64,000 nt of DNA, from contig JABBCA010000033.1 of assembly GCA_018607135.1 (NCBI GenBank), forward strand, positions 2,191 to 66,190, written 5' to 3'. The DNA is from Opitutales bacterium. GTDB lineage: Bacteria > Verrucomicrobiota > Verrucomicrobiia > Opitutales > Coraliomargaritaceae. The notes beneath the pieces were generated by a model, which saw only the letters and a program-made list of their open reading frames with translations, ran no database searches and was not told the origin of the DNA. Within the stretch, counting starts at the first letter, position 1; each line of letters starts with the position of its first letter. Of the stretch, positions 1 through 64,000 are shown in pieces. The translations under genes and the position numbers were made by a program.

Positions 1-70
1 TTGAAGCACCTAAGGTTGAAGCACCTAAGGTTGAAGCACCTAAGGTTGAAGCACCTAAGGTTGAAGCACC
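1..70. repeat. 15-bp tandem repeat, about 4.7 units
   Basis: The unit ttgaagcacctaagg is repeated without change four times and then partially. It lies in frame inside the gene above and encodes the pentapeptide V-E-A-P-K. Being a multiple of three, copy-number change would not break the frame. The repeat continues past the window edge, so total copy number is unknown. Confidence 0.9.
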
Positions 71-329
71 GACAGAAAAAAAACTTGAAGTCGTTGAGGC
101 GCCCAAGGCAGTCGAGGTTCCTCAAGAGACGAAAGAAACGTCACCAGTGGAAGCTGCAGCCGAAGAAAAGCCAGCCGAAAACCCAGCGCCCAAAGCAGAG
201 ACTCCACAGCCTAAGAAAAAGGCTACCAAGAAAAAAGCCGCAAAGAAAAAAACTAAGCTCAAGAAGGAAGTTTCATCCGACGAGCTCGATTTCGAATCGT
301 TGGCAGATCTACCACCAGAGAAGGACTAA
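1..329 (+). CDS. C-terminal end of a Lys/Ala/Pro-rich protein (5' end outside window)
   Basis: Reading frame 3 is open from the window edge to TAA at 327-329. It begins with repeated V-E-A-P-K pentapeptides, continues through an acidic Glu/Pro/Ala-rich linker, and then has a strongly basic tail built of KKKATKKKAAKKK-type repeats, ending in an acidic stretch (DELDFESLADLPPEKD). Such low-complexity basic tails occur on nucleic-acid-binding proteins in this phylum, including histone-like, topoisomerase and RNase-type proteins. The catalytic or folded part lies outside the window, so no product can be named. A clean intrinsic terminator follows 22 bp after the stop, so this is the last gene of its transcript. 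The overlapping frame-1 ORF has abnormal composition and is a shadow. Confidence 0.75.
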   Translation, partial: EAPKVEAPKVEAPKVEAPKVEAPTEKKLEVVEAPKAVEVPQETKETSPVEAAAEEKPAENPAPKAETPQPKKKATKKKAAKKKTKLKKEVSSDELDFESLADLPPEKD

Positions 330-350
330 GTTTTCATTAGAAGTTTTACA

Positions 351-384
351 AAACGGATATTCGCGAGAATATCCGTTTTTTTTG
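351..384 (+). terminator. Intrinsic terminator of the Lys-rich gene
   Basis: Perfect 12-bp stem (aaacggatattc / gaatatccgttt) with a gcga tetraloop, followed by an uninterrupted T run. Confidence 0.95.
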
Positions 385-843
385 GAGCGTTGATCAACGT
401 AAACGAGTGAGCATCAATAGGCTTGGATTACTTTATGGTCTCAGCGTCCTTTGTGGATTCGTTCACGTTTGAGCAGACCATGGTGTTTTTGATGGTATTC
501 GCATTCGAGTGCTGTGTTTCTGATTCCGCAGACTGTCTCAGAATGGAAATTTCAGCAATTTCTCAGTCCTAACGAACCAAAAGCTCACGCTTTCGGCTAC
601 AGTTTACGATTTGTAGCCGATCCGATGCGACCCCGACAACCCGCATATGTAACGATTTGTTCATTAGTGAGATAAACTCCTTGCCGAGCGCCTCCGTAGC
701 CGAGCCGACTGAGTGCCAAGATGTTTAGAGCGGCATCGTTTTGACGTTGTCCTCTCTAGCTCGTTGGGCGAATCGCTCCTTCGCTTGTTTACCACTTCGC
801 CAGTGTTCTGGTTCGAAAGTAAACGTCAAACTCAGCTCAGAGT
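385..843. other. Gene-free spacer carrying repeat copy R1
   Basis: No reading frame here has a convincing start, length or composition. The only recognisable structure is copy R1 of the dispersed hairpin repeat (about 529-665, minus orientation). The rest looks like degraded sequence. Confidence 0.6.
529..665 (-). repeat. Dispersed intergenic hairpin repeat, copy R1
   Basis: On the minus strand this aligns nearly without gaps to three other copies (10165, 40671, 43932). The shared core runs from AATGA-CAAATCG through GGGTTGTCGG-GTCGC to TAGCCGAAAGCGTGAGCTTTTG. It contains a stem tcggctaca / tgtagccga. A second shared block about 35 bp further on ends in GAGACAGTCT. Confidence 0.8.
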
Positions 844-2631
844 TTAGTCTCGATCCATTGTTTCCTCAATGGTGTTTTGCTGGCGTGCGATGTCGTGCAG
901 GGTGACGATACCTAAGAGTTTGGTTTCGTCCTTGCGGCTCACGACGGGGACTTGGAGGACATCCTTAATCACGAGTGTGTTGGCGACATCTCGAATCGAA
1001 TCATCAGGATAGATGCTGATGATCGGATGGCCTTCAATCCATTCGCTGATGAGTTGCGCATCATTTGCAGCACTGATTTCTTCCAACTCATGGTGAGTGA
1101 TCACTCCGAGTAATTTGGGCTCAGTCGGACTTAAGACAATCGGATAACCGTGGTGGGGGTGTCCATCGGCTTTAATACGCTCCAAGTTTTGTTCAGCGTT
1201 TAGGCTACCGCAAACGGTGCGTGAGTCATGAGTCATGATTGTGCTAATTGGTAAATTGCGCCAATCTTGCTGGCCTCGGTAGGCGGGTAGCTTTTTGAGG
1301 CTGATGCCGTCCTGTATGAGTAGGGCATCGTAAATGGGCACGTGACGCAATTTAACTGAAATCATGTAGGCCAAGAGATTACCGACCATGAGCGGCAAGA
1401 TCAGGGAGTAGTTCTGTGTCATTTCGAAAATGATCAGCACAGAGGTGAGCGGGCAGCGAATGACTGCAGCGAAAAAGGCACCAGTTCCAAGCAGAGCACA
1501 GGCTGCTGCAATGGATGGATCTAGGTTGAACGCATTTACGATGGCGACCCCGAACAATCCGCCAAGCATACTGCCTAGAAATAAGACTGGCGCAAAAATG
1601 CCACCACTGGCACCCGAAGCGTAGCAGACCGCGGTGGCGATGAATTTACCTACGAGTAAGAGTAAGAGAACCTTCCATGCGAGCCCACCGTTTAGGGCTT
1701 CATTCAGATCAGTATAGCCGATACTAAAGACACCGTTATGCCCTCCAGTGAACTGCCAGACGGTGATACCCACGAGGCCTACGCTCAAGCCGCCGATTGC
1801 TGGCTTAAGCCAGACGGGAAAGTTGTGCCATTGCTTGAAACGTCCGCGTAACGCGAGGAGCAAGGTGGTGAACAGGTGACCTAGAACTCCAGCAGTGGGT
1901 CCGAGCGCGAGGCAGATCAGCATCCACCACGAGGTTTCAAAAAAAGCTCGTGTGGCGTGGAGCGCGCTGTGTTCACCCAGTAGGCTACGTTCAACAACTG
2001 CAGCGACGACCACTGCAATGAGAATTCCTCCAAGTGCTTTACTGCTGAAATTGTTGTCGAAGAGTTCCTCAAAGACGAAAGTGATGGCAGAGATTGGCGC
2101 ATTAAAGGCAGCCGAAATACCTGCTCCCATACCAACGGGCACCATCGCTTGCACGCGAAGCTTTCCGAGGCCAAAGAGTCGCCCAAGTTTGGAAGATACC
2201 GCGCTACAAATATGCACCGTGGGTCCTTCACGCCCCAAGCTGTTGCCCATACCTACTGAAATGGTGCCAATGATGAAGCGCCAAAAGGCTTCTGAGGTTT
2301 TAATGATACCAAACTTTTGATAGTAGGCTGCTTTGGTTTGTGGGATACCTGAACCGCTTGCAGTGGGTGAGACATAGCGGATCATAAGACCCACAATGAG
2401 TCCCGCAACCGCTGGTGAGAAGATCATGGTAGGGTATGCCCACACCCCCATGTCTTGGTAGAGGCCAAAGAGGCCATCGAAAACGCTGGTGATGGCGAGG
2501 TGGAAGCTGACACCGATCAAGCCACAGACGACACCCGCGCAGATACAAAGCACCAGAAAGCGCTGCCCATCATCGAAGCGTCCTCGCATCCAATTGGGCA
2601 GGTTATTTAGGCTCAAAGTTTCCCGTTTCAT
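844..2631 (-). CDS. ClC-family chloride/proton antiporter with C-terminal CBS pair
   Basis: A 595-residue membrane protein of the ClC family, which moves Cl- across the inner membrane, in many bacteria in exchange for H+. The three anion-pathway signatures are visible: GSGIP near residue 93, GREGP near residue 133 (gating Glu present) and the GxFxP-type GGIFAPVLFLG near residue 345. The FVFEE motif keeps the acidic residues associated with coupled H+ transport, so antiporter is more likely than channel. About ten hydrophobic segments fill residues 25-435, followed by two CBS domains (about 460-590) that usually bind adenine nucleotides. The first ATG gives a normal N-terminus. The gene stands alone and convergent to the preceding gene. 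The specific ion and the ligand of the CBS pair cannot be read from sequence. Confidence 0.93.
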   Translation of the reverse strand: MKRETLSLNNLPNWMRGRFDDGQRFLVLCICAGVVCGLIGVSFHLAITSVFDGLFGLYQDMGVWAYPTMIFSPAVAGLIVGLMIRYVSPTASGSGIPQTKAAYYQKFGIIKTSEAFWRFIIGTISVGMGNSLGREGPTVHICSAVSSKLGRLFGLGKLRVQAMVPVGMGAGISAAFNAPISAITFVFEELFDNNFSSKALGGILIAVVVAAVVERSLLGEHSALHATRAFFETSWWMLICLALGPTAGVLGHLFTTLLLALRGRFKQWHNFPVWLKPAIGGLSVGLVGITVWQFTGGHNGVFSIGYTDLNEALNGGLAWKVLLLLLVGKFIATAVCYASGASGGIFAPVLFLGSMLGGLFGVAIVNAFNLDPSIAAACALLGTGAFFAAVIRCPLTSVLIIFEMTQNYSLILPLMVGNLLAYMISVKLRHVPIYDALLIQDGISLKKLPAYRGQQDWRNLPISTIMTHDSRTVCGSLNAEQNLERIKADGHPHHGYPIVLSPTEPKLLGVITHHELEEISAANDAQLISEWIEGHPIISIYPDDSIRDVANTLVIKDVLQVPVVSRKDETKLLGIVTLHDIARQQNTIEETMDRD

Positions 2632-2782
2632 GGTCTAAATTTACATTAAAAATACCGCCAAGGTGGCTACCAGTGCGGCATACAGGGTATTGCAAAACTG
2701 TGGATCAAATGCACGAATGAAATTTTATAAAAAATTACTTGGCATTGCGGAAGTTAGTCCTACAGTCCGCGTCTTCACTTTT

Positions 2783-2867
2783 GGTGAGATATGCAAGTGG
2801 CTAAAGCAAGCAGACTGTAAATCTGCCCTCATTGAGTTCGCTGGTTCGAATCCGGCTCTCACCACCA
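2783..2867 (+). tRNA. tRNA-Tyr (GTA anticodon)
   Basis: An 85-nt class II tRNA with acceptor stem GGTGAGA pairing with TCTCACC, discriminator A and encoded CCA. The anticodon loop ctgtaaa reads GTA, and the variable arm is long as expected for bacterial tRNA-Tyr. T-arm sequence ggttcgaatcc is intact. It is followed directly by an intrinsic terminator and then by a duplicated copy of its own 3' end. Confidence 0.96.
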
Positions 2868-2872
2868 TTTTT

Positions 2873-2902
2873 AAAGGCCGTCCGTTAGGGCGGTCTTTTT
2901 TT
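2873..2902 (+). terminator. Intrinsic terminator of tRNA-Tyr
   Basis: Stem ggccgtcc / gggcggtc with loop gtta, followed by a T7 run, directly after the tRNA CCA end. Confidence 0.88.
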
Positions 2903-3035
2903 GGTGTGGAAAGCCGGATGAAGGGCCAGCGCTGGTTTGACGAAGGGAACGCAGTGAGCGGAGAAGGGGCGCGCTTCAGCGCGAGTCCGAAGGACTGATC
3001 CGCAGGATCACCAATCCGGCTCTCACCACCATTTT

Positions 3036-3064
3036 AAAACCCGTTCGATAGAGCGGGTTTTTTT
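3036..3064 (+). terminator. Terminator after the duplicated tRNA tail
   Basis: Stem aaacccgttc / gagcgggttt with loop gata and T7. It occupies the same position relative to the duplicated tRNA tail as the first terminator does relative to the real tRNA, but the stem sequence is unrelated. Confidence 0.85.
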
Positions 3065-3171
3065 GTGGTGAGATCGGATGAAGTTCCGAGGAGTGTATCA
3101 CTCCGACATGACCGATTTCAGAAGTCTGAAAATCGGAACACCAGCGCTGGTTTGACGGAACTTTCCAAACG

Positions 3172-3200
3172 AAAAAGCTCAAAGTAGAACGCTGAGCTTT
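3172..3200 (-). terminator. Terminator of the small EF-hand gene
   Basis: Read on the minus strand, caaagctca and tgagcttttt flank a 10-11 nt loop and end in T residues, 24 bp after the stop of the 3224-3463 gene. Confidence 0.7.
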
Positions 3201-3223
3201 GGGATATTTAGCGATTCGCGTGC

Positions 3224-3463
3224 TTACTTCTTATTCTTGTGCCAATACGCTTCGAGCTCTGCTTGGGTGACTTTGCCATCGCTGTTGGAGTCGATTGCGG
3301 CGAAGTGCTTGACGATGAATTCTTTCTGACTCGCTTTGGCTTCACTTGGGGAGAGCGCGTCGTCGCCGTCGGTATCAAAGGGTTTGAGTGAATTATTCAG
3401 CCCTGCGTGTAAGATGGATACGGTGGCAATCGCTGCGATGAGGGTAATGGTGAAGGCTTTCAT
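3224..3463 (-). CDS. Small secreted EF-hand protein
   Basis: A 79-residue protein with a signal peptide (hydrophobic residues 4-20) and two EF-hand loops, DTDGDDALSPSE and DSNSDGKVTQAE. Both have acidic or Asn/Ser ligands at positions 1, 3 and 5 and an acidic residue at 12, so calcium binding is expected in the periplasm or outside the cell. It lies 44 bp after the end of the RND pump gene, on the same strand, and could be the last gene of that transcript. Its own terminator follows. The partner protein is unknown. Confidence 0.85.
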   Translation of the reverse strand: MKAFTITLIAAIATVSILHAGLNNSLKPFDTDGDDALSPSEAKASQKEFIVKHFAAIDSNSDGKVTQAELEAYWHKNKK

Positions 3464-3507
3464 ATTTCTGTGGGTTAGAGTCTCGCTTAGGGGCTAATGG
3501 TAGAGAA

Positions 3508-6500
3508 CTATTTTAGAAGATGCCAGATTCGAAGGCTGAACTCTCTAATGTCTTCAAGAATCGTATAGAATGCTGGCACTAGTATCAGAGTGATGAAGGT
3601 GGCAAAGAGCACGCCGAAGCTGAGTGAAATCGCCATGGGGATGAGGAACTGCGCTTGTAGGCTCTTTTCAAAAAGAACGGGGAGCAGGCCTGCGAAGGTG
3701 GTGAGCGAGGTCAGTATAATGGGCCGAAAGCGTAGGGCGCCTGACTTTTCGATGGCCTCGCGTAGTGGGATGCCTTCCGCACGTTCTTGATTGATGAAAT
3801 CAACGAGCACGAGGCTGTCATTAACCACCACGCCAGCGAGCGCGACAAAGCCGAGCACGGACAGAATGCTCATCGGGTCGCCCATGATGATGTGACCACC
3901 AATCGCTCCAATCAGTCCAAATGGAATCACACTCATAACAATAATCGGTTGAACGTAAGATTTTAACGGCACGGCCAAGAGCGCATAAATAATGAAGAGT
4001 GCAATGAGTGTCATTTGTCCGAGGCTGGCGAAAATATCGGCTTGCTCGCGTGCTTCGCCTTCGAAGCTCCAAGAAACACCAGGGTAATTTTCAATAACAC
4101 TGTCTAGGTAGCTCTCTGTATCTTTACCTCCTTTCAAGTCGGCTTTGATCAGACCGAGGTCAGCCACACCTTTGTCGGCATCGGCTTGGATGTTGAGCAC
4201 GCGGCGGCGGTCGATCCGTGTAATTTTAGAAAAGCCTTCGGTGATCTCGAAGTCGGCAACTTCACTGAAAGGCACTTCGGTGCCGTCTGCTGCTCGAATG
4301 CGTAGGTCTTCGAGGTTCTCCACTGAAGTGCGTTCCTCTAATGGGTAGCGAACCATGACTTTAATGTCGTCACGTCCACGTTGGATACGTTGTGCCTCAA
4401 TGCCATAGAAGGCTGCGCGCACTTGTCGTCCCAGATCTGCTTGGCGTAAGCTGAGAGGTTCTGCTGAGGGCAAAATATTGAGTTTGATTTCGCGCTTACC
4501 GCTACTGTAGGTGTCTTTAATATCAAATAAGCCTTGGTAGGTTGCGAGCTTCTCTTGGATCTCTTTTGAGGCGGCTTGCAGCATGGCGAAGTCTCGACCG
4601 GTGAGTTGAATGTCGATCGGGCTACCCGCGCCACCTGCGGCGTTGGCATTGAAGGAGACTTCTTTCGCGCCAGGGATGGGACCGATCAACTCACGCCAGC
4701 GGTTGGCTAGGTTCGGTGCCGAGAGGGCATCGTTATCTCCACCGCCGACGAGGTCTTCACGTTTGACCAGCTCAACCGCAATTTCGGCAAGGTTGGTGTC
4801 GCCTGTGCTGAAGGATTCGCCCATCGGGCCGCCGCTACCTTCGAAGGGTTGTCCGCCAATGGTCACGACTGCGTTGTCAAACGGGCTGCCATAGCCTTTC
4901 GCCTCGGTTTCAGCGATGAGTTCATCCAGGCCGCGTTGCATCTGGTGTATGGCCCGTGTAGTCAGCTCGACGGGGGTGCCTTCTGGCATCACGAGTTTGG
5001 CGACAATATAATCGGATGGCACGGGTGGAAAAAATACGAACGGTAGGTGCTTGCCAACGAGCATGCCAAGCATGGCGATGAGAATTGCGATGAAGGTCGC
5101 GGCGGTTGCGTAACGAAATTCGATTGCCTTGTGTAGAAAGGGGCGATAATAGGTTTCGATACAACGCTCCAAGCCATCGGCAATCTTGCGCTGCTGGCGC
5201 TGTAGCCAGTTGATTTCTTCGCGACCGCCGCTGCCAACTTTGCAGAGGGTGAGGTGGTAGGGTAACACCAGCTTTGATTGAATGAGCGACCAAATTAAGG
5301 TCGCAATGACCACTACTGGAATCGGATAGAAGAATTTACCAAGAAAGCCTGGAATCGTGAGGATGGGGAGAAAGGCGACAATGGTGGTGAGCACTGCAAA
5401 GGTGACAGGGATCGAGACCTTCTGCGTTCCAGCCACCGAGGCCGCGACGCCTGGGCCGCCATGTTTTTGAAACTGGGTGAAGACGCTTTCGCCAACGATG
5501 ATCGCATCGTCGACGACGATACCGAGCACTAGAATAAAGCCAAAGAGTGAGGCCAGGTTGATGCTGATTCCCAGCGGGTCCAGAAAGAGCATTGAGCCTA
5601 GGAATGAGATTGGAATTCCGAGCATCACAAAGAACGCGAGTGAGGGGCGCAGGAAGAGGGTGAGCACCATGAAGACTAGGATGAGCCCAAAGATACCATT
5701 TTCGATGAGCATTTGCAGGCGGCCTTTCAGGTAGAAAGTGAAGTCGCGAAAGGCTTCAATATCGATGCCTTCTGGAAGTTGTGAGTCGATCGTTTTGGCG
5801 AAGGCTTGGACACGATCGGAGACTTCCAGCGCGCTTTGATCGCCGACCGCGAAGATCCGAAGTAGGACTGCGCGCTTGCCGTTGAACTCGGTAATTAGAG
5901 GGTCGTCGACAAAGCCATCATCCACTTCAGCTAGGTCGCGAATGCGCACGACTGTGCCGTCGTTTGCAGTGATGACCGGGATGTTCGCAAAGGCATCGCC
6001 CTCGTAAGCTTTACCTGTGGTGCGAAGTAGTATCTCACCACCACGGGATTTAATGCTGCCGCCAGGGATATCGACCGAGGTGGTGCGCACCGCTTGCACG
6101 ACTTGGTCGAAGGTGATGCCGTATTTACGTAGTGAAAATTCGGATACGTTGATCGAAATTTCAAATTCGGCAATGCCTTTGATGTCGACTTGTGTGATGT
6201 TTTCCTCGGTGTTGAGGACATCGCGTATAAACTCTGCGATGTCTTTGAGCGTTTTGGGGTCAGCATCACCGTAGATCGCGAGTGAGATTACTTCGTTACG
6301 AATGAGAAGCTCTTCGACGGTCGGCTCTTCAGCCTCTTCAGGGAAATTGTCGATCGCGTCCACCCGCACTTTAATTTTGTCGGCGACTTCGGTGGCATTG
6401 TAACCACGCTCGACCTCAACGCTCAGCGAGCCATAGCCTTCGGCGGCCGTAGCATTGATTTTCTTGATGCCATTGACGTCTTGAATGCGATCTTCGATGA

Positions 6501-6690
6501 GTTCGATGATGCCGCTTTCAACTTCTTCTGGAGCAGCGCCTGGGTAGGGCACTGCGACGCTGACGATATCTAGATCGAGCTCAGGAAAGAGCTCTAGTTT
6601 AATTGTATTTGCGGAAAAAAGCCCCGCTACGATGACGATGCCTGCAAGCAAGTTGGCGGCGACGCCGTTTTCTGTGAACCAACGAATCAT
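3508..6690 (-). CDS. RND-family inner-membrane efflux pump, AcrB/HAE1 type
   Basis: A 1060-residue transporter of normal AcrB size. TM1 is at the extreme N-terminus (NGVAANLLAGIVIVAG), a large periplasmic loop follows to about residue 330, then TM2-6, a second porter loop (about 560-860) and TM7-12. TM4 contains GIVVDDAIIVGES, whose paired Asp residues form the proton relay in this family. The protein would pump substrates from the inner membrane or periplasm to the outside using the proton gradient, together with the adaptor and outer-membrane factor encoded upstream. The gap to the adaptor gene is 6 bp, so the genes are cotranscribed. The substrate (drug, lipid, metal) cannot be predicted; the permease lacks the obvious Met-rich features of CusA. 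Confidence 0.94.
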   Translation of the reverse strand: MIRWFTENGVAANLLAGIVIVAGLFSANTIKLELFPELDLDIVSVAVPYPGAAPEEVESGIIELIEDRIQDVNGIKKINATAAEGYGSLSVEVERGYNATEVADKIKVRVDAIDNFPEEAEEPTVEELLIRNEVISLAIYGDADPKTLKDIAEFIRDVLNTEENITQVDIKGIAEFEISINVSEFSLRKYGITFDQVVQAVRTTSVDIPGGSIKSRGGEILLRTTGKAYEGDAFANIPVITANDGTVVRIRDLAEVDDGFVDDPLITEFNGKRAVLLRIFAVGDQSALEVSDRVQAFAKTIDSQLPEGIDIEAFRDFTFYLKGRLQMLIENGIFGLILVFMVLTLFLRPSLAFFVMLGIPISFLGSMLFLDPLGISINLASLFGFILVLGIVVDDAIIVGESVFTQFQKHGGPGVAASVAGTQKVSIPVTFAVLTTIVAFLPILTIPGFLGKFFYPIPVVVIATLIWSLIQSKLVLPYHLTLCKVGSGGREEINWLQRQQRKIADGLERCIETYYRPFLHKAIEFRYATAATFIAILIAMLGMLVGKHLPFVFFPPVPSDYIVAKLVMPEGTPVELTTRAIHQMQRGLDELIAETEAKGYGSPFDNAVVTIGGQPFEGSGGPMGESFSTGDTNLAEIAVELVKREDLVGGGDNDALSAPNLANRWRELIGPIPGAKEVSFNANAAGGAGSPIDIQLTGRDFAMLQAASKEIQEKLATYQGLFDIKDTYSSGKREIKLNILPSAEPLSLRQADLGRQVRAAFYGIEAQRIQRGRDDIKVMVRYPLEERTSVENLEDLRIRAADGTEVPFSEVADFEITEGFSKITRIDRRRVLNIQADADKGVADLGLIKADLKGGKDTESYLDSVIENYPGVSWSFEGEAREQADIFASLGQMTLIALFIIYALLAVPLKSYVQPIIVMSVIPFGLIGAIGGHIIMGDPMSILSVLGFVALAGVVVNDSLVLVDFINQERAEGIPLREAIEKSGALRFRPIILTSLTTFAGLLPVLFEKSLQAQFLIPMAISLSFGVLFATFITLILVPAFYTILEDIREFSLRIWHLLK

Positions 6691-6696
6691 AGTGTT

Positions 6697-7947
6697 TTAA
6701 TTCGTAGAGTTTTGGAGCGTCGGGCTTCGTCCCGACACTAGATTCAAGGATGGGTCTGCTTTTGATGTGGGTGCGAACATGGGCGGTCGCGCTTTCGATT
6801 GAGTTTTAGCGGTCTCACTAGCCGTCTCAATCACTTCCACTGGCATACCCTCTACATAATAGGCAATCGGGCTAATTGCGATGCGTTCACCTGGCTGTAA
6901 GCCTTCGCCGATGATGACTTGTTTCGAATCGCTTTTTAAAATTTCTACGGTGCGTGTCTGTAGTTTGTTTTCCTTGTTCAAGACGTAGAGTGTATTGGAG
7001 CCTCTTAGCGCATAGCGCGGAAGGGTATATGCGTTTTGAACGGAGCGTCCTTCGATCTCCGCTTTGAGGTAGGTGCCTCGACGCAGAGCGGGTTGTTGTG
7101 CGGAGCCTTCGAATGGTTCTTTTATCTCTGCCACCACATAGAGGAGTCGGTTGCTGGGATTGATGTTCTCTTCTACACGGGCAAGGCGTGCGATCCACCT
7201 GGTATTGGATGCGTCGTTTTGCCGAGTGAGTGTGACAAAGTGCTGGCGCTTTGTGCGGCGGTCTAAAAACTCAACTTCTTGTTCGGTGATTGGCAGCCGC
7301 ACCTCTGCGCTAAGAGTTGAGTAGATGCGGGCGAGTGGGTTGGCAGGATTGGCGGAGACGAACTGTCCGAGGTCGACTTGCTTTGAGAGGACAATGCCGT
7401 CGTAAGGCGCAATGATTTTGGTGCGGTCGAGATCGCGTTGCGCTTTTTTAAGAGCGGCTTGTGCGCTAGTGACTAGGGCTTGAGCTTGTTTGAGCTGTGG
7501 TTTGCGGAGTGTGAGTTCACTGGGCTCACCGTCGCCTAGAGCCTGCCAGTCGGCAGCCGCTTGTTCGGCTTGAGCACGTTCTTGAGCGAGGGCAAGTTCT
7601 GCATTGGCGAGTTCGGATTCTCGTGCGGCCGCTGCGGCTTCGTAATCGGCTGGATCGATTACGAGCAATATATCGCCCTTACGAAAGCGGTTGCCCACTC
7701 GAAACGAGTCGGCGACTTCGATGACACGGCCAGTCACCTCTGCGGATAGGTCGGTTTCAATGGTCGGTAAGAGCGTGCCCTGACTGTGCACTGTGAGTTG
7801 AATACTCGTGGGCTGTGCGGTGATGATCTCGACGTTGGTAATGGGACGCTCGATGGCAACGGTGTCGGGCTCTGGCTTTAGCTTGAGTTGGATGCCAACT
7901 AGGACTGCGGCTGCCAGCAGAATGATGATGGGAAGCAATACTTTCAT
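6697..7947 (-). CDS. RND periplasmic adaptor (membrane fusion protein)
   Basis: A 416-residue HlyD/AcrA-type adaptor. An N-terminal hydrophobic segment (residues 3-20) anchors or exports it. A lipoyl/barrel-sandwich half follows (VTGRVIEVADSFRVGNRFRKGDILLVIDPADYEAA), then an Ala/Glu-rich coiled-coil hairpin (about 105-175), the second lipoyl half (KIIAPYDGIVLSKQVDLGQFV) and beta-barrel and membrane-proximal domains. It links the pump to the outer-membrane factor. Its start overlaps the stop of the upstream gene by 4 bp, indicating translational coupling. Confidence 0.93.
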   Translation of the reverse strand: MKVLLPIIILLAAAVLVGIQLKLKPEPDTVAIERPITNVEIITAQPTSIQLTVHSQGTLLPTIETDLSAEVTGRVIEVADSFRVGNRFRKGDILLVIDPADYEAAAAARESELANAELALAQERAQAEQAAADWQALGDGEPSELTLRKPQLKQAQALVTSAQAALKKAQRDLDRTKIIAPYDGIVLSKQVDLGQFVSANPANPLARIYSTLSAEVRLPITEQEVEFLDRRTKRQHFVTLTRQNDASNTRWIARLARVEENINPSNRLLYVVAEIKEPFEGSAQQPALRRGTYLKAEIEGRSVQNAYTLPRYALRGSNTLYVLNKENKLQTRTVEILKSDSKQVIIGEGLQPGERIAISPIAYYVEGMPVEVIETASETAKTQSKARPPMFAPTSKADPSLNLVSGRSPTLQNSTN

Positions 7948-9335
7948 GATTCGTTTTCAAATGGACCACCGAGCGAGAGATAGAGGTCGAGTCGGTTTTG
8001 GATGAGTAAGTTGCGGAGATTGATCAGGCGGCTACGAGCGGACGCGGCTGAGCGTTGTGCATTGAGCACGTTTAAGAAATCGGAAGTGCCGTCACGGTAG
8101 CGTTTCCAAGCGAGTGTTTCGGTGGCCTCGGCTTCTTCTGCGGCGAGTGCGAGCTGACTTTGTTCGCGTTGAAGAAAGCGCTCCGCGGCCAGCGTGGATT
8201 CGACTTCTAGGAAGGCCTGTAAGGCAGTGGCTCGGTAGTTGGCGAGTGCTTGATCGCGAAGGGCTGCGCTACGGTCGATATTGGCAAGAATACGACCTCC
8301 TTGGAAAATGGGTTGAGTGAGGTTAGCACCCAAAGACCAGACCGAGAAGTTGCTATCTAGTAGGTTTTGAAACTCTTGCGAAGAACTTCCACTCGATGCG
8401 GTGAGGCTAATTTTAGGGAGCAGATTTTTGCGTGTGGCGATAAGTTCTTTGTCCGTAGAGGCGAGTCTACGTTCTGCTGCAACGATGTCAGGACGGCGGG
8501 TGAGTAAGTCGGCAGGGAGGCCAGCAGGGATTGCTTTAGGAATGGATTGAAGCGACTCGCTGGTAGTCAAGGCCGCTCTGGGATATCGACCCACTAGGGT
8601 TTCGAGTGAGCGTGTGGCGGCATCCAGTGAACGTTTGCGAATTTCGATGTCTGCAGCTGAGAACCCTTGTTGCGTGCGCACTTGGCGTAGTTCCAGACCT
8701 TGGCTCAGTCCTCGTTTAAAGCGGTCTTCAATTGTTTGCAAATTAGCAGCATCGGCTTGAGCAGTGCGCTCTGCGAGTCTGAGCTGCTCTTTTGCCTCAA
8801 TATAATTGAACCAAGCTTTAGCAACTTGCGTCGCCAGTGAGAGTTCGGCGCCGTTGAGTTCTGCTTGTGAGGATTGGACTAGAGCGATCGCAGAGGAGGA
8901 GCGGTCGCGGAGCTGCCCCCAAAGGTCGATTTCCCAACTGAGGTTGAGTGCGAGGTCATAGTTTTCAAATCGCACACCCCCTGTGCTACTCGGACCGAAG
9001 GTGCTGATTTTTTGTCGTGTGCCATTGAGCCCAAGGCCGGCAGTGGGCAGACGGTCGGCGCCTGCGATGCGCGCCTCCGCGATGGCTTGATTAAAACGCG
9101 CTGCAGTGACTTGGAGGTTTGGGTTCGCTGCGAGTGCTTCTTGGACCAAGGCTGTTAGTTCGGGACTGTTGAAATCGTTCAACCATGCGCTGGGCGCTGT
9201 GGATTCGTTTTCACTGCTCCAGTTTTTTGGGATTTCTATTTCTGGAGCTGCGCTTTGCTTGGGCGCGGTGGCGCATCCTGCAACGAGAAGACTGACAGCA
9301 ACAAAGAGCAGCGAATTATTTAGATGTGTGTGCAC
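7944..9335 (-). CDS. Outer-membrane efflux lipoprotein, TolC/NodT family
   Basis: A 463-residue outer-membrane factor with a lipoprotein signal ending LLVAGC, so Cys21 is the predicted lipidated residue. Two related OEP halves are visible, each with long helices (for example AEARIAGADRLPTAGLGLNG and the DIVAAERRLASTDKELIATRKNLLPKI region, typical of the repeats). It forms the trimeric exit duct of the pump. It lies 15 bp after tetR and overlaps the adaptor start, so the four genes form one operon in the order regulator, duct, adaptor, pump. Confidence 0.93.
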   Translation of the reverse strand: MHTHLNNSLLFVAVSLLVAGCATAPKQSAAPEIEIPKNWSSENESTAPSAWLNDFNSPELTALVQEALAANPNLQVTAARFNQAIAEARIAGADRLPTAGLGLNGTRQKISTFGPSSTGGVRFENYDLALNLSWEIDLWGQLRDRSSSAIALVQSSQAELNGAELSLATQVAKAWFNYIEAKEQLRLAERTAQADAANLQTIEDRFKRGLSQGLELRQVRTQQGFSAADIEIRKRSLDAATRSLETLVGRYPRAALTTSESLQSIPKAIPAGLPADLLTRRPDIVAAERRLASTDKELIATRKNLLPKISLTASSGSSSQEFQNLLDSNFSVWSLGANLTQPIFQGGRILANIDRSAALRDQALANYRATALQAFLEVESTLAAERFLQREQSQLALAAEEAEATETLAWKRYRDGTSDFLNVLNAQRSAASARSRLINLRNLLIQNRLDLYLSLGGPFENES

Positions 9336-9350
9336 GTTAGGATTAAGGAA

Positions 9351-10001
9351 TTAAGCGTGATCGAAGCCTGCAGCGGCGTAGGCGATCAATTCGCTGACTA
9401 TCTTATCGTAGTTGGGCTCGGTAGACTTACTACTTGAGAGGTTTTCTAGCGTCACTGTATTGATCGTGGCGCCTAGCATGGTGCTGATGGATAAGAAAAA
9501 ACGGTAGCGAATGGTTTCCTCATCGAGTTGCGGACACGTCCGCTTTAATTCGGTGAGATATCTAAAGCTGAGTTCGGTAAAGAAGTCCTTGTGCAAGTTA
9601 CGCATGAAATCAGCGGGTTCGGTGAAGGCGCGACCGATCATTTGTATGAGTGCAGGATTGGGACCTTTGCTAGGGCCATCGGATTCGAAGAGAGGACGAA
9701 ATAAGGAGTTAAAGATAGCGCTTACGGGCACTGGTGCTGGGCCGTGGGCTTCGATGAGCTCGGCCAGTCGCTTCAGGCGTTCGACATTGATTGGTTCAAT
9801 GCGGCTACGAATGGCTTCGCGCATCAAGTTGCATTTTGATCCAAAGTGATAATTCACGGCGGCTAGATTGACATTGGCCGCTTTGGTGACATCTCGAAGT
9901 GTCATGGATTGGTAGCCTTTATCGGCAAAGAGTTGCTCCGCAGCTCGGACGATCTTTTGACGAGTTTTATCGCTGGTAGAAGAGGTAGCGCGCAGTGACA
10001 T
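9351..10001 (-). CDS. TetR-family repressor of the RND operon
   Basis: The start at 10001 (protein begins MSLRATS) is preferred over an upstream in-frame ATG because the TetR helix-turn-helix begins right after it and the extra 48 residues are Pro/Ser/Asn-rich with no homology expected. About 216 residues. HTH: KIVRAAEQLFADKGYQSMTLRDVTKAANVNLAAVNYHF, residues 14-53. The remainder is the helical ligand/dimer domain. It is the first gene of the efflux operon, and a perfect palindrome overlaps its start codon. It is therefore expected to repress itself and the pump and to be released by a pump substrate. Confidence 0.9.
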   Translation of the reverse strand: MSLRATSSTSDKTRQKIVRAAEQLFADKGYQSMTLRDVTKAANVNLAAVNYHFGSKCNLMREAIRSRIEPINVERLKRLAELIEAHGPAPVPVSAIFNSLFRPLFESDGPSKGPNPALIQMIGRAFTEPADFMRNLHKDFFTELSFRYLTELKRTCPQLDEETIRYRFFLSISTMLGATINTVTLENLSSSKSTEPNYDKIVSELIAYAAAGFDHA

Positions 10002-10022
10002 ATTCAAACAATTGTTTGAATA
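10001..10022. promoter_or_regulatory. Palindromic operator at the tetR start codon
   Basis: Perfect 20-bp inverted repeat attcaaacaattgtttgaat at 10002-10021, extended by one pair on each side. It abuts and includes one base of the tetR start codon. A palindrome of this size is usual for TetR-family dimers. Binding here would block transcription or initiation of the tetR-RND operon. Confidence 0.85.
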
Positions 10023-10164
10023 TGGTGTCGAGTCAAGCGCATGGGTATTTTTTAGCTGGTTCAGTAAATGTGGGGGGAGTGAAGAGTGGATAGTGGGCAG
10101 TGGATAGGAGCTTAATTGATTTGGGCACCTGCACGAGGTAGGCACGTGCGAGGCGACAGTCTCA

Positions 10165-10452
10165 AAATGACCAAATCGTTATCGATGAGGGTTGTAAGCG
10201 TCGCCTCGGATCGGCGACAAGCCAAGATCGGTAGCCGAAAGCGTGAGCTTTTGGTAAGTTTAACCCAAACTATGCAAAGGCGTTCCCCGAACAAGATTTC
10301 GCCTTCCCTTCGGGCACACCTCAAGAGGTGCACCATCTTCGCTCTGCCGAGCTTCGTCAGTTGCCGAGCACCTTGCTCATCCAATCGCATAATCCGGGTT
10401 TAAATAATGAATTCGCTATCGTTTTCTATTTTTTAGGGAGTCTCCAAGCACG
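10165..10452 (+). repeat. Dispersed hairpin repeat, copy R2, interrupted by E1
   Basis: 10165-10254 matches the R core (AAATGACCAAATCG ... TAGCCGAAAGCGTGAGCTTTTG). The R sequence resumes at about 10404 with attcgctatcgttttctatt, which aligns with the uninterrupted R3 (40775-40800). The intervening block is element E1. Confidence 0.8.
10260..10403 (-). mobile_element. MITE-like element E1 with TTAA flanks
   Basis: A 136-bp element (10264-10399) bounded by TTAA at 10260-10263 and 10400-10403 and inserted in R2. On the minus strand it begins ACCCGGATTATGC and ends GCATAGTTTGGG. The same two ends bound E2 at 40434-40667. An inner block shared with E2 reads ATCTTGTTCGGG followed by aacgcctttgcat. 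The rest of the interior consists of short hairpins. No transposase gene is present, so any movement would need a trans-acting enzyme. Confidence 0.7.
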
Positions 10453-10548
10453 CAGACCACTTTATTTTAAGTGTTCTCTAAAAATGAGAAGTGTGTTAGG
10501 TGCAGGTAGGACTGGTATGATCCATTTGAGACCGCGTAGCAAAACAGT

Positions 10549-10914
10549 TTAACTGCGTATCACTAGGTCTTTAATCTCACTGCACTGCTCTAAAGCTTGA
10601 ATTCGTTTCAGCACGGCGCGCTTCTGAAACTGAAGTTCTGAGCGCAAAGTTTGATTTGTGACTGATACGATAAGTGTATGGTCATCTTTAATGCGCACAG
10701 GGTTACAACGACCTGAAAGCTTTGGACCAAAAACCGTTTCCCAGTTCTCCACGAGTGTCCGCTCAGGGCTCGGTTTTTCGAGTTTATACTGCTCTTGTAA
10801 AACGACCAATAGATTATCTAATGGGGTGGGTTCTCTACGGGAAGCATTTGTCACCGTGCGGGGAAGTCCGCGGAAGTCTGCGATAATATCTTCTATGTCT
10901 TTTCTAAACTTCAT
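10549..10914 (-). CDS. dciA: DUF721 / DciA-like protein
   Basis: A 121-residue protein with the DUF721 pattern: a basic N-terminus, ...LVENWETVFGPKLSGRCNPVRIKDDHTLIVSVTNQTLRSELQFQKRAVLKRI. The W-x(2)-VFG-x(2)-L, H-hydrophobic and L-V-x-V-x(7)-L-x-hydrophobic elements are characteristic. Members of this family (DciA) act in loading or activity of the replicative helicase DnaB in bacteria without DnaC/DnaI loaders. The fit to the family is good; the replication role is taken from the family and not shown here. No neighbour is functionally linked, and no clear terminator was seen. Confidence 0.8.
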   Translation of the reverse strand: MKFRKDIEDIIADFRGLPRTVTNASRREPTPLDNLLVVLQEQYKLEKPSPERTLVENWETVFGPKLSGRCNPVRIKDDHTLIVSVTNQTLRSELQFQKRAVLKRIQALEQCSEIKDLVIRS

Positions 10915-11025
10915 TCAGCGATTTGGGCGTGTTGACTAGATTATGCAAAAAGAATTAATATTTGTGATTAAAAACGGATCCTTTTCGCCAGTTGGCATAC
11001 TTAGTGTTATAGAGAGAATCAGTTA

Positions 11026-11118
<93 letters not shown>

Positions 11119-11405
11119 AGCGGATTCTCCAATAAGTTGAACCTTAAATACCATAAACGCGATTACGAAACGTGGAGTTTTGAGTTCTAAGCTACTACTG
11201 GCTGGCCAGGTCCTTATGCACCGTGAGATCGATCCGTGCCTATGGTATCTTTAACTAAACGATGAGTGTTCATCCACCATTATGTTTCAGGTATATGCCC
11301 GCCCTTGTGATTAGATTAACTAATACTAAATATAAGTTAAGTTAGTAAATGCGTATACGAAGCATATTCGTCTTGCGAACGGTTCATCATTGGCGATTGT
11401 AGGGG

Positions 11406-11497
<92 letters not shown>

Positions 11498-12028
11498 TTG
11501 CTGAGTCACGACAATTCGTAGCTTCATCATTGAAGCAAGGAGTCATTTCAGCCAGCGCTTTAAGCTAAAAAGATAGGATCTACACGTGCTCCTCAGTGAG
11601 CGCACGGTCGAAGATGTGTTCGGCTTTATGGCCAACAATATCGCTGTGGATCATTTGCGTTCTGACGGACCCTTTCGATAGCAAGAGGTTCATTGCGAAC
11701 TAGATATATGGCCGTGCATAATCGCCCGCATAAGACTCGATATTGAATCCAGAACGCAATTTTGAGTTTTACCTCTATAAAACAGTCAATTTATATAATG
11801 ATACCAGATCGTTGGGTCGGCTGACACTTTTCCGTCAATTAGATCGCTCAGACGGGGTCGAGCTTGTATACAGACACTTGGACCGTGATGTAATTTCTAA
11901 GTGTAGCGATGAGGGCACGTTTTAATAACAATTATATTGTATTGATTCTTGGAATTCAATTTGGTTTATGCTTTGTTGATTTCTTTATATACAGTCCAGT
12001 CAGCTGAAGCCCATTGCCCAGTCGTTGA

Positions 12029-15000
12029 ATGAACAATTACCCCTACACCAGATTTCTAGCACTTTTAGTCCTGATCGCTCAAAGTTTTATTTGCACATCG
12101 TTGCAAGCGCAGAGCAATCTCGATGACAAGTCCGACGCTCAACTCGTCGCAGAGTTGAAGAAGCGCATGGAGACCAGCTTAATCGAAGCACGTCCGATCA
12201 TGCTAGAACTTGTCGAACGTTTGAAGGACAAGCCCGAGCGTGAATCCTATCTGTTTTTGATTGGACTATCTTATCAAGACGAATTTGCGGAGAGCTCAAA
12301 TAACCAATCGCTGACGATGGCGGTTGAATACTACAATCGCTACCTTAATGACTTTCCTGCAGGAAACCGCGTGGATTTCGTTCGTTTCAATTTAGCGGGT
12401 GCCTACGCCGATCTGCAAAATTACGATGAGGCGATCAAATTTTACCAAGTGACCTACCGGCGTAGCAATAATGCCGTCTATCGCTCGGAATCGCGCAATC
12501 GTATGGCCAGTTTATATATTCGCTCGGGTCAGGCTTCAGCTGGCGTGCCGCTTTTCCTCGAAGTTTTCAATGCCGCTCTCCTCAATCCGGAGCTGCGTGC
12601 TCAAGCAGCTGCTTGGTTGATTCAAGGTTACTTGGCGAACAATCAATCCGATGCGATCGTGCCGTATCTTCGCTATTTGGCAGGTCGATATGAAGCGATT
12701 TATGACCCTGCATTCAACATTACACTGCTGAAGTCTGGAGACGATCTGTTCGAAAAGAAAGATTATGATCAAGCCATACTCTTATATTCTTTCGTTAAAG
12801 GTCGTGGCGAAATCATACGGTTCTATGAAGTATTGATTGCTGAACTGCAGCAAAAGGTCCGCTATGTGAGCCCTGAGAGCGATCAGTTCATTGTCGTAGA
12901 TGGTCAGCTCAAAGCTGCGGAAGCTCGTCTGGCTGCGGTTAAAGAAATACGCGCCTATAATGTGGACCTTAAATGGCGCATCGCACGCGTTTATAAAGAG
13001 ACCAAGCGAACATGGGAGTCGCTTTGGGCGTTCGTCCACCTTTACGAGGACTTTCCAGAGCACGAGCATGTGGAGGATTTCTTGTTCACCGCTTATAGTG
13101 AAGCGATCGAAATAGGGGATGACACGATGGCCGAAGCACTCGCTGAAGCTTATATGGCGGAGGATTCGTTTATTAAATATGAGGCGCAAGTTATACCCGG
13201 ATTGGCGCGGATGTATGCCGATGATCGGCGCTACGAAAAGTTGATGAAGCTGGTCAATGACTACATGCAAGCACCCAAAAATTTCAGCGTAGCGGCGCAG
13301 TTAGTAAATGTTGTATGTAGCTACTACATGGTAGGCGCGGAATATCAAAATGTTCGCGAATTCGCAGAGGGCACGCGCGATCGCTTCGCGAGTAAAGAGC
13401 CACTCTACGAGGCCTCACGCTACTGGTCTGGGCTCTCCTACCTGCTGCTGGCAGACTATGTCCGAGCATCCAATTCGATGGCTCTGTTTATTGACGCCTA
13501 CTCCCGTCAAAGTGTATTTTATGAAGATACTTATTATCGCTACGCAGTTGCGCTATTTGGTGAGCAAAAGATGGCTGATGCGGAGGCTCAGTTTATTCGC
13601 TTTGTCGATACTTACCCCCAGAGCAATCTTAGAGGCGAGGCCGAGCTCTATGTCGGGGACTTGATGCGGAGTCGCGGGGCACTTGAGGATGCGGCATCTC
13701 GCTATCGTTCCGTTCCGCAGTTTACCGACAACGCCGCCTTCATTGCTAAAGGGGTGTTCGCGCTTGCTGAAGTCCTTGAAGAATTGGGGCAGCCTCAGGA
13801 GGCCGTCGACGAATTGGAAGCGTATGCGAAGAAGTATGGTCAAGAGGCGCAACTTTCCGAAGCCTACTATCGAATTGGAATGATCTTTGATCGACTCGGG
13901 CGACTTGGAGATCGTTTTCAAATTCACTCGATGGCGATCAAAGAGCTGATAGGTAACGTCTCAGGTTATGCCGTCGATGAGTTGATACGTAGTTATGTGA
14001 CTGATCACGGCCGCTACGAAACAAGCTTTGCAGACAGTTTGAAACTTATCGGGCGTTTAGTCGACGACGCCGCGTTTAGAAAAAAATTCCTTACGGATCG
14101 TTCTCACCAATACCAGTTTATGCAGAGTGCTGAAGGTATTTATGTAGATAAAGAATTGGCTTATCTGTTAATCCGCGACAGAGCTTTTCGCAATAAAATC
14201 ATCGAGACGGAGCCCAAGCTGGACCCCGAGACGGGAAAGCCGCTTCCTCTGAATGATGCGGCTGTAACCGAAGCGATGGCGATCAAAGAGCTATCGGAAC
14301 TTGAAGAGTTTTTTGAGAGTAAGGCCGCTAGCATTGCTAGCTACGCGCCCAAGTTGCTCTTTTCAGAACTGTTGTCCACTGGGAGCGACTCAGAAGAACT
14401 CATCCAGCGGATGCGTTCGCACATGGCGCTGGATATGCTTTCTGCAGAAACCGCACCGCCGCGCTATGACTGGGACGAATTAGCGATTGCGCCACCTGCA
14501 GTGATTATTTGGGAGGCAGCTAAGCACCGTGAGACCCGCCCTGAGGCGACTAAAGAACTTTACCAGATCATTCTGGATAAGCATCCATATTCTAATTCCG
14601 TTTACGATGCGCTCTTAGCCCTCGGCGACCTTACTTTTGATACGGCTCAGCAAACAGGTGTTGATGAAGATTGGCGCGAAGCGCTCCGCTATTACGATGT
14701 CATTACCGAACGTTTTGCTCTGCGCTCCAAAACCGCCACTGCGCATCTTCGCAAAGGACGTATCCTCTCCGAACTCTCTCGCGATGAAGAGGCGATTCAA
14801 GTGTTGGGGCAGATCTTGCGTAACCCTGCTTGGAAAGGCTTGGATCACGCTAAGGCGCATCTAGAACTTGGCCGAGCCTACCGTCGTCAAGGAAAGTTGG
14901 ATGAAGCCCACGGCTTTTTTGAGCGCCTAATCGTTGCCTATGGAGGCTATGCAGAGACCGTTTCATGGGCTTATTATTACGATATGCTGACCTTAGAAGC

Positions 15001-15112
15001 GATGAATGAAACTGAAAGCGTTCGCCAGTTGGTCGAGGAATATAAGACTCGCTCAGCTGTGCTTTCCAACACTGAAGCTTATCCCTTGATTGATGAAAAG
15101 TATGCACTCTAG
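12029..15112 (+). CDS. Large secreted TPR protein of the ExbB/ExbD operon
   Basis: A 1027-residue protein with a signal peptide (residues 5-27, cleavage near LQAQS) followed by many tetratricopeptide-like helical repeats, such as YYNRYLNDFPAGNRVDFVRFNLAGAYADLQNYDEAIKFY and FIRFVDTYPQSNLRGEAELYVGDLMRSRGALEDAASRY. The repeats resemble those of YbgF/CpoB and BamD-like periplasmic scaffolds. It is the first gene of a rightward set of seven, running into the next TPR gene with a 20-bp overlap. A scaffold role next to the motor proteins is inferred. No catalytic motif was seen. Confidence 0.8.
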   Translation: MNNYPYTRFLALLVLIAQSFICTSLQAQSNLDDKSDAQLVAELKKRMETSLIEARPIMLELVERLKDKPERESYLFLIGLSYQDEFAESSNNQSLTMAVEYYNRYLNDFPAGNRVDFVRFNLAGAYADLQNYDEAIKFYQVTYRRSNNAVYRSESRNRMASLYIRSGQASAGVPLFLEVFNAALLNPELRAQAAAWLIQGYLANNQSDAIVPYLRYLAGRYEAIYDPAFNITLLKSGDDLFEKKDYDQAILLYSFVKGRGEIIRFYEVLIAELQQKVRYVSPESDQFIVVDGQLKAAEARLAAVKEIRAYNVDLKWRIARVYKETKRTWESLWAFVHLYEDFPEHEHVEDFLFTAYSEAIEIGDDTMAEALAEAYMAEDSFIKYEAQVIPGLARMYADDRRYEKLMKLVNDYMQAPKNFSVAAQLVNVVCSYYMVGAEYQNVREFAEGTRDRFASKEPLYEASRYWSGLSYLLLADYVRASNSMALFIDAYSRQSVFYEDTYYRYAVALFGEQKMADAEAQFIRFVDTYPQSNLRGEAELYVGDLMRSRGALEDAASRYRSVPQFTDNAAFIAKGVFALAEVLEELGQPQEAVDELEAYAKKYGQEAQLSEAYYRIGMIFDRLGRLGDRFQIHSMAIKELIGNVSGYAVDELIRSYVTDHGRYETSFADSLKLIGRLVDDAAFRKKFLTDRSHQYQFMQSAEGIYVDKELAYLLIRDRAFRNKIIETEPKLDPETGKPLPLNDAAVTEAMAIKELSELEEFFESKAASIASYAPKLLFSELLSTGSDSEELIQRMRSHMALDMLSAETAPPRYDWDELAIAPPAVIIWEAAKHRETRPEATKELYQIILDKHPYSNSVYDALLALGDLTFDTAQQTGVDEDWREALRYYDVITERFALRSKTATAHLRKGRILSELSRDEEAIQVLGQILRNPAWKGLDHAKAHLELGRAYRRQGKLDEAHGFFERLIVAYGGYAETVSWAYYYDMLTLEAMNETESVRQLVEEYKTRSAVLSNTEAYPLIDEKYAL

Positions 15113-16226
15113 ACCTTACAATCTACCACGTTTTTCGGCCGCGCTGATTTGTTGCGTCTGGTCGCTTTGTGCGACAGCCACCTCCGCGCAGGACTTGAAT
15201 TTGCCTCGATTGCCACAGGTGGCGACACCCTCTGATACCTTCACGCTGTCAAAGCCCATCGCGATTACTGATACGAATAAAAACACTCAATTATTAGTCG
15301 GGATGGAAAACGGCCAACTTCGACTATCGTTTCCGAACATGCCAGGTGCGGAAGCGATTGTTCCGATTGATGGCGACGAGTTTATCATTTCTGCGCAAGT
15401 GCCTGCAGGATACAACCGTCTGCTGAATGAATACCAGCTAGGTAATCTAGGCACCTTCATTACAGGCCTTCAAGAAACGGCTGAGCCCTTGGCTGGCTTC
15501 CTCATGATACCGCCCGAGAACACCAACTTTCATAGTATATTCATTCGTTACTATGAAGCAATCGTGACTGCCGGTCGGCTCGAAGACGCCGCCAAATTAA
15601 CGAACCGTATGCCTTGGGGGCAGCTACCTCAAGAATACATCGCACTCTCAGAGCGTTTAGTCTATCGCAGCATCGAAGATCGAGAGTTTCAGCAGACGCA
15701 AAAACTGCTCTCTCTTCTGTTTCAGAGCTTAACCGAAGAGTCTTTTGCTGGAATCGCTTTTAGGGTCGCAGACACCCTCCGGGCGGAAGGTAATCACGAA
15801 CTCGCTGCAATGGTCTACGGCTCGTTAGCTCTGTCTGAAGATTCTATTCTACGCCAAAAAAGCTTGCTCTGGGCCGGCTATAGTCGCGCGGTTTCAAAAG
15901 ATGCTGATGGAGCTAGAAATATTCTTAATCAAGTCCAAGTGCTAGAGCGCAGTGATGAAAACTTCCTTACCTATTGCCTTGCACTAGGGCGCCTCGGATA
16001 TGCTGAAGATAATATTAGCGATGGCCTTCGTCATCTTTCTCGTGCCATGGTGCTCACCGCAGTGGATGCTACTTTTAAGCCTGAGCTCTATTACCTGCTA
16101 AGTGTCGGTTATTGGGAATCTGGTAACCGAATTGCAGCTGACCGTTTGGCTAAAGAATTTTCGATCTTTTATCCTGAAAACCCCTGGCTTAAAAAATACC
16201 AAGCCGACTACGCAAACACTCTATAA
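15093..16226 (+). CDS. Second secreted TPR-like protein of the motor operon
   Basis: About 377 residues. ATG 15093 ([11 protein letters not shown]) is preferred to the TTG three bases earlier; ATG 15102 is also possible. A signal peptide ends near ATATSAQD, then comes a beta-rich region (to about 130) and TPR-like helices (about 150-375, e.g. [38 protein letters not shown]). The gene starts inside the end of the previous gene, so translation is probably coupled. Function is unknown beyond the association with ExbB/ExbD. Confidence 0.75.
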
Positions 16227-16248
16227 CATTAGACCATACCAATACACT

Positions 16249-17004
16249 ATGAAAAATAAAATCAGTCTCCTCATGCTATGTGTGGCATCGGCTTTTTTCC
16301 TCGGCGCGACGAGTTCTCTTCATGCGCAAGACGCTAGCGGCGAAGAAATGGCTGAGCTGACGCCGGCAGCCGCAGAAAAAACGCTCTTCGATATGATTAA
16401 GGCAGGGGGGTGGGCGATGTTCCCGCTCGGTGTGCTCTCAGTCGCGACAGTTGGGTTTGTAGTCTTTAACTTTTTGGCCATTCGCCGCAGTAGCTTCGTT
16501 GATGACGCAGTCATTGAAGAGCTGGATGCTGCCGTCAGCCAGATGGATATCGATAAGGCACACACGATCTGCCTCGAAAATCCCAGCCCTGTGACGAACA
16601 CGTTTAATTATGGGCTCGACCAAGTGCGCCATAAGGATTTTTCCACTGAGGCAGTCGAGAAGGCCTTCGACAACGCCTCGACTAAAGAGCTCTCTGGAGC
16701 ATTTATTATCGTAAGCTATCTCTCGATCATTGCCGCCATAGCGCCGATGGTTGGACTGTTGGGCACCGTTTCTGGTATGGTCAAGGCTTTCAATTCGATC
16801 GCAGCCCAAGGTATGGGTAAACCAGAGCTACTCGCCGATAATATTTCGGAAGCATTGATCACTACCGCTACGGGTATGGCTATTGCGATACCCGCCATGT
16901 TCTTCTTTTTCTTTTTCCGCAACCGCTACGGCAAAATCGTTGCTGAGTGTAATCTCGTGCTCGGCCGTCTCTATACGGATCTTCTTCGTGCAGCTGGCAA
17001 GTAA
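16249..17004 (+). CDS. exbB: MotA/TolQ/ExbB proton channel protein
   Basis: 251 residues from ATG 16249; an in-frame upstream ATG at 16102 lies inside the preceding gene and is rejected. An N-terminal signal-like segment (residues 5-24) is followed by three membrane segments: [44 protein letters not shown] and [22 protein letters not shown]. The second and third are the signature helices of ExbB/TolQ stators. With ExbD it forms a proton-driven motor in the inner membrane. An extra N-terminal signal-like region is common in ExbB proteins of this phylum. The symbol is by family; a TolQ-like role is equally possible. Confidence 0.9.
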
Positions 17005-17010
17005 TCAGAT

Positions 17011-17421
17011 ATGAAACTCTGGAACAACAGCGAAGAGGATGGTGAGGTCGATCTGACTCCGATGATCGACATCGTCTTCCTGCTCATTGTCTTCTTTATG
17101 ACGGTGGCCAATATGATCACAGCCGAAAAGAAGCCGATCAGTGTGCCTGTTGCGTTGAACTCTACCATTCCCGAAGACTATGGTGAGCGCACAACTGTGA
17201 CGGTTCAGAGAGATGGCTCTCTCTATGCGGGCGTTTATGATGTGACCCTCGATGAACTTGGCGACATACTTAAAAACGCGCATGACCAAGACTCGAACGT
17301 TAAGGTTTATCTGCGTGCCGATAGCGCTGCAGAGCATCAATATGTGAATGACGTGATGAAAGCCTGCGCTGCAGCTGGCTTGAGCAATGTCATCTTCGCG
17401 GCCTTTCAAAGCGATAAATAA
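17011..17421 (+). CDS. exbD: ExbD/TolR biopolymer transport protein (first copy)
   Basis: 136 residues, 6 bp after exbB. A short cytoplasmic N-terminus is followed by [20 protein letters not shown], the single membrane helix with the essential Asp in the D-x-V/I-F-L motif, and a periplasmic TolR-type domain. It is the proton-translocating partner of ExbB. Confidence 0.92.
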
Positions 17422-17441
17422 CAGCAGGAGCGACTGACGAT

Positions 17442-17876
17442 ATGCAAGCTGAAGAAATTTTAACTGGTAAGATTAAAGCGGACCTGACCCCCATGATCGA
17501 CGTGGTCTTCTTGTTGCTCATCTTTTTCATGGTCACCACTCAACTGATTAAAGAAGAGGCAGATCTCGGCATCCAGTTGCCGACTAACACCAAGGCCGTA
17601 GCCAGTGATGAGCTACCTAACAGACATACCATCGACATCCTGCCTGACGGTTCGGTTCTGTTTAACGGCAGTCCCATTGCCAGTTCGATGGAGCGAATTA
17701 CCCTGCACGGACTTATCGCGACTCTTAAGCGCGTCAAAGGCACCTCTGATCGCATGGCGCAGAAGGCGGTCGTCGTCATTATTGCCGATCCTATCTCTCC
17801 TCACTACAAGTCCATCGAAGTGCTCGACGCCTGCGCTGCTGCCGACATCAAATTCGTTTCCTTTGGCGATTTCTAG
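17442..17876 (+). CDS. exbD: ExbD/TolR biopolymer transport protein (second copy)
   Basis: 144 residues. A good ribosome site (aggag) lies upstream of ATG 17442. The helix [21 protein letters not shown] carries the essential Asp. The periplasmic part differs clearly from the first ExbD, so the two are old paralogues and could form a hetero-assembly in one motor. Confidence 0.92.
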
Positions 17877-17886
17877 TTGTTGAACA

Positions 17887-18987
17887 GTGAACATCAGTAA
17901 CGCATACGCCCGCAACAAGGCACTTTTTCTCGTCGTCGCAGTAAGCCTCGGTTTGCATGTGTTGGGGCTTGTTGTCTTTGGCACATTTAAGATCGTCGAA
18001 AGCATAGTTCGCGAAGAGCAGACCTTCGAAGCGCCCCCCATCGCAGAGGTGCCACAAGAGCAACCCGAATACACCGTCAACCTTGAGCAGCGCAACCAAT
18101 CGAGCGCTCCACCGCGACCCAATCCCATAGTGGTGGAATCGCCCGAAGTGACTATTCCCGCGCTCGATATCGACGTAAATATCGCGAATTCCTCCAGCTA
18201 TGGTCGCGGCACTGGCGGCTTTGGCTCAAGTGCGGGCATTACAGAAATGCGTGAAATGGTCGTTGAGCTGACTAAATTCGGTTACAGCGGGTTCGTCGAA
18301 GGCACATTAGAAGGCACACTCTTTGACTTGAAGTTCAACAATAAGGGAAAACAACTAGTCGAGTTTGACAGTAGCAAAGAGCTCGAGATGTTGGTTGGCA
18401 GATACGCTGGGGGAATTGTAAAGGATTTTACAACGGGCTCTTGGAATGTGGGTGCTCATGAACGAAAATACAAAGCAGCTGAGCAAAAGCTTTACGGATC
18501 TTTTTTCATTATTCCAAAAAGTTCGGCTGCAGATGCGCCCAAAGCTTTCAACGCAGAAAAAGAGATGGATGCTAAGGCGATTATGGCGATATACAGAGGC
18601 TCCTATACTCCGACAGAATCAGGGCGATTTCGTTTTGCAGGGCAGGGGGATGATGTTCTTATCGTGCGAGCCAATAACCGCATCATACTCGATGGCAGCT
18701 GGAGCAATGGTTATTCAGAATGGGATCAAAACAAAGCCGAGAAAGGACAAGCTGGCTTATTCGGTCTCAACAAAGAACTCATTTATGGTGACTGGCTCTC
18801 GTTGACGGCGGGCCAATCCATTAGCCTTCAGATTCTCATCGCCGAAGTGCCTGGTGGAGCATTTGGTGCTTACCTGTTAATACAGAAAGAGGACGAGGAG
18901 TTAAAAGTGTTTTCAACAGCCGCCATTAGCAGTAAGGAGAAACGGCAGATTAAAGAGTTACATTTTGACGCCAGTAAATTTCTCTAA
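17887..18987 (+). CDS. TonB-like anchor with PA14-like extracytoplasmic domain
   Basis: 366 residues; GTG start matches the ATG start of the paralogue at 19033 (MNISNAYARN in both). One membrane helix (residues 12-33) is followed by a Pro/Glu linker as in TonB (EAPPIAEVPQEQPEYTVNLEQ). There is no TonB C-terminal domain. Instead, residues about 240-345 resemble a PA14/fibro-slime domain (GRFRFAGQGDDVLIVRANNRIILDGSW, GDWLSLTAGQSISLQILIAEVPGG). The N-terminal 113 residues are 91% identical to the next gene. Inferred role: a motor-driven or motor-anchored periplasmic protein that binds a glycan or protein partner. Confidence 0.72.
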   Translation: MNISNAYARNKALFLVVAVSLGLHVLGLVVFGTFKIVESIVREEQTFEAPPIAEVPQEQPEYTVNLEQRNQSSAPPRPNPIVVESPEVTIPALDIDVNIANSSSYGRGTGGFGSSAGITEMREMVVELTKFGYSGFVEGTLEGTLFDLKFNNKGKQLVEFDSSKELEMLVGRYAGGIVKDFTTGSWNVGAHERKYKAAEQKLYGSFFIIPKSSAADAPKAFNAEKEMDAKAIMAIYRGSYTPTESGRFRFAGQGDDVLIVRANNRIILDGSWSNGYSEWDQNKAEKGQAGLFGLNKELIYGDWLSLTAGQSISLQILIAEVPGGAFGAYLLIQKEDEELKVFSTAAISSKEKRQIKELHFDASKFL

Positions 18988-19032
18988 GCTAAAGCGCATC
19001 TGGGCAGAATTTCAAACTACAGTTTTACACTT

Positions 19033-20091
19033 ATGAATATCAGTAACGCATACGCACGTAACAGAGCACTCTTTATTGTCGTCGCCGTCAGCTTAGGCTT
19101 ACATATTTTGGGGCTCGTTATTTTTGGGACGTTTAAGATTGTCGAAAGTATCGTTCGCGAGGAGCAGGCATTTGAGGCTCCTCCCATTGTTGAAGTTCCG
19201 CAAGAACAGCCAGAATACACAGTCAACCTCGAACAGCGCAATCAATCCAGTGCTCCTCCGCGTCCGAACCCGATCGTTGTAGACTCACCAGATGTCACCA
19301 TCCCTGCGCTCAACATCGATGTGACTATCGCCAACTCCTCTAGCTACGGTCGTGGCACTGGCGGCTTTGGCACTGGCACGATCGATATGCGTGAAATGGT
19401 GATCGCCGACCTTGAATTTTTTGGGGCAAAAGCGACTGGAAGCAACGTCGTCATGATTCTCGACGCGACTCACTCAGGCGCTGGGATTTTCAATGAGACG
19501 CGTCAGGAGCTGTTCAAAACGATTGAACAAATGAAGGGCACGGATGCCCAATACGCCGTAATTTACTTTGGGGGTAGAGTCGCGGGGCATGTCGTGAACA
19601 AGAATATCGACGTCGATCCCACGAAAGAAGACTTCTGGTATCCACGAGGTGTTTCTAATAGGAAATGGTTAACGGCTGATAGCGATGATACTGGAAAAGT
19701 AATCGAGCAACTTAAAGGTGTAGATCCAAGATCTAAGGAATCCAAAGTGGCAACTGCTAAAGATCTCAAGAAACCAGAGCAGTTCTTCGTCTTAGGCACC
19801 CAATTCTGGGGCGCTGTGAATGACGCCTTTCGCATGAAGCCTGCGCCCAATACTATTTTCTTTATGGTAGAACCAAGCGTGGCTTTTCCTAGTTTGGAAA
19901 CCGCAAAAAAATCTTACGCATGGTTCGAGAAGCACGGACGTAGAAAACCTAGTGAGACCTCGGTTCAATTCATCATCGGAAAAATGCCAGCGGGTGATAA
20001 ACTGGCTGCATTGCGTTACATGGTTAATGAGTTAAATGGCGGCAAACTAAGTGATTCAGAAATAGATAAAAGAATCACTCCGACACGATAG
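19033..20091 (+). CDS. TonB-like anchor with VWA-like domain
   Basis: 352 residues. Residues 1-113 copy the previous protein except for ten mostly conservative changes. After a Gly/Ser hinge, residues about 136-345 begin VVMILDATHSG, where D144, T146 and S148 occupy the DxSxS metal-site positions of von Willebrand factor A domains, followed by alternating strands and helices. The site is non-canonical (Thr for the first Ser), so metal binding is uncertain. It ends the motor operon. VWA domains mediate protein-protein contacts, so it may present a different head on the same motor-binding stalk. Confidence 0.7.
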   Translation: MNISNAYARNRALFIVVAVSLGLHILGLVIFGTFKIVESIVREEQAFEAPPIVEVPQEQPEYTVNLEQRNQSSAPPRPNPIVVDSPDVTIPALNIDVTIANSSSYGRGTGGFGTGTIDMREMVIADLEFFGAKATGSNVVMILDATHSGAGIFNETRQELFKTIEQMKGTDAQYAVIYFGGRVAGHVVNKNIDVDPTKEDFWYPRGVSNRKWLTADSDDTGKVIEQLKGVDPRSKESKVATAKDLKKPEQFFVLGTQFWGAVNDAFRMKPAPNTIFFMVEPSVAFPSLETAKKSYAWFEKHGRRKPSETSVQFIIGKMPAGDKLAALRYMVNELNGGKLSDSEIDKRITPTR

Positions 20092-20376
20092 GCATCTACG
20101 GTAGAGTTTTCGAACAGGGTCGGCGTGTTAGCATCGTGGTTTGATGACTGAAGTTGCTGTCGCCTTGCGAGCGAATTTATGGGTGAAATTTGTAGTTATG
20201 AGCATGTCAGCATCACTATCTGAAACGGTGTGTAATGTCCCCGCGCTTTTCAGTCACGGAGCAGATGCTCCGTCTGATGCATGATTTCTGTTTGAATGAT
20301 TGTTTCGTTATCGGCTAGGTGGATTTAGTCAGATCGAATGAGTCGTGTGCATCAGATACTTACGCATAAGTGGCAT

Positions 20377-21762
20377 TCACTGCTTGTGTGTCTTAGCCAG
20401 ATCGTCGCACACATCCTCGAACCAATTATGTAGTTCTGTTTCCAATCGGCTCACTATTTGTGGTTCTTGCTTGGCTAAATTGACCGATTCGAGAGGATCG
20501 AGTTTCAGGTTGTAGAGTTCAACTGGAGGCGGAGCAGGGAATTGAACATCTGGATAAGGACCCGTTCGAATTCCGTTTGTTTCGAAATACTCAGGCTCAT
20601 ACATCGAGACATCAAGCCACTTTATATCGGGCACTTCAAACGCTTCAGGAACGAATGGCCGAACCAATTTCCAATCACCGTCGCGTATCGCGGCGTTGTA
20701 TTCTATATTAGGTGTATAGCGATTCCATTGCCAGCAGCGCATTGGGTTGTGCGGATTGGAATTCCCATGGAGGACCTCAGTTTGATCAATACCATCAATT
20801 TTCAAATGCTTTGGCGTTTCGATGCCTACCATGCTCAGAATGGTTGGTAGCCAATCAGTCATATGAAAAAAGTGGCTTTGAATGTTATTTTTAGAATCCA
20901 ATCCAGCTGGCCACCTTACGATTGCTGGAACTCGTATGCCGCCTTCGTAAGTAGAGCCCTTTGAGCCATGTAAATTGCAATTGAACCTGTCGAGGCATTC
21001 GCTACCGGTGCCACCAAACTGAGGGCCATTGTCACTCGAAAATATGATGAGTGTATTCTCCTTCAATCCAAGCTCTTTAATTTTATCCAACAGTCGCCCC
21101 ACGTTTTGATCCAAGCGATGAATCATCGCGTAGAGCACCTTGACTGCGTCTGTAAGGTCCTCTCGGTCTTCAAATAATTTCAAGTCCTCTTCAGGAGCTT
21201 GGAGGGGAGTGTGTGGCGCGTTATAGGTTAGATGCAAGTAGAATGGTTGCTTACGATGTCTCTGCGTAAACTCGATGGCTTCATCGGTCCAATAATCGGT
21301 TAGATAGCGCCCGTCACTTCTCAAGACTCGATCTCCTGATTCGAGTCGCCAGTTGAAGTAGTCGTGCATGCCACCGCGAAAGCAGACTGCTTCATCAAAT
21401 CCCCGACATTCGGGTTTATAGCGTTTGTCAAACGCTCCAAGGTGCCATTTACCGATCAAGCCAGTTGTGTAGCCTTTGCTCTGTAGGATATTAGCTATCG
21501 TTGTTTCATTCAGGTCCAAGCGCTCGAGGCCCCACCATTCTAAGGTGTCAATGGAGCCAGTTCGGTGGGGGTAGCGCCCAGTAAGCAGCGATGCGCGTGA
21601 TGGATTACAAACAGGTGAGCTCGTGTAGTGTTGGGACAAGCAGGTGCTTTCCTCGATGAATTGATCTAAGTTTGGTGTTAAATTCAGACCATTGTTGAAG
21701 CAACTGAAGTCTCCATACCCTAGGTCGTCGACTAGAATATGTATTATGTTTGGAAGTGTCAT
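20377..21762 (-). CDS. Formylglycine sulfatase without signal peptide
   Basis: 461 residues, alkaline-phosphatase fold. Metal residues appear in the N-terminal ILVDDLGYGD. The sulfatase signature VCNPSRASLLTGRYPHRTG places the modified residue at Cys52 (C-x-P-x-R type, converted to formylglycine). GKWHLG, PHTPL and SSDNGPQFGG are the other metal and sulfate-site blocks. The start at residue 1 leads directly into the fold, so the enzyme is predicted to be cytoplasmic, unlike the other sulfatases here. It lies 122 bp downstream of, and on the same strand as, the TonB-dependent receptor and is probably cotranscribed with it. Substrate not predictable; an imported sulfated mono- or oligosaccharide fits. 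Confidence 0.92.
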   Translation of the reverse strand: MTLPNIIHILVDDLGYGDFSCFNNGLNLTPNLDQFIEESTCLSQHYTSSPVCNPSRASLLTGRYPHRTGSIDTLEWWGLERLDLNETTIANILQSKGYTTGLIGKWHLGAFDKRYKPECRGFDEAVCFRGGMHDYFNWRLESGDRVLRSDGRYLTDYWTDEAIEFTQRHRKQPFYLHLTYNAPHTPLQAPEEDLKLFEDREDLTDAVKVLYAMIHRLDQNVGRLLDKIKELGLKENTLIIFSSDNGPQFGGTGSECLDRFNCNLHGSKGSTYEGGIRVPAIVRWPAGLDSKNNIQSHFFHMTDWLPTILSMVGIETPKHLKIDGIDQTEVLHGNSNPHNPMRCWQWNRYTPNIEYNAAIRDGDWKLVRPFVPEAFEVPDIKWLDVSMYEPEYFETNGIRTGPYPDVQFPAPPPVELYNLKLDPLESVNLAKQEPQIVSRLETELHNWFEDVCDDLAKTHKQ

Positions 21763-21884
21763 ATTACGTTTTGAGAATGCTTTAGCTTACGCGAAACGAC
21801 CGCACCAAGAAGTCTTAGCAAGACGTATGATTGCTGCCATTTCTTGCGTAGGCCCGCGTAAGTGATAAGCAAATTTTACTTAAT

Positions 21885-24281
21885 TTAAAAACTGATTTTG
21901 TTCGTTAGGAAGAAGGTCTGCGGTTGCGAGCGTGTTGCAAAGACTAGGTTGATTGGGTTTATATATTCGGTATCGAAGAGGTTGTTCGCATTTAATGAAA
22001 TTCTCCAATCGAACTTTTCAAATCTCTTAAAGTAGCTGATCACTGCGTTAATTTGAACGTAACCATCTACTGAATACTCTTGGTCTGGTATGTTGTCGCC
22101 GTCTGAGTCTAGATAGCCTGCGACGGCTTCACTTCGATAGTTTGCGCCCGCGCCAATGCTAAGACCTTTGAGTGTGCTATTTTGGAACGCGTAGTGAACA
22201 AAGATGTTTGCATTATGGGATGCGTTACCCGTAACGGTTTGACCCACTGGCAGACCAAGCGTTTCATCTCCGCCTTCGCGTATGACGTCGATATATCCGT
22301 AGCCGCCTCGAATGGTTAAACCTTTGAAGGGCTTGGCGACAAAGTCGATTCCAAAACCTTCAGATAATTGATCAGTGAGTGCCGCTCCACCGGGCGTGAG
22401 CCCAACTGTTGCCTGTGCGAGGGGTGTTGGCACCACTTCAAATGTATTTTTGTTTTTGACCTGGAAGACGTAAATGCTGCCCGTCAGCTTACTGTCATAG
22501 AGGTCATACTTAAATCCGAGATCGACTCCACTGGTTTCTCTGGGTTCTAAATACTCGTTGGTTTCTGCATCGCGACGTAGATTTAAATTGGCCGATTCCC
22601 CGTAATTGGCGAAAAAGCCGATGCTTTCGGTTATTTGGTAGACGAATCCTAAGGCTGAGCTTGTAAGGTTTTCTGAGACCTTCTCTGCTGGAAATCTAAG
22701 AGAAGGAATGATACTGTTGATTGGATCGAGATCGACCTTGTTCACATCATGTCGGACGCCACCCTGCACAAAAAGTCGATTGTTGAGAAACTCACCAGAG
22801 AATCCAATGTAGCCACCGACAACGTCAAATGCAAAGGCTTGATCACGGAAGGCTCGGTAACCTCCGCTGGGGTCTGAGTAAATGCCGAATTGAGGCGCGT
22901 CGCCAGCAACGATACTACTGTAATCGATGGTCATGAAATTCGGTGCAGTGGCTGCATTTCTGAAATCTCGAAAGTCCTCTATGTCGACAGATGAGCGATC
23001 ATAGCGTGCTCCAGTTAAGAGCTTAATGACACTGTCCTCTAACTCGAATGTGTAACTAGTGTCGAGCCGTGTGTAAAAACTCTTACCTTCACGCTCTTGG
23101 CCGTTGAAGAAACCGCGCACGCTGCCGTCATCTAGAAGTTCATCGCCTCGAACAAAGGTCATTAAATCTCTTCCCGTCCAGCTCTGATAGACTCTGAGTT
23201 GGCTTTGGAGTTTTTCATTCAGTGCTAAGTTTTGAACTGTCAACTCAATGGATGTCCAATGGTTGTTTACGAAACTGTCGGGACCCGCATGTGATTGGGC
23301 AGACTCGAATGGAACCTGAACCTGCATGTCATCGCCGTTGCCTAAAATCCCATCGCCACCAGCAACTGTAACGGTTTCATTTTCAATGAAGCGGTTGTTG
23401 TAGCGTAGGATGCTACGTGAGGGCGTGTCATTTTCTTCACCTGTTTCAACCTCAAGGCGTATTTTTGTGGTATCGGATAATTGATAAAGAATGTGTGCAT
23501 CAATCGCACGCTTGCTGCCTTCCTCATAGAGTCGCCAGCTTTCGTTTTCTTCATAAACGCCATTTACCCGAACTGAAAAGGGCCCTCTGTGACTGTTCGT
23601 ATCAAATGTGCCTCTGTAGAAGTCGTTGGAGCCAATCTTAAATTCTACATCAGTAAAATTGATCGTATTTGGTATTTTGGTGTTTAAATTAACCAATCCA
23701 CCTGGGTCTGGTCGTCCATATTGCAGCGCTGCTGGACCTTGTAGCACTTCGACCGTGCTGATATTGTAGCGATCGGGTGAGTAATCTAAGCTTAGAAAGT
23801 TACGAGTTGGGCGATTACTTTGCAGGCCTCGAACCGTATATGCTTGAGCGTTTCCACTCGCGTCGAAGCTAGTCTTCACGTTGGTGGCATACTGTAGTGC
23901 GTCATTGATGTCATTGGCGCCAATGTCTTCCATGAAGTCTGGCGTGAGCACCGAAATTTGAACCGGGGTCTTTCCAATCTCCTCGGCAAATAAACTTGCT
24001 GATGTGGTGTGTGTCGATTGATAACCAGTGGGCGCTACGACGGTGAAAGGGTCGAGCACGAAAATCTCATCATCAGTTCCGGCATTCTCGGTTTCGCCTG
24101 CTGGTAAGATAAGTTCAGGGAGTGTTGAATTTGTGGCTTCCGTATTTTTGATTGCAGATACTTCTTCTTTGGGAGCCTCTTTTTTGGGTTCGAGTGTGTC
24201 TTCAGCAGCGGGGACTTGTAGCGAGCCGAAAGTTAAGGTGACCATCAATATGAGGGGATAGAACGGCTTAGAATTGGGCAT
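21885..24281 (-). CDS. TonB-dependent outer-membrane receptor
   Basis: 798 residues with a signal peptide, a charged linker (to about 70), a TonB-box-like region (DEIFVLDPFTVVA), a plug domain (about 85-210: TPVQISVLTPDFMEDIGANDINDALQYATNVK and the VEVLQGPAALQYGRPDPGGLVNLNTK block), and a 22-strand barrel ending in the terminal Phe signature FFLTNKISF. The plug resembles siderophore-type receptors, which in this phylum are also used for glycans. Context (sulfatase downstream, glycan operator upstream) suggests import of sulfated oligosaccharides powered by an ExbB/ExbD system. A conserved palindrome (24316-24329) lies 35 bp upstream. Confidence 0.93.
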   Translation of the reverse strand: MPNSKPFYPLILMVTLTFGSLQVPAAEDTLEPKKEAPKEEVSAIKNTEATNSTLPELILPAGETENAGTDDEIFVLDPFTVVAPTGYQSTHTTSASLFAEEIGKTPVQISVLTPDFMEDIGANDINDALQYATNVKTSFDASGNAQAYTVRGLQSNRPTRNFLSLDYSPDRYNISTVEVLQGPAALQYGRPDPGGLVNLNTKIPNTINFTDVEFKIGSNDFYRGTFDTNSHRGPFSVRVNGVYEENESWRLYEEGSKRAIDAHILYQLSDTTKIRLEVETGEENDTPSRSILRYNNRFIENETVTVAGGDGILGNGDDMQVQVPFESAQSHAGPDSFVNNHWTSIELTVQNLALNEKLQSQLRVYQSWTGRDLMTFVRGDELLDDGSVRGFFNGQEREGKSFYTRLDTSYTFELEDSVIKLLTGARYDRSSVDIEDFRDFRNAATAPNFMTIDYSSIVAGDAPQFGIYSDPSGGYRAFRDQAFAFDVVGGYIGFSGEFLNNRLFVQGGVRHDVNKVDLDPINSIIPSLRFPAEKVSENLTSSALGFVYQITESIGFFANYGESANLNLRRDAETNEYLEPRETSGVDLGFKYDLYDSKLTGSIYVFQVKNKNTFEVVPTPLAQATVGLTPGGAALTDQLSEGFGIDFVAKPFKGLTIRGGYGYIDVIREGGDETLGLPVGQTVTGNASHNANIFVHYAFQNSTLKGLSIGAGANYRSEAVAGYLDSDGDNIPDQEYSVDGYVQINAVISYFKRFEKFDWRISLNANNLFDTEYINPINLVFATRSQPQTFFLTNKISF

Positions 24282-24315
24282 TGTAGTTGGGGCAGGGGGG
24301 GGCTCTTCAATGGAT

Positions 24316-24329
24316 TGGTAATAGTAACA
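24316..24329. promoter_or_regulatory. Palindromic glycan-regulon site 1 (TonB receptor)
   Basis: TGGTAATAGTAACA, 35 bp upstream of the TonB-dependent receptor start. Matches TGWTAVTABTAWCA except for one base. Confidence 0.65.
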
Positions 24330-24449
24330 TCGTTATTTATGTGTGTTTGTGTCAATTTTAATCAATGGATTGTTTTTTTAATCATGGAACTTCGGGCAAT
24401 AACGAAGCACTATAGTTTAATCCACGCTTGACTCGCTTCCTAAACCAAA

Positions 24450-24463
24450 TGTTAATAGTATCA
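24450..24463. promoter_or_regulatory. Palindromic glycan-regulon site 2 (sulfatase)
   Basis: TGTTAATAGTATCA, ending 2 bp before the ATG at 24466. Identical to site 7 at 50122. At this position a bound protein would cover the ribosome site region of the DNA. Confidence 0.7.
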
Positions 24464-24465
24464 TT

Positions 24466-26304
24466 ATGCGAATTTCTACCTCTTTTTGCCCTTTAATTTT
24501 GTGTCTGCTCAGCGTTTGTTGCTCCACGCTCTTAGCCAGTCAGCAGCCTAATATCATCTTTATTCTTACCGATGATCAAGGTTACGGAGACTTGGAACGC
24601 CACGGGCATCCCTATTTGAAGACTCCGCATACCAATCGTTTGCACGATGAGAGTGTGCGTTTTGATAATTTTTATGTGAGTCCCTCATGTTCACCGACAC
24701 GAACCGCTCTAATGACTGGTATGCACGAGTTCCAAAGTGGAGTGACGCATACACTTCCGCCTCGTGAAAAGCCGTCTGCAGAGATGGTTTTCCTGCCAGA
24801 GCTTTTGAAGGAAGTGGGCTATCATACTGGATTTGTTGGTAAGTGGCACCTAGGGGGCTCTAAAGGCTACCGACCTGAGGACCGTGGTTTTGACTGGACT
24901 TCCACCAATCCTCGTGGGCCTAGGAGACACTTTGATCCAGAAATTATTCGTAACGGGGTGCGCACCCAGCGTGAAGGCTATCGTGAGGATATTTTCTTCG
25001 ATGAGGCGATGACTTTTATTGAGGAAAGTGCAGACCGTCCGTTTTTCTGTTATTTAGCTACCTACTCACCGCATACGCCGTTAGCGGCTCCTGAGTCTTT
25101 CATTAAGCCATTTCGTGATGCAGGTTTAAATGATACCCACGCGACGTATTTAGCAATGGTTGAAAATGTAGATTACAATGTGGGGCGGTTACTCGATTTT
25201 CTTGAACGCACTGGACGTGATGAAAATACGATTCTGATTTTCATGAATGACAACGGCGTCACCGAGGGGCTCGACGTTTATAATGCAAACATGCGTGGCA
25301 GCAAATGCACCGCTTGGGAGGGCGGCTCTCGGGCAATGTCTTTTTGGCGATGGCCTAACCAGTGGCAACCGCACGAAGTGAACCAATTAACTGCTCATTT
25401 AGATGTATTGCCTACATTGTGCGAACTTGCTGGTGTATCGATTCCAGGCGACTTGAATGACAACTTGGAGGGGTATTCGCTGGTCTCCTTATTGGAAGGA
25501 GCTGAAACGACACCATGGCAAGATGGGCGTATGCTTTATCATCATGTCGCGCGTTGGCCTAGTGGCCAAGCTGAAGCGCACAAATATGCAATGGTCTCGG
25601 TTCATAAGGGTGATTTTCTTTTGGTTCGCAGTGAATCCTGCGGCACTGAAGCCTGTGAAGAGTTTCAAAGCCAATGCACCACCATGCGTGCCGTGCGTAA
25701 TGGTTTAACGCGAACTACATATGCTTATGGCACTGCGCAAACACATTGGGGGGTGACTCCCCGTGGGCAGTGGGCGCTCTATAATGTCAAGCAAGACCCC
25801 GGTTGTGAAAATGACTTATCAAGTTCATATCCAGAGAAGGTTTCTGCGATGGCAGCCGGTTACGATCATTGGTGGGATTCGACCTTTCCAACTTTGATTG
25901 CTCGTGGTGGAGATGAGGGGGATCCGAACGTGAGTCGTAATGCATCTCGTCAAGCGCAGAAATGGAAGGGGCCGACAACGGATCGTGACTCAAATACTAG
26001 TAAAGGTGCGGATACAAAGACCTCAGCTGCTACGAGTTCAATGTTCCAGCGCATGGATACGGATAATAATGGGGCAGTGGATATGGATGAATATGTGGGT
26101 TTATTTGAACCGTTCTTTGAAAAGAAAGATCTCGATAAAAATGGCACTCTGGATGAAGCGGAATTTCAGTCTCAAGCATTTAAACATGCAGACGCCAATG
26201 ATGATCAATCGCTTACGAAGTCCGAGTATCAGCTGTTTTTTAAGAATCAATTTCGACAAAGAGATGCGAATCACGATGGGCAATTAGAGCCTTCTGAAAT
26301 GTAA
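24466..26304 (+). CDS. Secreted sulfatase with C-terminal EF-hand domain
   Basis: 612 residues: signal peptide (to about residue 25), sulfatase catalytic domain (28-500) with FILTDDQGYGD, SPSCSPTRTALMTG (Cys75 predicted formylglycine), GKWHLGG, SPHTPL and MNDNG. After a linker come four EF-hand-type loops (about 525-612: DTDNNGAVDMDE, DLDKNGTLDEAE, DANDDQSLTKSE, DANHDGQLEPSE). The EF-hand tail is an unusual addition to a sulfatase and implies calcium binding outside the cell. It is the first of three neighbouring genes that all carry EF-hands, separated by about 18 bp each. One glycan-regulon palindrome sits right before the start. Confidence 0.93.
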   Translation: MRISTSFCPLILCLLSVCCSTLLASQQPNIIFILTDDQGYGDLERHGHPYLKTPHTNRLHDESVRFDNFYVSPSCSPTRTALMTGMHEFQSGVTHTLPPREKPSAEMVFLPELLKEVGYHTGFVGKWHLGGSKGYRPEDRGFDWTSTNPRGPRRHFDPEIIRNGVRTQREGYREDIFFDEAMTFIEESADRPFFCYLATYSPHTPLAAPESFIKPFRDAGLNDTHATYLAMVENVDYNVGRLLDFLERTGRDENTILIFMNDNGVTEGLDVYNANMRGSKCTAWEGGSRAMSFWRWPNQWQPHEVNQLTAHLDVLPTLCELAGVSIPGDLNDNLEGYSLVSLLEGAETTPWQDGRMLYHHVARWPSGQAEAHKYAMVSVHKGDFLLVRSESCGTEACEEFQSQCTTMRAVRNGLTRTTYAYGTAQTHWGVTPRGQWALYNVKQDPGCENDLSSSYPEKVSAMAAGYDHWWDSTFPTLIARGGDEGDPNVSRNASRQAQKWKGPTTDRDSNTSKGADTKTSAATSSMFQRMDTDNNGAVDMDEYVGLFEPFFEKKDLDKNGTLDEAEFQSQAFKHADANDDQSLTKSEYQLFFKNQFRQRDANHDGQLEPSEM

Positions 26305-26322
26305 ACGTCCCCGTTGTCAATT

Positions 26323-26688
26323 ATGAGAAAAAAGACTACTCTATTGCTCGCCATAGTTAGCTGCAGCCTTATCACCCCGCTTTCATTATTTGCTGACGAT
26401 GCTCGTCTTGTGCAGCTGTTCAAGCGCATGGATCAGGACAAAAATGGTATGGTTACTTTGGAGGAAAATTGGGAGCTGTGGAGTATGATATTCAATTCAC
26501 GCGATAGAAATAAGGATCAAAAGTTGGATTCTTCTGAAATGCCCGGTAAGGCGCAGAAGGTCGCTGATACGAACAACGATGGATTTGTCGACTTGGTTGA
26601 GGAGCAGGCATTTCGCACAAAGCACTTTATCAATATGGACGCCGATGGTGATGAGAAATTAACTCTATCTGAAATGTTGAATCGATAG
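26323..26688 (+). CDS. Small secreted EF-hand protein
   Basis: 121 residues from ATG 26323 (a TTG nine bases earlier is less likely). Signal peptide to about residue 21, then EF-hand loops DQDKNGMVTLEE, DRNKDQKLDSSE, DTNNDGFVDLVE and DADGDEKLTLSE, essentially the whole mature protein. It resembles the EF-hand tail of the preceding sulfatase and the head of the following hydrolase. Possibly a calcium-dependent binding module that acts with those enzymes; the partner is not known. Confidence 0.85.
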   Translation: MRKKTTLLLAIVSCSLITPLSLFADDARLVQLFKRMDQDKNGMVTLEENWELWSMIFNSRDRNKDQKLDSSEMPGKAQKVADTNNDGFVDLVEEQAFRTKHFINMDADGDEKLTLSEMLNR

Positions 26689-26707
26689 TAGGTCATTTTC
26701 AATTTTT

Positions 26708-28264
26708 ATGAAAACTCGTGTTATCTTTATCTTTGGGTTGGTAGCAGTAATAGTTGCTGATACTGCCTATGCTGCGCAATCCAGAGAAGATCGCTTGAAG
26801 CAGCTTTTTGATCGCACCGATACCGATCAGGATGGATTGGTGTCGTCTTTGGAAAACTGGTCGGAGTGGCAACGGTTCTTCTTTGAAAAGGATGACAACA
26901 ATGATCGCTTTCTAGATCGTGACGAGGTGGTGAATGAGTCTCATTTGTTTGCCGATAGTAACGGCGATGGGAAAGTCGATTTATCCGAAGAGAAGGTTTT
27001 TCGCCAAATGCATTTTAACACTAAAGATTTAGATGGTGACGGTTTCTTAAGTCTCGCAGAGCTAACTGGGTTGAGCCAGCAGCCCGTTGAGCCGTTTGAT
27101 TCCAAGCATTCTGGTAGCTATGATGTGATGCGTGCTAAAGTTGAAGCCTTGGGTGATATGGTTCAGCGCCCAATGGCGTATCGTGATGGGTCTTACGAAA
27201 ATACTGAGCACATGCAGGCGATCTATATTGATGGCCTCACTTATGAGGGCAAACCGACTAAATTTTTCGGGTGGCTCGGCATACCAGAAAATTTAACGAA
27301 GCCTGCTCCAGGAATCATCTTGGTGCATGGGGGAGGGGGCACTGCTTACAAAGAGTGGGTTCAGAAATGGAATGATCAGGGTTTTATTGCATTTTCGATA
27401 GCAGTGGAAGGGCAAACAGACGTTTTTGTTGAAGCGCAGGCCAGCCAAGGTTCATGGGAGCGCCATCAGTGGGCAGGGCCCAGTCGCAATGGAATCTATG
27501 GCGACAGCGATCGCGCGATTGAAGATCAATGGATGTATCATGCGGTTGCGAATTCGATTCTAGCTAATTCTTTTCTCCGTGATGTGCCCGAAGTGGATCC
27601 TCAGCAAATCGGGATCATGGGTATTTCTTGGGGAGGAGTGATCGCTAGCACGGTGATTGGCATTGATGACCGCTTCGCATTTGCAATTCCCACATATGGA
27701 TGTGGTGGGTTGGCTAGAGCCGATAATCAGTATGGTCGCACTTTGAGTCGAAACCCCATATATAAAGAAGTCTGGGAGCCCAATCTGCGACTGGAGCAAG
27801 TCCTGTTTCCTACGCTTTGGCTTTCCTGGCCTGGTGATCAGCATTTTCCAATGGATTCCCTGAAGAGCTCTTACAGAGCGGTGTCGGCTCCTGCAGCAGT
27901 TTCATTGATTCCAGATATGCAACACAGTCATCCAGCAGCATGGAAGCGCCCGGAGGCATATGCCTTCGCGCGTAGCGTTGTGAGTGGGAATGATACTTGG
28001 GGGCGAAATCTTAATATTCGCTTGGTCGACGGTGTTGTAAAAGCTAGTTTTAAGACCGATAAGCCCATACAGAGTGCTACTTTAGTCTGGACCCAAGGGG
28101 ATGGCTTTACTGCGGGAAGAACTTGGTTGGAAGCACCTGCTGAATTTCAAAATAAAAATTCAGCATGTGCGGTTTCAGTGAAGCTGCCAGCGGGAGCAAC
28201 CGCAGCATATATAAATATTGAATCTGATGGCCTTGTGATGAGCTCCCCCTATCTTGAAATTTAG
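26708..28264 (+). CDS. Secreted EF-hand / alpha-beta hydrolase (esterase-like)
   Basis: 518 residues: signal peptide (to about 22), an N-terminal EF-hand region (about 25-125: DTDQDGLVSSLE, DDNNDRFLDRDE, DSNGDGKVDLSE, DLDGDGFLSLAE), then an alpha/beta hydrolase domain (about 150-425). The oxyanion region VHGGGGTAYKEW, nucleophile elbow GISWGGV and a late HSHPAAW give a plausible Ser-Asp-His triad. It resembles acetyl-xylan-esterase/dienelactone-hydrolase-like proteins. The C-terminal 90 residues form a beta domain related to the tail of the sulfatase at 38447. It may remove acetyl groups from the polysaccharide; the ester is not predictable. Confidence 0.85.
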   Translation: MKTRVIFIFGLVAVIVADTAYAAQSREDRLKQLFDRTDTDQDGLVSSLENWSEWQRFFFEKDDNNDRFLDRDEVVNESHLFADSNGDGKVDLSEEKVFRQMHFNTKDLDGDGFLSLAELTGLSQQPVEPFDSKHSGSYDVMRAKVEALGDMVQRPMAYRDGSYENTEHMQAIYIDGLTYEGKPTKFFGWLGIPENLTKPAPGIILVHGGGGTAYKEWVQKWNDQGFIAFSIAVEGQTDVFVEAQASQGSWERHQWAGPSRNGIYGDSDRAIEDQWMYHAVANSILANSFLRDVPEVDPQQIGIMGISWGGVIASTVIGIDDRFAFAIPTYGCGGLARADNQYGRTLSRNPIYKEVWEPNLRLEQVLFPTLWLSWPGDQHFPMDSLKSSYRAVSAPAAVSLIPDMQHSHPAAWKRPEAYAFARSVVSGNDTWGRNLNIRLVDGVVKASFKTDKPIQSATLVWTQGDGFTAGRTWLEAPAEFQNKNSACAVSVKLPAGATAAYINIESDGLVMSSPYLEI

Positions 28265-28411
28265 ACCGCTTAAGATGAGTGGCCACAGGCGTGTTGTATG
28301 AAGAGTCATTGTTTACTAATTTTAGCGGAATGGTCTTTAGTAATTGAAAATCACAATAATTATTACAACATTTTGTTTTGTTGAGTTTAGGGTCTGCAGT
28401 TTATTTTTAAT

Positions 28412-28425
28412 TTTTAGTAGTAAAA
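28412..28425. promoter_or_regulatory. Palindromic glycan-regulon site 3 (weak; DUF1559-like gene)
   Basis: TTTTAGTAGTAAAA, 7 bp upstream of the ATG at 28433. It keeps the palindrome and the central TA but lacks the outer G and C. Confidence 0.4.
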
Positions 28426-28432
28426 TCAATAT

Positions 28433-29161
28433 ATGAAATCAGTTGTTAAAACAAAAGCATTCAGTGTGATCGAGCTACTTATTGTGGTGGCTGTGATTGC
28501 AATATTAGCCGCAATACTTGTTCCGGCTATTGGCCGCGTTCGCGAAAGGGCCAATGCCACTAAATGCGCGAGTAACCTTCGTCAGATTGCGATCGCAGCA
28601 AACATGTATGCTGCTGAAAATAATGGGGATTTTCCCTCATTAACTGGAGAGGCTGATGACGGTGGGGGTCAAGTGACTTGGCTTGAGCAGCTACGGCCTT
28701 ACATACATGTTGAAGGCTCTAATGAGGCCATAGAGCTGATCAATTGCCCTGCTGCGGAACATTATCTCGAGGTCGATGGTAATTCTAAAACAACTCACGC
28801 CTATGGGTGGAATCCTCGCTTGATACCTGATACGAGAACAAAGGCTGATGGTAGTAAGCGACTACCCTTTAAATCAATTAAGGTGCAGCGGCCCAGTGAA
28901 ACCATCTTGATGGCTGATGCTGGCCAGCGTTATCCCAGTGGCTGGGGCTTTGGCTATTTCGCGTTTGGAGGTGTCTATAATCCCAGTAGTGCGGAAACCG
29001 CTCTGACAGATGCTGATTTTACGCGGTATGGCGCGTCTGCTAGTAATCCATCATTTAGCACCCGGCATGGAGGGGTAGGAAACGCTGTTTTTGTTGATGG
29101 TCACGTGCAGTCATTTGCTTGGGGTGAGATTAAGCAAAAGCACGTATACACCGAAGACTGA
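28433..29161 (+). CDS. DUF1559-like pseudopilin (prepilin-type N-terminus)
   Basis: 242 residues. The N-terminus KAFSVIELLIVVAVIAILAA is a type IV pilin-like methylation and membrane segment with Glu at +5. The residue before the cleavage site is Ala instead of the usual Gly. The C-terminal part has the H-x-G-x(4)-FVDGHV motif (RHGGVGNAVFVDGHVQSF) of the DUF1559/H-X9-DG family, abundant in Verrucomicrobiota and Planctomycetota. Such proteins are exported by a type II-secretion/pilus-like machine and are thought to sit at the cell surface. It stands between the sulfatase operon and lacI; the exact role is unknown. Confidence 0.85.
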   Translation: MKSVVKTKAFSVIELLIVVAVIAILAAILVPAIGRVRERANATKCASNLRQIAIAANMYAAENNGDFPSLTGEADDGGGQVTWLEQLRPYIHVEGSNEAIELINCPAAEHYLEVDGNSKTTHAYGWNPRLIPDTRTKADGSKRLPFKSIKVQRPSETILMADAGQRYPSGWGFGYFAFGGVYNPSSAETALTDADFTRYGASASNPSFSTRHGGVGNAVFVDGHVQSFAWGEIKQKHVYTED

Positions 29162-29318
29162 GATTTAAATTTATAAAACTATCCGTGCTTGGCTTGGGCT
29201 CGAATCACGTATGCTTTCGAGCAATTACGGTGAGGTCATAATTTAAATGAATCTTATTGCCATAAAAAATGAGGAAATATCTTGTTAAATTTCTCACGGA
29301 AATACAGAAAAGGTTAAT

Positions 29319-30353
29319 ATGAGTAGCCGAAAAACAGTCAGTATGAAGCTTATTGCTGAGGAGGCAGGTGTTTCTGTGATGACTGTTTCCAGAGTATTGA
29401 GTAATCAGTCGAATGTGTCCCCACACACTGAGGAGAAGATTCGAGAGATTGCAAACCGCGTAGGTTACAAGGCAAATCGACTGGTCCGCGGGATGCAGAG
29501 TGGTCGTAGCGGAATCATTAGTGTTGTCTTGCCAATCGGCCATTCACTGGCGCCTCGCATGATGGAGGGAGCATACGATTTCTTTCATGAAAAAGATATG
29601 ATCATGGCGGTCGATTTGGTGCATGGAAACCTGGGTGAGAAAGCGATCTCTGAGCAGAGTAAGATCATTAACCGCTTATTAGAGTGCCGAATTGATGGTA
29701 TCTTGCTCTTGCCAGTCAATGAAGATGCGAACCCTGTGTATTTTAAAGAGATTGTGGATCGTAAGATACCCTTGGTATTGATGGATCGAAATACGAATCA
29801 ATTTGTTGCTGATTTTGTTGGAACCGATGACTACGCGGGCGGCATGGAAGCTGCACGTCTTTTAGTTAAGAATGGGTGCAAGAAACCGGTTTTGGTTTCT
29901 GTAGGTAAAGCTGTCAGCACTAGCCGGGAGCGTGCACGGGGCTTTAAAGATGGTTTGAAAAAGTTGAAAGTTAAATTGGTAGAAGAGATTGTGGCTCCGA
30001 ACTTCCTTGCGAATGAGGACTTGATGGATGAGTCAATTGCAAAGCTCAAAGGTAAATTCGACGGTGTTTTTGGTGTTGCCGACCGCCTCGCAATCAGTGC
30101 TTGGCACGCTTGTAAGCTGCAAGGTCTCGATATACCTGAACGTGTAAAAATTATCGGGTTTGGCGCTTTGGACTTACGCGATCCTCGTGTGGCGATTTCA
30201 AGTTTTGATCAGGATGCATATGCAATCGGTCGAAATGCTGCGCAGCTGCTATTTCAGCGCATCGATAAGGGGCTGTATAAGCGACGTCCAAAGGCGAAAT
30301 CATTGCTAAATATGCCTAATTTTGTCGAAGGCACATCGTGCCCATTTGTATAG
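29319..30353 (+). CDS. LacI-family transcription regulator
   Basis: 344 residues. The N-terminal HTH (residues 7-55: SMKLIAEEAGVSVMTVSRVLSNQSNVS) is typical of the family. The hinge reads YKANRLVRGMQSGRSG, where Met59 takes the place of the Leu that normally wedges into the operator centre. The rest is a periplasmic-binding-protein-like sensor domain (residues 65-340) that binds a sugar. It lies between the EF-hand sulfatase operon and the symporter operon, so regulation of the locus by an imported sugar is likely. The operator with central TA found across the locus is a candidate target. Confidence 0.9.
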   Translation: MSSRKTVSMKLIAEEAGVSVMTVSRVLSNQSNVSPHTEEKIREIANRVGYKANRLVRGMQSGRSGIISVVLPIGHSLAPRMMEGAYDFFHEKDMIMAVDLVHGNLGEKAISEQSKIINRLLECRIDGILLLPVNEDANPVYFKEIVDRKIPLVLMDRNTNQFVADFVGTDDYAGGMEAARLLVKNGCKKPVLVSVGKAVSTSRERARGFKDGLKKLKVKLVEEIVAPNFLANEDLMDESIAKLKGKFDGVFGVADRLAISAWHACKLQGLDIPERVKIIGFGALDLRDPRVAISSFDQDAYAIGRNAAQLLFQRIDKGLYKRRPKAKSLLNMPNFVEGTSCPFV

Positions 30354-30361
30354 CGTTTTTT

Positions 30362-30383
30362 AGGTGGGCTCGACTCGCCTTTA
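30362..30383 (+). terminator. Probable terminator of lacI
   Basis: Stem aggtggg / ctcgcct with a 5-nt loop, 8 bp after the lacI stop. Two G-T pairs and only a short T run, so strength is uncertain. Confidence 0.45.
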
Positions 30384-30726
30384 CTCTTAGCTTGGCTCGT
30401 GTCTAGCGGGTTTCGTTTGTCTACTATCGGTTCGTCAGCCGGCACATACAGGAACGTAACTCTATCCCAATAATCACACCGAGGTGAAGGCTGGCTTTAG
30501 TTGGTAGCCTTAAAAGTGTAGCTCCTTGTTTAAGAGCGTTTTAGGGAGATGGGTGCGCTTCCTCAATAGATTAAAAATTGGATAAATGGCTCTGACGTTT
30601 GCTGCCTTATTTCTCTTTCAGTTACTTTGAGATGACATCTAAATTGAGGCAGCTCACTTTGTAGAAAAGACTAAAGTAGTTCTCGACGATTCGCATTGGT
30701 TAGTATTAACATGGGCGATTGCCCTT
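30384..30726. other. Spacer upstream of the symporter operon
   Basis: No gene seen. It contains glycan-regulon site 4 close to its end and a weak stem aaggct / agcctt near 30487-30512. Confidence 0.5.
30698..30711. promoter_or_regulatory. Palindromic glycan-regulon site 4 (symporter operon)
   Basis: GGTTAGTATTAACA, 15 bp upstream of the symporter ATG. It would control the five-gene operon 30727-40333. Confidence 0.6.
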
Positions 30727-32574
30727 ATGTATTCATTAGAAATCATCGACTACCTCGTCATCGTTGCGATTTTACTTACCCTCATTGGTGTAGGTCTTTA
30801 CTTTACCAAGAAGGGGGGAGAGGACATGGATTCCTTTTTCGTTTCGGGGCGATCATTGCCCTGGTATATCGGTGGCACCTCCATGATTGCTACTAGCTTT
30901 GCGGCAGATACTCCCTTGTGGGTGAGTGCACTGGTGCGGACGCATGGGGTGCACTATATTTGGCAATTTTGGGCACCCATGATTGGGTCGGTATTGGCTG
31001 TAGTATATTTTGGCAGGAAGTGGCGTCGCATGGCGTTCGTCACTGATATTGAGTTCATGGAGGCTCGCTATGATGGCACGCCTGCAAAGGCTTTACGGGG
31101 ATGGTCAGGAGCTTGGGGGGCCTTAGTGATCTGTCCTTTAATCTCTGCGTGGGTGATAAAAGCCATGGAGACGATCGGTCGTGAGGCGGTTGGCCTCCCT
31201 CCTGAATCCCAAGTAGTGGTCACGATCGCAATCGTTGCGGTTGCGATTTTAATGTGCGGCTTATCAGGTCTTTTTGGCGTGGTTTACACCGACTTTATAC
31301 AGTTTATCTTAGCGACTGGCGGCACGATTTTGTTGGCCTATTTATCGGTTAAAGAAGTCGGAGGGCTTGCCGCTATGGTCGAGCAGGTTCGTGCTTTAGA
31401 AGACTGGGGTGGTAACGAGTTAAAAGTTGCCCCTCAAATCGGTAGTGGGGTCGGTGAAATGTCGGTCTGGAATGCGATCGGGTATTTTGGATTTTTATGG
31501 ATTGGGGTCGGCCTCAGTGGCGGTTACCAGGCGCAGCGTTTGCTTGCGAGTAAGGATTCTAAAAATGCGAGTTATGCGCAACTCCTTCATTCGGTGGTGT
31601 ATTTTTGTTTAATGGCTTGGCCGTGGATCCTAGTGGCGCTCTGCTCATTGATTTTGATTCCTGAAGTGGAATCGGCAGATCAGAGCGCAGCGTATCCGCA
31701 GATGATTGTAATGATCTTACCTGTTGGGCTTCGTGGCCTGTTGATTGCAGCATTGCTGGCTGCGTTTATTTCCACGATTAGCACACTGTTTAACTGGGGC
31801 TCTTCGTATTTGGTGAACGATATTTATCGACGTTTTCTCAATCCGAATGCGACCGAGAAAAACTACGTTTTCATTGCTCGATTGGCGACTTGTTTTATGG
31901 CGGTTACGGGCGCATACATTTCGCTACAGGCTGAAAATATACAGCAGTTGTTGACTCTCGCTTATGTCTTAGGCTCCGCGGGTGTGGTGCCAGGTGTCTT
32001 GCGCTGGCTTTGGTGGCGCACGACTGGCAAAGGGGAGCTGATTGCTTTGCTGGTAGGTTGGGTCATGACAATACTTTTGGTCTTTGTCCAAGCATTTGAT
32101 GCGCCTGCGCAGGCGGTCTTAGGTCTAGAGGACGGAATTTCGTTCAGCAAGGATCCAAATCTAGTCGGTGCCAGAATGTTCTTGATGGTATTTACCGTGG
32201 GTTTGGCGACAGTGATGGGTTCGCTCTGCACAAAGCATGAGGACATGGATCAATTGAAACGCTTCGCTGCACGAGCGCGCCCATTTGCGTTTGGATGGCG
32301 CCCTGTTATTCGCGAGATGGAGGTGGCCTATGTAGAACAAGAGCCGATTGGTCGCACTTTAGTTTCGTGGGCCTTGGGCTTGGCTGCGGTCGTGTCTATT
32401 TTAATCGGCGTGGGTCGATTGCTTCTAGGGTTACCAGGAACAGGGCTGCTGTTGGTGATTTGTGGAGGTGTGGGGATTTTTTGGACGATCAAGCGCATTC
32501 AGAAGGACTGTGCGAATGATGTCGATGAACCAGATATCTTGGATGTATCGAAAACGGGGTCAGCGGACAAGTGA
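30727..32574 (+). CDS. Sodium/solute symporter (SSS family)
   Basis: 615 residues with about 14 hydrophobic segments. The N-terminal pattern DSFFVSGRSLPWYIGGTSMIATSFAADTPLWV is the TM1-TM2 region of sodium/sugar symporters of the SLC5/SSS type. It is the first gene of an operon with GH95, an unknown secreted protein, an esterase and a sulfatase. It probably carries a monosaccharide or small oligosaccharide released by those enzymes across the inner membrane with Na+. The specific sugar is not predictable; L-fucose or a fuco-oligosaccharide would fit the GH95 neighbour. Confidence 0.9.
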   Translation: MYSLEIIDYLVIVAILLTLIGVGLYFTKKGGEDMDSFFVSGRSLPWYIGGTSMIATSFAADTPLWVSALVRTHGVHYIWQFWAPMIGSVLAVVYFGRKWRRMAFVTDIEFMEARYDGTPAKALRGWSGAWGALVICPLISAWVIKAMETIGREAVGLPPESQVVVTIAIVAVAILMCGLSGLFGVVYTDFIQFILATGGTILLAYLSVKEVGGLAAMVEQVRALEDWGGNELKVAPQIGSGVGEMSVWNAIGYFGFLWIGVGLSGGYQAQRLLASKDSKNASYAQLLHSVVYFCLMAWPWILVALCSLILIPEVESADQSAAYPQMIVMILPVGLRGLLIAALLAAFISTISTLFNWGSSYLVNDIYRRFLNPNATEKNYVFIARLATCFMAVTGAYISLQAENIQQLLTLAYVLGSAGVVPGVLRWLWWRTTGKGELIALLVGWVMTILLVFVQAFDAPAQAVLGLEDGISFSKDPNLVGARMFLMVFTVGLATVMGSLCTKHEDMDQLKRFAARARPFAFGWRPVIREMEVAYVEQEPIGRTLVSWALGLAAVVSILIGVGRLLLGLPGTGLLLVICGGVGIFWTIKRIQKDCANDVDEPDILDVSKTGSADK

Positions 32575-32599
32575 TAGCAATGTTTTATTTTAAGTAAGA

Positions 32600-35065
32600 A
32601 TGAATTTAGCGAACTATACAAATGAATGGAAGGAGCGGACGTCGCTCTTGGAGATGACACAGCCTGCGGGTTGGTGGCGTGATGGGTTTCCATTAGGAAA
32701 TGGAAGCTTGGGAGCCATGCCTTACGGGCGACTGTGTGAAGAGCGTATATTAATCAATCACGAGCGCTTGTGGTATGAAGGTGTGCGTCCAGAGCTACCA
32801 GACCTTGGTCACTTGTTGACAAAAGCGCGTCAGCTAATTGACCAAGGTGACTACCTTGCCGCGAACGAACTCTACTACGACGCACTAAAGAGCGAAGGCC
32901 GAGAAGGCGTTTGCGCAGTGTATCATCCTGCTGGAGATCTGTGCTTTAGAAGCACGATACAATGGCGCTTTAAAAACTATCGTCGCTATTTGGACATGGC
33001 AGCAGGCGAGACCTTAACGCGCTGGGAGTGGTTGGATGCGGTTCAGATCCGTCGCAGCTTTGTTTCTAGGGCGGATGACTGTATCGTAGTTGAGCAATTG
33101 GGAGGTGGCTTGGTTGATCAAGAGTGGAGCATCAATTTGGAATTGCATGACTTGTTTGATGCAATACGTCAAAATGGAGACCGCTTTCAGCCTCCGATTC
33201 AGTTTACATCACAGTCTGATGGTGAGTGGATCTACGGCGTTGGAACCTATACCGATCCTAATTACGACAATGCAACGTATGGTATTGTTGCGCGTGTGGT
33301 AACCTCGGAGGATGCGGGGGTTCACAGCGAAGCATTAGGAGCGATCACGGTTCGAGGTTCGGAGCGTCTATTAGTCATCGCAAAGGTCTTTGTGTATGAA
33401 GAAAGTGAGAATGCAATTCGTCGATTGAAGGAGGAAATTATCCGACTCGATACCGATTATGACGTTCTGTTGGCACGTCACGAGATCAAGCATCGTCAAC
33501 AATTTGATGCCTGTCATGTGGAGTTTTCAGATGGTGAAGATAATCATACTACGAATGAGGTTTTACTTGAGAAGGCATACAATGGAACGATGCCGGTTGT
33601 CATGTTGCAAAAGATGACCGCATACGGTCGTTACTTGCTAGTGGGGAGTTCCAATCATACTTCGGTGCCTTCAAATTTACAAGGTATCTGGAATGGTGAT
33701 TATGCCCCGCCATGGGATTGCTTCTTCATGATCAATGAGAATCTGGAGATGAACTATTGGCAGGCTCTACCTGGGGGGATGAGCGAAAAAGTGCTCGGTG
33801 TGTTCAATTTTTATGAATCCAACTTAGAGCAATATCGTGAGAATGCGAACAAGCTCTATGGCTGTCGTGGTATTTTTATTCCTGCATTGACCTCACCTGA
33901 GACCGGCTTGTTAACACACCCTGGTTCATGGATTGCGAATTGGATATCGGGTGCAGGGTGGATGTGCCAACTGTTTTACGACTATTACCTATACACAAAT
34001 GATAAGGTTTATCTGCGTGATCGACTGTTGCCGTTTATGCGAGAGGTGGCGCTCTTCTATGAAGACTACTTTACTTACGATGCTGCTGGTAAAGTGGTGA
34101 TCTCGCCATCGACCTCACCAGAGAATTGGCCAAAGGAATTTTGTGAGATCGAGTCACCGACCTCCCATTATGCACGCCTTACAGTTAATGCGACGATGGA
34201 CGTGGCAGTGGCACGTGAGCTGATCAGCAATTTATTACTCAGCGCGCGGGAGTTTGGCATGTATGGTGAAAGCCATGAGCGGTGGGAGTGTATGCTGGAC
34301 GGGCTTCCTGATTATGAAGTTAATGAGGATGGTGCGATTCGCGAATGGATTGACCATCGTTTTTCAGACAATTACGAACATCGCCATTTATCGCATATCT
34401 ATCCAGTCTTTCCAGGGTTCGAAATTTCTGCAGATAGTGATCCGACGCTGTTCCATTCGTTTAAGACTGCGGTGGATAAGCGCGGCACGGTAGGTTTGAA
34501 AGATCAGACTGGTTGGTCACTTGCCCATATGGCAAATATTCGCGCCAGAATGGGTGATGGGGCGCAAGCATATGAATGTTTGGAAATATTAATGCAGACC
34601 TGCGTCGGTAAGAACTTCTTCACCTATCATAACGACTACCGTGGTTGTGGAATGACAATGGGATGGTTTTTCGGTCATTCGACACCCTTTCAAGTGGACG
34701 CGAACATGGGCCTGACCTCTGCCGTGTATGAGATGATCGCTCAATCACGCCCTGGCGTCATCCAGTTGCTACCTGCATTACCGCAGCAATTAAGTTCGGG
34801 ACATGTGAGGGGCTTGCAAACACGTGCGGGTGTGCGCATTGATATGAAGTGGCAATTGGAACCGTTTGAGGTCGATGTCGATTTTGTGTCGGTTCGCGAT
34901 CAAACCATTTGTGTCAAAGTGCCAACGTCATTTATGTTTGAAGCAAACGTTTCTGATCAAGCACCAGATACGCCATGGCATCTCTCTGAAATTGATTTGA
35001 AGGCAGATACGCCGTTGCACTGTAAATGGTGCGCAAGTAGTAATCAGCTGGTTTTAAGGAAGTAA
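32600..35065 (+). CDS. GH95-family glycosidase (alpha-L-fucosidase or alpha-L-galactosidase)
   Basis: 821 residues. The N-terminal GH95 signature is GWWRDGFPLGNGSLGAMPYGRLCEERILINHERLWYEG. The family's catalytic elements are visible: the Asn-x-Asn motif NENLEMNYW (Asn379 and Asn381), SPSTSPEN (Glu508, proposed acid) and FQVDANMG (Asp700). GH95 inverting enzymes release terminal alpha-L-fucose or alpha-L-galactose. No signal peptide is present, since the family fold starts within 20 residues, so the enzyme is predicted cytoplasmic and would act on imported oligosaccharide. It starts 25 bp after the symporter gene, consistent with uptake followed by hydrolysis. Confidence 0.93.
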   Translation: MNLANYTNEWKERTSLLEMTQPAGWWRDGFPLGNGSLGAMPYGRLCEERILINHERLWYEGVRPELPDLGHLLTKARQLIDQGDYLAANELYYDALKSEGREGVCAVYHPAGDLCFRSTIQWRFKNYRRYLDMAAGETLTRWEWLDAVQIRRSFVSRADDCIVVEQLGGGLVDQEWSINLELHDLFDAIRQNGDRFQPPIQFTSQSDGEWIYGVGTYTDPNYDNATYGIVARVVTSEDAGVHSEALGAITVRGSERLLVIAKVFVYEESENAIRRLKEEIIRLDTDYDVLLARHEIKHRQQFDACHVEFSDGEDNHTTNEVLLEKAYNGTMPVVMLQKMTAYGRYLLVGSSNHTSVPSNLQGIWNGDYAPPWDCFFMINENLEMNYWQALPGGMSEKVLGVFNFYESNLEQYRENANKLYGCRGIFIPALTSPETGLLTHPGSWIANWISGAGWMCQLFYDYYLYTNDKVYLRDRLLPFMREVALFYEDYFTYDAAGKVVISPSTSPENWPKEFCEIESPTSHYARLTVNATMDVAVARELISNLLLSAREFGMYGESHERWECMLDGLPDYEVNEDGAIREWIDHRFSDNYEHRHLSHIYPVFPGFEISADSDPTLFHSFKTAVDKRGTVGLKDQTGWSLAHMANIRARMGDGAQAYECLEILMQTCVGKNFFTYHNDYRGCGMTMGWFFGHSTPFQVDANMGLTSAVYEMIAQSRPGVIQLLPALPQQLSSGHVRGLQTRAGVRIDMKWQLEPFEVDVDFVSVRDQTICVKVPTSFMFEANVSDQAPDTPWHLSEIDLKADTPLHCKWCASSNQLVLRK

Positions 35066-35068
35066 ATT

Positions 35069-37531
35069 ATGCTGTCTGTGCGTCGCTATTTTAACAAGGA
35101 GCTGTGCTTGCTACTGGTGTTGGCCTTTGCGAGTCAACTGGTAGGCACTCGTTCGACTGTCGCGATTGAGCCGCGTCCAACTTCGACATGGGAAATGCCC
35201 GATTCGGCAGACGTTCTCCATATGACATGGGTGAAGGGGCCACCAGCCATGCAAGCCTTCAACCCGATCGATAAACATCTAAGCGGCTTTCGTGAGGATG
35301 CAGCAGAGTTGGCCTTTCGTAGCGGTCGTTGGGGGATGCTGTTCAATCCGCGGATGATGGAACTCTCGCACCTAACTCGTTCAAAGACTGCGGATGCTAA
35401 AGCTGAGTTACTCGATTACGATCAGTTGCGAAGCAAGTGGTCAATAAGTCAGTTGAATCTTGCTGCTAGAATCGATGGTAAAATCTATCGAGCCGTGGGC
35501 GGTGCAATTCCCAGTTTAAAAGAGGACTACAGTTACTCACCGATTCACATCGTAGAGAGTGGTTCTTGGTATCAGCACGTAGCCATTTATGATCTAGATT
35601 TAGTGGACGCTGACGGGGAACTCCTTCCCGCAAAGTCATGGTTTGAAATCAGAGCGTGGGGAGATCGTTGCCATTTACAGTGGTTTGTGGAGCCCGAGTC
35701 TGGTAAAGCGCCAGAACTACGGATGGAATTGAAGAGCGAGCAATTACCCAATGCAGGGTTTGTATATAAGAAGAGTCCGGTCGTAGAACTGTCCCTCAAT
35801 TTTTCTGAGCAAGCGACCGATCAAGCCTTGCACGGTAATTCAATTCGTGTTCAGGCAACTACCACGGATGAACACGCGCGCAAAGCCCCTAGTGCGAAGT
35901 ATTCGAATCAAAGTGGCGCGTGGGAAGTTTCGATCCCACGGCAAGTGTGGCGAGACCGTAAGGGCGTTGCGTTCAATCCCGAGTATTTAGACCGTCAGTC
36001 AAACTATGACCTGAGCTTTGAAAATGCATCTGATGAACCTTATGATTTAAGGCTGCGTTTATTGCATGACTATCATCCTATATCTGGCTATGTGCCTTTG
36101 ATGTATGATGCCGATGGAGTCCAAACTGGTTTGCCCCTGCAAAACAGTAAGAACTGGCACGTTAAGAAAGGTCGTCCTTTTCCTTATGAAGGATCTTGGA
36201 TCCATGTGAGCACGCGTATGACACTCGCTCCGCACTCAAAGGTAGACTTAGATTACATAATCGCCCACGCGCAGTGGCATGGCTTACCTGCTTCTTCGGT
36301 CGCGCAATTAAGCCTCGTCGGTTGGGGGTATAATGGATTTTGGACGCAGATGGCGCTTGGCTCGTGGGGTGAAACACTCTGTGTGCAAGCTGGTAGAACC
36401 ATGCGTCGTGCATTTATTACGGATGTGCGCCCTTTTCTGGTGAAGGGGAAGCGAGGCGATACCTATGATTGGACCAATAACGTCGGTGGTGCCGATATCG
36501 CCAAAGTGGTCGATAGCGAAGGGAAACTGGTGGTCTGGCAAGGAGCGGTTCAGGAGTATGACTTGATCGGGCCGAATCTCTCTCACTTTCGAGTGACCGA
36601 GCGCTCGGCATCGGAACAATTGCGCCTCACGATAGACACCTTCCTCCCACGCAGTGATTCGATCAACCGCTCTTATTTCAAGGTGCGCTTGGACGCATTA
36701 GAAGACTTTGATTTTCAAGAGTTAGCACTCTTTCAATTGGGGAGTGATTATTACAATTCGATGCGGTCACGAAAAATTGGCTGGGGTTCTGGTGAGCAGC
36801 TTACCAAGGTTTCGAAGCCTGAAGCTGCAAAATGGGGACATGTGTCCGAGCCCGTTGCGCTGGCGGGGTCCGATCCTTGGGTCAGTCTTTTTGATAATCC
36901 CAACGAAAGTTCTGAAGGTGGTAGTGCGGTGCGAGGGATCATTTTAAGGCAGTTCGAAGCTAAGATTGGCTGCAAGACATACACTGAACCTTGGGTGGTC
37001 GCAGGACGCACTAAATCCACATTAAACGCAGACATTACATTGTCCCCAGAAGTCACTCATCTTAACAAAGGCGACCGTATCGAGTTTACGGTCGAGTTGG
37101 TGATTTTTCCATTTGCTGCGAAGGATTACTATGGGCCCGATCAAGCGCTCAAGGCGCGTCTAGCAAAGCACTCTGACAGTTGGGAGCTGACGGCGCATGA
37201 AGCTGCAAATGTTGCGGTGCAGATCAATGGCGTCCGCAAACTCTTTCCTGCTACGATCGATTATGATGCACTTTCCGATTCAACTTTTTCAGTTTCCGGT
37301 AGTGGTGGTCTAGCCACGGTCCTACTTACTGGATTACCCTCACCTACGACATTTGAAATTGTAGAGAGGCTGGGCGCTAAGAACTATCCGCTTGGTGAGC
37401 GTATCTCCGTTGAAGCAGGACCACAGTATCATTACGATATAAACACTCAAACCTGGACTGCAGTGCTGGCACTGGAGCTAACAGATAAAACTGAGGAGCG
37501 GGTCTTTATGCTTCACATTAAAAACCAATAG
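35069..37531 (+). CDS. Large secreted protein of unknown function
   Basis: 820 residues, 3 bp after GH95 and 13 bp before the esterase. A signal peptide (hydrophobic 10-25) is followed by a protein that looks beta-rich throughout, with many aromatic residues. Notable blocks are LSLVGWGYNGFWTQMALGSW, DTYDWTNNVGGADIAKVVDSEGK and LFQLGSDYYNSMRS. I do not recognise a catalytic family. Size, export, aromatic content and position between a glycosidase and an esterase suggest a new polysaccharide-active enzyme or large binding protein. Confidence 0.75.
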   Translation: MLSVRRYFNKELCLLLVLAFASQLVGTRSTVAIEPRPTSTWEMPDSADVLHMTWVKGPPAMQAFNPIDKHLSGFREDAAELAFRSGRWGMLFNPRMMELSHLTRSKTADAKAELLDYDQLRSKWSISQLNLAARIDGKIYRAVGGAIPSLKEDYSYSPIHIVESGSWYQHVAIYDLDLVDADGELLPAKSWFEIRAWGDRCHLQWFVEPESGKAPELRMELKSEQLPNAGFVYKKSPVVELSLNFSEQATDQALHGNSIRVQATTTDEHARKAPSAKYSNQSGAWEVSIPRQVWRDRKGVAFNPEYLDRQSNYDLSFENASDEPYDLRLRLLHDYHPISGYVPLMYDADGVQTGLPLQNSKNWHVKKGRPFPYEGSWIHVSTRMTLAPHSKVDLDYIIAHAQWHGLPASSVAQLSLVGWGYNGFWTQMALGSWGETLCVQAGRTMRRAFITDVRPFLVKGKRGDTYDWTNNVGGADIAKVVDSEGKLVVWQGAVQEYDLIGPNLSHFRVTERSASEQLRLTIDTFLPRSDSINRSYFKVRLDALEDFDFQELALFQLGSDYYNSMRSRKIGWGSGEQLTKVSKPEAAKWGHVSEPVALAGSDPWVSLFDNPNESSEGGSAVRGIILRQFEAKIGCKTYTEPWVVAGRTKSTLNADITLSPEVTHLNKGDRIEFTVELVIFPFAAKDYYGPDQALKARLAKHSDSWELTAHEAANVAVQINGVRKLFPATIDYDALSDSTFSVSGSGGLATVLLTGLPSPTTFEIVERLGAKNYPLGERISVEAGPQYHYDINTQTWTAVLALELTDKTEERVFMLHIKNQ

Positions 37532-37544
37532 GCGAAATCTGCTG

Positions 37545-38435
37545 ATGCCTAAACTGTATCTAGCTTTTATTTTCAGTGTATATTTTCTGTCTAGCGGTTG
37601 GATCGCAGCGAAAGCAAGTCCTGATACCTTTTGGACCTATAAGACCGTCGATCACCATGAACTAAAACTCTCAGTGTTTTTACCAGAAGGCTATGAACTT
37701 TCTGTGCAGAGTTTTCCGACCTTTGTTGTCTTTCATGGCGGTTCGTGGCGTGTCGGCACGCCCGACATGCACTATCCTGATTGCGCTTATTGGGCCAGCC
37801 GTGGAATGATTGCTGTCTCAGTTGATTATCGGCTCAGGGAGCGCGATCAGGTCGAAGTGCCCTTGGAGTGTGTGAAAGACGCGAAGTCAGCAATACGCTA
37901 CTTGCGAGCTAATGCTGTTGAATTGAAAGTCGATGCAGATCGTATCGTTGCTGCTGGAGGTTCGGCAGGGGGACAGATGGCGGCATCGGCAGCCATGCTT
38001 CGATCTTCGTTTACTGATGATGCGGCAGATGATGTATCAATTGTTTCAATACCGAATGCCGTCATACTATATAATCCGTATTGGGAAACGGGTTGTAGCC
38101 CCGAGCTGACACCGCCGAACTCTATCACTAAGGGCTTGCCGCCTATGATTACGTTTATCGGCGGGAAGGATCAGGCGATCCCAGTAGAGGGAATTAAAGC
38201 GTTTCACGACAAATTAAAGGCGCACGGCAACGATTCGGAGCTCTATATAGGCCACGAGGGAACGCACGGGTTTTGTAACGGCCGTAATCCTTTGAATCCC
38301 TATTTTTACTGGTCTCTGAAATTACAGGATCAATTTCTAGTGAAGCACGGTATGCTTCGCGGAGAAGACTCTATCCAACGTCCCGATGGTGTTCCATTGC
38401 TTAAGTCCGCTCTTGATTTTACTGCTTATTATTAA
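37545..38435 (+). CDS. Secreted alpha/beta hydrolase (carbohydrate esterase-like)
   Basis: 296 residues with a signal peptide (to about 25). The BD-FAE/esterase-lipase pattern is clear: FHGGSWRVGTPDMHY (oxyanion), AAGGSAGGQMAA (nucleophile Ser), IGGKDQAIPVEG (Asp) and GHEGTHGF (His). It likely removes acetyl or other acyl groups from the polysaccharide outside the cytoplasm. It is part of the symporter-GH95-sulfatase operon. Confidence 0.88.
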   Translation: MPKLYLAFIFSVYFLSSGWIAAKASPDTFWTYKTVDHHELKLSVFLPEGYELSVQSFPTFVVFHGGSWRVGTPDMHYPDCAYWASRGMIAVSVDYRLRERDQVEVPLECVKDAKSAIRYLRANAVELKVDADRIVAAGGSAGGQMAASAAMLRSSFTDDAADDVSIVSIPNAVILYNPYWETGCSPELTPPNSITKGLPPMITFIGGKDQAIPVEGIKAFHDKLKAHGNDSELYIGHEGTHGFCNGRNPLNPYFYWSLKLQDQFLVKHGMLRGEDSIQRPDGVPLLKSALDFTAYY

Positions 38436-38446
38436 CCCCAGTTTTG

Positions 38447-40333
38447 ATGATACGTTTATTTCTTAGCTTATTTTTAGTATCTACAGCGGGTCTCCATACT
38501 GGCACTGCGGCAGAGGTAACTCGTCCATTGCAGCCAAATGTTATTTTGATTCTTGCAGATGACCTCGGCTGGCAAGACGTGAAGTGCTACGATCTCGATG
38601 AGCCTTCACCGGTAGAGACGCCGAATATTGATAATTTAGCCAAGCAGGGGGTGTTGTTTTGGCAGGCCTATTCTCCGGCTCCAACTTGTTCGCCAACTCG
38701 TGTAGCGATCATGACAGGTGAGCATCCTGCGCGAAACAATCGGACCCATGTGATTGGCGGCTCGCCGCCATCTCCTTATAACAAAGCGCAGCACCGCATG
38801 ATGCCTCCTTATTACAAAGGACGGATGGAAGTCGACGAAGTGACCCTACCTAAAGTTTTGCGGGAGCATGGCTACGCGACCGGGCATTGCGGTAAGTGGC
38901 ACATGGCAATCGATCACCACGCCTATCCGCAACCAGAAGATCAAGGTTTTGACTGGACGCGTAGCAATCTAGGCGCCACCCGTCGTATGCAGCCAGATCG
39001 TATGACTGGATTTGCCACTGACGCGGCAAACGATCCCTACAGACTGGATGAAAATGGCTTTCCGTATCACCAGAATAGTGAGGATGCGATGGAGTTTATT
39101 CGTGGCCATTCAGATCAGCCTTTTTTCCTCTATTATGCGACTTGGCTGGTGCATACGCCAATCCATACACGCAGCAAGCAGCTCTTGGATAAATACGTGG
39201 CTAAGCTCGGGGTTCAGCTTCCTGAGCATCCAGAAGAGTGGCATGGAGAAGGGCAGACGAACCCATTTTACCTAGCGATGGTGGAAGAGCTCGACTATCA
39301 CATGGGGCGACTCTTCGAGTATTTAGAGGCGACCGATGACCCGCGCTGGCCGGGGCATAAGTTGAGCGAAAATACCTACATTATTGTTACCTCCGACAAT
39401 GGAGGCATGGAACGTGTCCCGAATCAGAACATTACGGACAATTATCCACTCGATCGCGGTAAGATTTCGGCGATGGAGGGCGGCACGCGAGTTCCGCTCA
39501 TCCTACGTGGCCCACAAATACCTGCAGGTGTTGAATCTGATGTTATGGTCAATGGCTTGGATTTCTATCCTACGATTTTGACCTTGGCAGGTATTGATAA
39601 GCCCGAAGGCCGTATCTTGGATGGGGTGGATCTTACTCAACTCTTGTTGCAGGATCCCACCGATGCGAGCCTCGTTAAAACCGACGCGGGTGCCATTCGC
39701 GATACAATGCTTTGGCATTTTCCAAATAGTATCGCGCTCGAAAGCACCTTGCGGATCGGGGATTGGAAACTCATTCGTAATTACGACTACGTGAACAATC
39801 AGCAATCGCCAGATCGCTATGAATTGTATCGTCTCTATGATTCCACTGACGGTGAGATGCAGCGGGTTGATATCGAAGAAGCGCATAACCTCGCAGCTGA
39901 ATTCCCCCAAAGAGTTGAGTCGATGGATGCGCGTTTGTCCGAGCTATTAACTGAAATGGATGCGAGGTATCCGCACTACAATGCCGCATTCAAAGGGCCA
40001 TTGCCGCACAAAGATGAAGTGCCGACCGTAGTTTCGCATGAGCGTGATGATAGTGTGGTGACGTTTGTTTACAAAACGAACGGCGCGCTGGTGGAACGTG
40101 CCGATCTGATCTACACCTTGAACGGTGGCGAACGCTATGAAGAGTGGTTTCAACTGCCTGCAACTTTAGGTGGCGGTAATCAGGTGATCGCCGAATTACC
40201 AGAGGGTGCGACGCACTATGTCATCAATTTAATGGATGAGAATAACTTCCTAGTCAGCTACCCCGAGATGATGGAGATGCGACTGAAGAAGCGAAAGAAT
40301 TTGTATTCAACCAATGCCTTGTCGGTCGATTAG
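38447..40333 (+). CDS. Secreted sulfatase with C-terminal beta domain
   Basis: 628 residues from ATG 38447, preferred to the TTG just before. Signal peptide to about 22; LILADDLGWQD metal block; APTCSPTRVAIMTG with Cys81 as predicted formylglycine; GKWHMA, VHTPI and TSDNGGMERV. The catalytic domain runs to about residue 510. The last 90-100 residues (DSVVTFVYKTNGALVERADLIYTLNGGERYEEWFQLPA...) form a beta domain that also ends the EF-hand hydrolase at 26708. It is the last gene of the symporter operon. Confidence 0.92.
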   Translation: MIRLFLSLFLVSTAGLHTGTAAEVTRPLQPNVILILADDLGWQDVKCYDLDEPSPVETPNIDNLAKQGVLFWQAYSPAPTCSPTRVAIMTGEHPARNNRTHVIGGSPPSPYNKAQHRMMPPYYKGRMEVDEVTLPKVLREHGYATGHCGKWHMAIDHHAYPQPEDQGFDWTRSNLGATRRMQPDRMTGFATDAANDPYRLDENGFPYHQNSEDAMEFIRGHSDQPFFLYYATWLVHTPIHTRSKQLLDKYVAKLGVQLPEHPEEWHGEGQTNPFYLAMVEELDYHMGRLFEYLEATDDPRWPGHKLSENTYIIVTSDNGGMERVPNQNITDNYPLDRGKISAMEGGTRVPLILRGPQIPAGVESDVMVNGLDFYPTILTLAGIDKPEGRILDGVDLTQLLLQDPTDASLVKTDAGAIRDTMLWHFPNSIALESTLRIGDWKLIRNYDYVNNQQSPDRYELYRLYDSTDGEMQRVDIEEAHNLAAEFPQRVESMDARLSELLTEMDARYPHYNAAFKGPLPHKDEVPTVVSHERDDSVVTFVYKTNGALVERADLIYTLNGGERYEEWFQLPATLGGGNQVIAELPEGATHYVINLMDENNFLVSYPEMMEMRLKKRKNLYSTNALSVD

Positions 40334-40429
40334 CGGATGCGGTCCTTGGATTGTCTTTAGGGATTTCGAATGATCGTAATGACTCCGAGCGATAAAGCGC
40401 GTTGCAGGGCCTCCGCGAAGAGGTCGTCT

Positions 40430-40671
40430 TTAAACCCAGATTATGCATTAGGATGCGAAGTGTGCTCCGCAACTGAAGCGCAAGGGAGCGTATGAGCATA
40501 CGTGACTGCAGGGCTAACAGGCAGCGATGTGCGCTTGTCGCCTAAGCGTCTCACGGACACCCGTCGGGTGAGCCCATTTCTAATGCGATTCATTAGAAAT
40601 GTGCCTGATTGACCAGTCATTACGGAAGCTAAAATCTTGTTCGGGAAACGCCTTTGCATCGTTTGGGTTAA
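40430..40671 (+). mobile_element. MITE-like element E2 with TTAA flanks
   Basis: 234 bp (40434-40667) between TTAA at 40430-40433 and 40668-40671. It begins ACCCAGATTATGC and ends GCATCGTTTGGG, which are imperfect inverted repeats of each other and match both ends of E1. It is longer than E1 by about 98 bp, all in the interior, which is a chain of mini-hairpins (cgtatg-ag-catacg, caccc-gtc-gggtg, tttctaatg...cattagaaa). Confidence 0.7.
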
Positions 40672-40813
40672 AATGACCAAATCCTTACCGATATGGGGTG
40701 TCGACGTCGCCTCGGTTTGGCTACAGGCCTTAAATTTGTAGCCGAAAGCATCAGCTTTTTGTCAGCTTTAATTGTAGATTCACTGTAGTTTTCTATTTTT
40801 GAGTCAGGTCCCG
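40671..40813 (+). repeat. Dispersed hairpin repeat, copy R3
   Basis: AAATGACCAAATCC through TGTAGCCGAAAGC to ctgtagttttctatttttgag. Uninterrupted copy with the stem tggctaca / tgtagccg. Begins directly at the right TTAA of E2. Confidence 0.8.
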
Positions 40814-41067
40814 AGCGAGGGCCCTACAAATTTCATCGGAATCGTTACAATACGATCACTGGAATTTAGTCTGATGGCGATGCCATTCGGGACGATCCTA
40901 GCAGAGATCCTCAGCCTGTTGTAAATCTTGAGCTAGTCGAAGGTTCGAAGTGGAGTTAGCTAGATTCTACATATTCTAAACCTAAATCGACAAGTAGAGC
41001 TCATTGTGTAAGGACCAGTTGTAGGAGGAGAGGGGATACTTTCTGTGCTCGATTCTTGTATACGGCT

Positions 41068-42003
41068 TTAACGCTGTTCGACGATGAAAGCTACCGTTTT
41101 ACTGACAATTGCATTGAAGCCGGGCTCAATCTCAGTAACTCCGTCGGCCTTGCGCCAGTTGTGTCCTGCATTTTTAACAATGACCACCTCAACAGGGGCG
41201 TTGACACCTGCCGCGACCTCTTGAATCCGGTAGGCGTGCTTTACGGGGATCGTAGTGTCGCCATCTCCTTGTATGATCAGCAGTGGGGGACTTTTTGAGT
41301 TCAAATATGTGACCGGGCTCATTTCACGGTAGAGTCTTTGCTTATCTTTGGGCTTCGAGTTCGGCGGCAAGATGCGTGATCCAAAACGGTCTCGGAAATT
41401 TTCACGATCATTGTGGTTGAATAATTGCTCGTCCTCAAAGTCGGTGGGACCATACCACGACACACCCGCAATCATTGTGTAGCGGTAACCCGCTAAGTCT
41501 GGATCTCCGTGCAGGTCGTCTGGCGACGAAAGTAGTAGAATTTGCGCCATTTGACCACCCGCAGAATCTCCCCATGCATACACTTGGCTTGGGTCAATTT
41601 GGTAGGACGTCTGATGTTTTGAAAGAAATCGAATCGCATCTTTGGCATCGATCACGCAGTCACGCATCGTCGTATCCTTCTCTTTGGTGCACAGCCGATA
41701 TTGAACGGCGGCCACACAAAATCCCTCTTTGTTTAATTGTTCAACGACTCGCCCCATTAGTCCGACTTTCGCTTTTTCCTTGCTGCCAGCCGCCCAGCCA
41801 CCGCCGTGAGTGTAGATGACTAAAGGATAGCCTGATGCCTTAGGTTTTGCTTCAGGGTAGTAAAGGTCGAGATGTAGCTCCGCTTGAGGCGTTGTTTTAT
41901 ACAACACATTCATGTGTTCATCGTTGGCGCTTGAAGTCGCCGAGAAGAGTGGACTCGTCGCCGAGAGTAAAAGTAGGCAAAAGCTTATTATAGTGCGGAG
42001 CAT
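41068..42003 (-). CDS. Secreted alpha/beta hydrolase (esterase, BD-FAE-like)
   Basis: 311 residues with signal peptide (to about 24). Motifs: YTHGGGWAAGSKEKAK, DYRL-like VQYRLCTKEKD, AWGDSAGGQMAQ (nucleophile Ser), IIQGDGDTTIPV (Asp) and KNAGHNW (His). Similar in design to the esterase at 37545 but on the opposite strand and separately transcribed. A palindromic site lies 144 bp upstream. Deacetylation of glycan substrate is plausible. Confidence 0.88.
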   Translation of the reverse strand: MLRTIISFCLLLLSATSPLFSATSSANDEHMNVLYKTTPQAELHLDLYYPEAKPKASGYPLVIYTHGGGWAAGSKEKAKVGLMGRVVEQLNKEGFCVAAVQYRLCTKEKDTTMRDCVIDAKDAIRFLSKHQTSYQIDPSQVYAWGDSAGGQMAQILLLSSPDDLHGDPDLAGYRYTMIAGVSWYGPTDFEDEQLFNHNDRENFRDRFGSRILPPNSKPKDKQRLYREMSPVTYLNSKSPPLLIIQGDGDTTIPVKHAYRIQEVAAGVNAPVEVVIVKNAGHNWRKADGVTEIEPGFNAIVSKTVAFIVEQR

Positions 42004-42146
42004 AATGGCAGGGAATTGAGGATGGAGTCTAAAAAGATTGTAAAAGAGAGGCAGTTGTGGTGCTCGTCTGGGGTATTTCGTGGAGTCTCGATGTGAACTT
42101 TCACCGTATTATTCTCATATTTATAATGGTTTTGTCGATGCGAGAA

Positions 42147-42160
42147 TGATACTACTATCA
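42147..42160. promoter_or_regulatory. Palindromic glycan-regulon site 5 (esterase)
   Basis: TGATACTACTATCA, one mismatch from perfect symmetry, 144 bp upstream of the esterase start (minus strand). Confidence 0.6.
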
Positions 42161-42383
42161 TTTATGTGAATGGGGTGTCTATTCTCAATGCCGTAGAATA
42201 ATGCCTTCTTAGGCTATAGCAGGCTCTGCATTTCCTGCGGTAAGTCGTGGCAGCACTGCCCTGCTGGATTGTGAGTGAAATGTGTAAAATAGTCCGCAAG
42301 CAAATTTCAAAGTCAAAGCGGTCAGTAAATGTTAATATGCTGAAGATAAGTTTTTGCTTGCATTATGATGTAGAGTGTAACTA

Positions 42384-42397
42384 CGTTAATAGTAACA
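42384..42397. promoter_or_regulatory. Palindromic glycan-regulon site 6 (PEP-CTERM gene)
   Basis: CGTTAATAGTAACA, 36 bp upstream of the start at 42434. Confidence 0.6.
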
Positions 42398-42433
42398 TTA
42401 AATCCAACCTATAATACCTCAAAGAATAACATT

Positions 42434-43417
42434 ATGACTAAATATACATCGCAATTCTTCGCTGCCGCCTCGCTAATGGTGCTGACCGTTCAAGCTCAGG
42501 CAGCCACCCACACGTGGGTTCCAACTGCAAACAATGGCCGGTGGGCAGTTAATACCGACTACTGGGACGTTGCAATCGTTTCCGGCAACACCACCGATGT
42601 GGTGCTGACCAACGGGACTACCAATCCCGCGCTCGGAGGAAACGCCGCTTCGGGAGCTGTTTCCTACACAGTCAGATCTATCACTTTTGATAATGGAGCT
42701 TTCAATCACGCTCTTCACCTCGCGAATTCTTTCAGTGGCGGCACAGTTGCTCGAGATCTAACTTTCAGCGCTGATTCGGGCAATGCGACGTTGAAGGTCA
42801 ATTCGACGGCCACTGGAAACTACGTTATCGAAGGCAATACAGGTTCGGCTTCCGATATCATCATGGCGAGTTCGCTTGATGTTATCCATGACGGCTCTGG
42901 CACTCTCACTTTGGGGAGTAGCAATTCGCGTATTGAGGGCGGAGCGGGCCAAACACTTACAAAATCAGGCACAGGCACCTTGGTTTTCGCGGGTGCGAAC
43001 ACCTACATTGGTAACACTGTTATCTCTGCTGGCACGCTGAACCTCTTGGACAACGCCGAACTTAGCTTTTCGATTGGGGCCACGGGCGTGAACAATCAGG
43101 TCAGCGGTGCAGGAGTTATCAATCTTGACGGTGATTTCCGCTTTGATCTCACTAGCGCAGGCACCACAATTGGCAATTCTTGGAATGTCTTGAACATTGC
43201 GTCGCTGACCGAGACCTTTGGTGGCACGTTCCAAGCCTTCAGCACTCTGGGCAGTTTTACCAACAATAGCGGTATCTGGTCGATCACTGAAAACGGAGCC
43301 GACTACGAATTCTCTCAGGCTACCGGGTTGCTGACCGTTGTTCCTGAGCCAAGTGCTTACGCAATGCTTGCAGGTCTGCTCTCGCTGTCATGGGTGATGG
43401 TTCGCCGTCGCAAATAA
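42434..43417 (+). CDS. PEP-CTERM protein with autotransporter-type beta repeat
   Basis: 327 residues. Signal peptide to about 23 (VQAQA). A Gly/Asn/Thr-rich beta-solenoid-like body follows, with the autotransporter-associated repeat LTKSGTGTLVFAGANTYIGNTVISAGTLNL near residues 175-207. The C-terminus VVPEPSAYAMLAGLLSLSWVMVRRRK is a full PEP-CTERM sorting signal: PEP motif, membrane helix, basic tail. It would be exported, processed by an exosortase (not in the window) and released or anchored in surface polysaccharide. A terminator follows. Confidence 0.92.
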   Translation: MTKYTSQFFAAASLMVLTVQAQAATHTWVPTANNGRWAVNTDYWDVAIVSGNTTDVVLTNGTTNPALGGNAASGAVSYTVRSITFDNGAFNHALHLANSFSGGTVARDLTFSADSGNATLKVNSTATGNYVIEGNTGSASDIIMASSLDVIHDGSGTLTLGSSNSRIEGGAGQTLTKSGTGTLVFAGANTYIGNTVISAGTLNLLDNAELSFSIGATGVNNQVSGAGVINLDGDFRFDLTSAGTTIGNSWNVLNIASLTETFGGTFQAFSTLGSFTNNSGIWSITENGADYEFSQATGLLTVVPEPSAYAMLAGLLSLSWVMVRRRK

Positions 43418-43440
43418 ATCCAGTAAGTTTACATTTCATC

Positions 43441-43473
43441 AAGCCGAGTGCCGAGAGGTGCTCGGCTTTTTTT
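43441..43473 (+). terminator. Terminator of the PEP-CTERM gene
   Basis: Stem aagccgagtgcc / ggtgctcggctt with loop gaga and a T7 run, 24 bp after the stop. Confidence 0.92.
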
Positions 43474-43550
43474 ATGTCTTACGTTCGGCGAGTGTGGATG
43501 AATATTCATGCGAAGAGCCTTATGCGTGACCAATTTTACCGTCATTAATG

Positions 43551-43593
43551 CCAAATTCAATAAAGTATGAGGATCCAACTTTATTGAATTTGG
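43551..43593. repeat. Perfect 16-bp inverted repeat with 11-nt loop
   Basis: ccaaattcaataaagt and its exact complement actttattgaatttgg separated by 11 nt. No T run follows, and it is not GC-rich, so it is not a standard terminator. Confidence 0.85.
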
Positions 43594-43931
43594 TATAAGG
43601 TGGGTATTACCCGATTGCCCGAGATCGAAACTTCTCGATTGGTTGTTTTTAATCGAGGATCAACGGAGCAAGGACATTTCTGTTCTTGTCTGGACGAGTT
43701 TAGCCCAAACCAGACGGACAAGAATCTCCGTCCCCCTTTACCTAATGCCATGCGAGGCGTGCCTGTGAGAGCTCCTAAGCCTATCGGAATGGTGCTACAC
43801 TATACCCTTTTTACTAGCTGGTATCAGTGTCATTCTGGGCTGTCGAAGGGCACTATCTTTTCGGCGTTCAGTCAATATTGAGGGGACCATTCAGTGGAAT
43901 ACGTGGGGCCCGCGCTCGGAGACTATTTCAT

Positions 43932-44075
43932 AAATGACCAAATCGCTACCGATGAGGGTTGTCGGCGTCGCCTCGGATCGGCTACCAAATCAGCATATCT
44001 AGCCGAAAGCGTGAGCTTTTGATTGGTTTGAGTCGTGTGATTGTAGTTTTTTTATTTCGAGACAATCTCCTAGCG
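43932..44075 (+). repeat. Dispersed hairpin repeat, copy R4
   Basis: AAATGACCAAATCG ... CTAGCCGAAAGCGTGAGCTTTTG (to 44021), then gattgtagtttttttatttcgagacaatctcc. Closest to R2 in the core. Confidence 0.8.
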
Positions 44076-44408
44076 CGGCGTCGCTTAAGGTCGAGCGTTC
44101 GAGGCGACTCACGCTGCGCCTATCATGCCAAAGCTCTGCATTGCTCAAGTTTGAGGTGGGATGATCAAGTTTTTGGTAATCATCATTGGTCAATTCAGTA
44201 GTGCTGAAAGGGGGCATGTCCGTAGCCTAATCGGTGACGATATGCTTGTTTTTTGGCAGATATAAGGGGATCGTCCGCCTCATGTTCACAGCCTCAGTAA
44301 TGACCAAGCGATCAAATACTATAGCATCGATCTGACACTTCAAGATCATGAGGGTGGTGGACTCATTCAGATCGATTTGGAGTTAAAATTGAGTCAATGA
44401 GCTAGAAA

Positions 44409-44422
44409 TGTTAATATAAACA
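44409..44422. promoter_or_regulatory. Palindromic glycan-regulon site 7b (pseudopilin gene)
   Basis: TGTTAATATAAACA, 173 bp upstream of the gene at 44596. One position departs from the consensus. Confidence 0.5.
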
Positions 44423-44595
44423 TTGATTTATACTCGAAGCTATTGTCTAGTAATCTATCGATATTTTTACGAGTGTGTTCGGATCATTCATCTTTGTAGC
44501 CATTGACTGCATTCGTTATTGATCTATAGTTTACCGCATATAAAGCGCTCAGTTCGTTTCGAAATTTTGACCCCCATTTAATCACCCCCGAGCAG

Positions 44596-47500
44596 ATGAA
44601 ATTTTCAGCTTCTACGCCCCGATGCATCGAATCATCACGCCAAGGTTTTGCGGTCGTTATCGCACTCAGCCTCATGGCCTTTGTCCTGTTGCTCTTACTC
44701 TCAATCACTACGCTTGTTCAGGTGGAAACCCAAGGGTCTTCGATTCAGATGGACCAGCTCGAAGCCGAGCAAGCTGCACTGCTTAGTTTAAACGTCGCTA
44801 TTGGTAAACTACAAGAGACTGCAGGCTTGGATCAACGGGTAACGGCGCCTGCTGAGGCTGTTGACGGGGTGAATGGTGCAAGGCAAGTGACCGGTGTCTG
44901 GCGTTCTTGGGAAGGGCGTGATCATAAGGCAAGTGGTTTTCCCATTGCCCCAGACTATGGGTCCAAGTTGAGCACTGGAGATCAAGAAATCGATGTGGGC
45001 TCCTCTGGAGCCGGGCGTTTTTTATCTTGGCTGGTGTCGACCGCTTACGATGACTCGATTACGCCAGTGGGTAGTTTAAGTGCGAATTCACCTCCCAACA
45101 TCAATGAAGTGGCGGGTCGGACAGTGCCATTACTTGGCAAGGCGAGTGTGGGCGTAGACGATGCTGCATATGCTAGAGAAAATGAAGTCCACTTGGAACC
45201 GACTACGTTGGCTGACGGTAGTTTATCCTATGCTTGGTGGGTAAGCGGTGAAAACACAAAATCATTACTTCGCGACTCACCTGCCGCTACAGGGGTTCTT
45301 GATTGGACGGAGCGTCTGTCCAGTTCAACACGCCCAGAGGTGAACGTATTTGATATCAGTAATCCTAGCGACTTAGACAAAGCATCGACTCGGACAAATT
45401 TAAATCTGGTATCCAATCGAGCAGCGAATGCATTATCCGTCGCTCAAGAGTATTTTCACGATCTCACCACTTATTCACGTGGCCTCTTGACCAACACGGC
45501 TACAGGCGGTTGGCGCCGCGATTTATCTCTTTTGAGCGAGCAGTGGACGGATGTTTCGGCAAGTGATTTCAGCCCACTGAATGGACTGCCATTGTTTACG
45601 CTAGAGCCTGGCGTGCAAACTGAAGCTAGAAAGGGTGGTGAAGACCCCGCTGACGCTGGTGCATTGATTTATCCTTGGGCTATAGAAAGTTCTTTTGACA
45701 CATCCTCAGTAGCGGGTGCGAACAGCTCTAAGGGGGCCGCTTCGGTGAGTTGGAATTCGATCGTGAATTTTGCGAATCAGTATAAGGACATAGTCTCTGG
45801 ATCGGCTAATGGTATTGTAGTCATGCCTGGCACCACAAACGGGATTGATGAGGATGTTTTTCGCCGCGATGAGATCCCTCGTCAGTTGGTGCTTGCTCGT
45901 GTTCACTGGATTTTTTCTTTTTTTTCCAAGGAGGATGAGAATGATCCTTCTAAGCTGATTCCGTATTTGAAGGCGAGTCCGGTGCTGACTTTCTGGAACC
46001 CTTACAACGTAGCGATTGAGCGTGCTACGGATAATAGACTGATTCAGGGCAACTTAGGCACGCTCTTGCCTTACCGCTTTAAATTTAGTGTGGGCGGCTC
46101 GGCGCTTTCTACCGATTTTAAGCCGCTCACTGATTTTTTCGTAGGCGGAGGCCGGAAAGAGTTGTGGTTTGTGGTCAATGATGATGGCAACCGTATCTGG
46201 AAGCCAGGCGAGTCGCGTATTTACAGTATTCGAGACCGAGGTGCTGACCGTTTAGCATCTGGCAAAAGTGCTCAGTTTGAGCTGGGCTATCGCACCACGC
46301 GGGGTTTTGAGTGGCCGTTGACGACTACTGGTTACGGTAGGAGCGGCGATCCGAGCACGAGTCTTAGCTTTACTGTCGAAACAGATCGGAATACGGAAGT
46401 TGCTTTCGAAATGAAAAATACGAATCAGAATACGTATTTAAGAAGTCTAAGCGACATCGATCCTACCATTTTGAGTGATTACTGGGACGATTTAACCATC
46501 ACCAATACGAATCAAACCCTATCTTCAGTAGAAAACAGTCCTGAGCCTTTTTTAGTCGCGATTATGCAATTGAGAACCCCATCGGATCGATCCACTGACA
46601 GTATGGGATATGCGCAAGCGAAACCTATCATTAGCTTTGCCAGTAACCGAACCACGGACGGAGCCGCACTTCAAAACCCTGAGGCTTTTCCTCTGGATTG
46701 GGTTTTTGAGACACCAAGTAACAGCGGAGATGTCGACATGTTGCCGCAGTTTGGTGACGCAAACTCCAGTCTGATTGGCACGAGTTTTCGTGCAGCAGAT
46801 GGGTTGACGCGGCTTATTGTGGCAGAGTTGCCTACCAAGCCACTTAGATCTATCGGTGAACTGCAACATTTTGACATCAACGCGAATAATCCGCGCCCGC
46901 CATACACCGCGAATCCGATCGGAAACAGTTTGGCTAGCTATTTAGTCAGGCCCAACGCTGTAGCCATTAATGGTGCCGCTGCAGATTCAGTAGAAGTCTC
47001 TTTGGACCATAGTTACCTCTCTAACCATCTACTTTTTGATGACTGGTTTGTCTCATCAATTGCTCCTGAAACGAATCCATTCCAAAGTTCAGAGATGCGC
47101 ACACTCAGAAAAGTTTACGAAGACTTTGTATCAGGAAAAGAAGAACTGCCGAACGCAGCTTACCTGCCAGTTGAAGAGCTAACATCAGCAAACGCGGCAA
47201 GCGCTGCGAAGGACTTGGACGACGATAAGACTGCATGGCACAGCGTCGCTTCAAAGTTGGAAGTTGAGGGCATGTTTAACATCAATTCCACTTCAGTAGA
47301 GGCATGGACTGCCTTACTACAACATGCACGTGCTGATAGTGTCCCATTTACTTCAATTGATCTCACTAGTGACAGTTGGAGTGTTGCCTTGGAGAGTGGA
47401 TCGGGCAATCCGGTGAGCCGCACGTCGTTTGCAGGTGACCCAGTGGCACAACCCCTAGATCCAGATATCAGTGCTCTTGGCACTCATTCGCGTTTGAGTG

Positions 47501-48078
47501 ACGGTCAGATCAATGCTCTAGCGACTGAGATCGTTGCTCAAATTAGGGAACGTGGCCCCTTCCTTTCATTATCTGAGTTTATCAATCGAAGACTGACCAC
47601 GGATGTTTCGCTCGCTAAATATGGGGTCATCGAGGCGGCCTTGAACGAGTTAGCCTCCAAGGGGACCTCGGATAATCCTTTCAGTGGATTGCAGAACTCG
47701 TTCAACCAAGATGTTGTAATTCCTTCTGGTGTGAGCTACCCATTTCAAGAAGCTGCACAAGGTAATCTGGTTTACGGATTCCCAGGCTGGGTGCGTCAGG
47801 CGGACATTCTTAAGCCCATTGCGCCAGTGTTAAGTGCACGCGACGATACTTTTGTGGTTAGAGCCTATGGTGAAAGTAGAGACCCGATAACTGGAAAAAA
47901 GAATTCTGGTGCGTGGTGCGAAGCTGTTCTACAGCGAAAGGCAGACTACGTTGAGGCATTCAATGACGAAGCAACCGTGTTGCCTGGCAAGTCAACGCTT
48001 GCATCCGAAGTCAATGAGCGTTTCGGTCGACGCTTTGTCATCGTTTCATTCCGCTGGTTGTCAGAGGATGAAGTTTAA
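44596..48078 (+). CDS. Large pseudopilin-type protein (Verru_Chthon cassette A-like)
   Basis: 1160 residues. The N-terminus SRQGFAVVIALSLMAFVLLLLLSITTLVQVETQ is a prepilin/PilX-like hydrophobic segment preceded by a Gly, placing most of the protein outside the cytoplasm. The large C-terminal part contains no enzyme motif I recognise. The architecture (size, GFAVVIALSLMAF start, LEAEQAALLSLNVAIGKLQ) resembles the Verru_Chthon cassette protein A described in Verrucomicrobiota, which is normally accompanied by cassette proteins B, C and D. Those are absent here; only a small hypothetical follows, 18 bp downstream. Role probably in a secretion or pilus-like surface assembly. Confidence 0.75.
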   Translation: MKFSASTPRCIESSRQGFAVVIALSLMAFVLLLLLSITTLVQVETQGSSIQMDQLEAEQAALLSLNVAIGKLQETAGLDQRVTAPAEAVDGVNGARQVTGVWRSWEGRDHKASGFPIAPDYGSKLSTGDQEIDVGSSGAGRFLSWLVSTAYDDSITPVGSLSANSPPNINEVAGRTVPLLGKASVGVDDAAYARENEVHLEPTTLADGSLSYAWWVSGENTKSLLRDSPAATGVLDWTERLSSSTRPEVNVFDISNPSDLDKASTRTNLNLVSNRAANALSVAQEYFHDLTTYSRGLLTNTATGGWRRDLSLLSEQWTDVSASDFSPLNGLPLFTLEPGVQTEARKGGEDPADAGALIYPWAIESSFDTSSVAGANSSKGAASVSWNSIVNFANQYKDIVSGSANGIVVMPGTTNGIDEDVFRRDEIPRQLVLARVHWIFSFFSKEDENDPSKLIPYLKASPVLTFWNPYNVAIERATDNRLIQGNLGTLLPYRFKFSVGGSALSTDFKPLTDFFVGGGRKELWFVVNDDGNRIWKPGESRIYSIRDRGADRLASGKSAQFELGYRTTRGFEWPLTTTGYGRSGDPSTSLSFTVETDRNTEVAFEMKNTNQNTYLRSLSDIDPTILSDYWDDLTITNTNQTLSSVENSPEPFLVAIMQLRTPSDRSTDSMGYAQAKPIISFASNRTTDGAALQNPEAFPLDWVFETPSNSGDVDMLPQFGDANSSLIGTSFRAADGLTRLIVAELPTKPLRSIGELQHFDINANNPRPPYTANPIGNSLASYLVRPNAVAINGAAADSVEVSLDHSYLSNHLLFDDWFVSSIAPETNPFQSSEMRTLRKVYEDFVSGKEELPNAAYLPVEELTSANAASAAKDLDDDKTAWHSVASKLEVEGMFNINSTSVEAWTALLQHARADSVPFTSIDLTSDSWSVALESGSGNPVSRTSFAGDPVAQPLDPDISALGTHSRLSDGQINALATEIVAQIRERGPFLSLSEFINRRLTTDVSLAKYGVIEAALNELASKGTSDNPFSGLQNSFNQDVVIPSGVSYPFQEAAQGNLVYGFPGWVRQADILKPIAPVLSARDDTFVVRAYGESRDPITGKKNSGAWCEAVLQRKADYVEAFNDEATVLPGKSTLASEVNERFGRRFVIVSFRWLSEDEV

Positions 48079-48096
48079 TTAAGCTTTAATTTTATT

Positions 48097-48786
48097 TTGA
48101 ATATCACAGCCGTCATTTTAAGAGCCTTTTCAATAGGCGTATTTGTCATCACTGCATCCTCGGTTTCTGCGGATCGGGTGGCTCGTATCTTGTATTATGG
48201 TGCTCCCAAAAACGCGCCAAAGACTGCTTTTGTGTATCAGAATCAAACAACTTCGCAGGAAGTGGAGTTAAGTCGTTATCACTTTTCAGATTCATTTGAT
48301 ATTCCTGCGGGGGATGCCGTCTTGAAGTTTTTGCCACGTGAACTCTTGACTGATGAATCAGTCCCTGAATCAGCGCCGCAATTGAAGATTCCCAAAGAAT
48401 GGAAGAAGGTATTAATACTGGTTTCTGAGGACTTAAATAACAAAACATTCCCGATACGGTTAAACGCCATCGACGCCAGCGATGACGTATTTGGGCAAGG
48501 TGAAATACTCTTTTTTAATTTTTCAGAAGTGTCTGTTTTTGGAATGGTTGGAGAGAAAAAATTGATACTCAAGCCAGAAACCACTGCTCTGATTTCAGAT
48601 CCAATTTCAGATAAAGGAGATTACCTTGTAGAGTTAGATTCAATTAGAAACACGATAGAGACGCGCCGTTGGTTACTGCGCCAAACGTGGCACCACCAAC
48701 CTAAGTATCGCTACGTCGCATTTGTGTTGCCCATGCCAAAGCCTAGGGTGGCCAAGATATACTCTACACCGATACGAGATTTCTAA
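48097..48786 (+). CDS. Secreted hypothetical protein paired with the pseudopilin
   Basis: 229 residues with TTG start and a signal peptide (to about 25, ASSVSADR). The mature part looks like an all-beta protein: RILYYGAPKNAPKTAFVYQNQTTSQEVELSRYHFSDSFDIPAGDAVLKFLP. The TTG start is chosen because the signal peptide begins right after it; there is no in-frame ATG until well inside the protein. It sits 18 bp after the pseudopilin gene on the same strand and is probably cotranscribed. No function is recognised. Confidence 0.65.
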   Translation: MNITAVILRAFSIGVFVITASSVSADRVARILYYGAPKNAPKTAFVYQNQTTSQEVELSRYHFSDSFDIPAGDAVLKFLPRELLTDESVPESAPQLKIPKEWKKVLILVSEDLNNKTFPIRLNAIDASDDVFGQGEILFFNFSEVSVFGMVGEKKLILKPETTALISDPISDKGDYLVELDSIRNTIETRRWLLRQTWHHQPKYRYVAFVLPMPKPRVAKIYSTPIRDF

Positions 48787-49136
48787 GTGAGTAGCCAGCG
48801 CCCACTTGAACCCACTGCTCAGGTTTATCTGCCTAGTCGACATTTAGTAACTCGACAGGTGTCAAGTAGTGGTTTCTCTTTAGGCGGCTCGACCGCAAGA
48901 TAGCTAGCCCTGTCGATTCCCGAGCGTAGAAGGGCTTGAGGTATACATTTAACAACGTTCTGAACACGTCATTGTTAGACATGGTTCGAATTAATAAGCA
49001 GGGACAAGGCCTCAATTTTATTCGTGCTGAATTATAGGTTGTGCCGGCATTGCCGCGAATCTAAAAAAATAAACAAAGCGGCGCCAAGCAATGAATGCAG
49101 AGGCCTCTAGTAAATGAAATCTAGAATCAATTGCTT
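48787..49136. other. Spacer with possible truncated gene
   Basis: A GTG-initiated frame (48787-48903, 38 codons, SSQRPLEPTAQVYLPSRHLVTRQ...) begins directly after the preceding stop and may be the start of a broken third gene. The rest shows nothing supported. Confidence 0.4.
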
Positions 49137-50075
49137 TTAAACATTCTTTGCTCGGCGGCTGCAATTGAGTAGGATGATTGCAGTTCCTAAGAGTAATGCA
49201 TAAGCGCTGGGTTCAGGGATGACTGCAAGCTTAACGCTCTCATCGTCGTAGGTGATTTCTGCAGAAAGCGCTTCATCCAAATTTTTAATTGTGACGTTGG
49301 CCGACTCGAACGCACCTACAAGCGCCTTGTAATTGATCAGTGGAATGTTGGCTTCACCCCCTTCGTAAGCACTGGCATCTATGGATAGCTGGGCGCTTTC
49401 GCTAATAGTGAGTGCTCCTGATAAGTCAATTGGAGTGACGCCATTGGTTCCAAGCTCATAGGATAGTGTAGCTGCATCCTTTAGGCGCAACTCGGTGTTG
49501 TCCCGAATGTCGAAGCTAATTATACCCTTTTGACCTATGATTGCAAAAACACCGTTGTTGTAAATGGTAACCATTTCGGAAAGGCCACCAATCAAGCGTA
49601 TCGTTCCGCCACTCATCGTGTAGATTCCTTGGCCTTTACCATTTCCTGGTGCGGATATCCCTTGTGTATGACCTATTATGAATTCATCGCGAACGCGGAC
49701 CAGTCCCGTTGTATGGTTCACTATGGAGCTGTCCGAGGTCTGGCCGTCTGCGCCAATTCGAAACGTGCGAATGCTGCCAAAATCTGCGTCGATATCTAGG
49801 CGTCCACCGTTTCTAATTTGAACGTCAAAAAGTCTATTTGCAGATAGGTCATCTTTCACCGTTGCATAATCGTTTTTAGAAATCAACTGAGAGTTGTCGA
49901 TTGAGTTCGTGCCTGGCACTACGCCTCCTAGCCAGTTTTCAGGTGCTGCCCACTCGCCCCCAGTGCTGCCTCCATTCCATTGGATTGCTTTTCCACTTAA
50001 TGACGATGTTACTGCTAGGGAAACTAAGGCGAACGATGTTTGAATTTTGGTAGGGTAATGCATTGGATTTAACAA
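49137..50075 (-). CDS. PEP-CTERM protein with beta-solenoid body
   Basis: 312 residues. Signal peptide to about 29, then IQWNGGSTGGEWAAPENWLGGVVPG, a pattern that opens many verrucomicrobial surface beta-solenoids, and a Gly/Asp/Asn-rich body. C-terminal sorting signal VIPEPSAYALLLGTAIILLNCSRRAKNV: PEP motif, helix, basic tail. Its body resembles the N-terminal 250 residues of the protein at 56677, which lacks the PEP-CTERM tail and carries a putative glycosidase instead. Confidence 0.9.
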   Translation of the reverse strand: MLNPMHYPTKIQTSFALVSLAVTSSLSGKAIQWNGGSTGGEWAAPENWLGGVVPGTNSIDNSQLISKNDYATVKDDLSANRLFDVQIRNGGRLDIDADFGSIRTFRIGADGQTSDSSIVNHTTGLVRVRDEFIIGHTQGISAPGNGKGQGIYTMSGGTIRLIGGLSEMVTIYNNGVFAIIGQKGIISFDIRDNTELRLKDAATLSYELGTNGVTPIDLSGALTISESAQLSIDASAYEGGEANIPLINYKALVGAFESANVTIKNLDEALSAEITYDDESVKLAVIPEPSAYALLLGTAIILLNCSRRAKNV

Positions 50076-50121
50076 ATAAGTATGTTATAGAACGCATTTT
50101 CGAGTCTGAAGTCAACGTATA

Positions 50122-50135
50122 TGTTAATAGTATCA
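50122..50135. promoter_or_regulatory. Palindromic glycan-regulon site 7
   Basis: TGTTAATAGTATCA, 46 bp from the PEP-CTERM gene start (50075, minus) and 119 bp from the glycosidase-like gene (50255, plus). Identical to site 2. Confidence 0.7.
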
Positions 50136-50144
50136 ATTTCTGGC

Positions 50145-50171
50145 GACTTTAGGGCCTTAAAGTCTTTTTTT
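50145..50171 (+). terminator. Intrinsic terminator in a divergent promoter region
   Basis: gacttta / taaagtc stem plus a closing G-T pair, short loop, then T7. It reads on the plus strand although no plus-strand gene ends here. Confidence 0.7.
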
Positions 50172-50254
50172 CAAAACATTGAATGCGTTGAGCGATGATG
50201 CACAATGAAGACGAAGCTTGAACTCTTTCTCTTAGAGGATCTTAGTGATTACTA

Positions 50255-51469
50255 GTGCAGGAACTTCAGTGTATCAGATTGGTGGTGATACTTTTACTCG
50301 TCTTGAGTCATTGTAAACAGCTACATGCAGTAGAATCGAAGCCTCATTTTCCTGATTTTTCATGGCAGACCATTCCGCGCTGGGGCTTTTTATCTTTCGA
50401 GGGTGATTCGATCACTAATAAAGAGGCCAATTACATCGCGATGAACTATCCCATCGCCACCTTGTTTTGGTTACCACGAGGGCACATTGAAAATCGTCAG
50501 CAGGCAGAGTCTCAGATCTTGCGATCGGCTAAGCAAATCAAAGAGATCAACCCAACTATTAGGCTGCTTTACTATTGGAATTCGACCTTGGCGAACGATC
50601 ATTATTCGGCATTTCGTGAGTTTGAAGCAAAACCAAGCTGGATGATGACCGATAAGCATGGAGAGCCGGTTACTGTTCGCGGCGACGTTCTGCGCTATAA
50701 TGTTGCAGATCCAGGTCTGCGGGATTGGTGGTCAGAGCATGCTGCTAAAGCCGTCCGTAGTCCTTACTTAGATGGAATTTTCGCGGACGCGGTGGCAAAA
50801 GTTGAGTTGAACCGGCGCAATGTCTATGAGGCGAAGATGCGACCTGGAGACTTTGAAGATGCTGTTGCTGGAATGCATACGATGCTTGCGTTGACTCAGC
50901 AGAAAATGGGGGAGGGCAAGCTCTTGGTTTACAATGGTATTCGAGGCGACTTGCGGCCAGGCATGTGGTCGCATGGCGGCGCTGTATACCTAAAGGAGGC
51001 TGATGGTGCTTGTATGGAGCACTTTCTTATTCATTCTGCTCGCAGGCCATCGGGCGAATTGCGTGTAGAGCACGTGCTTTTGGACATTGAGCTAATACGC
51101 GCAGCTGCTGCCCAAGGTAAACTTGTTTTGGTAAAAGCATGGCCTCAATCGGCTACGTTCTTAGATCCACACTTTAAGCGTATGTCAAACGAAACCAAGA
51201 AATCGATCTTGAAAGAGGAACTGTTGTTTCCACTGTCACTCTTTTTAATCGCGGCTGAAGAAAATTGTTATTTTAATTACGGATTTGGCTATCGCCGTGA
51301 GTGCCTTCCGTTGCATCATCTTTCTGAGTATGACCAGCCACTCGGGGCCCCTTTAGAGGCTGCAGTGCAAACGGGCATGCAGTTTAGTCGTCGATTTGAA
51401 CATGCGACCGTGCGGGTCGACTTAAAGACTCAAATCGGACAAATTAACTGGCATGATGAGTCGCCTTAA
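50255..51469 (+). CDS. Secreted putative glycoside hydrolase (paralogue 1)
   Basis: 404 residues, GTG start chosen because the signal peptide (to about 27) begins there. The whole mature protein is one domain, FSWQTIPRWGF ... IGQINW, shared with the proteins at 51920 and 56677. Conserved blocks: YLDGIFADA (Asp178, candidate catalytic residue), LLVYNGI, EADGACMEHF, IAAEENCYFNYGFGYR and DQPLGAPLEAA...SRRFEHATVRVDL. Alternating strand/helix pattern suggests a TIM barrel; the pattern recalls the hypothetical glycosyl hydrolase group GHL15 (PF14885). Substrate unknown; sulfated-glycan context. Confidence 0.65.
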   Translation: MQELQCIRLVVILLLVLSHCKQLHAVESKPHFPDFSWQTIPRWGFLSFEGDSITNKEANYIAMNYPIATLFWLPRGHIENRQQAESQILRSAKQIKEINPTIRLLYYWNSTLANDHYSAFREFEAKPSWMMTDKHGEPVTVRGDVLRYNVADPGLRDWWSEHAAKAVRSPYLDGIFADAVAKVELNRRNVYEAKMRPGDFEDAVAGMHTMLALTQQKMGEGKLLVYNGIRGDLRPGMWSHGGAVYLKEADGACMEHFLIHSARRPSGELRVEHVLLDIELIRAAAAQGKLVLVKAWPQSATFLDPHFKRMSNETKKSILKEELLFPLSLFLIAAEENCYFNYGFGYRRECLPLHHLSEYDQPLGAPLEAAVQTGMQFSRRFEHATVRVDLKTQIGQINWHDESP

Positions 51470-51786
51470 GTCCAAGTCGTTTGAAATCACTAGTTGCTTG
51501 GTGTTTTTCATCAGTGAGTTCCTATTGCATGAACGTTTTCAGGGCCAATCGGTAGTTTCTTAGTAGAGGGAGGCTGGCCGCAGAAGTCTGTAAAACGAAG
51601 TGTAAGTAGGCTACTTTCTATGTGAAACTTCCGTAAATGACAAGGTGCTGTAATGAGGTTTTTTACAGCTCATGTGTAGCCACTACCCCTAGTCCTCTTC
51701 ATTGCAGCACTATGTAGGGCGCAATTTTGTCTAAACTCAAATCTCGTTTTTTAAATAGAATATTTTGGCAAGATGGGCTTGCTATT

Positions 51787-51800
51787 TGTTACTATTAACA
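51787..51800. promoter_or_regulatory. Palindromic glycan-regulon site 8 (paralogue 2)
   Basis: TGTTACTATTAACA, extended to an 18-bp palindrome TTTGTTACTATTAACAAA at 51785-51802 with two central mismatches at most. The clearest example of the motif, 119 bp upstream of ATG 51920. Confidence 0.75.
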
Positions 51801-51905
51801 AATGATGTAGTTCAATTGTTTGTATATCGTCCAATTGATTACGTAATTAGGAAATTGGATGATTGCTGACGCTTTCATGCGAATACGCGCATGATCCTCT
51901 ACCCC

Positions 51906-51910
51906 AGGAG
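51906..51910 (+). promoter_or_regulatory. Ribosome binding site fixing the 51920 start
   Basis: AGGAG 9 nt before ATG 51920. It favours this start over the in-frame TTG/ATG at 51863. Confidence 0.7.
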
Positions 51911-51919
51911 CCCAGAACC

Positions 51920-54382
51920 ATGCCTACCTTTAGCCCTAGCGAATTGACTCGCTTCCACACTGTGCTGCAAAAAACAGTTCGCACAGCGATTAAAACAACT
52001 GTCGCACTTACCACATCGTTTGTTGGTGTGTTTACAATCCATTCCGATGTGACGGCCCAAGCTGCTGAGCCTGAGTTTTCATGGGATACGATTCCACGCT
52101 GGAATATTTTTAGAAGTAATCGACGTATGGACGATGCTTCGGTCACTCGGGTGGCAAATCACTACCAGATCACGGTGCTTGAGAAAAGTAACCAGCAGGA
52201 TTTACCTTATACTGAGGCGGGCCTAGCAGATCTTGCAGCACGATTAAAAGCCGCGAACCCTAACATCGTGAATTATGCCTACTGGAATTCATTCTACTAC
52301 TGGCCGGGGTATGAAGCGGGAATCGACTTTTACGCTAATTGGGAAGCATGGTCTCGGGACGAGCCTGTGTTGCTCACGGATTTCCGTATGAAGCTTCAAC
52401 ATAACAACGTAGGCATGAGACAGTGGTGGGTAAGCACTGCGTTGCAATTGGACAGTATTTCAGATGTTGATGGGTTGTTTTTTGACACGCTTCGACCAAA
52501 CGCGTTTACTATGATGGATGAGTTGTTCGCGGTATTACCTGCGACTTCGTTGACAATCGGTAATAGTGTGGAATTAAATCCAAACGATTGGTTGGTGAAC
52601 CGACCGTTGGGAGGTTCCTATAACGATGATTTTGGTGCTCCCGGCGATGAAATTGTGGATCGAATTAGCTTCTATCGAAACAATAATTTAGCCCAAGGAA
52701 AGAGGGTTCTTTTTAGAGGAAGTCCGATTTTAAATGCTCAATTTGCTGGGGATGTTGAGCCGAGTGATTTAGCGGGGCAACTGGATTGGACCGAGCGGAA
52801 TGTCGATTTCGCACTTGCAGTCTATTTGATGGTCGCGGAAGAGGGGGCCTATTTTTATTACGGTAGTGGACTTCCATACGCTCAATTTGGTGATAATCGA
52901 GCCGGTTACATTTGGGATACCAGCTACATGGAAATTTTTGATAAGCCGTTGGGTAAGCCATTGTGGGCACCCAATAAAGATGGCTACTTATATTCACGTT
53001 CATTTGAATATTTAGACGTGTCCGTGAATGTGTTAACAGGTGAGACTTCATTGATTTGGTATGACACACCTAGGACGGAAATAGAGGCCATAAATTGTGG
53101 TGGCGGCGCGCTCACATCAACTGATGGGACAGAGTATTACGCCGATCAAAGTTTCAGCGGTGGATCGACCTACTCCACAGTGGATCCGATTTCTGGAACA
53201 TCGGATGACCCTTTATATCAAACCGAACGATTTGGTGCGTTTTCATACAACGTGCCTGTAGCCAATGGAACCTACGATGTGCTTCTTCAATTCGCCGAAA
53301 TCTTTAACGATCAATCTGGAAGTCGATCGTTTGGTATTGTAGTTGAGGGAACGACAGCTGTTTCCGATTTGGATATTTTTGCTGAGGTTGGTCATGACTC
53401 GACTTATGATCTATTGATTCCCGATGTGGAGGTTGAGGACGGTTTTCTGAGTATCTCGTCAGTGGTATCCGTAGGTAACCCAAAGTTATCTGCCTTCCGT
53501 TTTGCTCGATACGATAAGGTTCTTCAAAGTCAAAGCTTCGAGTTAGGCTTGGGGGACTGGGTAAACGTATCCAGTGGTGATAGTCATGATTGGACACGTG
53601 ATTCCGACGGGACCTTATCCTCGAATACTGGACCTGCCACCGGTGCCAATGGAACTGACTGGTATTTATATTTGGAAACTTCGTCCGCTGGAGGCGGTGC
53701 GTATTCTACTGGCAATTCTGCTATCTTAGAAGGACCTGAAATCGTCGCAGCCGAACAATTGACGTTTGCATATCATATGTATGGAGCGGATATGGGGACG
53801 CTTCACGTGGACGTGTATGATGGTGCATGGAACTTGTCCGTATGGTCGCTGAGTGGCCAGCAGCAGCTATCCAATGCAGCTGATTACGGGCAGGCAACAG
53901 TCGACTTGAGTGGATTCAGCGGCGTGATTAAAGTGCGCTTTCGTGCGGTTGCCATTGGTAATTGGCAAGGCGATGTCGCTATTGATTCGATTGTAATTAC
54001 TCGGAGTAAGTTCTCTTCTTGGGCCGCGAGCAATGGATTGAGCGGAAGCGATGCGACAGAGGCGGCTATGCCTTCTGGAGATGGATTGCCGAATCTTATG
54101 AAGTATACATTGGGACTCGATCCAAATGTAGCATCTACGGATCCGATGGTATTTGAAAGAGTCACGGACGGGGGGGCGAGTTACTTAAGTTTAAGTGTCG
54201 CTCGCGATCCATTAAAGTCGCAGGTCCTGATCGAGGGGCTCAGCAGCAGCAATTTGGTGAATTGGTCTACGAGCAATGTTGTAATCGAGGTCGATACGCC
54301 TAGTCTTTTTCGTATACGTGATACTCTACCAATTGATGCGAATGAGCAGCGCTTCCTTAAACTTCGCTTTAGTCAGCCCTAA
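51920..54382 (+). CDS. Secreted putative glycoside hydrolase with malectin- and MAM-like domains (paralogue 2)
   Basis: 820 residues from ATG 51920. Long signal region (cleavage near TAQAAEP), then the paralogous domain (about 33-385): FSWDTIPRWNIF, DVDGLFFDT (Asp189 candidate catalytic), TIGNSVELN, VAEEGAYFYYG, PLGKPL...SRSFEYLDVSV. Residues about 389-530 look like a malectin-type carbohydrate-binding domain (INCGGGALTSTDGTEYYADQSFSGGSTYS). Residues about 538-690 look like a MAM domain (FELGLGDWVNVSSGDSHDWTRD...YLYLE). A short C-terminal verrucomicrobial tail (DGLPNLMKYTLGLDP) follows. Likely a modular secreted glycan-active enzyme. Confidence 0.68.
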   Translation: MPTFSPSELTRFHTVLQKTVRTAIKTTVALTTSFVGVFTIHSDVTAQAAEPEFSWDTIPRWNIFRSNRRMDDASVTRVANHYQITVLEKSNQQDLPYTEAGLADLAARLKAANPNIVNYAYWNSFYYWPGYEAGIDFYANWEAWSRDEPVLLTDFRMKLQHNNVGMRQWWVSTALQLDSISDVDGLFFDTLRPNAFTMMDELFAVLPATSLTIGNSVELNPNDWLVNRPLGGSYNDDFGAPGDEIVDRISFYRNNNLAQGKRVLFRGSPILNAQFAGDVEPSDLAGQLDWTERNVDFALAVYLMVAEEGAYFYYGSGLPYAQFGDNRAGYIWDTSYMEIFDKPLGKPLWAPNKDGYLYSRSFEYLDVSVNVLTGETSLIWYDTPRTEIEAINCGGGALTSTDGTEYYADQSFSGGSTYSTVDPISGTSDDPLYQTERFGAFSYNVPVANGTYDVLLQFAEIFNDQSGSRSFGIVVEGTTAVSDLDIFAEVGHDSTYDLLIPDVEVEDGFLSISSVVSVGNPKLSAFRFARYDKVLQSQSFELGLGDWVNVSSGDSHDWTRDSDGTLSSNTGPATGANGTDWYLYLETSSAGGGAYSTGNSAILEGPEIVAAEQLTFAYHMYGADMGTLHVDVYDGAWNLSVWSLSGQQQLSNAADYGQATVDLSGFSGVIKVRFRAVAIGNWQGDVAIDSIVITRSKFSSWAASNGLSGSDATEAAMPSGDGLPNLMKYTLGLDPNVASTDPMVFERVTDGGASYLSLSVARDPLKSQVLIEGLSSSNLVNWSTSNVVIEVDTPSLFRIRDTLPIDANEQRFLKLRFSQP

Positions 54383-54529
54383 GTCTCTTCGTTTTGCCCT
54401 CGAATTTGTTAGGGCCTTAATTTGAGCACCATGGTTTTGGCTAGATCGTCATCTGATGAATGGAAAAAGCTTTAATTATAAAGCACTAAACGCAAAATTT
54501 GTTTGGGATTATTGGTTCATTTGAGAAAG

Positions 54530-56350
54530 ATGGTGCTTATGTATGTATTCAAACTATCTGGATTCAGATCTTTTTTTGCCAAGTTCATCTGTGTTCTAAT
54601 AGCTCTGTTGAACCATGCCTTAGCGGGATCGGAGCGTCCCAATATTCTCTGGATCACGAGCGAGGACAATGGGGCGCAGTGGTTGAGCGTCTACGGGTCG
54701 CCCAACGCCAAGACGCCGAACCTAGATCGGATGGCTGAGGAGGGCTTCCGCTACACGCATTGCTTTGATAATGCGGCGGTCTGTGCGCCGACGCGTTCGC
54801 TATGGATTACGGGCGTCCATGCCGTCTCGACTGGGACCGAGCAAATGCGGAGTCGTTACGAAATTCCTCACGATTTGATTCCTTACTGGCCCGACCAAAT
54901 CGTTAAAGCTGGTTACTTAGCGACCAATAAGCACAAGACGGATTATAATATCGGCGGTCGCGCTGACGAGGATCCTTGGCGGGGTAGTCGGGGAAAAGCA
55001 AATTGGACGAGTTATCGGGAAAATCAGCCCTTTGCCGCTGTCATGAATATCACCTTCAGTCACGAGAGTTCTCTTCATCCAAAGAAAAAACAAAGCCAAG
55101 GGTTAACGGATTCGTATGCGGATCGCATGGTGCTGCATCCGTATCATCCCGATCTGCCAGCCGTGCGTAGTAGTTACTCAAAGTATGCGCAAGCGGTGGA
55201 AAAGATGGATCACAGAGTGGGGCGCATACTCCAAGAACTCGAAGAAAACGCATTAGCTGAATCGACGATTGTTATCTACTGCTCCGATCACGGGGGGGCG
55301 TTGCCGCGCGGTAAGCGTTTCCTCTTCAATAGTGGAACGCATTGCCCGTTAATCATAAGGATTCCCGAGAAGTTCCGCGATTGGTGGCCCGCTGAGAAGC
55401 CGGGGATGACGGTGGATCGTTTGGTCAGTTTTATCGATCTACCCAAGACAATCTTGTCGCTGACCCAGGCCGAGATTCCACCGGCGATGCAAGGAAGGAT
55501 CTTTCTGGGCGACGGCATTGAGCCGGAACCGGAATATCACTTCAGCTATCGGGGGCGGGCCGACAAGGGGGCAGTCGATATGGTTCGTGGGGTGCGCGAT
55601 AAGGAATTTCTCTATATTAAAAATTACATGCCGTGGGCACCCCGTGGGCAATATCTCCCGTATATGTGGGAGATTGAAGCGACGTCAGCCTGGCACGATC
55701 ATTACAAGGCAGGGCAGTGCAGCTCGCTGGAAGCACGATTCTTCGAGCCCCGCGTGGTGGATGAGCTTTATGATCACGAAAATGACTATCATAATATCAA
55801 CAATCTGGCTGCTGAGCCAGCGCAGAAAGCACGCATTGAGCGGCTAAGGCACGAGCTTCGACAGCAGCAGCTGGCGAACTTTGACGCGGGTCTCATTCCT
55901 GAGCAGATGCGGAAGGCCCGCGCGGAAGCGCATGGATTGACGATTTACGAAATGGTGCGTCAGCCCGATCTGTATCCGCTGGAGCGCTATTTGGATTATT
56001 CGGATATGGTCTTGGCGGGAGATGCCCGCAACTTGCCTCAGCTAATCGAAGGTGCGAAGGACGCCGACCCCGCTATCCGATATTGGTCGGCCTGTGGATT
56101 TGCCTATTTGGGAGTCGCAGCAGAATCCGCCGACAAGGAGATCGAGACCTTGACGGAAGAGGAATCGATCGAGGTAAAGATCATGGCATTGTTTGCGCTC
56201 GCTAGATCGCAGGGACAAACGGAGCGGGTTCTTAAACGCTACGACGCTCTTTTATTGCAGGCTGAGCAGGAGGGTAAAGTCGATCAATCGGATTACATCT
56301 CGTTGATCTACTCGCTACAGAATCTGCTCACCCCCGATGACTTGCTGTGA
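54530..56350 (+). CDS. Secreted sulfatase with HEAT-like C-terminus
   Basis: About 606 residues from ATG 54530; TTG 54503 and ATG 54539 are alternatives. Signal segment FICVLIALLNHALA, then LWITSEDNGAQWLSVYG (metal block with Glu-Asp instead of Asp-Asp), AAVCAPTRSLWITG (Cys at 85 from this start, predicted formylglycine), HKTDY, FSHESS and YCSDHGGALPRGKR. The sequence belongs with N-sulfoglucosamine-sulfohydrolase-like S1 sulfatases. Residues about 480-600 form HEAT-like helices (DADPAIRYWSACGFAYLG, ESIEVKIMALFALARS). About 147 bp follow the preceding stop without an own regulon site, so cotranscription with paralogue 2 is likely. Confidence 0.9.
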   Translation: MVLMYVFKLSGFRSFFAKFICVLIALLNHALAGSERPNILWITSEDNGAQWLSVYGSPNAKTPNLDRMAEEGFRYTHCFDNAAVCAPTRSLWITGVHAVSTGTEQMRSRYEIPHDLIPYWPDQIVKAGYLATNKHKTDYNIGGRADEDPWRGSRGKANWTSYRENQPFAAVMNITFSHESSLHPKKKQSQGLTDSYADRMVLHPYHPDLPAVRSSYSKYAQAVEKMDHRVGRILQELEENALAESTIVIYCSDHGGALPRGKRFLFNSGTHCPLIIRIPEKFRDWWPAEKPGMTVDRLVSFIDLPKTILSLTQAEIPPAMQGRIFLGDGIEPEPEYHFSYRGRADKGAVDMVRGVRDKEFLYIKNYMPWAPRGQYLPYMWEIEATSAWHDHYKAGQCSSLEARFFEPRVVDELYDHENDYHNINNLAAEPAQKARIERLRHELRQQQLANFDAGLIPEQMRKARAEAHGLTIYEMVRQPDLYPLERYLDYSDMVLAGDARNLPQLIEGAKDADPAIRYWSACGFAYLGVAAESADKEIETLTEEESIEVKIMALFALARSQGQTERVLKRYDALLLQAEQEGKVDQSDYISLIYSLQNLLTPDDLL

Positions 56351-56676
56351 TTTACGTGAGGTAATTTTAATCTTAATTCAGTGATTAATTTTTCTAAATC
56401 AAAAACTATTCGCAACGTTTGAGCGAAGCATGGTTTTTTCCTGAATTAAGGTTTACGTTTATTCGCTGATTACATTGGAGTGTATATACTTACTAAGTCT
56501 ATACGGTATCTCTTAGTTTTTATAAATGCACGTATTATTGTGCATTAATGTTTAAATAAACTTGTATACTTGCTAATGAATGTTAGTAGTATCATTTCTA
56601 CTGCTAGTAATTTTATAGTTCTAGCTAATTACCCCATACACCCCAAAAGAGCTGTTTACGCAGCTCACTAAATACT
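56351..56676. other. AT-rich promoter region of the fusion protein
   Basis: 326 bp, no gene. Regulon site 9 at 56581-56594. Confidence 0.6.
56581..56594. promoter_or_regulatory. Palindromic glycan-regulon site 9 (paralogue 3)
   Basis: TGTTAGTAGTATCA, 82 bp upstream of ATG 56677. Confidence 0.65.
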
Positions 56677-59600
56677 ATGCTTAGAAGGCTCATTTCTCCT
56701 GCTGTGCTCGCAGTTCTGTGTCCTGTAATTGCCTCTGCTGCCAACAGCCAATGGGTTGGTAGCAGCGGATCCGAATGGGATGCTGCCCAAAATTGGTCCC
56801 GCGGCGAAGTGCCAAGCAGCGGCTTAAGTCGTGATACGGCGATTTTAGCGTCAGGAGATGTCGTCGCTGTCAGCTCGAATGTAGCAATGACGCCCCAGTC
56901 GGTTGATATTATTATGCGGACAAACGCCGTATTAACGGTTTCTGCAGATTTCGCAAATATAGGGAATTTTAATTTTGGACAACAAGGCGGCGGTGTAAAT
57001 TTATTACACGATAGTGGCACTCTTGTCTCGACTGGGAATTTTGAGATCGGTAAAGGCACGCACAGTCGTTCAAATTATCTGATGGAGTCTGGGGCCATAC
57101 TCGAAAATTCTCAAAAAATCACGGTCTACTCTCAAGGCATTTTATCTCTGGAAGAAGGTGCCTTTGTTTTGGCCGAGGACTTGGAAGTAAAGAGTAGCGG
57201 AACCATTCAATTTAATGTCGGTGAATCAAACACGGGTCTGATTGACGTTGACGGTGCACTTACGATTGCACCGGACGCTAAACTAATACTGGATTTTTCA
57301 AACTATCGAGGGGGTGGTGGCTTATTCAACATCATCGACTATAATAGTATTACGAGCGAACTATTGGATACTAATTTTTTGACGGTTGGTATGGAAGCTG
57401 GTGCAAATGTCTTTCAAGCTGAATCAAACGGTTCGGTGAATCAAGTTTCTGTGGATTACATCCCGGAGAGTCGACCTTTCGAAAATCTATGGTTTTCGTT
57501 ATCACCTAATACGGGTAACGGCGCTGAGGATGTCGCCTTGAATTCTGGGCGTTACATAGAAACGGTGAATGCTCCTGGCATAGAAAGAATAAGTTACAAC
57601 GATGGTAATGGAATCATCTACGAGACCAGATGGTCTGGAAATGACTATAATGGAGACGACGTGAGAGACGTAGTCACTGTTCGTTTTCGAGTAGATGCTT
57701 ATAATGGAAGTGGTTTTGCCTACAGTAGCGTGCCAGGGCAGTCGGAGGTAACTACTTTGGGTGGAGTCGCTACAGTCTCTACTTCCGGGAACAAGTGGGG
57801 AGTGGTCGGCGGCCAGCGTAATGAAGAAGTTAATATAGGCCAAACGCTTAAGTTTACATATCTCGATGCCACTGTCGATACTCCTGGATTGGAAGTTGAT
57901 TTTCTTGGATTTAGAGAAGCGACCTTATCTCGATTTAGTGGTAAAGAACACAAGCACATCATAGGTGTAGGGAGTGGTCTCAATTCAGGTGTTTTCACAA
58001 ATACTAATGCGGGTAATAACCGATTTTCACTCGATGGAGCTAGCGAAGTTTATTTTACCGGTGCAGGTAGTCTGCCCAATAATAACGGAGCGTTTTGGGG
58101 TTGGAGTGTTGGGAAAATCGGTTTGGAACTTAAGGTTAAAGACCTATCTCAATCGAATTTCGCTCAGAACATCTCTGATTATTCGGACATTCCAGCAGGT
58201 CCGAGCTACTTAGATCCGTATCCAGCCGAAACCGATTCGAACAACTATCCTGAATTCTCTTGGGACACGGTTCCGCGCTGGCTCGCAGTGCGGAACACCA
58301 GGGAGATACCCGACGATCAGGTGGACGATATTGCAGATAATTATCAAATCGTCATGCTTGAGAAATCAAATGCGCAAGGTGCGGCCTATCAAGATTTAGG
58401 AACCGCGAGAATTGCGAAGCGTCTGAAAGACCGTTCGCCTAACATCTTCAACACTTTCTATCGGAATACTGTAATCCATTACCCAGGTAATACATTCGAT
58501 TCTCTTTTTGAGGAAGAGCTTGACGACTGGGCACGATCGAGAACTGTAGGCGGCGAACGTATCTACTTAGACCGAAATGGTCGAGATATAACCACCAAAG
58601 CAGATGGTAGTCTTTCTGAACGTTATACCTATAATGCTGAAAATGCAGGCCTTCGTGACTGGTGGGTGAACGCAGCCGTGTCTATATTTGGTAATGCGCA
58701 TAACGACAAAAACGGCAATACGATTATCGGTGCCGATGTCATTGATGCCATTTTCTTGGATCGTATCAGTGAAGGGGATCAGCCACTAGTAGATGAGAAT
58801 GGCAATCCTGCTTCGGGTTATGTTCAGATGATTCAGGAACTTCGTGACCGCGTAAATTCGCAATATGGTGACAAGCTGATCGTCGGAAACACCCTGCGCT
58901 CGGAGAATAATAATGGAGATCGCGAAATGATGAGATTAATGGAGGGCTCCTATCTCGAGAGATGGACATTCGAGAACAAGAACAGCACTCCAAAACAAAA
59001 CCGAGGCGAGTCTGTCATCAATACCATTCGTTTGATGCGCGAGGCGCTCTCGTTAGGGAAAATTATTATGCTCCAATCGGGTCCCATCAGTTTCATCGAA
59101 ACCGGCGATAATTTGGCTGACTCATCTTCGAGTGCAGACGAATATGCCAGCAAAGTTGATTTTGCTCTTGGCGTATTTTTGATCGTCGCCGAAGAGTATG
59201 CTTATTTCAGCTACCAAGATAGTGTCAATGCAGGCAAGTCGGCAGGCGTCGATACGCCACGATGGATGTGGGATAGCAGTAATATTCCAGTCTTACAGCG
59301 TCCACTTGGACAACCTTTAGGGGACCCGCAGCAAGTTGGCTACGTCTACGTTCGTTCCTTCGAAAATGCGGATGTTTGGATCAATGTAGATACGCGTGAA
59401 AGTAATGTGCTATGGAAAACGTCCATAGGAGTCAGTGGCAGCCAAGGCTCGGGGCAAGCGGAGACAAACAAGAATTACGACTTAACTGGTAAGGGGAAGG
59501 TCCTCGGCACGAGTGATCGTTTTCACTTTATGTCTAAACCATTGCTTTCAGATGGTGAAATCGTTTTACGCGTCGACTCGATCAGCGCCGGCTCTGGTAA

Positions 59601-59946
59601 AGGCTTAGGTGGTGTTATGTTCCGAAAGGATCTTAGCGCGAATGCTCCGTTTGTCGGAATTGTGGTCAATCAATCTGGAGATACTTCGATGAATTACCGC
59701 ACTTCAGCGTCGGATCGAGTTTTAGTGCGCGGCACTAAAACTGTTGGTGGCAGTAACCCAAAATGGATCAAGTTGGTTCGCTCGGGTGACAGCTATACCG
59801 CTTATGTATCAGTCGATAAATCCAGTTGGACCTATGTCTATAATACGTCAGCTGACTTAGGGCTAACGCCAGATGTTGGTATCTTTACGGTTCCGCAGGG
59901 ACCGGGTGACTCGCAGGCAATGGTAGGTGATTTAGAGATTAGGTAG
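56677..59946 (+). CDS. Beta-solenoid / putative glycoside hydrolase fusion (paralogue 3)
   Basis: 1089 residues. Signal peptide to about 21; residues 22-260 form a beta-solenoid starting NSQWVGSSGSEWDAAQNWSRGEVPS, like the PEP-CTERM protein at 49137. Residues about 265-515 are an uncharacterised beta region. The paralogous domain follows (about 525-910): FSWDTVPRWLAV, VIDAIFLDR (Asp695 candidate), IVGNTLRSEN, MEGSYLERW, VAEEYAYFSY, RPLGQPLGDP...RSFENADVWI. Residues about 915-1089 resemble a DUF1349/LamG-type sandwich (GLGGVMFRKDLSANAPFVGIVV). No PEP-CTERM tail. Secreted, probably surface-bound glycan-active protein. Confidence 0.7.
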   Translation: MLRRLISPAVLAVLCPVIASAANSQWVGSSGSEWDAAQNWSRGEVPSSGLSRDTAILASGDVVAVSSNVAMTPQSVDIIMRTNAVLTVSADFANIGNFNFGQQGGGVNLLHDSGTLVSTGNFEIGKGTHSRSNYLMESGAILENSQKITVYSQGILSLEEGAFVLAEDLEVKSSGTIQFNVGESNTGLIDVDGALTIAPDAKLILDFSNYRGGGGLFNIIDYNSITSELLDTNFLTVGMEAGANVFQAESNGSVNQVSVDYIPESRPFENLWFSLSPNTGNGAEDVALNSGRYIETVNAPGIERISYNDGNGIIYETRWSGNDYNGDDVRDVVTVRFRVDAYNGSGFAYSSVPGQSEVTTLGGVATVSTSGNKWGVVGGQRNEEVNIGQTLKFTYLDATVDTPGLEVDFLGFREATLSRFSGKEHKHIIGVGSGLNSGVFTNTNAGNNRFSLDGASEVYFTGAGSLPNNNGAFWGWSVGKIGLELKVKDLSQSNFAQNISDYSDIPAGPSYLDPYPAETDSNNYPEFSWDTVPRWLAVRNTREIPDDQVDDIADNYQIVMLEKSNAQGAAYQDLGTARIAKRLKDRSPNIFNTFYRNTVIHYPGNTFDSLFEEELDDWARSRTVGGERIYLDRNGRDITTKADGSLSERYTYNAENAGLRDWWVNAAVSIFGNAHNDKNGNTIIGADVIDAIFLDRISEGDQPLVDENGNPASGYVQMIQELRDRVNSQYGDKLIVGNTLRSENNNGDREMMRLMEGSYLERWTFENKNSTPKQNRGESVINTIRLMREALSLGKIIMLQSGPISFIETGDNLADSSSSADEYASKVDFALGVFLIVAEEYAYFSYQDSVNAGKSAGVDTPRWMWDSSNIPVLQRPLGQPLGDPQQVGYVYVRSFENADVWINVDTRESNVLWKTSIGVSGSQGSGQAETNKNYDLTGKGKVLGTSDRFHFMSKPLLSDGEIVLRVDSISAGSGKGLGGVMFRKDLSANAPFVGIVVNQSGDTSMNYRTSASDRVLVRGTKTVGGSNPKWIKLVRSGDSYTAYVSVDKSSWTYVYNTSADLGLTPDVGIFTVPQGPGDSQAMVGDLEIR

Positions 59947-59969
59947 CTACATTCAACGATTAGGATTAT

Positions 59970-59996
59970 GGTCGAAGAACATCGGATTCTTCGGCC
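59970..59996 (+). terminator. Hairpin after the fusion gene (possible terminator)
   Basis: ggtcgaagaa / ttcttcggcc stem, 7-nt loop, 24 bp after the stop. There is no T run, so it may act as an RNA end-stabiliser instead. Confidence 0.4.
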
Positions 59997-60161
59997 ATTC
60001 TCGTAATCGGGAACCCGTCGCTTTACGCTCTAGATTTTAATCAGGTGGAATTATTTACTATTTGGTAAACTAATTTGAATTGCACCTTTATTCTTAGATT
60101 CGATCGTCTCGCCTTTAATTAGAAAATCTTAAACCGTCTTTATTCCGAACCGCATACTTAG

Positions 60162-62504
60162 ATGTATTTTTTTACACGAGCCACTCGACTGCCCCGTTAC
60201 TTTATTTCTGTTTTTTTGCTAATCTCAATCCCGCTCGCGGGTATCGCAGGCCAAAATATAGCGCGATACGATGTGATTTGGGATAGCCCCTCAAAAGATG
60301 CTTCAGGGCAAATGCCACTTGGTAACGGCGATATCGCCGCCGGCGTCTACGTGATCGAAAACGGCGATCTCTATTTACTACTGTCGAAAAACGATGCGTT
60401 TACCTACAGCGGCGATATTTTCAAAACAGGGCGGGTCCGTGTATCCCTTGATCCCAATCCATTCGTTGAAGGGAAGCCGTTTCGGCAGACGATGGATCTC
60501 GAAACGGGCTCGGTTCGGATCGAAGCCGATGGGGTCAGCCTCTTAGTTTGGGCTGATGCGAATCGTCCCGTGTATCATGTGCAAATAAAGTCACCAATAG
60601 AGGTCGCGGTCACGGCGCATCCTGAATTCTGGGAACGCATCGACTCGTGTAATTTTAATGGCACCAGAGCTCCGCTTGAAAGCGGTCCGACGCAGGATGT
60701 GCGTCTGGATAAGGATGGCCAGATATTATGGTATTATGCCGTTGGGGACCGGAGCCAGTATGCGGAGGATTTGGCCTACTACGATGTCCCTCATATGCAG
60801 TCTGAGTATCCGGATCCGTATCGCTTCAATACCTTTGGTAATCTCTTGGAGAGCTCCGATTTGATCTTGGAGGATGGCGAGCTGCGCGGGGCGGGGACCA
60901 GTTTTGATATCCGGATTCACTCGCTGACCCAGCAGACTCCAGACGTATCCGCGTGGATTGAAGCGATCGAAGGACAGGCCAAGGCAGTCGGGGAAGTCGC
61001 GTCCGATTGGGCGGCGCACCGTAGCTGGTGGTCTGCATTTTGGGAGCGCAGTTGGATCATCGCTTCCGACAACACGCTCGCACCTGAGGCTCGGGAGCGG
61101 TTCTCAGGTGAAGCTCCCGGCGGGCGACGGGCTGAGGAGGATGGAGCGGCGCTCGTCTCACAGAGTTACAATGTCTTTCGCTATCTGATGGCCTGTCAGA
61201 GCCGCGGACGGATTCAGACCAAATTCAACGGCGGTCTCTTTACACAGCCCTTGCTCAATAGCACGCGCAAACTCCTTTTTAAAACCGAGCAGCCCGATGG
61301 GTCGACACTGACGCATGAGGATGATCGGCTGTGGGGGCGGCGCTACACCTTTCAAAATCAGCGACATCTCTATTGGCCGCTTTTGATGAGTGGAGACTTC
61401 GCTCACATGGCTCCTTTTTTTAATTACTATTCAGATCTGTTGCCTATTCGGACGGCAATCACGAAGGCATGGTTCGGTCACGAAGGCGCCTATTACCGCG
61501 AAAACATCGAGCCGACTGGGGCAGAGCGAGATAATGGCAAGAGCGGTAAACCGCCGAAGACAAAGCCAGGCGAGAATAAAGGAGACGGCTATTTTCACAG
61601 CTACTACTTTACTGCGGGGCTAGAGATCGTGGCGATGATGGCTGACTACGTAAATTACACCGGAGACGAAGCATTCCGAGAAACCGAACTGGTTCCTTTC
61701 GCGCGGGAAGTGCTGCGCTTTTTCGACCTCCACTACGAGCGCGATGCCTCGGGGCTGATTCGCCTCGATCCGGCAATGGTTTTAGAAACCTGGTGGATCG
61801 CTGTTAACCCAGCGCCCGATATTGCGGGCTTACGTTTCTGCTTGGACGCGCTCATCGCGATGGATGCCGGAACGAAGGAAGACCAAGCCACATGGAAGCG
61901 TTTCCGCGCGGAGATTCCCGAGATACACTTACATGAAGTTGAGGGCGGCTTGGCGATCGCGCCCGCTGAACAATGGGAAAAGCGTAAAAACCGAGAGAAT
62001 GGCGAACTCTACCCTGTATTCCCTTTCCGAACCTTCGGACTGGGCTTTGGGACAGAAGCGATTGTAGCCCGAACGCTGGAGCACCGTATTTTTAAGAACG
62101 CTTTTGAATACAGCTGTTGGACGCAGGATCAGATTAATTTTGCCTATGCGGGGAATGCGGCGGAGGCCAGTGAAGGACTTGTCCATCGATTCAGGAATGC
62201 ATCGACGGAGTGCCGCTTTCCCATGTATGGCGAGACTGGGCCTGATTCCTGTCCGGACTTCGATCACTTTGGGTCTGGCAGCACTGCACTGCAACGGATG
62301 CTCGTGCAAGAAGCGAAAGGGAAGATTCTATTGCTCCCCGCGTGGCCCGCGAATTGGGATGTCGATTTCAAGCTCCACTTGGAGCACAATACGGTGATCA
62401 GCGGTAAGGTGATTGATGGAGAATTGATCGAATGGACGATCGCCCCCGAGTCGCGGGAAAAGGATGTAGTGGTTTACGCACCACAAGTCGCTCCGGCCGA
62501 GTGA
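60162..62504 (+). CDS. Secreted DUF5703 / GH95-like six-hairpin protein
   Basis: 780 residues with a signal peptide (to about 28). The N-terminal block IARYDVIWDSPSKDASGQMPLGNGDIAAGVYVIENGDLYLLLSKNDAF is the pattern of DUF5703 proteins, distantly like the start of GH95 enzymes (GNG motif). The second half is alpha-helical with hairpin-like repeats (FRETELVPFAREVLRFFDLHYERDASGLIRLDPAMVLETWW), fitting an (alpha/alpha)6 barrel of clan GH-L type. It ends with a beta domain (GKILLLPAWPANWDVDFKLHLEHNT). Exported, so it would act on polysaccharide before uptake. Activity unknown. A half site TTACTATT of the regulon motif lies near 60055. Confidence 0.75.
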   Translation: MYFFTRATRLPRYFISVFLLISIPLAGIAGQNIARYDVIWDSPSKDASGQMPLGNGDIAAGVYVIENGDLYLLLSKNDAFTYSGDIFKTGRVRVSLDPNPFVEGKPFRQTMDLETGSVRIEADGVSLLVWADANRPVYHVQIKSPIEVAVTAHPEFWERIDSCNFNGTRAPLESGPTQDVRLDKDGQILWYYAVGDRSQYAEDLAYYDVPHMQSEYPDPYRFNTFGNLLESSDLILEDGELRGAGTSFDIRIHSLTQQTPDVSAWIEAIEGQAKAVGEVASDWAAHRSWWSAFWERSWIIASDNTLAPEARERFSGEAPGGRRAEEDGAALVSQSYNVFRYLMACQSRGRIQTKFNGGLFTQPLLNSTRKLLFKTEQPDGSTLTHEDDRLWGRRYTFQNQRHLYWPLLMSGDFAHMAPFFNYYSDLLPIRTAITKAWFGHEGAYYRENIEPTGAERDNGKSGKPPKTKPGENKGDGYFHSYYFTAGLEIVAMMADYVNYTGDEAFRETELVPFAREVLRFFDLHYERDASGLIRLDPAMVLETWWIAVNPAPDIAGLRFCLDALIAMDAGTKEDQATWKRFRAEIPEIHLHEVEGGLAIAPAEQWEKRKNRENGELYPVFPFRTFGLGFGTEAIVARTLEHRIFKNAFEYSCWTQDQINFAYAGNAAEASEGLVHRFRNASTECRFPMYGETGPDSCPDFDHFGSGSTALQRMLVQEAKGKILLLPAWPANWDVDFKLHLEHNTVISGKVIDGELIEWTIAPESREKDVVVYAPQVAPAE

Positions 62505-62583
62505 GCGGCTTGTGGTTCGGCCATTTAGTATCTTCTCATTGCCAGTGTTCCTACAACTTAATTGAACTCTAGTTTTTAGTGGC

Positions 62584-62597
62584 TGTTAATACTAACT
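62584..62597. promoter_or_regulatory. Palindromic glycan-regulon site 10 (last sulfatase)
   Basis: TGTTAATACTAACT, 169 bp upstream of the sulfatase ATG 62767. The last base departs from the consensus. Confidence 0.5.
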
Positions 62598-62766
62598 TGT
62601 AACCTGATGAATCTATCTATTTATCACTGTTAGTTGTTTTCATGACTGAATGCCTGACTGCTCAACTACCGTTGTAGTATTTGAGCGCATATCCCCTTTT
62701 TATTTCAGGAATGAACGCGTTCTCTTTGCCTTTAGAACTATTCTTTTTCGAGTAATTGATCCACTT

Positions 62767-64000
62767 ATGAATTGTAAATACGGTTTTTTCTTCTTTCTTT
62801 TATTACTATTCGCAGGGCCTCTCAACATGGGAGCTCAGAATACTCAGCCGAACATCATTGTCATTTTTATGGATGACATGGGCTACAATGACATCGGCGC
62901 GCAGACCTTCCCGGAGCAGGACCCGTATCCGACCTCTGGGCCAACGCCGAAGCCGGGATATTCGGATCCGGACATCCCAGCTCCTAATGAAGCGCAGGGC
63001 TTGACGCCTGCTATCGACAGGATCGCTTCGGAGGGCGTGCGAATGAGTCGCTATTATACGGTGCCTTTGTGCTCGCCAGCTCGTGGTAGCCTTTTGAGCG
63101 GACGTTATAATCAACGTTTGAACATTACCCGAGTGTTCTTCCCCGGGAATAATCTGAGTGGCGGCTTTAGCACTCAAGAGGTGACACTGCCGGAGTTACT
63201 TCGCGAAGAAGGGTATACGACCGGTATGATGGGTAAATGGCACCTTGGCTATCGGCCAGACCTACACAGTCCGTTTCAGTTGATGCCGACGCGGCACGGC
63301 TTTGAGTATTTCTACGGCTTCCCCCACAGTAATGATATGAGCAATTACGATTTGATCGAGAATGAGACAGTTCTCGATACCCGAAGCGCTTCCGAAGCCG
63401 ATCAAACGGACATTACTTGGCTGCTGACTGAGAAGGCACTCTCTTTTATCAACGAGAGCACGGCGGAAGATGCTCCTTTTTTCCTCTTCTTCTCGCATCC
63501 GATGACACACATCCCATGCTGGCCGTCCAACCAAACCTTCGAGAATGCGGATGGCACGATTTGGCCACAGTTCAAAGGTGCGAGCGGGGTGAGCTATTAT
63601 TATGATATTGTTATGGAGGTGGATCACAGTGTGGATCGCATACTTGATAAGCTCGATGAACTCGGGATTGCTGACGACACGATCGTCGTGTTCACTTCGG
63701 ATAATGGTCCGTGGTTGAATTTAAATAATATCAATTCGACTCAACGGGCAGTCGGCTCCGCATACCCGTTAAAGGACGGTAAGTTTAGAACGTGGGAGGG
63801 CGGTGTCCGCGTCCCCTTCCTCGTTCGCTGGCCTAGCGTTATCCCCGCAGGAAGCCGCATCGATCAAGTCGGTGCCGTGATTGATGTTATGCCAACATTG
63901 GCTAAAATCGGAGGTGCGGTAATCCCAAGCGATCGGACCGTTGACGGCTTAGATTTACTTCCTGTCTGGACTGGTAACGCGACCTACCCAGACCGAAGTT
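62767..64000 (+). CDS. Secreted sulfatase, 3' end outside window
   Basis: At least 411 residues, open to the window edge. Signal peptide MNCKYGFFFFLLLLFAGPLNMGA; metal block VIFMDDMGYNDIG; an insertion of about 25 residues rich in Pro (EQDPYPTSGPTPKPGYSDPD); then VPLCSPARGSLLSGRY with Cys102 as predicted formylglycine. MGKWHLGY, SHPMTHIP, FTSDNGPWLNL and WEGGVRVPFLVRWP complete the S1 sulfatase core. The C-terminal region, and any additional domain, lies beyond the window. Preceded by regulon site 10. Confidence 0.92.
   Translation, partial: MNCKYGFFFFLLLLFAGPLNMGAQNTQPNIIVIFMDDMGYNDIGAQTFPEQDPYPTSGPTPKPGYSDPDIPAPNEAQGLTPAIDRIASEGVRMSRYYTVPLCSPARGSLLSGRYNQRLNITRVFFPGNNLSGGFSTQEVTLPELLREEGYTTGMMGKWHLGYRPDLHSPFQLMPTRHGFEYFYGFPHSNDMSNYDLIENETVLDTRSASEADQTDITWLLTEKALSFINESTAEDAPFFLFFSHPMTHIPCWPSNQTFENADGTIWPQFKGASGVSYYYDIVMEVDHSVDRILDKLDELGIADDTIVVFTSDNGPWLNLNNINSTQRAVGSAYPLKDGKFRTWEGGVRVPFLVRWPSVIPAGSRIDQVGAVIDVMPTLAKIGGAVIPSDRTVDGLDLLPVWTGNATYPDRS

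What the first reader, a model, noticed from the sequence alone, without database searches (positions are those of the whole stretch)
17887..20091. Twin TonB-like stalks with swapped heads (PA14-like versus VWA-like)
Residues 1-113 of the two proteins are 103/113 identical, yet the codons differ at many synonymous positions, so the N-terminus is under strong protein-level constraint and is not a recent copy. After a Gly-rich hinge the two proteins are unrelated. Neither has a TonB C-terminal domain. With ExbB and two ExbD in the same operon this suggests one motor driving two different extracytoplasmic heads.
Basis: partly seen in the sequence, partly recalled or inferred. Interest (0 to 1): 0.65.

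Follow-up and report, generated by a model that had tools for sequence, protein, structure and literature searches.

The report
Twin motor arms with interchangeable heads
Two neighbouring bacterial genes make envelope proteins that share one motor-gripping stalk but carry different heads (a sugar-binding-type PA14 fold and a VWA fold), apparently so that one proton-driven motor can pull on two different things; the VWA form was described in 2025, but the PA14 form and the pairing do not appear in the literature I could search.

Summary
The two genes share a 113-residue stalk (103/113 with GTG read as Met) with 54 synonymous codon differences, then unrelated heads. They end an operon TPR-TPR-ExbB-ExbD-ExbD-PA14-VWA (12029-20091) in an Opitutales genome (Verrucomicrobiota). 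The stalk has the TonB-type S-x-x-x-H in its membrane helix; all 67 motor-linked relatives keep the His, and 25 of 78 unlinked ones lack it. Stalk type tracks motor type (four types, >=66% identical within, <=42% between) whatever the head. The window's VWA head is nearest to heads on a different motor type (AU p=0.001), while its ExbB is not: a head/motor swap. In other PA14/VWA pairs, stalks are more alike within an operon than between same-head genes of different genomes. One pair (L307) has a stalk-only block essentially identical in protein and 93-98% in DNA with divergent ends on both sides: gene conversion. So the stalks look homogenised, not only constrained. VWA transducers on this operon are already published (Williams-Jones 2025, PMC12204202). 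PA14-headed ones, mixed-head clusters on one motor and stalk homogenisation seem unreported: a new variant of a known kind. Docking is inferred from sequence; the cargo is unknown, glycan capture likeliest.

The parts
12029..15112 (+). TPRa, 1027-aa TPR protein, first gene of the operon
   Evidence: Pfam TPR_6 2e-16; conserved first gene of the operon in relatives
15090..16226 (+). TPRb, 378-aa second operon protein, overlaps TPRa
   Evidence: no Pfam hit; conserved position
16249..17004 (+). ExbB/TolQ-like proton channel (likely ATG start at 16249)
   Evidence: PF01618 5.4e-27; GLLGTVSGM and TT motifs invariant
17011..17421 (+). ExbD/TolR-like 1 (PMIDIVFLL with the membrane Asp)
   Evidence: PF02472 1.3e-25
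17442..17876 (+). ExbD/TolR-like 2 (PMIDVVFLL with the membrane Asp)
   Evidence: PF02472 1e-20
17887..18987 (+). PA14-headed TonB/TolA-like force transducer
17887..18225 (+). shared stalk, copy 1: short cytosolic start, TM helix with S20-x-x-x-H24, Pro-rich linker, Gly hinge
18226..18984 (+). short shared MREMV..FG joint, then PA14-type head
   Evidence: 6/16 relatives hit PF07691; Foldseek top hits PA14 adhesins and GH3/GH31 PA14 (low-confidence model)
19033..20091 (+). VWA-headed TonB/TolA-like force transducer
19033..19371 (+). shared stalk, copy 2; AF2 helix 6-39 confident (pLDDT above 90 in residues 11-30)
19372..20088 (+). MREMV..FG joint, then VWA-type head, MIDAS DxSxS changed to DATHS
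   Evidence: relatives hit VWA/VWA_3; PDB profile hit ITIH1 VWA 5e-11; Foldseek ANTXR2, Ku, integrin I

Best explanation
The operon encodes a proton-driven ExbB/ExbD-type motor with two TonB/TolA-like transducers. Each has a membrane helix with the S-x-x-x-H docking motif, a Pro-rich periplasmic linker and a Gly hinge. The linkers end in different heads: a PA14 fold (a lectin-type fold in adhesins and glycosidases) and a VWA fold (protein binding). Both can dock on the same ExbB site, so one motor can apply force to two different partners near the outer membrane, alternately or together. Because both must fit the same motor, their stalks are kept alike by gene conversion plus purifying selection, while heads diverge and can be exchanged at the hinge. 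SHOWN by sequence: operon, shared stalk, motif conservation, stalk-motor type matching, head/motor swap, stalk-only conversion in relatives. INFERRED: physical docking, force transfer, functional pairing. GUESS: the target is polysaccharide capture or uptake (PA14 fold, sulfatase neighbourhoods, an alpha-amylase gene next to this genome's third motor).
For: Operon TPR-TPR-ExbB-ExbD-ExbD-stalk/head conserved across the order and in PA14-headed form in other families and classes (L296, L297, L298, L308). His kept in 67/67 motor-linked transducers, missing in 25/78 unlinked. Stalk type equals motor type: three motors in this genome each have a matching stalk type. Head swap: AU p=0.001 against the window VWA head grouping with heads of its own motor type; AU p=0.0096 against its ExbB grouping with L037/L215. 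Within-operon stalk identity 91/80/91% versus 70-72% for same-head stalks of other genomes; same-head stalk clades rejected, p=3e-4 and 6e-19. Conversion: L307 stalk block 93-98% DNA, most of the flanking sequence 30-62%; G162 twins fourfold 8/51 stalk versus 37/73 head, p=6e-5. PMC12204202 reports AF3 models of such VWA proteins docking on the motor through the same His.
Against: No experiment and no complex prediction of my own (the tool folds single chains). For the window pair itself synonymous sites are saturated, so homogenisation there is inferred from relatives. Over all VWA operons heads correlate with motors about as well as stalks do, so swaps are rare. His-less stalks come from about four lineages, so the 67/0 versus 53/25 contrast is not that many independent events. 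Some stalk genes lie far from any motor. The PA14 model is poor (mean pLDDT 45, three sequences).
Confidence: 0.7

Rival explanations
1. Plain tandem duplication with one head replaced; the stalks are alike only because of common descent and strong purifying selection, with no homogenisation and no functional pairing.
For: dN/dS in the window stalk is very low (dN about 0.05, dS saturated); VWA+VWA twins (L038) look like a simple duplication.
Against: PA14 and VWA heads each have orthologues in L037 and L215, yet stalks pair by operon, not by head (AU p=3e-4 and 6e-19); L307 and G162 show stalk-limited DNA identity.
Confidence: 0.17
2. Stalk and head proteins are only inner-membrane-anchored binding or scaffold proteins, not force transducers; the ExbB/ExbD linkage reflects assembly.
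For: No mechanical assay; several lineages keep heads and linker without the His (f2, f16, f18, f29).
Against: Invariant His in all motor-linked members, one stalk type per motor type, published AF3 docking for VWA relatives (PMC12204202).
Confidence: 0.1
3. The two proteins form an obligate heteromer: two nearly identical stalks dock together on one motor and hold a composite PA14-VWA head.
For: PA14+VWA adjacency recurs on three motor types (window, L037/L215, L307) and in a PA14-VWA-PA14 triplet (L305); identical stalks would suit side-by-side docking.
Against: Single PA14 (L071, L296-L298, L308) and single VWA operons are common, so neither needs the other in general.
Confidence: 0.2
4. 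The VWA protein is of the second published class, whose helix inserts into the TolQ pore in place of TolR/ExbD.
For: It is a membrane-tethered VWA protein beside a TolQ homologue.
Against: Two ExbD genes with the Asp are present, the stalk helix has S-x-x-x-H and no conserved Asp; the published class lacks ExbD genes and the motif.
Confidence: 0.02

Closest known systems
vWA force transducers of Williams-Jones et al. 2025 (PMC12204202, Mol Biol Evol 42:msaf138)
   Same: TM helix with SHLS-type His, disordered Pro-rich linker, vWA C-terminal domain, downstream of TPR, TolQ-like and two TolR-like genes, explicitly in Verrucomicrobia
   Different: That paper does not mention PA14 in its main text and, in the section read, describes no mixed-head pairs and no stalk homogenisation; the window VWA head has a changed MIDAS (DATHS) and sits beside a PA14 twin
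TonB-ExbB-ExbD
   Same: PMF motor genes, S-x-x-x-H in the N-terminal helix, Pro-rich spacer
   Different: No TonB C-terminal domain; two ExbD genes; two TPR genes; two transducers
TolA-TolQ-TolR (Tol-Pal)
   Same: Motor closer to TolQ/TolR than to ExbB/ExbD in NCBIfam scores
   Different: No TolA C-terminal domain found; no TolB/Pal in the operon; scores far below the tolQ/tolR cut-offs
PA14 carbohydrate-binding domains (Epa1, flocculin Flo5, MpAFP adhesin, GH3 inserts)
   Same: Predicted fold of the head
   Different: Here on a motor-linked inner-membrane stalk facing the periplasm; sugar-binding residues not shown
Fibrobacter ExbB/ExbD operon FSU_2400-2403 and PA14/fibro-slime proteins (PMC6851124)
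   Same: ExbB, two ExbD and a TonB-family gene together; these, some TPR and PA14 proteins rise on cellulose
   Different: Other phylum; PA14 proteins there are not reported as stalk-borne; homology not tested here

Membership tests
vWA force transducers (Williams-Jones 2025) | Single N-terminal TM helix with the conserved motor-binding His (SHLS) | tested here: met
   S20 and H24 in both window proteins; the further L and S of SHLS are not at the expected spacing; His in 67/67 motor-linked members
vWA force transducers (Williams-Jones 2025) | Pro-rich/disordered linker of about 100 residues | tested here: met
   AF2: no secondary structure for residues 40-124, low pLDDT from about 41 to 120
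vWA force transducers (Williams-Jones 2025) | vWA C-terminal fold | tested here: met
   VWA protein only: relatives hit VWA/VWA_3, profile hits ITIH1 VWA 5e-11, Foldseek VWA domains; window head alone gives no Pfam VWA hit and MIDAS is changed
vWA force transducers (Williams-Jones 2025) | vWA fold in the PA14-headed twin (17887-18987) | tested here: not met
   Head is PA14 type; it works like the family but is not a vWA member
vWA force transducers (Williams-Jones 2025) | Synteny with TPR, TolQ-like and two TolR-like genes | tested here: met
vWA force transducers (Williams-Jones 2025) | Physical docking on the motor | not testable with these tools
TonB | TonB C-terminal domain | tested here: not met
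   No TonB family hit in Pfam or NCBIfam
PA14 domain (PF07691) | Match to the family | tested here: met
   Relatives above the cut-off (L307 24.7, L070 35.2 versus 24 bits), 6/16 at E<=0.01; window sequence alone does not reach it
PA14 domain (PF07691) | Carbohydrate binding | not testable with these tools
   needs a binding assay
TPH-vWA proteins (second class of Williams-Jones 2025) | No ExbD/TolR gene, membrane Asp in own helix | tested here: not met
   Two ExbD genes present; no conserved Asp in the stalk helix

The most novel reading that the evidence does not exclude
A widespread Verrucomicrobiota system in which one ExbB/ExbD-type motor drives several transducers with different heads, with the motor-docking stalk kept common by gene conversion and the heads acting as exchangeable tools (PA14 for glycans, VWA for proteins).
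Probability: 0.5. Interest if true: 0.75.

Novelty: new variant of a known kind. Interest (0 to 1): 0.6.

Why it matters
Tol and Ton motors are usually pictured with one dedicated transducer and one C-terminal fold. A motor with interchangeable heads would show how such motors acquire new jobs, would separate the motor-docking part from the working part by natural experiment, and gives a testable entry to how Verrucomicrobiota move large polysaccharides. The head/motor swap inside one genus (window genome versus G432) is a ready-made test pair.

Tried and rejected
Pfam on the window heads alone was negative and was resolved with relatives. I first thought loss of the His went with loss of the motor; rejected, because the 11 His-lacking genomes of the order (f2, f16, f18) still have ExbB genes of this kind elsewhere; what holds is that they are not linked to the stalk gene. 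A global test (heads less correlated with motors than stalks) failed: rank correlation 0.74 versus 0.71 among VWA operons; only specific cases are incongruent. Stalk topology alone could not exclude the window stalk grouping with L037/L215 (support 46/0); identity (83-84% versus about 40%) separates them. In-place replacement of motor and stalk between G432 and the window could not be shown: flanks do not match. A link to Akkermansia mucin-utilisation (mul) genes was suspected from memory; the papers held did not confirm ExbB/ExbD there. Promoter and terminator scans were at chance level.

Full report
OBSERVATION. The two ORFs are real and adjacent. The first 113 residues are 103 identical if the GTG start is read as Met (102 literally). 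54 of 113 codons differ synonymously, DNA identity is 78%, dN about 0.05, dS saturated. Similarity continues past the Gly hinge for a short joint (MREMV...FG, after a 3-residue length difference) and then stops. The heads are unrelated.

WHAT IT IS. The two genes close an operon: TPRa, TPRb, ExbB, ExbD, ExbD, PA14-headed, VWA-headed. Both proteins start with a membrane helix carrying S-x-x-x-H (S20, H24), as in TonB/TolA (TonB residues from general knowledge), then a Pro-rich linker with no predicted structure and a head. Neither window head reaches Pfam alone. Among relatives, 6 of 16 PA14-type members hit PA14, and L307 and L070 pass the curated cut-off. Up to 12 of 24 VWA-type members hit VWA families, and their profile finds the ITIH1 VWA domain at 5e-11. 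The AF2 model of the VWA protein (mean pLDDT 66.6) matches ANTXR2, Ku and integrin I domains. The PA14 model is poor (pLDDT 45), but its best Foldseek hits are almost all PA14 adhesins and glycosidases.

RELATIVES. In the order, 51 of 177 genomes have a stalk protein; all 51 also have ExbD. The operon recurs with one or two transducers. Named carriers of the motor include Coraliomargarita sp. SDUM461004, Cerasicoccus species and many Puniceicoccaceae/Opitutales MAGs. The PA14-headed kind is spread through the phylum: 100 of 288 genomes match a PA14-type profile that includes the stalk (some matches are VWA twins through the stalk). Sampled cases include motor-linked ones with S-x-x-x-H in other classes (L296, L307, L308) and other families (L297, L298). 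PA14+VWA pairs occur on one motor in the window, L037, L215 (same genus as the window; the G432 locus) and L307. L305 has PA14-VWA-PA14.

STALK FOLLOWS MOTOR. This genome has three motors of this kind (C29, C43, C4). Four motor types were compared: ExbB is 70-86% identical within a type and 39-53% between; stalks are 66-91% within and 24-42% between, whatever the head. The His is present in all 67 motor-linked transducers; 25 of 78 unlinked ones lack it (p=3e-8). The losses fall in about four lineages, and at least two of the 25 are gene-boundary errors (L078, L304 4849-6531), so the number of independent events is small.

HEADS CAN BE SWAPPED. The window ExbB and stalk are closest to L038 (G049; 86% and 83%). 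The window VWA head is closest to L037/L215, whose motor and stalk are of another type. Forcing the window head into the clade of its own motor type is rejected (AU p=0.001), as is forcing its ExbB with L037/L215 (p=0.0096). G432, in the window's genus, carries the same head pair on the other motor type and lacks the window motor type. Over all VWA operons, however, heads and stalks both correlate with motors (0.74 and 0.71), so a swap is exceptional.

STALKS ARE HOMOGENISED. Twin stalks within an operon are 91% (window), 80% (G090/L037) and 91% (L215) identical. Same-head stalks between G090 and L215 are only 70-72%, although their heads are orthologous (42-52%). Trees that group stalks by head are rejected (p=3e-4 and 6e-19). 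L307 gives the plainest case: a block of about 120 residues covering helix, linker and hinge is essentially identical in protein and 93-98% in DNA between VWA and PA14 genes, while most of the sequence on both sides is 30-62% in DNA. G162 VWA twins show the same on one side (fourfold 8/51 versus 37/73, p=6e-5), with the caution that the second copy is truncated. In the window pair synonymous sites are saturated, so any conversion there is old.

MECHANISM. Most likely both stalks dock on the same site of one proton-driven motor and pass force to two kinds of partner. Sequence facts are shown; docking and force are inferred, with support from published AF3 models of VWA relatives (PMC12204202). 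Cargo is a guess. Pointers to polysaccharides: the PA14 fold, sulfatase genes near this operon and near L037, L038 and L324, a GH95 gene in the window, and a 1583-aa alpha-amylase-type protein with a lipobox-like start in this genome's third motor cluster next to its PA14 transducer, with a similar-sized gene at that place in G049. In Fibrobacter an ExbB/ExbD/TonB cluster and some TPR and PA14 proteins rise on cellulose (PMC6851124).

KNOWN OR NEW. The VWA transducer on a TPR-TolQ-TolR-TolR operon in Verrucomicrobia is published (Williams-Jones 2025). PA14 does not occur in that paper's main text, and searches found no paper joining PA14 to such motors as transducers (open-licence PMC only). 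Hence: new variant of a known kind.

Noticed in passing
L185:4214-8965 (G000:C4) and L186:1889-6715: A 1583-aa alpha-amylase/CBM48-type protein with lipobox-like start lies between the divergent PA14 transducer and the third TPR-TPR-ExbB-ExbD-ExbD operon; G049 has a 1608-aa gene at the same place.
   Followed up: partly
L307:5229-8241 (G186:C33): VWA and PA14 transducers with N-terminal cytosolic SAM domains (PF00536 2e-18 and 4e-16), a domain better known from eukaryotes, ahead of a stalk block essentially identical in protein between them.
   Followed up: partly
L305:6358-10709 (G362:C116): PA14-VWA-PA14 triplet of stalk proteins with S-x-x-x-H and no motor gene in the 17-kb stretch.
   Followed up: no
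L096, L101, L105 (f16) and L177, L178: TPRa-TPRb-stalk operon without ExbB/ExbD; the ExbB-ExbD-ExbD genes sit elsewhere (seen in G016, G036), and the stalk helix has lost S and H.
   Followed up: partly
L289-L291, L301-L303, L306 (f29, genus g81): PA14-headed proteins, often in tandem, whose helix has no His and which are not next to motor genes.
   Followed up: no
L062:7953-8801: Second VWA twin of G162 is truncated (282 versus 459 aa) although its stalk is 96% identical in DNA to its neighbour; perhaps a decaying copy.
   Followed up: no
L325:13666-14796 (G112:C46): In the window's genus G112 keeps an orphan PA14 gene with an L037-type stalk but no L037-type motor was found.
   Followed up: partly
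L214 (PBCW01000002.1): Record titled Rhodospirillaceae carries a Puniceicoccaceae-type operon; probably a mislabelled or mixed MAG.
   Followed up: no
window 20377-26304: Two sulfatase-like genes and a TonB-dependent receptor next to the operon, suggesting a sulfated-glycan locus.
   Followed up: no
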